35,441 nucleotides of DNA. Source: Verrucomicrobiota bacterium (lineage in GTDB: Bacteria; Verrucomicrobiota; Verrucomicrobiia; Limisphaerales; JADLHS01). The number at the start of each line of letters is the position of its first letter. Within the stretch, counting starts at the first letter, position 1. Below, piece by piece: positions 1-35,441 of the stretch. The translations under genes and the position numbers were made by a program. Under the pieces are notes generated by a model. The model was not told where the DNA came from and did not search any database. It saw only the letters and a list, made by a program, of their open reading frames with translations. The DNA lies in the NCBI GenBank assembly GCA_025350905.1, contig JANXWY010000230.1, positions 1-35,441 of the forward strand. The letters run 5' to 3'.

Positions 1-415
1 GGCGTTGGAGCAAAAAAAAGCCGCCACTAGCCCCGCAATTGGCAACGAAACCGAAATCTATTTTTATCTAAAAGGGAACAAGCCTCCAGCGTGTCCCGCG
101 AATGGCTCGTACACACTTGCCGCGACAGTCGTATCTACGGGCGGGCCCACTTGTTCGCTTTCCGCCGCCGGCCATCTGCTGCCTTAGCCGAGAACATCCG
201 GAAGGCTCTTAACGCAAAGCCGCCAAGCTGCAAAGGCGCTAGGGTTTTGAAAACCTTGGCTGGCCGTCTTGGGCGTCACCGTATGGTGGTCCTCAACTTG
301 CCCGCCGACCAGGTTCCGATCTCGCTATGTTGCTCTGCAGTGCTATCGCCCAACACTTCGCGGCCCGCGTAGATTCTGGCGCGCGGCTTCTGCTCTCTTT
401 CCAGGAACCCGCCCT

Positions 416-489
416 GGAGCGCCGGCATCCCTGCCGGCGAGTCGTAATGCTTCAGGCTCGGAACTTGCCGGCAAAGATGCCGGCGCTCC
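416..489. repeat. GCCGGC-type inverted repeat
   Basis: The left arm at 416-441 begins ggagcgccggcat and pairs with the right arm at 464-489, which ends atgccggcgctcc. The arms are 26 nt with about three mismatches and a loop of 22 nt. Each arm also contains its own small gccggc...gccggc palindrome, so alternative nested hairpins are possible. It resembles dispersed, REP-like intergenic elements. Copy number elsewhere in the genome cannot be seen here. Confidence 0.7.
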
Positions 490-568
490 CAGGTTCATGG
501 CTTCGACTCGCCTCCCAGGTTTGGTGGTCCTCCCTACTCATAATCCGCTCGTACCGCCGCAAGGTCTT

Positions 569-634
569 GGAGTGCGCCAGCCCTCTGGCGCTTTCGGCCA
601 CCCACGACTACCAAAGCGCCAGAGGGCTGGCGCA
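569..634. repeat. Perfect 21-nt inverted repeat
   Basis: The arm at 573-593 (core gcgccagccctctggcgc) is the exact reverse complement of 614-634. Pairing extends outward to about 569 with one mismatch. Each arm is itself nearly palindromic (gcgccag...ctggcgc), so a cruciform or two small hairpins could form. No gene overlaps it. It is likely a dispersed REP-like element, although only one copy of this family is seen in the window. Confidence 0.75.
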
Positions 635-734
635 TTCCAAAACGCTGACGCGACGTTGCTCCACTGGCTGCGAATCAGGGGCGCCAATCGCAGCCACTTG
701 CAAGCGGTGGTATCGCTCCCTTCGACGAAGGAGT

Positions 735-816
735 GGGGAGAGGAATCAAAGCGAGAGGCAATCCAAGCCAAACGTAACTCCTCTCCCCGCCCCCTCCTCC
801 AGCTGATGGAGGAGGG
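735..816. repeat. Inverted repeat plus hairpin of GGGGAGAGGA type
   Basis: The ggggagagga at 735-744 is reverse-complementary to 779-788. Directly after it, ccctcctcca (792-801) and tggaggaggg (807-816) form a 10-bp stem with a 5-nt loop. The purine/pyrimidine skew and lack of any ORF with domain content suggest an intergenic repeat element about 100 nt upstream of the next gene. There is no T-tract, so it is not an obvious intrinsic terminator. Confidence 0.6.
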
Positions 817-913
817 AGTTGATTCGGTTGCGGCTTGACCGCTCTATCGCCTGGTCGCCTAAGATTTCCGCCTCGCTTCGAGCATCACCTCGCTTTAGTT
901 TCGCGCCCGTTCT

Positions 914-3232
914 ATGCAAACGAAAGACAACGACCCGCCAGCTCGCCCCGAACCTGACCCGAGTTGCCGGACCGCATTTACGCCGGGCCGGTTGACACTC
1001 GGCATTAGCCTGCTCCTGTGCGCCCTTTATCCGGGAGTGTTGCTTGGCAGTCACACATTTTTTTACCAAGACTTCGGCCTGTTCACTTATCCGGTCGCGC
1101 ATTTCACGCACACAAGTTTCTGGCACGGTGAAGTGCCGTTGTGGAATCCGCTCAACAATTGTGGCGTGCCGTTCCTGGCCCAATGGAATACGTCGGTGTG
1201 TTATCCACTGTCCCTGATCTACATGCTGTTGCCGTTGCCCTGGTCCCTCAATATTTTCTGCCTCGGTCACCTGGTGTTGGCGGGCGTGGGCATGTTTTTG
1301 CTGGCCCGGCGCTGGACCCAAAATCAACTGGCCGCGACCATCGCGGGACTCGCCTTTGCCCTGAACGGTTTGATGCTGAATTGTGTGCTGTGGACGAGCA
1401 ATCTGGCGGCGTTGAGCTGGCAGCCGCTGGTGATGCTGTGCGTCGAGCGCGCCTGGCAACGGGGCGGCGGTCGGTGGCTGGGGTTGACCGCGTTGACCGG
1501 GGCGATGCAAATGCTCTCCGGGGCGCCGGAAATAATAATCTTCACCTGGCTGCTGCTGGCGAGCTTGTGGCTGGGTGAAGTGCGCGCCAAGCGCATTCCC
1601 TTTGCGCCAAGCTTGCGCCGGTTTGCGATAATGGTAGCGCTGGTCGCGGGGCTGGCGGCCGTGCAAATTTTGCCCTTCCTGGATCTGCTGATCCACTCCG
1701 AACGCGACTCGTCCTACGCGGGGGCCGACGTGTGGCCGCTACCTGTGTGGGGGCTTGCAAATTTCGTCGTCCCACAATTTCATGCCTCGCAATCCGTCCT
1801 GGGCACTTATCATTTGCACGGCCAGTATTGGACCAAATCCTATTATCTCGGCGTGGGCGTGCTCGGCTTGGCGCTGGTCGGGATGGGGCGGGAACGCCGC
1901 CTAAGACCTTGGTTGCTCGGCGGAGCCACGCTCGTGGGTTTGGTGCTGGCGCTCGGGAACGCTGGCTTCGTTTACGCTTGGCTGAAAAGCGTTTTCCCCC
2001 TGATCAGCTTCGGGCGGTATCCAATTAAGTTTGTGGCGCTACCTGTCTTCGCCGTTCCGTTGCTGGCCGCGTATGGATTCAACGGTCTGCAATCGGCGGC
2101 CCCCGAGAGTTCTCAGCGCGGTCAACGCGCGCTGCTGCTGCTGGGCGCGTTGATGCTGCTGGTTGCGGGGGGAACGCTGTGGGCCGCAAGCGCTTTTCCC
2201 AAGGAAGAGGAGAGCTGGCCGGCGACCTGGCAAAGCGCTTTGAGTCGCATGGTGTTTCTGGCGGGGTTTGTTGCCGTCGTTTGTGCGCTGTTGCGTGTGC
2301 GCACGATGCGCGCGCGCGGGTGGCTGGCCGGGGCGGCGGTGGCGTTGGTCGGCTTGGATCTCACCACCGCCGGCATGCGGCTTCATCCCACGGTGACTAC
2401 CCGGGCCTTCGGCCCGTTGGAATTTAATATGTCGTTTCGCCCCCGCCTGGGTGAGGCGCGCGCCTTGGTAAGCCAACAGGCGGGGGCTTTGCTCACCCGG
2501 GCCGGCACGTCGAATCTGGTTTCCTATTGCGTCGGTATCCGGGGCTCGCTGTTCCAAAACAACAATCTGCCGGAAGGCATTCCCAAGGTCGACGGCTTCT
2601 GCTCCCTCCCCCTCAAGGAGCATGCGGAGATTATTTCAATTCTCAACAGTGGCACCAACCTGCTGGTGGAACCGCTGGCCGATTTTCTTGGCGTGGCTCA
2701 AGTGACGACGCCTGATAATTTGTTTGCCTGGCAATCACGGCCCAACTTCATGCCTACGGTAACCGCCGGGCAGCGACCGAGATTTGCCGGCAAAACGGAA
2801 ACCTTGCAAGCTCTGGCTCGGGATGATTTTGCGCCGCGCCAGGAAGTTTATTTGCCGGCGACTGCACGGCGGGAAGTGATCACCACCAACGCCGCTGTCG
2901 CGCGAATAATTTCCTCGGACTGGGCAGCCCAGCGTGTCCGGTTTGCGGTGGAAGCGGCCACGCCGGCGATGGTAGTGATCGCCCAATCGTTCTACCACAA
3001 CTGGCGCGCGTCGGTGGACGGCCACCCGGCGACGCTATGGCGGGCGAACCATGCTTTTCAAGCGCTGGAGGTTCCCGCCGGCCGCCACGAAGTCACGCTG
3101 GTTTATCAGGATCGGGCCTTCCAACTCGGGGCCTTCATTTCTGTCACGAGTCTGTTCACCTGTCTTTTTCTCCTTGCGCGCGGAGCAAGTGGCGAGGACG
3201 CGAAGATCATCAAAACGAAGTCAAACGGCTAA
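914..3232 (+). CDS. YfhO-like polytopic membrane protein (GT-C type)
   Basis: This is an integral inner-membrane protein of about 772 residues. It has a short hydrophilic N-terminus (about 1-27), a long stretch of hydrophobic segments up to about residue 480, and a soluble C-terminal domain that ends in one more membrane segment (about 740-760). The early block FFYQDFGLFTYP followed by PLWNPLNNCGVPFL matches the conserved acidic and PLWNP region of YfhO/GT-C glycosyltransferase-like proteins. The C-terminal FYHNWRASVDGHPA and VPAGRHEVTLVY blocks are typical YfhO endings. In Firmicutes YfhO is linked to glycosylation of lipoteichoic acid; in this lineage the substrate is unknown. A lipid-linked sugar donor is an inference. 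The start codon is an ATG with no strong Shine-Dalgarno sequence. The gene is followed after 106 nt by a secreted protein on the same strand. Confidence 0.85.
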   Translation: MQTKDNDPPARPEPDPSCRTAFTPGRLTLGISLLLCALYPGVLLGSHTFFYQDFGLFTYPVAHFTHTSFWHGEVPLWNPLNNCGVPFLAQWNTSVCYPLSLIYMLLPLPWSLNIFCLGHLVLAGVGMFLLARRWTQNQLAATIAGLAFALNGLMLNCVLWTSNLAALSWQPLVMLCVERAWQRGGGRWLGLTALTGAMQMLSGAPEIIIFTWLLLASLWLGEVRAKRIPFAPSLRRFAIMVALVAGLAAVQILPFLDLLIHSERDSSYAGADVWPLPVWGLANFVVPQFHASQSVLGTYHLHGQYWTKSYYLGVGVLGLALVGMGRERRLRPWLLGGATLVGLVLALGNAGFVYAWLKSVFPLISFGRYPIKFVALPVFAVPLLAAYGFNGLQSAAPESSQRGQRALLLLGALMLLVAGGTLWAASAFPKEEESWPATWQSALSRMVFLAGFVAVVCALLRVRTMRARGWLAGAAVALVGLDLTTAGMRLHPTVTTRAFGPLEFNMSFRPRLGEARALVSQQAGALLTRAGTSNLVSYCVGIRGSLFQNNNLPEGIPKVDGFCSLPLKEHAEIISILNSGTNLLVEPLADFLGVAQVTTPDNLFAWQSRPNFMPTVTAGQRPRFAGKTETLQALARDDFAPRQEVYLPATARREVITTNAAVARIISSDWAAQRVRFAVEAATPAMVVIAQSFYHNWRASVDGHPATLWRANHAFQALEVPAGRHEVTLVYQDRAFQLGAFISVTSLFTCLFLLARGASGEDAKIIKTKSNG

Positions 3233-3338
3233 ACCGACGCGAAATCGCGGACAGTCGCGCCGCTTCAAGCGTCCATTCGACGGAGGGTGGGCTGGCGTCG
3301 CATCTGCCCTTTTGCAAAGAGCGTTTTTTTGACTTCGC

Positions 3339-4874
3339 ATGAAACGACCTTTGATCGCCCTGGTCCTGCTAATTTCACTTCTGCCCGTCCGGGCCGAACG
3401 GATCAATCACGAGGGGCGGCTTCTGGGCGCGCTGCCGGTCGTTACGAATGCATTCCTGTTCAACACCGCGAGTGCGGACGTCGTGCTTTCGGCCATGCAA
3501 ATCTTTCCGGTCACGAACCCGTGGAATGAAGATGTCTCGCGGCGGCCGGTGTTGGCGAATTCCGACGCGATGATCGCACAAATCAACGCCGATCTGCTGG
3601 CGTCGCGCAGAACGTTGCGCGTGTTCAAGGAGATGAACTTTGTGCTCGTGCCGGATACCCAGATCACCACGCCGATCACTTTCATCGATTACCCGGATGA
3701 ATCCGATCTCGACGGAGGCGTGTTTCCCAATGGGCTTTATCCGATCCCACCCAATATGCCGATCGAGACATGGCCATCCGAGACCGGCGGGCTGACCTTG
3801 CCGCAATGGCAAGCAGACGTGAACGGCGCTGGGGGCGACCGGCACGCCATCCTGGTTCAGCCGGGCAACGGTTTTATCTGGGAAATGTGGCAGGCGAAAC
3901 TGGTCGGCAGCGCTTGGGAAGCATCCAACGGAGCGAAATTCAATCTGAATTCAAACGGGCTGCGACCCGACGGTTGGACTTCGGCTGACGCCGCGGGTTT
4001 GCCGATGTTTCCGGCGCTGCCGCGCTTTGACGAGTGTGAGCGCGGCAAGGTAGAGCACGCCTGCCGCATCGTGGTGAAGCGCTCGCGCTACAATAATTAC
4101 ATTTACCCGGCCACACATTACGCTTCGGCAGCCGCTAACACGAGTGTCGACCTGCCGGCCATGGGCCAGCGGCTGCGGCTCAAATCCGCGTTTGCCATCC
4201 CGGTGAACTGGACCCAACAGGAGTGGGCGGTGTTACTGGCGTTGAAGAAATATGGCGCGCTGGTCGCGGACAACGGGAATTTCTTTTCGATTTCAGTTAC
4301 TCCGGACGATCGGTGGCCGGCGGGCTGTTTTGATCATCTTTCCAGCATTGGCATCACCAACTTTGAAGTCATCCAGACCACCGGGCCGAATGCCGGGCCG
4401 CGCTCGCCGGGCGCACCGACCGCGAATGCCGGGCCGGATCAAAGCGCAATCCTCGGCGTTGCCGTGCAGTTGCAAGGCTACGTCAGTTTCACTAACACGT
4501 TTCCCACCACGAACCAGTGGCAGCTATACTCCGGTCCGACCAACGTCAGCTTCGCCAATCCCACCCAAACAAACACCATGGCGAACTACAACGCGCCGGG
4601 GGTTTACACGTTGAGGTTGAGCGCCGACGACGGCGTTCACGCGGTGGCGTACGATGCCGTGGTGATCACCGTATCGCCGGCGATCACGCTCAGCATCGCT
4701 TCCGCGAGTGGCAATGCGAATCTGAGTTGGCAGGGCGGGGCGCCGCCGTTCGTGGTGGAACGTGCTGCTGAGCTCCGCGCGGGTTCGTGGAGCGGCGTGC
4801 TCACCACGAGCGTTCAAAACGCGAGCGTACCACTGTCCGGGAGTGGCGGATTCATTCGCGTGAAGGGAAACTGA
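3339..4874 (+). CDS. Secreted protein with C-terminal PKD-like domain
   Basis: The product is about 511 residues and starts with a clear Sec signal peptide: MKRP, a hydrophobic core, and likely cleavage after PVRA near residue 19. The central region (about 20-345) is unfamiliar to me; it is rich in Asn, Pro and Trp and reads like an extracellular beta-rich domain. From about residue 358 (PTANAGPDQSAILG) to about 450 (YDAVVITV) it has the hallmarks of a PKD or Ig-like domain, including the YTLRLSADDG block. A short final domain of about 60 residues resembles the VERAAEL...SGVLTTS pattern common in verrucomicrobial secreted proteins. No catalytic motif was recognised. It is probably an exported surface or binding protein; the function is unknown. 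Confidence 0.75.
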   Translation: MKRPLIALVLLISLLPVRAERINHEGRLLGALPVVTNAFLFNTASADVVLSAMQIFPVTNPWNEDVSRRPVLANSDAMIAQINADLLASRRTLRVFKEMNFVLVPDTQITTPITFIDYPDESDLDGGVFPNGLYPIPPNMPIETWPSETGGLTLPQWQADVNGAGGDRHAILVQPGNGFIWEMWQAKLVGSAWEASNGAKFNLNSNGLRPDGWTSADAAGLPMFPALPRFDECERGKVEHACRIVVKRSRYNNYIYPATHYASAAANTSVDLPAMGQRLRLKSAFAIPVNWTQQEWAVLLALKKYGALVADNGNFFSISVTPDDRWPAGCFDHLSSIGITNFEVIQTTGPNAGPRSPGAPTANAGPDQSAILGVAVQLQGYVSFTNTFPTTNQWQLYSGPTNVSFANPTQTNTMANYNAPGVYTLRLSADDGVHAVAYDAVVITVSPAITLSIASASGNANLSWQGGAPPFVVERAAELRAGSWSGVLTTSVQNASVPLSGSGGFIRVKGN

Positions 4875-5462
4875 GTCGTCCGCGCTGTCGTCACAATCGC
4901 CGCCCAGCCGGATCGGAATCGTCCCGTTGAACCGCGCCACCCACACGACGCACGAAATCAGCCGGGAGGCATGCATCGCCTCCCAGCTGGCGTGGTTTCA
5001 ATCTAAATCCGGCAGTTGAAATCGCCACCAAGAGGCACAAGAAGCCCAGCGCGACAAAGTCGCAATCCTACGCTTCCAAAGCCGAAGGCAAAGGAATGGA
5101 CGGCAGCGGAATGAAGGCTGGCGCACTGTGTTCCATTCCCTTGCCGTTCATTCCTCTGCCTTTTTCCGTCCGATTCGCTTTGCCGCAGTTGTACTTAAAG
5201 GCCGCGCCTCGCCCTGGCCAATCTTTGCAGTACGCGAGGATTCAGAGGTATTGCACTACAAAACCAATGACCACGATGAAAATACGACAGATAACATTCA
5301 TCGATTGCTGGTTGAATCATTCCGGCTTTGGACAAAGTAAGTTCGAGACAATTGCTTTTGCGGCCCTTTGTGCCTCGAATCTGAATTCCAGTTCAGGGGG
5401 TTCAGCACAATTTCGCCTGCCCGCTGGCGAATCCACTCTGGGGTGGTCGCAGTATTTCGTGG
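4875..5462. other. Intergenic region with one inverted repeat
   Basis: This gap lies between the 3' ends of two convergent genes. Short open frames occur but translate to repeat-derived sequence (for example SIPLPFIPLPFSV) and carry no domain. The only structure I can support is the inverted repeat at 5087-5160. No convincing terminator with a T-tract was found. Confidence 0.55.
5087..5160. repeat. GGAATG-type inverted repeat
   Basis: The arm at 5087-5113 (ggcaaaggaatggacggca...) pairs with 5134-5160 (...tgccgttcattcctctgcc), 27 nt with about four mismatches and a 20-nt loop. Each arm holds two ggaatg blocks spaced about 13 nt apart. The element sits between two convergent genes, a common location for REP-like repeats. 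A role as a bidirectional transcription stop is possible but unproven. Confidence 0.65.
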
Positions 5463-6713
5463 TTAAGATTTGTTCTGAATCCAGTTCATCGCCTTTTCCG
5501 CCAGCAGGTCGAACGCGGTGACACTAAGTTCCAGGTGCGCTTCCCGTGTATCTTCGAGCGGATTGTGGCTGATGCCGTGCAGGCTTTGCACAAACATCAT
5601 GACCGTCGGCACCCCGGCGGCCGCCACTGCGGCGGCGTCGTGCAACGGACCGCTCGAGAGCTGATGGGAGGTGCCGCAGGTTTCGCGGATGACTCCGTCG
5701 CAAAGCGCAATCAGTTCGGCGTGGAACGGGCGCGGCGCAATTTGCCAGAGGCGCTGCCACGAAACCTTCACATTGCCTTCGTGGGCGAAGTGTTCGCTGG
5801 CGGCTTTTGCCTGCTGCAGCATCTGCGCGAGTGCGGCGGCATCGAGATGGCGTTGATCTAGCGTAAGGCGGCAGGCCGCGACGACGCTGGTGACAATGCC
5901 GGGTTTGGTCGTGCAGTCGCCGATGGTGCAAACGCCACCGGAGCTGCGCTCGGCGATGCGATAAATTTCCGGAGCCATTTTTGCAGCGGCGAGGAAAGCG
6001 TCCTGACGGCGATTCATCGGCGTGCTGCCAGAGTGGGCCGCCTGGCCGTGAAACGTGATCGCATGCCGTTCCACTCCGAAGGTGCCGAGCACCGCGCCGA
6101 GCGGCAGCCCGAGGTCGAGCAACACCGGGCCTTGCTCGATGTGCAATTCCAAATAGGCGGCAGCGTTCTTGAGTTCCAAGCTGCTGTCCGGCACGCGTTC
6201 AAAATCGATCCCCACGGCTTTGAGCGCGTCGGGCAGGCGGATGCCGTCCTTATCCTTCAGGCCGCGAGCTTCGTTCAGATTGAGCTGGCCGGCGCAGGCG
6301 GACGAGCCGAATAAACTTTTGCCGAAGCGCGCGCCTTCTTCATCCGCCCAATCCACGAGGCGCACCGTCACGGGCGGGCGGCCCTGATATTGCGCGTTGA
6401 GGCGTCGGAGAATTTCCAGGCCTGCCAAAATGTTCAGGCAGCCGTCGAGCCAGCCGCCGTTCGGCACGGAATCCAGGTGGCCGCCAATCAATAAACACTT
6501 TTCAGAATCGCCGTTAAGCGTGCTCCAAAGATTCCCCGCGGCGTCGACGTGCGTTTCGACCGGAAGCGTTTCGAGTTTTTGGCGCAGCCACTGGCGGGCC
6601 TTCATCCATGTCGGCGTGAACGCAACCCGTTGCGCGCCGTGCGCGTCGCTGGTGAGAGCGCGGAGTGCTTTGAGCTCCGCGATGGTGCGTTGGGGATTTA
6701 ACAGACTGCTCAT
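5463..6713 (-). CDS. M20-family amidohydrolase, probable N-carbamoyl-beta-alanine amidohydrolase
   Basis: The product is about 416 residues starting at the ATG at 6713. The longer open frame upstream is only the antisense of the neighbouring dehydrogenase gene. It is a zinc-dependent hydrolase of the allantoate amidohydrolase / beta-ureidopropionase / L-carbamoylase group. Metal and active-site blocks are visible: GGHLDSVPNGG (His79), WLDG (Asp90), DEEGARF (Glu125/126), ELHIEQGP (His191), AAHSGSTPM (His227) and the C-terminal GISHNPLED. In the pyrimidine pathway this enzyme hydrolyses N-carbamoyl-beta-alanine to beta-alanine, CO2 and ammonia. The dihydropyrimidinase and PreA-like genes next door favour that role over allantoate degradation. 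It is divergent from the PreA gene, with start codons very close together. Cytoplasmic; no signal peptide. Confidence 0.88.
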   Translation of the reverse strand: MSSLLNPQRTIAELKALRALTSDAHGAQRVAFTPTWMKARQWLRQKLETLPVETHVDAAGNLWSTLNGDSEKCLLIGGHLDSVPNGGWLDGCLNILAGLEILRRLNAQYQGRPPVTVRLVDWADEEGARFGKSLFGSSACAGQLNLNEARGLKDKDGIRLPDALKAVGIDFERVPDSSLELKNAAAYLELHIEQGPVLLDLGLPLGAVLGTFGVERHAITFHGQAAHSGSTPMNRRQDAFLAAAKMAPEIYRIAERSSGGVCTIGDCTTKPGIVTSVVAACRLTLDQRHLDAAALAQMLQQAKAASEHFAHEGNVKVSWQRLWQIAPRPFHAELIALCDGVIRETCGTSHQLSSGPLHDAAAVAAAGVPTVMMFVQSLHGISHNPLEDTREAHLELSVTAFDLLAEKAMNWIQNKS

Positions 6714-6728
6714 GGGGTTGGTATTTTC

Positions 6729-7916
6729 TTGTGGCAAATCCGCGGACCAAGCCCGTATGCTGCGCGGGCAAACGAAAAATGGAAAGGCAATCCCATCGCC
6801 ACACTCGCCACGACCGTTGACGGCCTCCGGCTCCCGAATCCTTTTGTGATTGCCTCTGGCCCTCCGGGAACCAATCGCAACGTTATTGGCCAGGCGTTCC
6901 AGGCCGGCTGGGGTGCGGTGATCGCCAAGACCGTGAGCCTCGACGCCACCAAAGTCATCAACGTCACCCCGCGCTACGCCAAACTGCTCGCGACGAACGG
7001 GGAAGTCATCGGCTGGGAAAATATCGAGTTGATCAGCGACCGTCCGTTTAAAATCTGGGAGGAGGAATTCAAACAGTGCAAAGACCGGTTCCCGGACCGC
7101 ATCCTCATCGCCTCGGTCATGGAGGAATATCGCCGGGACGCTTGGGTCGAAATCATCGAACGCTGCCAGGCGTGCGGCGTGGATGCCTTTGAACTCAACT
7201 TTTCCTGCCCGCATGGCTTGCCCGAACGCCAGATGGGTGCGGCAATGGGGGAGAACCCGGAGATTTTGGAGGAAGTTTGCGGCTGGGTGAAAAACGCTGC
7301 GAAAAAACCGTTCTGGGCCAAGATGACGCCGAACATCACGCACATCGAAGACCCGAGCCGCGCCGCGCTCAAGGCGGGGGCGACCGGCATCAGCGCCATC
7401 AACACGCTGCGTTGTGTCATGGGCGTGAATCTCGACACGTTGCGCCCCGAACCAACGGTGGAAGGTTACAGCACGCCCGGCGGCTACTCCTCGAAAGCCG
7501 TGCGTCCGATTGCGCTGCGGATGGTCATGGAAATCGCCACGCTGATCCGCAGGGAATTTCCCGGCCGTTCGTTGTCCGCGATCGGGGGCGTCGAGAGCGG
7601 CGCCGACGCCGCGCAATTTATCCTGCTCGGTGGCGACACGGTGCAGGTCTGTACTGGCGTGATGAAGTTCGGCTACGAAATGGTGAAGCCCATGTGTGAC
7701 GAATTGCTCGCGTTCATGGCGAAACACCAGTTCGAGACGCTCGCTGATTTCAAAGGCAAGAGCCTGGATTATTTCACCACGCACGCCGATCTCGTGAAGC
7801 GCCAGACCGAACGCAAAGTGGCGCAAAAAGCCACGACGTCCGCGAAGGTTGTCCAGAGCGACGATGAGTGGAGCGGGGAAGAATTTGTGAAGCAATCCAG
7901 CGCGTTGGCGAACTGA
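6729..7916 (+). CDS. preA: PreA-like dihydropyrimidine dehydrogenase (FMN/DHODH-type) subunit
   Basis: This is an FMN-dependent TIM-barrel oxidoreductase of the dihydroorotate/dihydropyrimidine dehydrogenase family. Family blocks include VDGLRLPNPFVIASGP, ELNFSCPHGLPERQMG, WAKMTPNITHIEDPS, SAINTLRCVMGVNLD, RPIALRMV, IGGVESGADA and VQVCTGVMKFGY. It would reduce uracil/thymine to the 5,6-dihydro forms, normally with the NADH subunit PreT. Two oddities stand out. There are no C-terminal cysteine clusters for [4Fe-4S] centres. The loop that in mammalian DPD carries the active-site Cys (as I recall it, ACGQDPE) reads AAMGENPE here. The given start is the only standard in-frame one (TTG); homology begins about residue 24, near a non-standard ATC at 6795 preceded by ggaaagg, so the true start is unsettled. 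The next gene, the semialdehyde dehydrogenase, starts 147 nt downstream. Confidence 0.85.
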   Translation: MWQIRGPSPYAARANEKWKGNPIATLATTVDGLRLPNPFVIASGPPGTNRNVIGQAFQAGWGAVIAKTVSLDATKVINVTPRYAKLLATNGEVIGWENIELISDRPFKIWEEEFKQCKDRFPDRILIASVMEEYRRDAWVEIIERCQACGVDAFELNFSCPHGLPERQMGAAMGENPEILEEVCGWVKNAAKKPFWAKMTPNITHIEDPSRAALKAGATGISAINTLRCVMGVNLDTLRPEPTVEGYSTPGGYSSKAVRPIALRMVMEIATLIRREFPGRSLSAIGGVESGADAAQFILLGGDTVQVCTGVMKFGYEMVKPMCDELLAFMAKHQFETLADFKGKSLDYFTTHADLVKRQTERKVAQKATTSAKVVQSDDEWSGEEFVKQSSALAN

Positions 7917-8063
7917 AATGAAACCCGAAGCCCCAAACCCCGAGCACCCGAGTAGCTCCCGGCATCACCGGCCCAGCTCCGATCGCTCGGGCCCACAAGC
8001 TTTGAGGTTTGGCACTTGGCTGGTCTCGAGAGCACGGCGCATGCACGTTGGAACTTTTTATTT

Positions 8064-9566
8064 ATGACCCTCGAACCCTGTCCCTTTTTCATCGGTGGCG
8101 AATGGCTGCCCTCCCGGCACGCCACCACCCCCGTCCATAATCCGTCGACGGGCGACGTCATTGCCGAATCTCCCGTGGGCACGACCGCCGAGGTGAACGC
8201 CGCCGTCGAAGCCGCGCACGCCGCGTTCCCGGCGTGGATGGAAACGCCGGCCGTCGAACGGGCGCGCGTCCTCGGCCGCTTCAAGCAGTTGATGGAGGAT
8301 CATTTTGAAGACCTGGTCCGCAGCAACACGTGGGAGCACGGCAAAACGCTTGTGGAATCGCGCGGCGATGTGAAACGCGGAATGGAAGTCGTCGAGTTCG
8401 CCCTCGGCGTGCCTTCGCTACTCATGGGCGACGTGCTGGAAAACCTCGCGCGCGGCATTGATTGCGAAGCCATCCGCCAACCGCTCGGCGTGTGCGTGGG
8501 CATTACGCCCTTCAATTTCCCGGCGATGGTGCCGCTGTGGATGTATCCCATCGCCATCGCCTGCGGCAACACGTTCGTGCTCAAGCCGAGCGAGAAAGTT
8601 CCGCTCACCGCCATCAAGATCGCCCGGCTGTTTGAACAGGCCGGGCTGCCCAAAGGCGTGTTGAACATCGTTCATGGGGGACGCGTGGTCGTGGACGCGT
8701 TGCTGACGCATCCGAAAGTGAAGGCGATTTCCTTCGTCGGCTCGACGCCCATTGCACGTTACATTTACGAGACCGGCACGAAGCACGGCAAACGCGTTCA
8801 GTCCAACGGCGGCGCGAAGAATTATGTCATCCTGATGCCGGATGCCGACGTGGAGAACTCCACGCGCGGCGTCATGGAAGCCGCGTTTGGCTGCGCCGGG
8901 GAGCGCTGCATGGCCGGTTCCACCGCCGTCGTGGTCGGGGGGGCGGAGAAAACCGTGTTGCCGACCCTGATCGAAGCCACGAAGCGCATTAAAGTCGGCC
9001 CGACGGATCGCGCGGTGCAACCGGACATGGGCGCGGTGATCACGCGCCAGCATCGGGACCGGGTGCTGGAATTGATCGAAGCGGGCGTGCAGGAAGGCGC
9101 GAAAATTCCCGCCGATGGTCGCGGGGTCAAAGTGAGCGAAGCGCCGAATGGGTTTTACGTCGGCGCCACCCTCCTCGATCACGTGCAAGCCGGGATGACG
9201 GTGGCGCGGGAGGAAATCTTCGGCCCGGTGCTGAACGTGATGCACCTGGAAGATTTGGATGCGGCCATCGCGCTGGCGAATAGTTCTTTTTACGGCAACG
9301 GGGCGGCCATCTTTACCCGTTCCGGCAAGGCGGCGCGGGAGTTCAAACACCGGGTCAACTGCGGCATGATCGGCATCAACATCGGCGTGCCGGCTTCGAT
9401 GGCGTGGTTTCCGTTCAACGGCTGGAATGACTCGTTCTTCGGCGACCTGCACATGCAGGGCAAGGAAGGCGTGCAATTTTTCACCCAGCAGAAGGTGACG
9501 ACGAGCCGCTGGTTCAGCTATGGCGAAGGCGACATCTGGCATACGGAGAAGAAATCAGTTCAGTAA
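8064..9566 (+). CDS. mmsA: CoA-acylating methylmalonate-semialdehyde dehydrogenase
   Basis: The product is about 500 residues, the usual length for MMSDH. It belongs to the aldehyde dehydrogenase superfamily: it oxidises (methyl)malonate semialdehyde with NAD+ and CoA to propionyl- or acetyl-CoA, losing CO2. The catalytic Cys282 lies in FGCAGERCMAGS. The Rossmann region has GITPFNFPAMVPLWM and FVLKPSEKVP. The position that holds the general-base Glu in ordinary aldehyde dehydrogenases reads SNGGAKN, the Asn form typical of CoA-dependent MMSDH. The start is the ATG at 8064 (MTLEPCPFFIGGEW); the in-frame upstream extension lacks homology. Set among pyrimidine-catabolic genes, it would finish the pathway by handling malonate or methylmalonate semialdehyde made from beta-alanine or beta-aminoisobutyrate. 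The transaminase needed in between is not in this window. Confidence 0.92.
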   Translation: MTLEPCPFFIGGEWLPSRHATTPVHNPSTGDVIAESPVGTTAEVNAAVEAAHAAFPAWMETPAVERARVLGRFKQLMEDHFEDLVRSNTWEHGKTLVESRGDVKRGMEVVEFALGVPSLLMGDVLENLARGIDCEAIRQPLGVCVGITPFNFPAMVPLWMYPIAIACGNTFVLKPSEKVPLTAIKIARLFEQAGLPKGVLNIVHGGRVVVDALLTHPKVKAISFVGSTPIARYIYETGTKHGKRVQSNGGAKNYVILMPDADVENSTRGVMEAAFGCAGERCMAGSTAVVVGGAEKTVLPTLIEATKRIKVGPTDRAVQPDMGAVITRQHRDRVLELIEAGVQEGAKIPADGRGVKVSEAPNGFYVGATLLDHVQAGMTVAREEIFGPVLNVMHLEDLDAAIALANSSFYGNGAAIFTRSGKAAREFKHRVNCGMIGINIGVPASMAWFPFNGWNDSFFGDLHMQGKEGVQFFTQQKVTTSRWFSYGEGDIWHTEKKSVQ

Positions 9567-9586
9567 CCCCTGGCTGCAGCCAGGGG
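9567..9586. repeat. Perfect 20-nt palindrome abutting the mmsA stop
   Basis: The sequence cccctggctgcagccagggg is a perfect palindrome that begins immediately after the TAA of the preceding gene. It can form a strong GC hairpin in RNA. It is not followed by a T-tract, so it may act as an mRNA-stabilising or attenuating hairpin rather than a classic terminator. Confidence 0.7.
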
Positions 9587-9607
9587 TGGCCACCGCGAAG
9601 ACCCGTT

Positions 9608-9695
9608 AGCCGTTTCAACGGCTTCGTTCTCGCCAAATAAACCGTTGAAACGGTTCGAAAAATCTTTGGACGCGAAGCACCCGGCTGAAGCCGGG
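9608..9695. repeat. Three short TGAA/TTCA-loop palindromes
   Basis: Three hairpins follow one another: agccgt-ttca-acggct (9608-9623), aaccgt-tgaa-acggtt (9640-9655) and cccggc-tgaa-gccggg (9680-9695). Each has 6-bp arms around a four-base loop, and the first two are inverted relatives of each other. This fits a cluster of REP-like elements between the dehydrogenase and dihydropyrimidinase genes. It may separate expression of the two. Confidence 0.7.
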
Positions 9696-9737
9696 GGCTA
9701 AGGCACGCGGAAGCGCTGACAGGATTGGAGTTTGGTT

Positions 9738-11120
9738 ATGAGTCTACTGATCAAGAACGGTGAAATTATCACGGCGGACTCACGCTACGTAGCGGACATC
9801 TTCTGCGAGAACGAAACCATCACCCGCATTGACCGTAAAATCGCACCGCCGAAAGGCGCGGACGTCGTTGATGCAAAGGGTAAATTTGTCTTTCCCGGCT
9901 TCATTGATCCGCATGTTCACATCTACCTACCGTTCATGGGCACGTTCTCGAAGGACGATTACGTCACCGGCAGCCAGGCCGCGCTGATCGGCGGCACGAC
10001 TACGCTCATCGAGATGTGCTGTCCGGCGAAGTCGGATGATGCGCTCGCCAGTTTTGAACTGTGGATGAGCCAGGCCGTCGGAAAGTCCGCGTGCGATTTC
10101 TCCTTTCACATGGGGGTGACCCGGTTCGATGCGAAGACCGAGAAACAACTGCGCACAATCGTGAAACGCGGCATCAGTTCGTTCAAAATCTTCCTGGCCT
10201 ACCAGGGCGCGTTCGGCGTGGACGATACGGAACTCTATCGCACGCTGAAGCTGGCGAAGGAACTCGGCGTCATTGTCGCCGCGCATTGCGAGAACGAAAC
10301 GCTCGTCAGCGAACGGTGCAAGGAATTGCTCGTCGCCGGAAAAACGGATCCCGGCCAACATCATGAAAGTCGTCCGCCCGCCGTCGAAGCGGAGGGAGTG
10401 CACCACTTGCTGACCTTTGCCGAACTGACCGGCGCCGCGATTTACATCGTCCACTTGAGCTGCCAGGAGGCGTTGAACCAGGCCGTGGCCGCCCGCCAAC
10501 GCGGCGTTCGCGTCAGCATCGAGACGCTGATCCAGTATTTAACGCTTGATAAAACCTACGCGGAGAAGCCGCAATTCGAGGGCGCCAAATACGTCATGTC
10601 GCCGCCCCTCCGCGACCAGCGGAATCAGGAAATTCTTTGGAACGGCCTGCGTGACGGGCTGGTGCAAACGGTCGCCACCGACCACGCGCCGTTCGACTTC
10701 CGGAAACAGAAGCAGATGGGCAAAATTGATTTCACGAAGATCCCGAACGGCATTCCGTCGCTGGAAGATCGCATCAACCTGCTTTACACCTACGGCGTGA
10801 AGAAGGGAAAGATTGACCTGCACACCTTAGTGAACGTCGCCAGCACGCAGGTCGCGAAGACGTTTGATCTGTTTCCGCGTAAAGGCACGATCCAACCCGG
10901 CGCGGACGCCGATCTCGTGGTGTATGATCCAAATTATCGCGGAAAAATTTCCGTGAAGACCCAGCACATGAACGTGGACTACAGCGCGTTTGAAGGTTGG
11001 AAAATCGAGGGCCGTCCGAGCCTCGTCACCGTGCGCGGCCAAGTCGCGGTGCGCGATGGCAAATTCGTCGGCAAGCGCGGCCACGGAAAATTTTTGCAGC
11101 GCAAACCGAGTCACTTTTGA
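9738..11120 (+). CDS. hydA: Dihydropyrimidinase / D-hydantoinase
   Basis: The product is about 460 residues, the usual size. It is a cyclic amidohydrolase that opens dihydrouracil/dihydrothymine to N-carbamoyl-beta-amino acids in the cytoplasm. Binuclear metal ligands are visible: DPHVH (His59, His61), the carbamylated lysine in SSFKIFLAYQG (Lys150), AAHCEN (His183), YIVHLS (His239) and ATDHAPF (Asp315). HHESRPPAVEAEGV is another family signature. The start is the ATG at 9738, with a GGAG ribosome site at 9727-9730, seven bases away; an in-frame TTG six bases earlier is less likely. Its place after the PreA-like and MMSDH genes supports a pyrimidine-degrading role rather than a hydantoinase of other substrates. 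Confidence 0.93.
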   Translation: MSLLIKNGEIITADSRYVADIFCENETITRIDRKIAPPKGADVVDAKGKFVFPGFIDPHVHIYLPFMGTFSKDDYVTGSQAALIGGTTTLIEMCCPAKSDDALASFELWMSQAVGKSACDFSFHMGVTRFDAKTEKQLRTIVKRGISSFKIFLAYQGAFGVDDTELYRTLKLAKELGVIVAAHCENETLVSERCKELLVAGKTDPGQHHESRPPAVEAEGVHHLLTFAELTGAAIYIVHLSCQEALNQAVAARQRGVRVSIETLIQYLTLDKTYAEKPQFEGAKYVMSPPLRDQRNQEILWNGLRDGLVQTVATDHAPFDFRKQKQMGKIDFTKIPNGIPSLEDRINLLYTYGVKKGKIDLHTLVNVASTQVAKTFDLFPRKGTIQPGADADLVVYDPNYRGKISVKTQHMNVDYSAFEGWKIEGRPSLVTVRGQVAVRDGKFVGKRGHGKFLQRKPSHF

Positions 11121-11127
11121 GCAGGAA

Positions 11128-13540
11128 TTACTGACCCTTCTGCGTTTGTGACCGTTTCGAATCGGGCAACGTAACGTGGAAAACGCTGGTAATGGAATCG
11201 TTCGTGTAGGCCTTGCCGTTCTCGTCTTTCAGATCCCATTCCACGTTGATTACCCCGTTAGAAGTAGTGCCTTTGAGCGTCTTGATCAAAATGCCGGCTG
11301 GAGATTTCAGCTCGATGGTATAAATCCCATTCGACTCGGGTAGCTTCGCATAGAGAGTGGCGCCCCGTTCATCGAACATGGAGTTTCCAGGGAAAAACTG
11401 GCAAATATTGCTGGAATAGAACGGTGTCACCGGCCCTCTTACTTCAAACGAGTTCCGATCGTTCAGGCTCTCGGTGCAGAGTAATCGGGCCTGAAGGGCA
11501 TGTTGCCCGGGGGGGGTATAAGTCGTGTTCCAAACCAGCAGGCAATTGCCATTGGTGGCGCGGGAGCATGCCTGCAATTCAGCCTCTCCGCTCGGAGGGT
11601 TTACACCAATGTCAGATTCTGAATTTGACGAATGATTTTCCGGCGCCGCGTCCAACAACAAATCAAGGACTCCAATATTGGTAACGACATCGTAACTGAC
11701 CGGCACTTCAAAGGTGGCGATGTCCGGCTCCTTGCCGGTGGTAATTTGCTTGAGCGTGAGCAACTCATCCAGCGTCGAAGTGGCTTTGGCGATCGCCTTC
11801 TTGTTTTGGAGAAGTTTGCTGAGGGGTTTGCCCTCGTACGTCGGTTCGGTGGCTCTTGGAATTGTCTTTTCCGTCAGGAGCAGTTGGACTGTGGTTTTCC
11901 GCAAAGCTTCTGCATGTACTTCCTGGGCGGCTTCTCGTTCCTGTGCCGCGCGCGCCGCTTCGGCCGCCTTGCGTTTGGATTGCTCCGCTTGAGCCTGTAT
12001 CTCCTCAGCCGATGCCGGATGCGGCCACACCAGGTCGGTATCCGGTCGAATGCCAAAACCGGGTGGTGCTTGAGATGGCTGCCCGCCTCGTCGCGAACTC
12101 GGCAACATGCCACCATTATCAGCACAGTCCAAGCCGACCGAGTAGAGAACAAAATGTCCGTCGGCCGTGAGCCGATAGCGCAAAGGTTGGCCATCCATGA
12201 AATCAACGGGTGGACTCTTCAATAGATCGGGCGAAAGCGGTTCCAGTGATTTCGGATATGCGTCGTGCCGACCGTGAAATCTTTCCAGGGCGATGGCGGT
12301 AATGATCAGGCGGCGGCGTGCCTCGGCTTCAGCAGCCAGGCCGAGCAAGCCCTGGCCTTGGCTTTGGATGCCCAGCATCATCTGCCGGTTGCTCAACAGG
12401 GCAATTGTTCGCGAATAATGATGCTTAGAAGTGAAGGGAAGATTGTTTGTGACTCCCGGAAGCTGTCGCATCTCGCTCCATGTGTGAGCTTGCACGGTTT
12501 GCCTCAGTTGCTGTTCCCGGTCGCGGTAATAGAGCAAGATGTCTTTCTCATCCTCGTAGCTGCCATGCTGGCGGTATCGAACGCGCTGGTACCAGTAACT
12601 CAAATTGGCCCAGGCCTGCTTGGGTGAGTGGAAGAAATCCTTCAGCATCGGGCTGAAACTGTCCATGGGTTCTTCTCGTTCACGTTGAAAACTCCCGGCC
12701 CCACACGCACGGGCGAAGGCCGCGGTTTCGGGGAGTGCCTTGAAGAAATCCACGGATTCCCACTCACGCTGAAGCCGGGCGAGTTGTTCATCCGTCCAGC
12801 CATTGGTTTGAAGTGTCTGCCAGGTGAGGTTGAACACCAGCGTTGCGCAGGCACTCCGAACGAGGTGTGATATATCCGATGGCTCCGGTTCCCAAGCCGT
12901 GACCAGTCGCGTGGCCGCGAGCACGTTTGTCCAAGCTGTGTCGCGATTGCCTTCGTGTAACTCCAGCACCGTCCGACCTCCCAAGGTTTGGGTGAGGTTC
13001 TTCAATGCCGCAAGATGCGGCAGTAGCATGGCACTGCCGTGACTCGCATTCAGGTGGAAGCGGATCGGACCCGAAAGCGCAGCCAGGCAGGCCTTGTCCA
13101 GTCCTGCCCGGTCGTTGTTGAAGGTTTCTCGCAACGCGGGCCAAAGATCGTTGGAAAGTCCTGCCAGCCTGAGATAGGTGGCCGTGCCCTCGTTGGCAGC
13201 CCACGTTTCCTGCTTCCAGACCGGAATGGCGGAATCGCTCCCAATCGTTTGCATGAGTTCGGGCATGACCTGTTGCACCAGTGAGCGGCGGGCCGCGTCT
13301 TCTTGATTCCGCGGTGCGGTGGAGGTGGAGGCATTGGTCAACGCGGTGACACGAACGCGGACTTCATCAGACGTTGAAAAGTCAAACTCGGCAAGTTCGG
13401 TTTTGAATCCTTGTTGGTGCAACTCGCGCCGGGTTTCGGCCAAAGCCTTTTGCTCGATCGGACCCCGCCCCGACAGAAGTAAAACCCCCCAGTGTCCCGA
13501 GCGCCATCAACCCGAGAATGATTTTCCAGCGCAACTTCAT
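11128..13540 (-). CDS. Large exported/membrane-anchored protein of unknown function, frameshifted near the N-terminus
   Basis: An uninterrupted frame of about 771 codons runs from 13443 to 11128, but it lacks a sensible N-terminus. Upstream, in the next frame, ATG at 13540 encodes MKLRWKIILGLMALGTLGG, a clean signal/membrane segment. Removing one base from the run of six C at 13485-13490 joins the two as ...LGTLGVLLLLSGRGPIEQK..., ending in the long frame. Visible parts are a helical N-terminal region (about 30-400), a block like ERFHGRHDAYPKSLEPLSPD and QPLRYRLTADGHFVLYSVG that recurs in planctomycete/verrucomicrobial exported proteins, a charged Ala/Glu/Gln coiled coil, and a C-terminal beta domain resembling the FlgD-like/T9SS-type ending (SPAGILIKTLKG). 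No catalytic motif was recognised. It converges tail-to-tail with the dihydropyrimidinase gene, 7 nt apart. Confidence 0.7.
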
Positions 13541-13890
13541 AAGTGCCGCCGCATGTAGATACGGGAATAGAATAGGGATGGCCGGCACACAAGTTTAATG
13601 CGTTCGTATCTCTTTGTTCTAAAGGTAACCGCATTGCCTCGCACCCGGTTGAGGGCAATGGTGGACCAACTCCGGTGGCGGAGTTCATCTGCCGCCCTCC
13701 AATGGCCGCGAGGCGGGCGCTTGGAGTTGGCTCGTTACCCTGGTGAAGATTGTCATTTCGCCCGCATCGCTTGAGGTAGAGGTGGGCGATGGCCTCTCGC
13801 ATTGCTGTGGTCGCTCCAAAGTTTGACCAAAGCGCATTGCCTGCCCGGGTGCTTGCTCTGCGGCGATGGGTTGGCTAATTTCTGCGGGAC
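13541..13890. other. Intergenic region between divergent genes
   Basis: This 350-nt stretch separates the frameshifted minus-strand gene from rex, so promoters for both should lie here. I could not pick a convincing -35/-10 pair or a palindromic TTGTGAA-type Rex operator. Open frames here are low-complexity and unsupported. Confidence 0.45.
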
Positions 13891-14523
13891 GTGAAAAAAC
13901 CAGGCCGCCCCGTCATTCCCCGCAAGACGATTTACCGGCTTTCGATTTACTTACGCTGTCTGGCCCGGTTGCGCGAAAACAGCATTGTTACGGTTTCCAG
14001 TGAGGCGCTGGCGAAGGCGGCGGGGGTCAAGTCCACCCAATTGCGGAAGGACCTGGCGTATTTCGGCACGTTCGGGACCCGGGGCTTGGGCTACGACGTG
14101 GGGGAATTGTCGCGGATGATCGCGGATGAACTGGGCACGTCGCGCCTTCAGCCGGTGATCTTGGTGGGCGTCGGCAATCTCGGGCTGGCCTTGTTGTCGT
14201 ATCGTGGGTTCGAGAAGGAAGGCTTTGAAATCGTGGGGGCCTTCGACCTGGAACCGCAGCGGCCCCGTGGCAAGAAGATCCAGGTCGCCGTCGCCGGCCT
14301 GGATCAATTGCCGGCGTTCATTCGGGAGCATCGCGTGCGCATGGCGATTCTTACGGTGCCGGCCGAGGCCGCCCAAGCTGCTGCCAACCAGCTCATTGCT
14401 TGCGGTGTGATGGGGATTCTGAATTTTTCTCCGATCGTGCTGCATGTGCCGGAGGAGGTCATGGTCAACAACGTGAACCTGGCCATTGAACTGGAAAATC
14501 TGAGCTACTTCATCCAGGAGTAA
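13891..14523 (+). CDS. rex: Redox-sensing transcriptional repressor Rex
   Basis: The product is 210 residues, the usual Rex length, starting at a GTG. The N-terminal winged helix (about 1-85) carries the DNA-contact block STQLRKDLAYFGTFGTRGLGY. The C-terminal Rossmann domain begins with ILVGVGNLGLALL (about residues 90-102) and binds NADH/NAD+. The end, VNNVNLAIELENLSYF, is the conserved dimer-swap helix region. Rex represses fermentative and respiratory genes and is released when the NADH/NAD+ ratio rises. It is followed on the same strand by a small ORF and an ebo-like gene set; whether it regulates them is unknown, and I see no clear Rex operator in front of them. Confidence 0.95.
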   Translation: MKKPGRPVIPRKTIYRLSIYLRCLARLRENSIVTVSSEALAKAAGVKSTQLRKDLAYFGTFGTRGLGYDVGELSRMIADELGTSRLQPVILVGVGNLGLALLSYRGFEKEGFEIVGAFDLEPQRPRGKKIQVAVAGLDQLPAFIREHRVRMAILTVPAEAAQAAANQLIACGVMGILNFSPIVLHVPEEVMVNNVNLAIELENLSYFIQE

Positions 14524-14639
14524 AAGCCGCGGTCAGTGAAAGGTTCCGCGCAAGCCGGTGTGAATTTGTTGCGCTCCGCCAGGAATTGCCAAAATTGTTC
14601 CCTTGAAGTTGTGGGCGCAGATTGAAATGATGGCTTCCG

Positions 14640-14906
14640 ATGAATCGTCGGGAATTGCTGGATCTTTACTACCTGGAAGCGCGCGCCAAGCTTATTGACG
14701 TTGCGGCCTTTCTGGACCGGCTTGAGCGCGCCGAAGGAGCGTCGGATTTTCGCCTGACCGCTTTCACGCAGGCTTTAACTCAACTCGGGCGCAGCCAAGA
14801 ACCGCGGGTGGTGCGGGTGCTGGCCAGCCTGAGCGATCCGACCACCGAACCCATACCGGCTGCGACCACCAAGGCGGCGTGCGGGGCATGGCCGGGAAAG
14901 AGTTGA
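14640..14906 (+). CDS. Small conserved-looking protein upstream of the ebo-like genes
   Basis: The product is 88 residues starting with MNRRELLDLYYLEARAK. It is helical and charged, with no signal peptide and no domain I recognise. The sequence up to about residue 80 (SDPTTEPIPAATTKAACG) looks like a real protein with normal codon use. It lies between rex and the TatD-like gene on the same strand. Its stop codon (14904-14906) falls in a gagttgagag block that belongs to, or is similar to, the repeats bounding the next cassette, so the C-terminus may have been changed by an insertion. It could stand in the position of eboA, but it is far shorter and I cannot show homology. Confidence 0.6.
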   Translation: MNRRELLDLYYLEARAKLIDVAAFLDRLERAEGASDFRLTAFTQALTQLGRSQEPRVVRVLASLSDPTTEPIPAATTKAACGAWPGKS

Positions 14907-14915
14907 GAGCGCAGA

Positions 14916-15380
14916 GAGTTGAAAGTTGAAAGTTGAGAGTGGAGTGTTCAAGGTGAACCGTTCCAGCAGATAAAGCATCATGTTTAATTTTGAAAAGCTC
15001 GAAACTTGGCAGAAGGCGATTGATATTGCTGACTTGGTTTATTCAACGACTCGCGCGTTTCTGGACGCTGAACGATTTGGCCTGACCAGTCAAATGCGCC
15101 GGGCGGCGGTTTCAATTTCTTCGAATATCGCCGAGGGCACATCGCGATTCTCGCACGATGATTACGCACGCTTTCTGGAAATTGCCACCGGTTCATTGTT
15201 TGAGGTGGTTTCCCAATCTTTCATTGCCCGCCGGCAGGGGTTTCTAAACGAAACTGAGTTCACCCGAGTTTATTCTGCAGCCGAAGAACAAAGCCGAATG
15301 CTAAGTGGCCTCCGGCGATCGCTACGAGCAACCTGAACCAACGCCCAGGGCCTCAACTCTCAACCGCTAACTTTCAACTC
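14916..15380. mobile_element. Candidate inserted cassette bounded by inverted repeats
   Basis: The left arm at 14916-14940 (gagttgaaagttgaaagtt...) pairs with the right arm at 15356-15380 (...aactttcaactc). The arms are 25 nt with 21 matching positions. Between them lies a single gene, a four-helix-bundle protein of the S23/23S-rRNA intervening-sequence type. The cassette sits exactly between the 88-residue ORF and the TatD-like gene, leaving only four bases before the latter's ATG. The arrangement looks like an insertion of an IVS-like element into an operon. There is no transposase in it and no target duplication I can define. Confidence 0.55.
14980..15336 (+). CDS. Four-helix-bundle protein (S23 / 23S rRNA-IVP family)
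   Basis: The product is 118 residues starting MFNFEKLETWQKAIDIADLV. The family signature is clear: an N-terminal FEKLETWQKA block, then FGLTSQMRRAAVSISSNIAEG (about 39-59), then a SHDDYARFLEIATGSLFEV helix and a final helix to about residue 118. Proteins of this fold are encoded in intervening sequences of bacterial 23S rRNA and are related to Avd accessory proteins of diversity-generating retroelements. A nucleic-acid binding role is inferred for the family; its molecular function is not established. No reverse transcriptase or rRNA is nearby. The gene is enclosed by inverted repeats, and its insertion separates the upstream ORF from the TatD-like gene. Confidence 0.88.
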   Translation: MFNFEKLETWQKAIDIADLVYSTTRAFLDAERFGLTSQMRRAAVSISSNIAEGTSRFSHDDYARFLEIATGSLFEVVSQSFIARRQGFLNETEFTRVYSAAEEQSRMLSGLRRSLRAT

Positions 15381-15384
15381 ACCG

Positions 15385-16209
15385 ATGCGCTATATCGAGC
15401 CTCATGCCCACATGGTCAGCCGGGTGACCGACGATTACCGGGCGATGACTCTGGCGGGCTGCGCGGCGGTCTGCGAGCCGGCGTTCTGGGCCGGGTTTGA
15501 TCGCAGCGCGGCGGCGGGGTTTTATGATTACTTTCGACAGCTGACCGAACATGAGCCCCAACGTGCCGCAAAATTCGGCTTGCCGCATTTCTCCTGGCTG
15601 TGCATCAACCCGAAAGAGTCGGAGGATGTCGCCCTTGCGCGCGAAGTGATCGCCCTCATTCCCCAGTTCCTCGAACGCCCGAACGTGCTGGGCATCGGGG
15701 AAATCGGGCTCAACAAGAATTCGCGCAATGAACTTCAGGTGCTCGAAATGCACGTGGACCTGGCGGCGCGGCACCAGCAACTCATTCTCGTCCACACTCC
15801 GCACCTCGAGGATAAACTCAAGGGCACGCGCCTGATCCTGGACGTGCTGCGCGCCGATGCCCGCATCCGACCGGAGCGCTGCCTGATTGATCACGTGGAG
15901 GAACACACGGTGAAAATGGTTTTAGACGCCGGGTTCTGGGGGGGCATGACGCTCTACCCGGAAACCAAATGCACCGCCGCCCGGGCCGTGGATATGATCG
16001 AGCAGTACAGTGGCGAGCGGTTGTGGATGAACAGCGCGTGCGATTGGGGCGTGAGTGTGCCGTTGGCGATTCCGTTGGCCGCATTGGAATTGCGCCGGCG
16101 CGGTCATGGGGCGGAAGCCATCGACCGGTTGATTTACCAAAATCCCGTGCGGTTTCTAAGTCAGTGCTCGAAGTTCAAGCTGCCGAAGGAGCCAATGGCG
16201 TCCGCATGA
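15385..16209 (+). CDS. TatD-family metal-dependent hydrolase, EboB-like
   Basis: The product is 274 residues with a TatD-type amidohydrolase barrel. Metal ligands visible are EPHAHM (His7, His9), GIGEIGLNK (Glu), LVHTPH (His), CLIDHVEE (His) and SACDWG (Asp). The gene overlaps the next one by ATGA (16206-16209), showing translational coupling. TatD + TIM-barrel + UbiA in one operon matches the eboB-eboE-eboC part of the ebo cluster, which in cyanobacteria is needed for export of the scytonemin monomer to the periplasm. In that setting it would act on a pathway intermediate rather than as a DNase. The start lies four bases after the inverted repeat of the inserted cassette and has no Shine-Dalgarno sequence, so translation may be altered. 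Confidence 0.85.
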
Positions 16210-17390
16210 TTCTCCAGCACGGACTCCACCTGGCCTACTGCACCAACGTTCACCCCGGCGAAGATTGGGCGGCGACGTTTGATTCGCTGAATCGCTACAC
16301 TTTGCGAGTCAAGGAACGGGTTCAACCCACGGGGCCATACGCCATTGGTCTGCGCTTGAGCGACCGGGCGGCGCGCGAACTGACGGACCCGCAGACGTTG
16401 CTGGCGTTTCGGCTCTGGCTTGATCAGCACGAGAGCTACGTCTTTACGATCAATGGATTCCCTTTTGGGCAGTTTCACGGTACGCGGGTCAAGGAGCAAG
16501 TGTACCGGCCCGACTGGACGGATCCGCTGCGCTTGGAGTACACCAACCGCCTGTTCGATCTGCTCGCCCAACTGGTTCCGTCCGGCGTGGAGGGCAGCGT
16601 GAGCACGCTGCCCGGCTCGTTCAAGGAATTCATTCGATCACCGGAGCAGGAACGCACCATCCGGGACAACGTGTGGCGTTGTGTCGAGCACATTTCCAAG
16701 ACCAGTGAGCGCACGGGCCGGCGATTGCATCTCGGCCTGGAGCCGGAGCCATTGGGCTGGTTTGAGAACACCCAGGAGACGGTGGCGTTTTTTGACCGAA
16801 TGCGAGCCGAGCATCCCCGCGACCGGCGCCTGAACGAGCACTTGGGGGTGAATTATGATACCTGCCATTTTGCCATCGAATTCGAGGAGCCGGCGGTAGC
16901 AATCGCGCAATTTCAGCAGCACGAAATCCGCCTCAGCAAAATCCATCTCAGCAACGCGCTGAAGCTCACGCCCGGTCCCGAGGCGCGGCAACAGCTCGCG
17001 GCGTTCGCCGATGATGTTTACCTGCACCAAGTCATCACGCGGCGTGCGGACGGGTCGCTGACGCGGTTTCGTGATCTGGCGCCGGCGCTGGCGAGTCCGC
17101 TCGTCGGCGACCCCGCATTCGGCGACCCCGCATTCGGCGACGAATGGCGGGTTCATTTTCACGTCCCGTTGCATTGCGAGTTGAGCGGGGAATTTGACAC
17201 CACGGCCGATCATGTGCGGGGACTGCTGCGGTTGCTCCAGGCCCAGCCGCAGCTGTGCGCGCACCTGGAAATGGAGACCTACACGTGGGCGGTGCTCCCG
17301 GAACACCTGCGCGCCCGCGACGTCACGGATCAACTCGTGGCGGAGTACCAGTGGACCCGGCAACGGCTGGCCGAACACGGTCTAGCCTAG
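16206..17390 (+). CDS. eboE: TIM-barrel metabolite-traffic protein, EboE-like
   Basis: The product is about 394 residues starting at the ATG that overlaps the upstream stop. It begins with [13 protein letters not shown], a strong EboE-type opening. The rest has the xylose-isomerase-like (AP endonuclease 2) barrel pattern: [38 protein letters not shown] and [11 protein letters not shown], which would supply metal ligands (Glu, Asp, His). A 15-bp direct repeat at 17106-17135 gives a duplicated GDPAF pentapeptide in a loop. The role is inferred from the ebo cluster, proposed to process or move secondary metabolites or their precursors to the periplasm. The UbiA-like gene begins 11 nt downstream. 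Confidence 0.82.
17106..17135. repeat. 15-bp tandem duplication inside eboE-like gene
   Basis: The unit ggcgaccccgcattc occurs twice in a row and is followed by a partial third copy (ggcga). It is in frame and adds five residues (GDPAF) to a surface loop. It looks like a recent replication-slippage event that does not disturb the reading frame. Confidence 0.85.
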
Positions 17391-17401
17391 ACACCCGCCC
17401 G

Positions 17402-18259
17402 ATGCCGTCCCGCGTCCACCTCCGTTCGCTTCTCGTGTTGGGCCGGGTCTCCAACCTGCCTACGGTCTGGTCGAATTGTCTGGCGGCCTGGTTACTGAAC
17501 GGCGGCGACCTGACGGCGAATTTCATTTTGCTCGGTGTGGCGGCCACGATGCTTTACACCGGCGGAATGTTCCTCAACGACGCGTTCGATGTTGAGTTTG
17601 ACCGGCAGCATCGGTCCGAGCGTCCCATTCCCGCCGGAAAGATTTCGGTGCGCGTAGTCTGGCTTTTCGGGTCGAGCTTGCTGCTGACCGGCTGGCTGTT
17701 AATTTTGCCGCTGGGTTCACGGGCCGCACTGGTCGCGCTTTTGCTCGGGGTCACCATCGTGGCGTATGATGCGATCCACAAGCGCACCACGCTCGCCCCG
17801 TTGCTCATGGCCGCGTGCCGTTTGCTCCTGTATTTCGTCGCCGCCGCCGCGACGCAGCGGTCGGTAAACGTTGCCGTGCTCTGGCACGCCTTGGCGCTGG
17901 CGGCCTACGTGACCGGGCTGAGCTATTTTGCGCGAGGCGAAACGGGGCAGGGCAGGGTGCGCCAGTGGCCGATCTTGCTGTTGATTGCGCCGCTCGTCGC
18001 GAGTGGATTGGTGAATCCCCATCGCGGCGGGCTGGCCTGGGCCGCATCGTTGGGGCTAGCCGGGTGGCTGCTGTGGTGTCTGCGCGGAATCCTGAACCGC
18101 CCGCTTCAGAGTGTGGGCCGCACCGTAGCGGGTTTGCTGGCGGGGATTGCCTTGGTGGACGCCGCCACCCTTTCGCAACTGACCGCTGCCTGGGCCCTGA
18201 TCTTCGGCGGGCTCTTTGTGCTTGCGCTGATCCTCCAACGCACGGTCCCGGCGACGTGA
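17402..18259 (+). CDS. eboC: UbiA-family prenyltransferase, EboC-like
   Basis: The product is about 285 residues with a polytopic membrane layout of eight or nine hydrophobic segments. The first prenyl-diphosphate/Mg site NDAFDVEFD (Asn59, Asp60, Asp63, Asp67) is complete. The second site is reduced to AYDAIHK (Asp123, Lys127), compared with the usual DxxxD. UbiA enzymes transfer prenyl groups from prenyl diphosphates to aromatic or other acceptors at the membrane. EboC is the UbiA member of the ebo cluster, and the immediate upstream eboE- and eboB-like genes favour that reading over menaquinone or heme biosynthesis. The start is the ATG at 17402; the upstream extension is the eboE gene in another frame. 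Confidence 0.85.
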   Translation: MPSRVHLRSLLVLGRVSNLPTVWSNCLAAWLLNGGDLTANFILLGVAATMLYTGGMFLNDAFDVEFDRQHRSERPIPAGKISVRVVWLFGSSLLLTGWLLILPLGSRAALVALLLGVTIVAYDAIHKRTTLAPLLMAACRLLLYFVAAAATQRSVNVAVLWHALALAAYVTGLSYFARGETGQGRVRQWPILLLIAPLVASGLVNPHRGGLAWAASLGLAGWLLWCLRGILNRPLQSVGRTVAGLLAGIALVDAATLSQLTAAWALIFGGLFVLALILQRTVPAT

Positions 18260-18476
18260 CGATGGTTCGCTTCCCGCCGCGCTAAGTGCCTTACGATGGC
18301 CGCCCGGCGAAGAACGGCAACAATAGCAGGGGATCGTTACTCGCCCGAAAGCTCTTTTATTTACAAAACGCCCGCGGTTGGGCCAAGGCAAGTCCATCCA
18401 CACTAAGGACGATCCGATGCAACCGCTTCAACTCCGAAAAACGGCCGTCGGGGAAGATGGAGAAGTTTCGCTTCGG

Positions 18477-18887
18477 TTAGTTGGAACGAAAAAAGTCGTC
18501 CGCTTCCAGGACAGTGCTGTCATCAAACCGACGGTTCGGTCCGGCGGAGCGGATCAAAACCCCGACGTCGGAGAAATAGATGCGGAGGGGCGTACCCCAA
18601 GGATCAACGTATTCACCCTTCTCATTCAGCTCGGTCTTGCGACCCACCAGAATGATAACATTTTTCGGGTTGTTCCCTTGCAATGCCTTCGCCACTTGGG
18701 CGTTGCCACCCACGGGATAGACGCCGACGCGCTCTTTGTATTTTTGCAGTCCGACGAAAAGATTCTCGATGTCCTCGTTGAACTGGGCGGTCCGGGCATT
18801 GGCCCGCAGCGTGGACCAGGCTTTGGAGGCCCAGATCAGGCCGAAAAGCACCGTGAGGACTCCGATACCGAAAAACAGCTTCTTCAT
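18477..18887 (-). CDS. Membrane-anchored pseudopilin-like protein
   Basis: The product is 136 residues. An N-terminal hydrophobic segment (about 3-22, KKLFFGIGVLTVLFGLIW) is followed by a helix with FNEDIENLFVGLQKYKERVGVYP and then VDPWGTPLRIYFS...VLIRSAGPNRRFDD. The PWG.P...I.S.GP.....DD pattern is that of the C-terminal domain of type II secretion major pseudopilins (GspG-like), where it binds calcium. There is no typical prepilin peptidase site (GFTLxE), so this may be a membrane-anchored relative rather than an assembled pilin. It lies downstream of the LacI-family gene on the same strand and is not part of a visible secretion operon. Confidence 0.65.
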   Translation of the reverse strand: MKKLFFGIGVLTVLFGLIWASKAWSTLRANARTAQFNEDIENLFVGLQKYKERVGVYPVGGNAQVAKALQGNNPKNVIILVGRKTELNEKGEYVDPWGTPLRIYFSDVGVLIRSAGPNRRFDDSTVLEADDFFRSN

Positions 18888-18949
18888 GCTGAGTCTTGAG
18901 CAGGGGTAGTACCAATCAACTGGTTCGAACCCGGGTCCGTTGGGCGAAA

Positions 18950-19963
18950 TCAGGCGGAGCGCGGGGCCGCCGTGCTGGCGCGAATCAGCAGTTCGGCCGG
19001 GAGCCGGCGGTTTTCAACCCGCTCGCCGCGGATCAACTGCAACATCATGTCCATCGCCGCGGTGCCCAGTCGGAACTTGGGCTGGCGCACCGTCGTGAGC
19101 GGGATGCGGAAATGTTCCGCGAGGAGGATGTTGCCGAAGCCAACGAGCGAAAGGTCCCGCGGAATCTGGAGGCCCTGCTGGATCAGCAGGTTGGCGCAAC
19201 CCACGGCCACCAGATCGTTCACTGCCATGACGGCGGTGGCATCGCACTTTTCATTGACGAACTGCAGCGCCGCCTTTACCCCGTCGTCGATGGTGCTGCC
19301 GGCGTGAAAAACGAGGCGGTCATCCACGTCACGGCCCACCTCGCGGTGCGCGCGGCGGTAGCCTTCGAAGCGTTCCTGGGCCCACATGGCGGGCAGCGGG
19401 CCGGCAAAATAGGCGATGCGTTGATGCCCCAATTGCAAAAGGTGTTGCGTGGCGGCGAAGCTGGCGGCGAGGTCATCGCCCTGCACCCCCATAAACTGGC
19501 TGCAACACGGGGCGGGCGAACCGAGCAGGACGACCGGTGTCTTGCTGGCCTGCAATTCGCGGTAAATCCGGGCATCACTTTCCATGCGATACACCGGCGC
19601 GATAAAGACGCCGTCCACGCGGCGCGAAAGTAAGCGACGCAGGCAGGCTTCCTCCCGCGCAATCAAGTTCTGCGTGTGCATGAGCAGGACGTCGTAGCCG
19701 AGGTCGTGCGCACGTTCTTCGACCGCCAGTACGAGGCGCGCGAAGATCGGGTTGGTGGTGGCGGGAATTACCAGGCCGAACAGCTTCGTGGTACCGGATC
19801 GCAATCCCAAGGCGGTGGAATCAGGCACATATCCCATTTCCTCCGCGACTTTCTTGATGCGGGCACGGGTCGTCGCCGCCACGTCCGGTTGATCGCGCAA
19901 GGCTTTGGAAACGGTCATTACGGAAACCCCGACCCGGGCAGCAATGTCAACAAGGCGAATCAT
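18950..19963 (-). CDS. LacI-family transcriptional regulator
   Basis: The product is 337 residues. The N-terminal helix-turn-helix is classic: RLVDIAARVGVSVMTVSKALR, then TRARIKKVAEEMGYVPDS and the hinge helix ALGLRSG (to about residue 60). The rest is a periplasmic-binding-protein-like sugar sensor with LFGLVIPATTNPIFARLV, DGVFIAP, GHQRIAYFAG and PRDLSLVGFGN. The ligand cannot be read from sequence. No sugar-catabolic genes adjoin it; nadK lies upstream on the same strand with about 105 nt between. A hairpin with cgcgagt/actcgcg arms (19980-20009) sits in front of its start and could be an operator, but this is weak. Confidence 0.92.
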   Translation of the reverse strand: MIRLVDIAARVGVSVMTVSKALRDQPDVAATTRARIKKVAEEMGYVPDSTALGLRSGTTKLFGLVIPATTNPIFARLVLAVEERAHDLGYDVLLMHTQNLIAREEACLRRLLSRRVDGVFIAPVYRMESDARIYRELQASKTPVVLLGSPAPCCSQFMGVQGDDLAASFAATQHLLQLGHQRIAYFAGPLPAMWAQERFEGYRRAHREVGRDVDDRLVFHAGSTIDDGVKAALQFVNEKCDATAVMAVNDLVAVGCANLLIQQGLQIPRDLSLVGFGNILLAEHFRIPLTTVRQPKFRLGTAAMDMMLQLIRGERVENRRLPAELLIRASTAAPRSA

Positions 19964-20028
19964 TTGGTGATTGGCAACGCGCGAGTCCGAGGCGCCCGAG
20001 GCACTCGCGGATGCGTCCGCCGCCGGCA

Positions 20029-20047
20029 GCCCCCGCAGCTTGGGGGC
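20029..20047 (-). terminator. Possible hairpin downstream of nadK
   Basis: A 6-bp GC stem (gccccc at 20029-20034, gggggc at 20042-20047) with a 7-nt loop lies about 20 nt after the nadK stop on the minus strand. There is no T-run on the 3' side, so it is at best a weak terminator or stabilising hairpin. Confidence 0.3.
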
Positions 20048-20068
20048 GAAAGGATTTTGCGACTGGAC

Positions 20069-20956
20069 TCATAAATTATAGGCACCGCGCCACTGGAGTT
20101 TGCGCCGCAAGGCTTCGAAGAACGAGCTGTCCGCCAGTTGCATGAGCCGTAGGCTGTGGCGGCTGCGGCGAACGGTGACCGTGTCGCCGGGCGGGAGTAC
20201 GCTGATCACCTGACCATCGGCGCTGAGGATCGTCGGCGGCGTTGGGCTGATCGGCTTGATGAAGATGGTCGCACTCAGGGGGACGATGAGTGAGCGGTTG
20301 GAAAGGGTGTGCGGGCAAATCGGCGTGAGCGCAAATACCTCGGCGGTCGGAAAAACCACCGCGCCGCCGGCCGCGAGAGAATACGCCGTAGAACCTGTGG
20401 GGGAACTCACGATCAAGCCGTCGCCACGATAGCGGGTCAGGGGTTCCCCATTTACATACACTTCCAGTTCAATCAGGCGGGAGACTTCGCCGCGTCCGAT
20501 CACAATATCATTTAGGGCGACGTGCCGTACCGGGTGGGGGTTCTGCTGGCTGGTCGCTTCGATGAGGGCCCGCTTTTCAAATTTGTATTCGCCGCGCCAA
20601 AGCAGCTGGAGCGCCCGGTCCAATCCGTCGGACGGGACCGCGGTGAGAAAGCCGAGCCCGCCGATGTTGATGCCGAGCATCGGCGTGGGGGAGCCGGCAA
20701 TGTCATGCGCGGCGCGGAGCATGGTGCCATCGCCACCAAACACCAGTAGCAAATCCACCCGGCGCGCCAGGAGGGCGGCGCTGGCGCAAACCGTTACCTC
20801 GAGTTGGCCAAGTTGGGCGGTGGCTTGGTCGCAAAATACTTTGCGCCCGGTGGCCCGGATCAATTTCGCCGCCCGGCTCAGGACGCGGGAGCACAAAGGC
20901 TTTTCGGAATTCCCGATCAACCCAATCCGTTTTATTTGCTCAGCCGTTTTTTTCAA
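20069..20956 (-). CDS. nadK: NAD kinase
   Basis: The product is about 295 residues from a TTG start at 20956 (reads MKKTAEQIKRIGLIGNS). The family's usual length and the start of homology both favour this over the much longer upstream frame, which is the antisense-phase shadow of tlyA. Diagnostic motifs are VFGGDGTML (GGDGT, 74-78), NIGGLGFLT, LNDIVI (Asn149-Asp150) and SSPTGSTAYSLAAGG (184-198). It phosphorylates NAD+ to NADP+ in the cytoplasm. The start lies inside the end of tlyA, a 17-bp overlap, which implies translational coupling; tlyA-nadK pairing is common in bacteria. Confidence 0.95.
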   Translation of the reverse strand: MKKTAEQIKRIGLIGNSEKPLCSRVLSRAAKLIRATGRKVFCDQATAQLGQLEVTVCASAALLARRVDLLLVFGGDGTMLRAAHDIAGSPTPMLGINIGGLGFLTAVPSDGLDRALQLLWRGEYKFEKRALIEATSQQNPHPVRHVALNDIVIGRGEVSRLIELEVYVNGEPLTRYRGDGLIVSSPTGSTAYSLAAGGAVVFPTAEVFALTPICPHTLSNRSLIVPLSATIFIKPISPTPPTILSADGQVISVLPPGDTVTVRRSRHSLRLMQLADSSFFEALRRKLQWRGAYNL

Positions 20957-21683
20957 GCAACACCAGAAATTCCTTATTGCCGGCGGGACCGAGCAGCGGT
21001 GACTCGGTGACTGCGCACCAGCGCAGGGTGGTTTCGTTGGCCACAAACAGTTGCAACTCGCGGAGCACCCGGGCATGGATCGCCGCGTCCTTGATGACGC
21101 CCGCCCCCTGGTCGGCCTCGGCCCGACCCGCCTCGAACTGCGGCTTGATCAACGCGACAATTCTACCGAGTGGGCGTAACAATGCAATGGCGGGTGGCAG
21201 AATCTTGCGCAGGGAGATAAAAGCGCAATCAATCACGATCAGGTCCACGGGCGAAAACGGAGCGGGGAAATGCGCGGGCGTAAGATGGCGGGCGTTGCTC
21301 CGCTCCATGACGATCACGCGACCGTCTCGGCGGAGTTTATAAGCCAATTGCCCGTGGCCGACGTCCACCGCGAAGACCTGCGCGACACCCGATTGTAACA
21401 GGCAGTCGGTAAAACCGCCGGTGGAAGCGCCCAGATCAATCGCCGTTTGCCCGGTCACCGCCAGTTGGAAATGCTGGAGCGCGTGGGCGAGTTTATGGCC
21501 GCCGCGGCTGACATATTTTTCGGGCGTGGCAAGTTTGAGGAGGTCATCAGGCCGCACGGAATCACTGGGTTTGCGTGCGGGCTGACCGTTGACCAAGGCC
21601 TGGCCAGCCATTATAGCTCGCTTGGCTTTTTCCCGGCTTTCACAGATGCCGCGCTCCACTAAGGCCTGATCGAGGCGAGTCAT
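20940..21683 (-). CDS. tlyA: TlyA-family rRNA 2'-O-methyltransferase
   Basis: The product is 247 residues. An S4 RNA-binding domain (about 1-60: RLDQALVERGICESREKAKRA and ALVNGQ) is followed by an FtsJ-like methyltransferase domain: VSRGGHKL (58-65), AIDLGASTGGFTDCLL with the SAM-binding loop, FAVDVGHGQL, VIDCAFISLRK and ALIKPQFEAG. It would methylate ribose in 16S/23S rRNA; in some species such homologues also have haemolysin-like activity, which is not claimed here. Its 3' end overlaps nadK. The upstream neighbour on the same strand ends 92 nt before it. Confidence 0.93.
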   Translation of the reverse strand: MTRLDQALVERGICESREKAKRAIMAGQALVNGQPARKPSDSVRPDDLLKLATPEKYVSRGGHKLAHALQHFQLAVTGQTAIDLGASTGGFTDCLLQSGVAQVFAVDVGHGQLAYKLRRDGRVIVMERSNARHLTPAHFPAPFSPVDLIVIDCAFISLRKILPPAIALLRPLGRIVALIKPQFEAGRAEADQGAGVIKDAAIHARVLRELQLFVANETTLRWCAVTESPLLGPAGNKEFLVLLEKNG

Positions 21684-21775
21684 GGCCGGAGGATAGCGGG
21701 GCCGACAAAAAACTCACGTCCCTTTGTGCTCTAGCCGAGGCAAAGTTGAAAGAATGGGGGCGCCGGCGGTTGCCC

Positions 21776-22246
21776 TCAACGAGTGGTCATCGCGTAGAGT
21801 CGGGATTGCACTTCCGTGTAACTGTGCAAAAACATTTGATTATCGGTGACCGATTTTTCGATGAGTTGTTTGATCAGAAAAAGTTCCGAACTGTTGATCA
21901 CGGCGTGAACGCTTTGTTGAAAGGCCTGCAAGGGGGTGAAGGTTTGGAACGATTCCCCCAGCAAGACGATGGTGGCGTGGCGGCGCTGGTTCATGGGCAT
22001 CTGTTGCAGCGCATGTAACGCGAGATTTTCTTCCAAATTGTTGGCTGCAAATCGTTCCTCCATGATGACGACCTGATAGCGTACCTGGCTGAAGCGGAGG
22101 AGAAAATCACTGTGGGTGGCGGCCGTATGAACTTTGTAGCCCAGTTCTTGCAAGGCAAGTTTCACAGCGTCCAGCCATTCGGGGGTCGAAAACGCGAGTA
22201 ATGCGGGTTTGTCCGATGCGCTGACAAATTCAAATTGATTGTTCAT
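21776..22246 (-). CDS. Degenerate receiver-like protein in the pilT operon
   Basis: The product is 156 residues. The alternating hydrophobic and helical pattern (LLAFS, ALQELGYKVHTA, YQVVIMEERF, ATIVLLGES) reads like a CheY-type receiver fold, but the phosphoacceptor position seems to be Glu (Glu63 in MEERF) rather than Asp, and the N-terminal acidic pair is missing. It begins 3 nt after the upstream pilT paralogue and is clearly in its operon. If it is a receiver, it is probably phosphorylation-independent or locked in an active-like state, and could modulate the retraction ATPases. The fold assignment is tentative. Confidence 0.6.
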   Translation of the reverse strand: MNNQFEFVSASDKPALLAFSTPEWLDAVKLALQELGYKVHTAATHSDFLLRFSQVRYQVVIMEERFAANNLEENLALHALQQMPMNQRRHATIVLLGESFQTFTPLQAFQQSVHAVINSSELFLIKQLIEKSVTDNQMFLHSYTEVQSRLYAMTTR

Positions 22247-22249
22247 AGT

Positions 22250-23458
22250 TTACTTGATTTTTAGGGTGCCGGCGGGCACCGGACGGGCGCTGCCCAAGGG
22301 AGTGATCAGCCCCTTCATCCGGAGGGAGCCGGCGGTGGCGGTGATTTCCCCGCGGGCCTTTTTCATGTTGTCCATGCCGCGCGTCACGGCGCCGCGCTTG
22401 GAGCAGTAGAGCAAGGCGTTTTCCTCGGTGATCTGGCCGAGTTCAAACGCCTCCAGCGCCGCCTGATCAAAGGTGCGCCAGCCGAAGGCGTAACTGGCCT
22501 CGATGATTTCGTAAAAGCTTTTCCCCTCGCTTTCGCCGAGGCGAATCGTTTCCTGGGTGCGAAGGTTGGAGCCCATGATTTCCAGCATGGCGTGACGGCC
22601 ACCGCCGATGCGGGGCACGAGGCGTTGGCTGACCACCCACCGCAACGAGTCGGCGAGGCGCATGCGAATCTGTTCCTGCTCCTCCGGTTCGAACATACCC
22701 AGGATACGATTGATGGTCTGGCCCGCATCAATCGTGTGCAACGTGCTCACGACGAGGTGACCGGTTTCGGCGGCGCTCAGGGCAATGCTCACGGTCTCGC
22801 GGTCGCGCATTTCGCCAACCAGAATGACTTTGGGCGCCTGCCGCAAGGCCGCGCGCAGGCCGCTGGAAAAGCAATCAAAATCCGTGCCTTGCTCGCGCTG
22901 ATTAAACGTGGCGCGGACACTCGGATAGACGAACTCGACCGGGTCCTCGAGGGTGACGATGTGAACGGACTTGCTGAGGTTGATCTCGTTGAGGACGGCG
23001 GCCAACGTGGTGGATTTACCGGAGCCAGTGGCACCGGTGACAAGGACCAGGCCGGTTTTTTCGCGGGGAATCTGTTGCAGAATCTCGGGAAACTTCAAGG
23101 AGGCGAGCGTCGGGATGACGGTGTTGAGCTTCCGGCAAACGACGGAATAATGGCCGCGTTGTGAGAAAATATTGACGCGAAAGCGGGCCCGTTCACCCAG
23201 TTGGAAAGAGGTATCGCAGGAGCCTTTGCGCATCAAATCCTGCAAATGCCACTGGTTCTCGCCGACCAGATTCAAGGCAATGGCTTCGCTTTGGTAGGGA
23301 GTCAGGCGGTCGAGCGGTGGGTCCAACGCCACGGGTTTGAGCTCACCGCAGGCCTCGACTTGCAGGGGGCGGCTGACGGTGAAGAGCAGATCGGATACCT
23401 CCGATTCCGAATCCAGCATCGTGGTTAGGACATGGTCTAGTTCCGGGCGTCGCATCAT
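22250..23458 (-). CDS. PilT/PilU-like type IV pilus retraction ATPase (paralogue 2)
   Basis: The product is about 402 residues. It is a GspE/PilT secretion ATPase with Walker A GATGSGKST (142-150), the Asp box IVTLEDPVEFVY, Walker B VILVGEMRDRET and the His box STLHTIDAGQTINRI. The N-terminal domain is more divergent than in PilT next door, and there is a C-terminal tail of about 45 residues (RGEITATAGSLRMKG) beyond the usual end. It starts 4 nt after pilT, so the two are co-transcribed. By analogy with PilT-PilU pairs, this would be the accessory motor that adds force to pilus retraction. Cytoplasmic hexamer. It may start at either of two adjacent ATG codons. Confidence 0.9.
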   Translation of the reverse strand: MMRRPELDHVLTTMLDSESEVSDLLFTVSRPLQVEACGELKPVALDPPLDRLTPYQSEAIALNLVGENQWHLQDLMRKGSCDTSFQLGERARFRVNIFSQRGHYSVVCRKLNTVIPTLASLKFPEILQQIPREKTGLVLVTGATGSGKSTTLAAVLNEINLSKSVHIVTLEDPVEFVYPSVRATFNQREQGTDFDCFSSGLRAALRQAPKVILVGEMRDRETVSIALSAAETGHLVVSTLHTIDAGQTINRILGMFEPEEQEQIRMRLADSLRWVVSQRLVPRIGGGRHAMLEIMGSNLRTQETIRLGESEGKSFYEIIEASYAFGWRTFDQAALEAFELGQITEENALLYCSKRGAVTRGMDNMKKARGEITATAGSLRMKGLITPLGSARPVPAGTLKIK

Positions 23459-23462
23459 AAAT

Positions 23463-24557
23463 TTAGGCCTCGTCTTCTTCCGGCGGGTGGGCGAGCAGCG
23501 ATCGGAATTTGCGTTTGTCGAGCGCTTTGTCGTACGCCTCCTCCGGGGAAATCCGTTTCATGCGCACATGTTCCATGATGGCATCGTCCAGCGGCTGGTT
23601 GCCGAGGCGCTTCCCGACTTGAATCATGCCCGGGATTTGGTGCGTTTTGCCTTCCCGCACCAGATTCGCAATGGCCGTGGTGAAAACCAGAATTTCCAAG
23701 GCGGCCACGCGGCCCTTCTTGTCGATGCGCTTGAACAAATTTTGCGCCACGATGCCTTTGAGCGACTCGGATAAGGTCGTCCGGATCTTGTTTTGTTGAT
23801 CCGACGGAAACACGTCGATGATCCGGTCCACGGTTTTCGCGGCACTGGGCGTGTGCAGGGTGCCGAAAACCAGATGGCCCGTGTTGGCCGCCAAAATCGC
23901 CATCTCAATGGTTTCCAGATCGCGCATTTCCCCAATCATCACCACATCGGGATCTTCCCGTAACGCGCCCTTGAGTCCGGAAGCGAAACTTTTCGTGTGC
24001 ATCCCCACTTCCCGCTGGTTGACCAGGCAGTTCCGGCTCTCATGGACAAACTCGATGGGGTCTTCCATGGTGATGATGTGATCCCGCCGGTTCTTGTTCA
24101 CGTAATCCAGCATCGTCGCCAGCGTGGTCGATTTGCCCGAGCCGGTCGGGCCCGTGACGATCACCAGCCCTTTGTGGAGCATGGCGAATTTTTTTAAGAC
24201 TGGGGGCAAGGGCGCATCAAATTTCTCAAAATCTTCGAAGGAGAGCACCTTGCTGGGAATCTGCCGGAAGACGGCGCCGATGCCATTTTTCTGGTTGAAG
24301 AAATTTGCACGGAAACGGGAAATATTCGGGATTTCGTAACCGAAGTCTACATCCCCGGTTTCTTCAAAAATCTTGAGCTTATATTCCGGCGCGATTTCGT
24401 ACAGCATCGCCTTGAGTGCATCGTTTTCCAGTGGGGGATGCTCCACCCGCTGGAGTTCGCCGTTGATGCGCAACATCGGATTGTTACCGGCCGAGAGATG
24501 CACGTCCGAGGCTTTCTGCTCAAACATTAAATTGAAGAAGGAATCAATTTTTGCCAT
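23463..24557 (-). CDS. pilT: Type IV pilus retraction ATPase PilT
   Basis: The product is 364 residues, the usual PilT length. The N-terminal PAS-like domain begins KIDSFFNLMFEQKASDVHLSAG. Core motifs are GPTGSGKST (136-144), ITMEDPIEFVH, VVMIGEMRD (206-213) and FGTLHTPSAAKTVDRI (His box). The C-terminal AIRNLIRE-type motif (FTTAIANLVREGKTHQIP), characteristic of PilT retraction function, is present. It powers pilus disassembly for twitching, adhesion and DNA uptake. It is the first gene of a three-gene operon and diverges from a methyltransferase gene 63 nt away. No pilus assembly genes are in the window. Confidence 0.95.
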   Translation of the reverse strand: MAKIDSFFNLMFEQKASDVHLSAGNNPMLRINGELQRVEHPPLENDALKAMLYEIAPEYKLKIFEETGDVDFGYEIPNISRFRANFFNQKNGIGAVFRQIPSKVLSFEDFEKFDAPLPPVLKKFAMLHKGLVIVTGPTGSGKSTTLATMLDYVNKNRRDHIITMEDPIEFVHESRNCLVNQREVGMHTKSFASGLKGALREDPDVVMIGEMRDLETIEMAILAANTGHLVFGTLHTPSAAKTVDRIIDVFPSDQQNKIRTTLSESLKGIVAQNLFKRIDKKGRVAALEILVFTTAIANLVREGKTHQIPGMIQVGKRLGNQPLDDAIMEHVRMKRISPEEAYDKALDKRKFRSLLAHPPEEDEA

Positions 24558-24572
24558 AAATTCTTTGCAATC

Positions 24573-24595
24573 CGGGTTTCACTAAGCTAAACCCG
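24573..24595. promoter_or_regulatory. Palindrome in the pilT / methyltransferase divergent promoter region
   Basis: Arms cgggttt (24573-24579) and aaacccg (24589-24595) are separated by 9 nt and sit centrally in the 63-nt gap between two divergent start codons. The position suggests a regulator binding site acting on one or both genes. There are no matching copies elsewhere in the window that I could find. Confidence 0.4.
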
Positions 24596-24620
24596 CACCA
24601 CTTAATCAACCGGCCACGCT

Positions 24621-25778
24621 TTGAAGAAACTTTCCGAAAAAATCAGGGGTGAAATTGCCATCCACGGAACGATTACCTGTGCGCGCTTCTTGGAATTGGC
24701 CTTGTATTGTCCCGATACTGGATTCTATGAAAGGGATGATGACACCGTTGGCCGGCGCGGTGACTTTTATACCAGTGTCAGCGTCGGTCGAGCCTTTGGG
24801 GAACTGTTGGCGTTCCAGATCGCCGATTGGATGCAGGAGTTTGCCGGCGGGCGGACCGCGAAGGAGCGGGGTGCCGGCCAAGATTCGACCCGCGGCATCC
24901 CATCGGGCGCAGGTATTAAGTATCAAATAATCGAGGCGGGCGCGCACCAGGGTCAACTGCCTTTGGATATTCTCACCTGGCTGCGGCGGCGGCGCCCCGA
25001 GTTGTACGAGCAAGTCGAGTATTGGATTATTGAGCCCTCCCTACGTCGGCGGCAGTGGCAGCGCGAAAGCCTGGAGGAGTTTTCCTCGAAGGTTCACTGG
25101 GCAGATTCGCTGGCCGCCTTGAGTCGGACCCGACCGGGTATTACTGGTGTGATCTTTGCAAATGAACTACTCGACGCCATGCCCTGCCACCGATTTGGCT
25201 GGGATGCCCGTCGGGGCGTGTGGTTTGAGTGGGGAGTTACGTGGCAGGACGAACGCTTCTCGTGGGCGCGCCGGCCCGAGGCCGACCTGAAGGCCGGTAT
25301 CCCAGGCGGGTTTTCATCCGCGTTGCTCGAGGTTTTGCCCGACGGTTTCACCACGGAGATTTGCCCATTGGCGGAGCAATGGTGGAGCCAAGCGGCCGGG
25401 ATTTTGCAGCGGGGCAAATTGTTGACGTTTGATTACGGGTTGGAGCACGAAGAGTTTTTCGCCCCGCACCGCGCCCAGGGAACGTTACGGGCCTATCGGA
25501 AGCATCGTCTATGCACTGATATACTTGCGCTCCCCGGAGAACAGGACATCACCGCGCATGTGAACTTTTCCCAACTTCGCAAGGCGGGCGAGGCGGCTGG
25601 ATTGGGCACCGAAAAATTAGCGACGCAGGCGCAGTTTCTCACGAGTCTCGCCGGGAGATTTTGGGAGGCGCCGCTTCGCAACGGCCCTTGGACCCCGCAG
25701 CAAAGCCGTGAATTTCAGACACTCATCCATCCGCAGCACTTGGGGCGGGCATTTCAAGTGCTGTTGCAGGCGCGGTGA
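24621..25778 (+). CDS. MidA/NDUFAF7-type SAM-dependent protein methyltransferase
   Basis: The product is about 385 residues from a TTG start. Family blocks are ITCARFLELALYCPDTGFYE, GRRGDFYTSVSVGRAFGELLA (44-64), IIEAGAHQGQL (SAM loop, 103-113) and GVIFANELLDAMPCHRF. Homologues methylate arginine in a complex I subunit in mitochondria; in bacteria the target is unknown. An extra stretch of about 25 residues (about 74-101, rich in Gly, Arg, Ala) sits between conserved blocks and looks like an insertion. An aspartate usually seen in the methyltransferase loop reads EAGAHQG. Cytoplasmic; monocistronic, divergent from pilT. Confidence 0.85.
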   Translation: MKKLSEKIRGEIAIHGTITCARFLELALYCPDTGFYERDDDTVGRRGDFYTSVSVGRAFGELLAFQIADWMQEFAGGRTAKERGAGQDSTRGIPSGAGIKYQIIEAGAHQGQLPLDILTWLRRRRPELYEQVEYWIIEPSLRRRQWQRESLEEFSSKVHWADSLAALSRTRPGITGVIFANELLDAMPCHRFGWDARRGVWFEWGVTWQDERFSWARRPEADLKAGIPGGFSSALLEVLPDGFTTEICPLAEQWWSQAAGILQRGKLLTFDYGLEHEEFFAPHRAQGTLRAYRKHRLCTDILALPGEQDITAHVNFSQLRKAGEAAGLGTEKLATQAQFLTSLAGRFWEAPLRNGPWTPQQSREFQTLIHPQHLGRAFQVLLQAR

Positions 25779-25890
25779 TGCGTGAATGGGGCGAGCGGCG
25801 AAGCGACCGGGACCGGGGCAGTAATGTAAATGACTTGCTTCGCGCCAGCTTGGTTGCATTTTACTCGCTCACATTTTCAAACACACTGAC

Positions 25891-26781
25891 ATGAAAGGAA
25901 TCATACTGGCGGGCGGTGCGGGATCGCGACTGTATCCGTTGACGCTGGTCGCGAGCAAACAACTGCAACCGGTTTATGACAAGCCGATGATTTATTATCC
26001 GCTGACGACCCTGATCGAAAGCGGCATCCGGGAATTTTGTCTCATTTCCACGCCCCAGGACCTGCCGCGCTTTGAGCAATTGCTCGGGGATGGCAGTCAC
26101 CTGGGATTGCGAATTGATTATCGCGAGCAAGCCAAGCCGGCGGGCATCGCGCAAGCCATTCTAATCGCGGAATCGTTCATCGGCGGCGCCAACGTGGCTT
26201 TGGTGCTGGGCGACAATATCTTTTATGGCGGGGACGTCTTCACCAAAGCGTTTGCCGAATTCGATGGCGGCGCAACAATTTTTGGCTATCACGTCAACGA
26301 TCCAGAGCGTTACGGCGTGGTGGAGTTTGATGCGCTGGGCCAGGCGATTTCCATTGAAGAAAAGCCCAAATCACCCAAGAGTAATTACGCGGTTCCGGGA
26401 CTGTATATTTATGACAACGAGGTCGTGGGGCTGGCTAAAGCCCAGCGGCCGTCGGCGCGGGGAGAGCTGGAGATTACGGATCTGAATGTCTCCTATCTGC
26501 GACGGGGCCAGCTGCGCGTACAGCGGTTGACGCGTGGATTTGCATGGCTGGACGCCGGCACGAGCAGCAGCCTGCACGAGGCCAGCGCGTACGTGCAGAC
26601 CATTGAGAAACGGGCGGGCGTCAAGATCGGGTGTCCGGAAGAAGCCGCCTATCGTAGCGGTTTTCTCAATTTGCCCCAACTCGAAGCGCTCGCCGCAAAG
26701 ATGCCGAAATGCGAGTATCGCGATTATCTGGAAAGGCAAGTGATTGCCGAGGCCAGGCGGCTGGAAATGCAGAATGTTTGA
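25891..26781 (+). CDS. rmlA: Glucose-1-phosphate thymidylyltransferase
   Basis: The product is 296 residues. It opens with KGIILAGGAGSRLYPLTLV, the nucleotide-binding loop, then SKQLQPVYDKPMIYYPL, and has LVLGDNIFYGG with the catalytic metal Asp, EEKPKSPKSNYAVPGLY and RGELEITDLN. It forms dTDP-glucose from glucose-1-phosphate and dTTP, the first and feedback-controlled step to dTDP-L-rhamnose. It is the first of four co-directional genes with 15, 27 and -4 nt spacing. Cytoplasmic. The product feeds surface polysaccharide or O-antigen synthesis. No strong promoter could be picked upstream. Confidence 0.96.
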   Translation: MKGIILAGGAGSRLYPLTLVASKQLQPVYDKPMIYYPLTTLIESGIREFCLISTPQDLPRFEQLLGDGSHLGLRIDYREQAKPAGIAQAILIAESFIGGANVALVLGDNIFYGGDVFTKAFAEFDGGATIFGYHVNDPERYGVVEFDALGQAISIEEKPKSPKSNYAVPGLYIYDNEVVGLAKAQRPSARGELEITDLNVSYLRRGQLRVQRLTRGFAWLDAGTSSSLHEASAYVQTIEKRAGVKIGCPEEAAYRSGFLNLPQLEALAAKMPKCEYRDYLERQVIAEARRLEMQNV

Positions 26782-26796
26782 AGTGATCGACGCTGA

Positions 26797-27345
26797 ATGA
26801 ACGTAAGCCGCTGCGAAATTGCCGGTTTGCTGATCATCGAACCACAGGTGTTCGGCGACGCGCGCGGCTACTTCATGGAAACGTGGAATCGCCAGCGCTA
26901 CCGCGAAGCCGGGCTCGCCAGCGAATTTGTGCAGGACAACGTGTCCTTCTCGCGGCGCGGCATCTTGCGCGGATTGCATTTTCAGAATCCTTTTGGCCAG
27001 GGCAAGCTGGTTTATGCTTTGCACGGCGAGGTGTTCGACGTGGCGGTGGACCTCCGCCAGAGTTCGCCAACGTTCGGGCGCTGGCACGGCTTGACGCTTT
27101 CCGCCGAGAACCAGCGGCAGTTTTTCATCCCGCCGGGATTTGCCCATGGGTTCGCCGTCTTGAGCGAAACGGCGATGTTTGCCTACAAGTGCACGGAACT
27201 CTACGCGCCGCAAAATGAAGTGACCCTCGCGTGGAACGATCCGGAGATCGGGATTCACTGGCCGATTGAGTCGCCTCGGTTATCGGTGAAGGATGGGCGC
27301 GGATTGCGCTTGCACGAGATTTCGAAGGATCGGCTTTTCGCTTAA
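26797..27345 (+). CDS. rmlC: dTDP-4-dehydrorhamnose 3,5-epimerase
   Basis: The product is 182 residues with a cupin fold. Visible features are IIEPQVFGDARGYFMETW, RGILRGLHFQNP (catalytic His61), GKLVYALHGEVFDVAVDLR (Lys70, Asp85) and FIPPGFAHGFAVLSETAMFAYKC, with Tyr130 as the likely general acid. It epimerises dTDP-4-keto-6-deoxyglucose at C3 and C5. It follows rmlA after 15 nt and precedes rmlD in the operon. Confidence 0.95.
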   Translation: MNVSRCEIAGLLIIEPQVFGDARGYFMETWNRQRYREAGLASEFVQDNVSFSRRGILRGLHFQNPFGQGKLVYALHGEVFDVAVDLRQSSPTFGRWHGLTLSAENQRQFFIPPGFAHGFAVLSETAMFAYKCTELYAPQNEVTLAWNDPEIGIHWPIESPRLSVKDGRGLRLHEISKDRLFA

Positions 27346-27372
27346 AGCGAGGCAGGGCGGGGACTGCAAACT

Positions 27373-28245
27373 ATGAAGATTCTGCTCATCGGGCACAACG
27401 GTCAGGTTGGCTGGGAACTGCGCCGGACGCTAGCGCCGATGGCCGAAGTGGTGGCCGTGGATTATCCGGAGATTGACCTTGCCGACACGTCTGCACTGCG
27501 GCGGTTGGTGGCTGAAATCAGGCCCAGTGTGGTCGTCAACGCTGCGGCTTACACGGCGGTGGACAAGGCGGAAACCCAGCCGGCGCTTTGTCACCAGGTC
27601 AATGCGGCGGGTCCTGGAGTTCTGGCCGAAGCCGCCAAGGCGGCTGGCGCGCTGATGGTACACTACTCGACCGATTACATATTCAATGGCGCGAAGCAGA
27701 CGCCCTACGTCGAGACGGACACACCGAATCCGCTGGGGGTGTACGGGGAATCAAAGCTCGCAGGCGACCAGGGCGTGATGGCTTCCGGAGTTGACCATTT
27801 GATCTTTCGGTTGTGCTGGGTTTACGGGGCGCGGGGACAGAATTTCCTGCTGACTATGCAACGTCTGGCCCGTGAACGTGAGCAATTGTGCGTGGTGCAG
27901 GATCAAATGGGCTGCCCGACCTGGTCGCGCCTGATCGCGGAAACCACGGCGCTGGCGCTCAAACAGGTCACTCAAAGCACCGACCGGTCGGCCTTCAATG
28001 GCACGTATCACCTGGCTGCCGCCGGCTTCACGAGTTGGCATGGGTTTGCGTCGCGGATCATTGAGCTCATGCCGGCGGCGGATCGGAAATGTCGCGAGGT
28101 TGTCGGCATTACGACGGCGGGGTATCCGACCCCGGCGAAACGTCCCGCGTATTCGGTTTTGAACTGCGACAAACTGCAGGCAACCCTTGGGCTGCAACTT
28201 CCGGATTGGGAAGTCAGTCTCCGGCAAGTTTTGGATCAGCCATGA
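27373..28245 (+). CDS. rmlD: dTDP-4-dehydrorhamnose reductase
   Basis: The product is 290 residues of the short-chain dehydrogenase superfamily. The NAD(P)H-binding opening is [38 protein letters not shown] and YGESKLAGD (catalytic YxxxK) are all present. It reduces dTDP-4-keto-L-rhamnose to dTDP-L-rhamnose, the last step. Its stop overlaps the start of rmlB (ATGA at 28242-28245), so the two are translationally coupled. A GGGGA-like ribosome site lies just upstream of its ATG. Confidence 0.95.
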
Positions 28246-29252
28246 AACTACTTATCACGGGCGGCGCCGGCTTCATCGGATCGAATTTGATTCAGCACAT
28301 CATTGACCAGCCACTGGTCGAGCGGCTCGTCAATTTGGATTGTCTGACTTATGCAGGCCATCCGGCTAATCTTCAGGCGGTGGCGACGCATCCGAAATAC
28401 GTTTTTGAAAAGGTCGATTTGTGCGATAAGCCTGCGGTGCTGCGCGTCGTTGAACAACACGGGATCACCCACGTCATGCACTTGGCGGCGGAGTCGCACG
28501 TCGATCGTTCCATCACGGGGCCCGCTGCTTTCATCAACACAAACATCGTCGGCACGTTTAACTTGCTCGAAGTCTGTCGGGCTGGCTGGCTCGGCGCGCT
28601 GGCGGACCGGCGATTTCTTCATGTCTCAACCGACGAGGTTTATGGTTCGCTTGGCGCGACTGGTTATTTTACCGAAACCACCCCGTACGCGCCAAACTCG
28701 CCATACTCGGCGAGCAAGGCCGCGAGCGACATGCTGGTGCGGGCGTATCATCACACTTACGGGATGAACACGGTTATCACGAATTGTTCCAATAATTACG
28801 GCCCGTATCAATTTCCCGAGAAACTCATCCCCGTGGTCATCCAAAATGGGCTCGCGCGAAACCCAATTCCGGTCTACGGCGATGGCTTGAACGTGCGCGA
28901 TTGGCTTTATGTCCGCGATCACACCGAGGCGTTGTGGCAAGTGCTGCTCCGCGGAAAGACGGCGGAGACTTATAACATTGGCGGTCACAATGAGTGGACA
29001 AATATCCAAATCGTGAAATTAATCTGTGATCTGATTGACGAGTTGGCCCCGCACTTTGGCGGGCAGACGCAGAAACTTATCACTCACGTGAAGGATCGCG
29101 CCGGTCATGATCGCCGTTACGCGATTGATGCGTCGAAGCTCCAGCGAGAAATCGGCTGGGTGCCGGCCTATACGTTCGAGCGCGGAATCCGCGAGACGGT
29201 GCAGTGGTACCTCGACCATCAGAGTTGGGTGCGAATGGTCTTGAGCGATTAA
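28242..29252 (+). CDS. rmlB: dTDP-glucose 4,6-dehydratase
   Basis: The product is 336 residues starting [16 protein letters not shown], where the glycine-rich NAD site is. Catalytic residues are visible as STDEVYG (Thr130, Asp131, Glu132) and YSASK (Tyr155, Lys159). [32 protein letters not shown] and [15 protein letters not shown] are further family blocks. It converts dTDP-glucose to dTDP-4-keto-6-deoxyglucose. The true start is the ATG overlapping the rmlD stop; the longer frame upstream is not coding. It is last in the operon, an unusual position since the reaction comes second. Confidence 0.96.
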
Positions 29253-29761
29253 CGGCGCACGGCGGCTGACCGGCTTTGTGGTTGGGCCGAATTTGGCACG
29301 CGGCCGTGAATTCGGGTTGAGAGATGGCCTGGTGGACCACCTGATTCTGTGTCGGGTTTGCTCGATCTTCACTCGCATTTTACGGCGGCATACGTTGCGG
29401 TCTGGGTGCGGCTTCGAAAGGTGAGTGCATCTCGGGTGTGCTGGCTTTCTCATTGCCTGGAGCGAGTTGTGGCGCTTTGCCGATTTGCCTTCGCCGCCAG
29501 CCCACAGGTACGGTAACAACCTACGATGGGAATCGGCATACAGTCCTGGTTGCGGCGCGCGCCGACGATGCGCGGTCCATTGTTGTTCGGCTGGCCGTGG
29601 ATTTCGTCCGTGCCACGGTGGGGGGGGCGCTCGGTGCTAGATGGCTTTGGCCGACCCGACGTTGCCTGAGTCAACGGTTGGCTGCGGATCACGAATGACC
29701 CCTTTGCCTTTTCCAACTTATCGCTTGTCACCCGGATTGGGTCTTTTATCTGTGTAGCAAC
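29253..29761. other. Intergenic region after the rhamnose operon
   Basis: There is no supported gene in this stretch of about 509 nt; open frames are repeat-like and lack domains. There is no clear terminator. The segment near 29700-29755 is richer in T and may carry the promoter for the next gene, but no convincing -35/-10 pair was identified. Confidence 0.45.
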
Positions 29762-30367
29762 ATGACGACGGCTAATCAGATTACCATTTTCCGGATGTTA
29801 CTGGTCCCATTCTTCGTAGTGGAAGTGTTGTACTACGTGAAGACCGGGTACGAGGCACATCGAGTCGCGGCGCTGTTGACCTTCGCGGTCGCGGCCATTT
29901 GCGACGGCGTGGATGGCTACATCGCCCGTCGTTACAACCAGTGGAGCGAGCTGGGTACGATTTTGGATCCGCTGGCTGACAAATTGTTGCTGGTCTCGGG
30001 TGTGGTATTACTGAGTTTCGATCACGGCACGATGCTGAGTCAGATTCCGTACTGGCTGACCGGCACCATCATTGGTCGGGATCTGATTGTGCTGATTGGG
30101 TTGGTGGTCATTCGGCTGACGGTGGGCAAAGTTAAGATTCGGCCGCATTTCATTGGCAAAATAGCCACGGTCCTGCAAATGGTGACGGTGCTTTGGTTGC
30201 TGCTCAAGTGGGACACGGGTGTCGGCGAGTATTGGGCCTTTGGATTAAGCTTGGGTGCTGCCGTTTGTACGGGGATTTCGTCACTATTGTATGTGCGGGA
30301 TGGAATGCGACAACTGAGTGCGAGTCCCAGCAGTTTGCCGGGAAGTCCGCCCAACAACGCAGAGTGA
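29762..30367 (+). CDS. pgsA: CDP-alcohol phosphatidyltransferase, probable phosphatidylglycerophosphate synthase
   Basis: The product is 201 residues and an integral membrane protein. The full CDP-alcohol phosphatidyltransferase signature D-x2-DG-x2-AR-x8-G-x3-D-x3-D is met at Asp48, Asp51-Gly52, Ala55-Arg56, Gly65, Asp69 and Asp73. TTANQITIFRMLLVPFFVV is the typical N-terminal helix of PgsA. It would transfer glycerol-3-phosphate onto CDP-diacylglycerol for phosphatidylglycerol synthesis. Another alcohol acceptor cannot be fully excluded. The C-terminal tail (from about 185) is polar and low in complexity. It stands alone on this strand. Confidence 0.9.
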   Translation: MTTANQITIFRMLLVPFFVVEVLYYVKTGYEAHRVAALLTFAVAAICDGVDGYIARRYNQWSELGTILDPLADKLLLVSGVVLLSFDHGTMLSQIPYWLTGTIIGRDLIVLIGLVVIRLTVGKVKIRPHFIGKIATVLQMVTVLWLLLKWDTGVGEYWAFGLSLGAAVCTGISSLLYVRDGMRQLSASPSSLPGSPPNNAE

Positions 30368-30661
30368 TGTATTGTCGCCGTTAGGGATCGTGCCGGGCAG
30401 GGAAATCCCCGGGTGAGCGGCAAACTTGCGTCTGGTTTTTTAGAAAAAGCGATCTTTGCTTGAGTGGTTTCTGAACAGGGAAGGCTAGGGTCTAGGCGCG
30501 CGCGCGAAAAGCCAGGGGAAATCTTAGCCGTCACCGAGCATTCGATCTGCAGTCATATGAATGGGTTCGGCGGGGTTCCGGGTTGCGGAATCCGACGGGC
30601 TGAAAGGGAGTCGGACTGCGGAATACCAGATTGGCAACGATTCTGCGTCCGTCAGCTCCAG

Positions 30662-33600
30662 ATGTGTACCAAAGGAGTGTTGGGTCATGTGGGCAGCAAA
30701 GTCCGCTCCGCCTTGGCTTTGAGTTGTCTCATGTTGGTATTCCAAAGCCCGCTTTTTGCCACTGGCAGCGTCACGCTTGCATGGGACGCCAGTCCGGATG
30801 CCAGCGTGACGGGTTATCGAATTTATTACGGCGCCGCGAGCTTGAGCTACACGAACTCCACGACTGTTGGTAATGTTACCAACGCGACGCTCACTGGTCT
30901 GGTAGCGGGTGCGACCTACTTTTTTGCCGCGACTGCCCTCAATTCAACGAATGTAGAAAGCGGTTTTTCCAACGAAACCACCTACACGGTTTCCACTTCT
31001 GCGACCACTCAAGCGCCCGCAATCACGACTCAGCCCGCGAGCCAAAGTGTGCCGGTGGGTGCGACTGTGAGTTTTACGGTGGTAGCGGGCGGGACCGCGC
31101 CGTTGAGTTATCAATGGCGTTTGAACGGGGCGAACCTCGGCGGGGCGACGAGTGCCACATTGAGTTTTACGAATGTGACAACGAGCCAAGCCGGCAGTTA
31201 CAGCTGTCGGGTCACGAATGCTGCTGGGAGCGTCACGAGCAGTACCGCGACCTTGACGGTGAGCGCGCCGCTGGTCGCTCCGAGCATTACAACCCAACCC
31301 GCGAACCAAAGCGTGATGGTGGGCGCGACTGTGAGTTTTGCGGTGGTGGCGAGCGGGACCGCGCCGTTGAGCTATCAATGGCGTTTGAACGGGGCGAATC
31401 TCGGTGGAGCGACAAGCGCGACGTTAAGTTTGACGGGAGTAACGACAGGTCAGGCCGGCTCGTACAGTTGCGTCGTGACGAACGCTGTCGGCAGCGTCAC
31501 GAGCAGTGCCGCGACCTTGACAGTGGGCGCCCAGCTGGTCGCTCCGAGCATCACAACCCAACCTGCAAGCCAAAGTGTGACGGTGGGCGCGACTGTGAGT
31601 TTTGCGGTGGTGGCGAGCGGGACCGGGCCGTTGAGCTATCAATGGCGTTTTAACGGAGCGAATATAGGGGGAGCGACAAACGCGACGATAGATTTGCCAG
31701 GCGTAACGACGGGCCAAGCCGGCAACTACAGTTGCTTCGTGGCGAACGCAGCCGGCAGCGTCACGAGCAGTGCTGCGACCCTGACGGTGAGCGCGCCGCT
31801 GGTCGCTCCAAGCATCACGACCCAACCGGTGAGCCAAAGCGTGATGGTGGGCGCGACTGTGAGTTTTGCGGTGGTGGCGAGCGGGACGGCGCCGCTGAGT
31901 TATCAATGGCGCTTTAACGGGGCGAATATAGGGGGAGCGACAAACGCGACGATAGATTTGCCAGGCGTAACGACGGCCCAAGCCGGCAACTACAGTTGCT
32001 TCGTGGCGAACGCAGCCGGCAGCGTCACGAGCAGTGCTACGACCCTGACGGTGAGCGCGCCGCCGGTCGCCCCAAGCCTCACGACCCAACCGGCGAGCCA
32101 AAGTGTTACGGCGGGCGCGACTGTGAGTTTTGCGGTGGTGGCGAGCGGGACCGCGCCGTTGAGTTATCAATGGCGCTTGAACGGGGCGAACCTTGGCGGG
32201 GCGACGAGTGCGATGTTGAGTTTAACGGGAGTAACGACAGGCCAAGCTGGCAACTACAGTTGCTTCGTGGCGAACGCAGCCGGCAGCGTCACGAGCAGTA
32301 CCGCGACCCTGACCGTGATCACTCCGCCGGTCGCCCCAAGCCTCACGACCCAACCGGCGAGCCAAAGTGTTACGGCGGGCGCGACTGTGAGTTTTGCGGT
32401 AGTGGCGAGCGGGACCGCGCCGCTGAGTTATCAATGGCGCTTGAACGGGGCGAACCTTGGCGGGGCGACGAGTGCGATGTTGAGTTTAACGGGAGTAACG
32501 ACGGGCCAAGCCGGGAACTACAGTTGCTTGGTAGCGAACGCAGCTGGTAGCGTCACGAGCAGCGCAGCATCTTTGACGGTGCTGGCGCAGACCTCGCAAC
32601 TCTCCTTGAACCAATCCGGTTCCGGTACCATCACGCCGGATTTGGGCAATGCATCCTTGGTCGTCGGTCAGAGTTACACGTTGACCGCGAAGCCGGCGGC
32701 GGGATATGTGTTCGCGGGCTGGAGCGGCGGGGTCCAGTCCACGTCGCCCACGCTAACGTTCATCATGACAGCGGGGCTGGGGTTGCAGGCCAATTTCCTC
32801 GCCAGTCCGTATGTGGCGATGGCGGGAACTTACAACGGGTTGTTTAGCGAAGCGGACGAAGTCCGAGCATCCAGCGCCGGTGCTTTCAACATCTATACCG
32901 ACACCAGCGGCAACTACTCCGGTTGGTTGCAGATCGGCTTCACCCGTTACACGGTGGCGGGTCAACTGAAGCTGGACGCCAAGGCCACCAACACGGTGGC
33001 CCGTTGGAACGGCACCTCGCTGACCGTGGAATTGCGCTTTGGCCAAGGCAGCGAAGTTGGACAAATTTTTGGTCGCATTACCGATGGCAGTTGGACTTCG
33101 CTACTTTCGGGTGGACGGGCGGCTTACCAGACGGGAGGAAACGCTCCCCAGGCCGGAGATTACACGATGGTCTTCCCCGGTCAGGTCGGCGATCCGAGCC
33201 TGCCGGAAGGTGATGGCTTCGGCACTTTGCATGTGGGGACGGACGGCTTCGGCACGCTGAGTGGGACGCTGGCCGACGGCACCTCATTTTCGCAAGCCGC
33301 CTGGCTGACGGCGGAGGGCGAGTGGCCGTTATACGTATCTTTGTACGCGGGCAAAGGCGCGGTGATAAGCTGGATGACATTTACGAACGAAGCCACGAGT
33401 GACCTCAATGGCGAGTTTGTGTGGGTCAAGCCGGCCGATCCGTCAACCGCGCAGTACACAGCGGGCTTCACCAGCAACACCAAGGCCGTGGGTTCGTTCT
33501 ATGTCGCGCCAACTGGAACCAGCAAAGCATTGGCCCTATCGACCGCGTTCGTGAGTTTCACGGGTGGAAATCTGTCAACCGACATTACGAATACCGTGAC

Positions 33601-33817
33601 CATGAATGCGGGCAGTCAGGTGGTAAATCTAAGTCCCAATTTGCTGACCTTGACGATTTCCCCCTTGCTCGGAAGTTTCACCGGTCAGGTGGTTGAGCCG
33701 GGGAACGGAGTGGTGCATCCCTTTAGTGGAGTCGTCCTGCAGAAAATGAACGGTGGTTTCGGTTTCCTGCCGGGCGTAACCCGCAGCAGTCGAGTCACCG
33801 TCACTGCCGCGCCCTAA
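30662..33817 (+). CDS. Secreted protein with fibronectin-III and six tandem Ig-like repeats
   Basis: The product is about 1051 residues from ATG 30662. A GTG at 30689 sits 11 nt after AAAGGAG (30671-30677) and is a good alternative start; both keep the signal peptide (KVRSALALSCLMLVFQSPLFA). Next come a fibronectin type III-like domain (about 35-113), six Ig-like repeats of exactly 88 residues (about 116-643) each with PLSYQWR.NGAN and AG.YSC blocks, a short bacterial repeat domain (GSGTITP...YVFAGWSGG), and a C-terminal beta-rich region of about 370 residues with the AGTYNGLFSE opening often seen in verrucomicrobial surface proteins. No catalytic site was recognised. It is probably an adhesin or extracellular binding protein. 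Confidence 0.85.
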   Translation: MCTKGVLGHVGSKVRSALALSCLMLVFQSPLFATGSVTLAWDASPDASVTGYRIYYGAASLSYTNSTTVGNVTNATLTGLVAGATYFFAATALNSTNVESGFSNETTYTVSTSATTQAPAITTQPASQSVPVGATVSFTVVAGGTAPLSYQWRLNGANLGGATSATLSFTNVTTSQAGSYSCRVTNAAGSVTSSTATLTVSAPLVAPSITTQPANQSVMVGATVSFAVVASGTAPLSYQWRLNGANLGGATSATLSLTGVTTGQAGSYSCVVTNAVGSVTSSAATLTVGAQLVAPSITTQPASQSVTVGATVSFAVVASGTGPLSYQWRFNGANIGGATNATIDLPGVTTGQAGNYSCFVANAAGSVTSSAATLTVSAPLVAPSITTQPVSQSVMVGATVSFAVVASGTAPLSYQWRFNGANIGGATNATIDLPGVTTAQAGNYSCFVANAAGSVTSSATTLTVSAPPVAPSLTTQPASQSVTAGATVSFAVVASGTAPLSYQWRLNGANLGGATSAMLSLTGVTTGQAGNYSCFVANAAGSVTSSTATLTVITPPVAPSLTTQPASQSVTAGATVSFAVVASGTAPLSYQWRLNGANLGGATSAMLSLTGVTTGQAGNYSCLVANAAGSVTSSAASLTVLAQTSQLSLNQSGSGTITPDLGNASLVVGQSYTLTAKPAAGYVFAGWSGGVQSTSPTLTFIMTAGLGLQANFLASPYVAMAGTYNGLFSEADEVRASSAGAFNIYTDTSGNYSGWLQIGFTRYTVAGQLKLDAKATNTVARWNGTSLTVELRFGQGSEVGQIFGRITDGSWTSLLSGGRAAYQTGGNAPQAGDYTMVFPGQVGDPSLPEGDGFGTLHVGTDGFGTLSGTLADGTSFSQAAWLTAEGEWPLYVSLYAGKGAVISWMTFTNEATSDLNGEFVWVKPADPSTAQYTAGFTSNTKAVGSFYVAPTGTSKALALSTAFVSFTGGNLSTDITNTVTMNAGSQVVNLSPNLLTLTISPLLGSFTGQVVEPGNGVVHPFSGVVLQKMNGGFGFLPGVTRSSRVTVTAAP
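31007..32590 (+). repeat. Six 264-bp tandem repeats encoding Ig-like domains
   Basis: The period is exactly 264 bp, with unit boundaries near 31007, 31271, 31535, 31799, 32063 and 32327. Units 5 and 6 are nearly identical in DNA, and units 3 and 4 share a variant block (FNGANIGGATNATIDLP) not found in the others. This shows recent duplication or conversion of neighbouring units. Such arrays can gain or lose units in frame. Confidence 0.9.
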
Positions 33818-34123
33818 TCAACCAAGCGTGTTTCCGCGAGTTTACGGGTTCAAAATCGAGGAGCCCGTCACTCCTTAAAGTTGTACTACGCTTGAATTGG
33901 GCGGCCAACCGAATCAAGTTTGCAGGCTGGAGCGCGGCAGTATTTATATTGTTGGGGGTCGCCCGCATGCCGGTGGTCGCCGCCCACAAAATGCGGGTCG
34001 ACGATCCCACGTTGACTCGGGAGCGGTGGGCCGCGGCGGTCGCCTAGCAGCCTGTCGGGCTTAGCGGCGGGAGATTATTGAAAAGAGATTGAACAAAAGT
34101 GTGCGGGAAGGATCCAACCCTGC
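33818..34123. other. Intergenic region left of the transposase
   Basis: About 306 nt with no gene. The part from about 34047 (agcctgtcgggctt...) to the transposase start may be the left end of the insertion sequence, but the matching right end has been lost, so terminal repeats cannot be confirmed. A GGGAAGGA ribosome site (34105-34112) precedes the transposase ATG. Confidence 0.45.
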
Positions 34124-34931
34124 ATGGCGGCACGTTTTGTGAATCTGGATCGGCAGACGCCGATGTTGTTACCCTGTGATCTGCGCGAGTGGTTGCCCGA
34201 AGCTCACCTGGTTCACTTCATCTTGGACGCCGTCGAGCAAATCCCCACCGGTCCTCTGCGGGTGAACTACCGTGGCACGGGCAGCGAACAGTATCCGCCC
34301 ACGCTGATGCTGGCGCTGTTGATCTATTGTTACACCACCGGACGGTTTGGTTCGCGCACCATCGAGGCCGCCACGCACAGCGATGTGGCGGTGCGTTTCA
34401 TCTGCGCCAACCCTCATCACGATCCCGATTCGATCTGCACCTTTCGCCGGGTCAACCAGGCGGCGTTTGAGGCGGCCTTCGTCACGGTGTTGCAACTGGC
34501 GCATCAACTCCGGCTCACACGCGTCGGGGTGGTGAGCGTGGACGGCACGAAGATTCAGGCCAACGCCAGCAAGCACGCCGCCGTGAGCTACCAACGCGCC
34601 GGGGAACTGATCACCCGCTTCCAGTTGGAAGTGGCGGAACTGACAACTCGCGCCGAAACCGCCGATGTGCAGGCGGCCAAAGAGCCGCTGGACATCCCGG
34701 CGGAACTGGCACGGCGCGAGAAGCGAATCGAGTCGTTGAAACACGCGCGCCAGATCATTGAAGCGCAGGCCAAGGAAATGGCCGTGGCCAAACAAGCCGA
34801 ACATCAGGCCAAAGTGGCCGCGCGCCAGGCGCAGCGCGACGGCGGGGAAAAGCCGCGCGGCAAAGCACCCCAAGCGCCCGACGACAAACCCGAGGCGCAG
34901 GCGCAATATAACTTCACCGATCCGGAGAGCC
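34124..34931 (+). pseudogene. Truncated IS1182-family transposase
   Basis: The ORF runs to 35038, but homology ends at about 34931. Its first 269 or so residues are typical of the N-terminal half of an IS1182/DUF772 transposase: MAARFVNLDRQTPMLLP, PPTLMLALLIYCYTTG, FGSRTIEAATHSDVAVRFIC, DPDSICTFRR and VGVVSVDGTKIQANASK with the first catalytic Asp, then a helical linker. It stops at YNFTDPESR, where a full copy would continue with the rest of the DDE domain (usual length about 450-500). The next bases are of another gene in a shifted frame. It cannot be an active transposase. The remaining part or right end is not in the window. Confidence 0.85.
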
Positions 34932-35042
34932 GATTTCATTCTGGCCAATCCGCCGTCCAACCTGAGCGATTGGGGCGGCGAAAACCTGCGGCAGGACGTG
35001 CGCTGGAAATTCTGGATACCGCCGCTGGACAATGCTGAGTAA
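34929..35042 (+). pseudogene. HsdM fragment (type I restriction DNA methyltransferase)
   Basis: In the frame beginning at 34929 the codons read [17 protein letters not shown], then [10 protein letters not shown] and PLDNAE, then stop. This closely matches the part of type I methyltransferase subunits around the catalytic NPPF/Y motif ([16 protein letters not shown]), here with Ser in place of the aromatic residue. Only about 37 residues are kept, bounded by the transposase break on the left and a stop on the right, where an intact protein would continue as GNANFAWVQH or similar. It is a remnant without function. Its join with the transposase looks exact, as if by deletion. Confidence 0.75.
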
Positions 35043-35066
35043 AATGCAACACGTGATACTGACCGC

Positions 35067-35174
35067 ATGCAACGCCAAATCCAAAACCTCCGCCGGACGC
35101 ACGACCTGCTGCTGCCGCCTCTGCTGTCGGGGCTGGTGGCAATGAATTCAAATGCAGGGGTCGTGAGAAAATGA
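35067..35174 (+). pseudogene. HsdS C-terminal remnant (type I restriction specificity subunit)
   Basis: This short frame has MQRQIQNLRRTHDLLLPPLLSG, the conserved last helix of HsdS (…NLRRTRDLLLPRLLSGE), and then about 13 more residues. The target-recognition domains are missing. The frame is open upstream to 35043, so the ATG may not be a real start. Its stop overlaps the ATG of the NYN-like ORF by four bases (35171-35174), showing that the two were once in one operon. Confidence 0.7.
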
Positions 35175-35302
35175 AACGGGCCGTTTTTGTCGATTACGAC
35201 AACCTGCAAGAGTTGCAGATTCCCAATCTGTCCGCAGCGAGCAGAGGGACGTGTGATGTGAGAATATACGGTGGGTGGTATAAAAGCCCCAGAATGACTT
35301 AA
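35171..35302 (+). pseudogene. Shortened NYN/PIN-like nuclease ORF
   Basis: The product is 43 residues. MKRAVFVDYDNLQ is the opening of NYN-domain RNases, with acidic metal ligands Asp8 and Asp10, and VRIYGGWY is another block of such proteins normally about 40-60 residues further on. Here the two are only about 17 residues apart and the frame stops at PRMT, while an intact NYN protein has 150 or more residues. It therefore seems internally deleted and truncated. It shares a 4-nt overlap with the HsdS remnant. NYN genes often travel with restriction and other defence loci. Confidence 0.6.
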
Positions 35303-35310
35303 CTAGTATA

Positions 35311-35339
35311 TTGACAATATAGTAACGTTACAATATATT
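35311..35339 (+). promoter_or_regulatory. Near-consensus sigma-70-type promoter with palindromic spacer
   Basis: TTGACA (35311-35316), a 17-nt spacer and TATATT (35334-35339) make the best promoter in the window. The spacer contains the perfect palindrome gtaacgttac (35322-35331), flanked by further partly matching tat/ata bases. A dimeric repressor binding there would block the promoter. Transcription should start about 35346-35348, immediately before an ATG at 35349. Confidence 0.65.
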
Positions 35340-35348
35340 CAGTTCTCA

Positions 35349-35441
35349 ATGAGAGCTGAATCGTTGAACATGAACCCACGCGACCGGCGCTTTCTGGAGC
35401 AGTTTCGTTCGCAAGGCGAGCACTTGGCCAGGGAAATGACC
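35349..35441 (+). CDS. Start of an unidentified gene, cut by the window end
   Basis: Two in-frame ATG codons, at 35349 and 35370, open a frame that runs to the end: MRAESLNMNPRDRRFLEQFR and then SQGEHLAREMT. The visible 31 residues are charged and helical, with no membrane segment; I do not recognise the family. No Shine-Dalgarno sequence precedes either ATG. If the promoter just upstream is used, the first ATG would make a leaderless or nearly leaderless mRNA, and the second a 5' leader of about 22 nt. Position after hsdM/hsdS/NYN remnants suggests a defence or mobile-element gene. Confidence 0.5.
   Translation, partial: MRAESLNMNPRDRRFLEQFRSQGEHLAREMT

Follow-up and report, generated by a model that had tools for sequence, protein, structure and literature searches.

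From where does a uracil reductase draw its electrons when its gene cluster holds no PreT and the protein itself has no iron-sulfur domain? This question is raised by a pyrimidine catabolism cluster of a Verrucomicrobiota bacterium (assembly GCA_025350905.1, 6.27 Mb in 489 contigs) on contig C351 (JANXWY010000230.1); the window analysed here is the whole stretch of 35,441 nucleotides. We consider it likely that the cluster encodes reductive pyrimidine catabolism led by a reductase of the plant PYD1 type, which may be fed by general cellular reductant.

Gene content of the cluster

We confirmed the four-gene pyrimidine catabolism cluster of the original prediction by matches to curated families (Table 1). 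Against NCBIfam, the PreA-like ORF scored 382.9 bits with NF006183 (PreA, cut-off 335), covering only positions 2-332 of the 422 in the profile, and its sole Pfam domain is DHO_dh. The semialdehyde dehydrogenase ORF reached 642.4 bits with TIGR01722 (cut-off 448.5), the HydA ORF 542.2 bits with TIGR02033 (cut-off 393.25), and the M20 ORF 290 bits with TIGR01879 (cut-off 204), the last falling short of the thresholds set for more specific models of allantoate amidohydrolase. The M20 gene is divergent from the reductase gene. By homology the reductase starts at 6795, since relatives begin at codon 6795-6797; this codon is ATC in the window and ATG in 11/11 compared relatives.

Table 1. Features of the pyrimidine catabolism cluster in the window
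Feature	Position	Strand	Basis
M20 hydantoinase/carbamoylase-family amidase, probable PydC (N-carbamoyl-beta-alanine amidohydrolase)	5463..6713	-	TIGR01879; substrate inferred from context
PYD1-type dihydropyrimidine dehydrogenase, family annotation PreA, 395 aa	6729..7916	+	NF006183, Pfam DHO_dh, tree
Cys160 codon, equivalent to the catalytic Cys671 of pig DPD, in NFSCPHG	7206..7208	+	Alignments, C671A title of 1h7x
Met173 codon, equivalent to pig Cys684; residue read earlier as active site	7245..7247	+	Alignment
Cys-free C-terminal tail, 50 residues, replacing the 2x[4Fe-4S] domain of PreA	7764..7913	+	Alignment
CoA-acylating methylmalonate/malonate-semialdehyde dehydrogenase (MMSDH), 516 aa	8016..9566	+	TIGR01722; first ATG of the frame at 8064
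Dihydropyrimidinase / D-hydantoinase HydA (PydB), 462 aa	9732..11120	+	TIGR02033; first ATG of the frame at 9738

The window therefore holds PydA, PydB, PydC and the semialdehyde dehydrogenase of the Pyd gene set. The original prediction had also asked after a beta-alanine transaminase in the genome, and a candidate on a separate contig (C463), 70% identical to the cluster-linked aminotransferase of relatives, would complete the set. Its substrate and that of the M20 enzyme are presumed from context. Unlike many relatives, the window has neither an NCS1 permease nor a transaminase gene in its own cluster.

Distribution and gene neighbourhood

Among 57 kin genomes, the window's own included, eight carry the full gene at 80% identity or more, with a contig-end fragment in G002 in addition; G007 and G011 have a PreA of 42%. 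In phylum surveys at E-values up to 1e-90, the type was present in 11/387 genomes of the window's phylum and in 29/392 genomes from the phylum to which a Pirellula genome belongs. In the phylum of a Magnetospirillum MAG it was found in 1/398 genomes, which is that MAG itself. Members of the window protein's group thus come from Verrucomicrobiota and Planctomycetota.

A contig scan gave 447 relatives, the best 80 of which, mostly Verrucomicrobiota by title, were kept. In these best 80 of 447 loci, tblastn at 45% identity or more over contigs many of which are short placed an M20 gene near the reductase gene in 58, HydA in 58, MMSDH in 54, a class-III aminotransferase in 40 and an NCS1 permease in 39; for the last two, the family was checked on representatives. 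Clustering of neighbouring ORFs recovered the PYD1-like ORF itself in 55/80 loci, longer antisense frames displacing it. Around 31 planctomycete loci, where neighbours were labelled by eye and four representatives checked, we counted hydantoinase in 21 and aldehyde dehydrogenase in 19 (both by eye), a carbon-nitrogen hydrolase in 18, and NCS1 and NCS2 permeases in 11 and 9. For the carbon-nitrogen hydrolase, the representative scored under the cut-off of the N-carbamoylputrescine amidase model that it matched. The representative of a planctomycete "aminotransferase" cluster proved BioA-like, and that count was dropped.

Two loci carry a canonical preA instead. One is L133, whose genome is of the window's family; there a preA of 41% identity adjoins MMSDH (86%) and HydA (89%) and occupies the kind of place held by the PYD1-like gene in relatives; the second such canonical preA, in L132, has its Fe-S tail. 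The swap in L133 fits an interchangeable function with a different electron supply.

Active site of the reductase

A Met had been reported where mammalian dihydropyrimidine dehydrogenase (DPD) has its active-site Cys, a reading that the alignments contradict. The PDB chain 1h7x, titled C671A, has Ala exactly at the C of NLSCPHG, the aligned counterpart of NFSCPHG in the window protein. Residue 160, at the position of pig Cys671, is thus Cys, and the Met in question (residue 173) aligns with pig Cys684. Cys671 of DPD is described as catalytically essential, donating a proton to C5 of uracil (PMC8097209).

We compiled a residue table from an alignment of 50 proteins: 36 PYD1-like rows, seven PreA, pig DPD and six PyrD 1B, with L002 and L234 omitted. 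The PYD1-like rows include the window, a provisional Arabidopsis PYD1 sequence that does not come from a database record, and two mutually identical rows. The position of pig 671 is Cys in 36/36 PYD1-like rows, 7/7 PreA, pig and 6/6 PyrD 1B. The position of pig 684, which is not catalytic, holds Met in 34 and Val in two of the 36 PYD1-like rows, Val in four and Ile in three of the seven PreA, and Phe in the PyrD rows. Nine further positions (pig 574, 609, 611, 613, 668, 670, 709, 736 and 737), which are presumed to belong to the FMN/uracil site, have identical residues in the window. At H673 and G674 the window is as DPD, and the six PyrD 1B rows have N and a gap.

The FMN/uracil domain with a catalytic Cys in SCPxG, a feature of the PreA subunit, is therefore present in the window protein. 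Because Cys671 and the nine other site positions are kept, the uracil chemistry of the enzyme should be ordinary, contrary to the suggestion that it may differ from that of PreAT, and it is the electron supply alone that stays in question.

C-terminal tail

The last 50 residues of the window reductase contain no Cys, in line with the missing [4Fe-4S] cysteines of the original prediction. All seven compared PreA proteins have a tail of 86-139 residues with 8-10 Cys and two CxxCxxCxxxC motifs each. The Cys-free tail is conserved in 36/36 PYD1-like rows from two phyla, including one from a single-contig genome (G178/L036), and T351, H352 and Q359 of the tail occur in all 36. Two features of the PreAT type, the pair of C-terminal [4Fe-4S] motifs and a PreT partner gene in the cluster, are both missing, and the window protein has the make-up of plant PYD1, an FMN/uracil domain that stands alone, free of Fe-S, FAD and NAD(P)H domains. 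This is a trap for annotation: the NCBI PreA model passes its cut-off though the Fe-S part is missing, and the protein would therefore be named NAD-dependent without evidence.

Phylogeny and predicted structure

With PyrD 1B placed outside, the PYD1-like and PreA/DPD proteins form one group (100/100), and the window protein lies among the PYD1-like rows; it does not fall with true dihydroorotate dehydrogenases, a placement that the original prediction had raised. The canonical PreA of L132 and L133 were left out of both trees, and the second tree omits L002, L234 and L088 (identical to L037). In the best tree the PYD1-like rows fail to form a single clade, and 18% of bootstrap trees unite them, but a constrained tree holding them together is not rejected (p-AU 0.285). 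On these values the Fe-S domain may have been lost on one side or gained on the other. The provisional Arabidopsis PYD1 row pairs with planctomycete L162 (99/88), and the two lie inside a 27-row bacterial group (99/99); the first tree, which has two very long rows, agrees on this placement. BLASTP of the window protein against the same provisional plant sequence gave 61% identity over 376 columns.

An AlphaFold2 model of the protein had a mean pLDDT of 75, with low confidence in the tail. Foldseek with this model returned pig DPD chains at ranks 1-39 and DHODH (DHODB) from rank 40, with TM about 0.67-0.70 of the query and rmsd 10-12 A. The coarse model supports the family assignment and gives no structural detail.

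Search for an electron-supplying partner

We searched 113 loci, 111 PYD1-like and two canonical, the former counting some genomes more than once (L135 with L088 and L217 with L124 at the least). Five PreT/GltD-like queries, L138 and L148 not among them, matched in 0/111 PYD1-like loci versus 1/2 canonical loci. The single match is in L132, where the end of PreT directly precedes preA. L133, the second canonical locus, breaks off within preA; in its genome, contig C457 carries a PF14691 protein a short way ahead of a PreA fragment. In G007, of the same family as the window's genome, a canonical Fe-S preA has preT beside it. A PreT or NAD(P)-dependent oxidoreductase stands directly before preA in the E. 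coli annotation and in 4/7 plasmid loci, a set in which L234 is not canonical PreA. An ORF with CxxCxxCxxxC lies within 5 kb in 6/111 PYD1-like loci versus 9/9 canonical PreA loci. By eye, the six ORFs near PYD1-like genes look like chance frames.

The missing PreT of the original prediction holds for the cluster. The wider genome does contain three proteins with PF14691, the Fe-S domain of PreT and GltD, all on other contigs: L033, a GltD-family orphan (TIGR01318, 519.1 versus a cut-off of 482.95); L034, a GltD beside an ORF that by eye is GltB-like; and L035, NuoG/HydB-like by eye. Among carriers, the genomes with a PYD1-like gene, PF14691 proteins occur in 12/22, the window's genome included, and are absent from 10/22, made up of 8/17 (97-99% complete) and 2/4. 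A PreT/GltD-type protein was consequently rejected as general partner on the 0/111 loci and these absences. PyrK was likewise rejected, as PF10418 scores above cut-off in 2/23 carriers only. Among the matches listed, Fer2 occurs in 14/15 and Fer4_7 in 15/15 genomes; present in nearly every genome examined, the ferredoxin families do not discriminate.

Of the neighbour clusters from the 80 best loci and the 31 planctomycete loci, mostly judged by eye, none reads as a redox protein steadily beside the gene. A succinate dehydrogenase Fe-S subunit-like protein lies divergent beside the gene in G234 and G362, two genomes of one genus, and was taken as chance. Fusion to a redox domain was discarded: in several planctomycete loci the frames reach about 800 aa, but on inspection by eye they owe this length to upstream sequence read out of frame. 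The PYD1-type enzyme is thus not regularly accompanied by an electron subunit of either the PreT or the PyrK type. The view that electron supply may differ from PreAT is thus borne out by the missing Fe-S domain, the cluster without PreT and the carriers without PF14691.

Proposed function and alternatives

It is very probable that the window enzyme is a PYD1-type uracil reductase in the reductive pyrimidine pathway. Such an enzyme corresponds to DPD reduced to its FMN/uracil domain, the Fe-S and FAD/NAD(P)H parts being absent. By analogy with DPD, the hydride for uracil (or thymine) would come from FMNH2 and the proton from Cys160, and the product would be dihydrouracil. HydA would open the dihydrouracil ring, and the M20 enzyme would form beta-alanine with release of CO2 and NH3. 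A transaminase like AGXT2, encoded on the other contig, would convert this to malonate semialdehyde, from which the CoA-acylating dehydrogenase would form acetyl-CoA. FMN would be re-reduced not through a dedicated subunit but by general cellular reductant, with soluble ferredoxin or flavodoxin as a first guess. We tentatively favour a general protein carrier as the electron donor. We know of no bacterial PYD1-type member for which activity with uracil has been demonstrated.

Other donors can be considered. In tRNA dihydrouridine synthases FMN is reduced directly by NAD(P)H, and the same route here, with no protein partner, would agree with loci that have no conserved redox neighbour and with carriers that need neither PreT nor PyrK. 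We regard it as unlikely, as neither NADPH nor NADH gave activity with the rice homologue, though that preparation is described as showing no activity whatever (PMC9930899). A dedicated electron subunit encoded elsewhere in the genome, such as the orphan L033 or an unrelated flavoprotein, is rather doubtful. The orphan itself and the 12/22 carriers with PF14691 proteins speak for it, and workers on the plant enzyme postulate an unknown partner (PMC2713857, PMC9930899), but 10/22 carriers have no PF14691 protein, and canonical preA keeps preT adjacent in L132, in the E. coli annotation and in 4/7 plasmid loci.

The identity of the enzyme leaves less room for doubt. DHO_dh is its only Pfam domain, and class 1A dihydroorotate dehydrogenases are described as functioning as one-domain FMN proteins (PMC9585004), which might suggest a class 1 enzyme caught in a catabolic cluster. 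This is very improbable given the tree (apart from PyrD 1B at 100/100), the DPD-type N609, E611 and I613 together with SCPHG, the pathway neighbours around the gene and a quinone-type PyrD (L003) already encoded in the genome. It is hardly conceivable that we are dealing with an ordinary PreA whose Fe-S domain was lost by damage or by assembly error in the MAG; the odd ATC start and the fragmented assembly would agree with this, but by the alignment it is refuted by the tail shared across all 36 PYD1-like rows, two phyla and a single-contig genome, the start codon excepted.

With the PYD1-type reading retained, the cluster offers a bacterial route into the question of what powers the plant-type uracil reductase. 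The partner thought to be needed by plant PYD1 had not been identified in 2009 (PMC2713857). A 2023 study of the rice protein found neither activity nor a partner: the recombinant homologue worked neither with NAD(P)H nor in the reaction of a class 1A dihydroorotate dehydrogenase (PMC9930899). Bacterial operons with a PYD1-type enzyme offer purifiable proteins and genetics on uracil as nitrogen source, and the comparison across genomes already counts against a general donor of the PreT or PyrK type. More speculatively, the one-domain uracil reductases of Verrucomicrobiota and Planctomycetota might need no dedicated electron subunit and draw directly on a general carrier or NAD(P)H, and chloroplast PYD1 might derive from them, in which case the plant donor puzzle could be solved in these bacteria.

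Comparison with known systems

Pig DPD shares with the window protein the FMN-domain fold, the uracil site and Cys671, but is a single chain with an FAD/NADPH domain and four 4Fe-4S clusters (PMC8097209, PMC7332683). E. coli PreTA and the bacterial split PydA/PreA proteins likewise share the FMN domain, Cys671 and the reaction; the window protein is 35% identical to E. coli PreA and 37-42% identical to three PreA proteins encoded on plasmids. Unlike the window protein, bacterial PreA has the two C-terminal 4Fe-4S motifs (7/7) and usually an adjacent PreT. The ferredoxin-dependent PydAc of clostridia is similar in having no FAD/NAD(P)H domain and lying in a Pyd cluster, but retains the Fe-S domains that receive the ferredoxin electrons (PMC7332683). 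The pathway of Bacillus megaterium from uracil to acetyl-CoA has the same gene names, PydABC, a beta-alanine aminotransferase and a semialdehyde dehydrogenase, yet its PydA is listed as having an adjacent Pyr_redox_2 protein (PMC7332683). Brevibacillus agri PydA is described as having no N-terminal domain (PMC2713857) and is listed elsewhere with an adjacent Pyr_redox_2 protein (PMC7332683). As described there, the survey of bacterial PydA made the [4Fe-4S] domain a requirement, and a group without Fe-S would therefore be invisible to it (PMC7332683). Among open-licence PMC papers, mostly judged by title, we found no account of an Fe-S-free bacterial enzyme of the PYD1 type.

The parallel with plant PYD1 was missed by the original prediction. 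Plant PYD1 (Arabidopsis PYD1 and rice OsDHPD) is, like the window protein, the FMN/uracil half only, the Fe-S, FAD and NAD(P)H parts being absent (PMC9930899, PMC2713857). The provisional Arabidopsis sequence, at the 61% identity given above, has the same Cys-free tail with a TTH...W...D motif. The plant enzyme differs in being a chloroplast protein whose gene is not in an operon, whereas the bacterial gene stands with HydA, M20 and MMSDH. The PYD1 kind is thus already known from plants. In the window, a known kind of pathway begins with an enzyme that is uncommon in this place, a reductase of the plant PYD1 type.

Start codon of the PYD1-like gene

The codon at which all 11 relatives compared have ATG is ATC in the window's PYD1-like gene, whose Fe-S-free product is probably a dihydropyrimidine dehydrogenase of the plant type. 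Upstream of it the sole in-frame ATG, GTG or TTG is a TTG, about 15 bases from the start of the divergent M20 (carbamoylase-family amidase) gene. The gene may use a rare ATC start or the TTG, or the assembly may be in error here.

Positions of codons and genes
Feature	Record	Position
ATC codon	window	6795-6797
Upstream TTG	window	6729
Ig-domain protein gene	window	30464-33817
PreA-like gene	L234, Rhizobium sp. ACO-34A plasmid	2995-4101

The window also encodes a protein of 1117 aa that contains six immunoglobulin-domain stretches as well as one fibronectin type III match. Elsewhere in the same genome (locus L002, contig C333) there is a DHODH-like protein (NF005741), and the ORF directly 5' of its gene reads as the end of a pyruvate:ferredoxin oxidoreductase.

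Related genes in other genomes

A record titled Magnetospirillum sp. MAG (L080) carries the whole cluster, comprising M20, PYD1-like, MMSDH, HydA, NCS1 and aminotransferase genes. Its PYD1-like gene is nested among Verrucomicrobiota in the tree, and the cluster reflects either transfer or a mis-titled assembly. In two genomes of one genus (L043 in G362, L044 in G234), the PYD1-like gene is adjoined by a divergent gene whose product reads as a succinate dehydrogenase Fe-S subunit.

The Rhizobium PreA-like protein (368 aa, annotated as hypothetical) shares 32% identity with the window's PYD1-like protein and has a very long branch in the tree; its gene neighbours ABC transporter and D-amino-acid oxidase genes. 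It perhaps represents another short subfamily.
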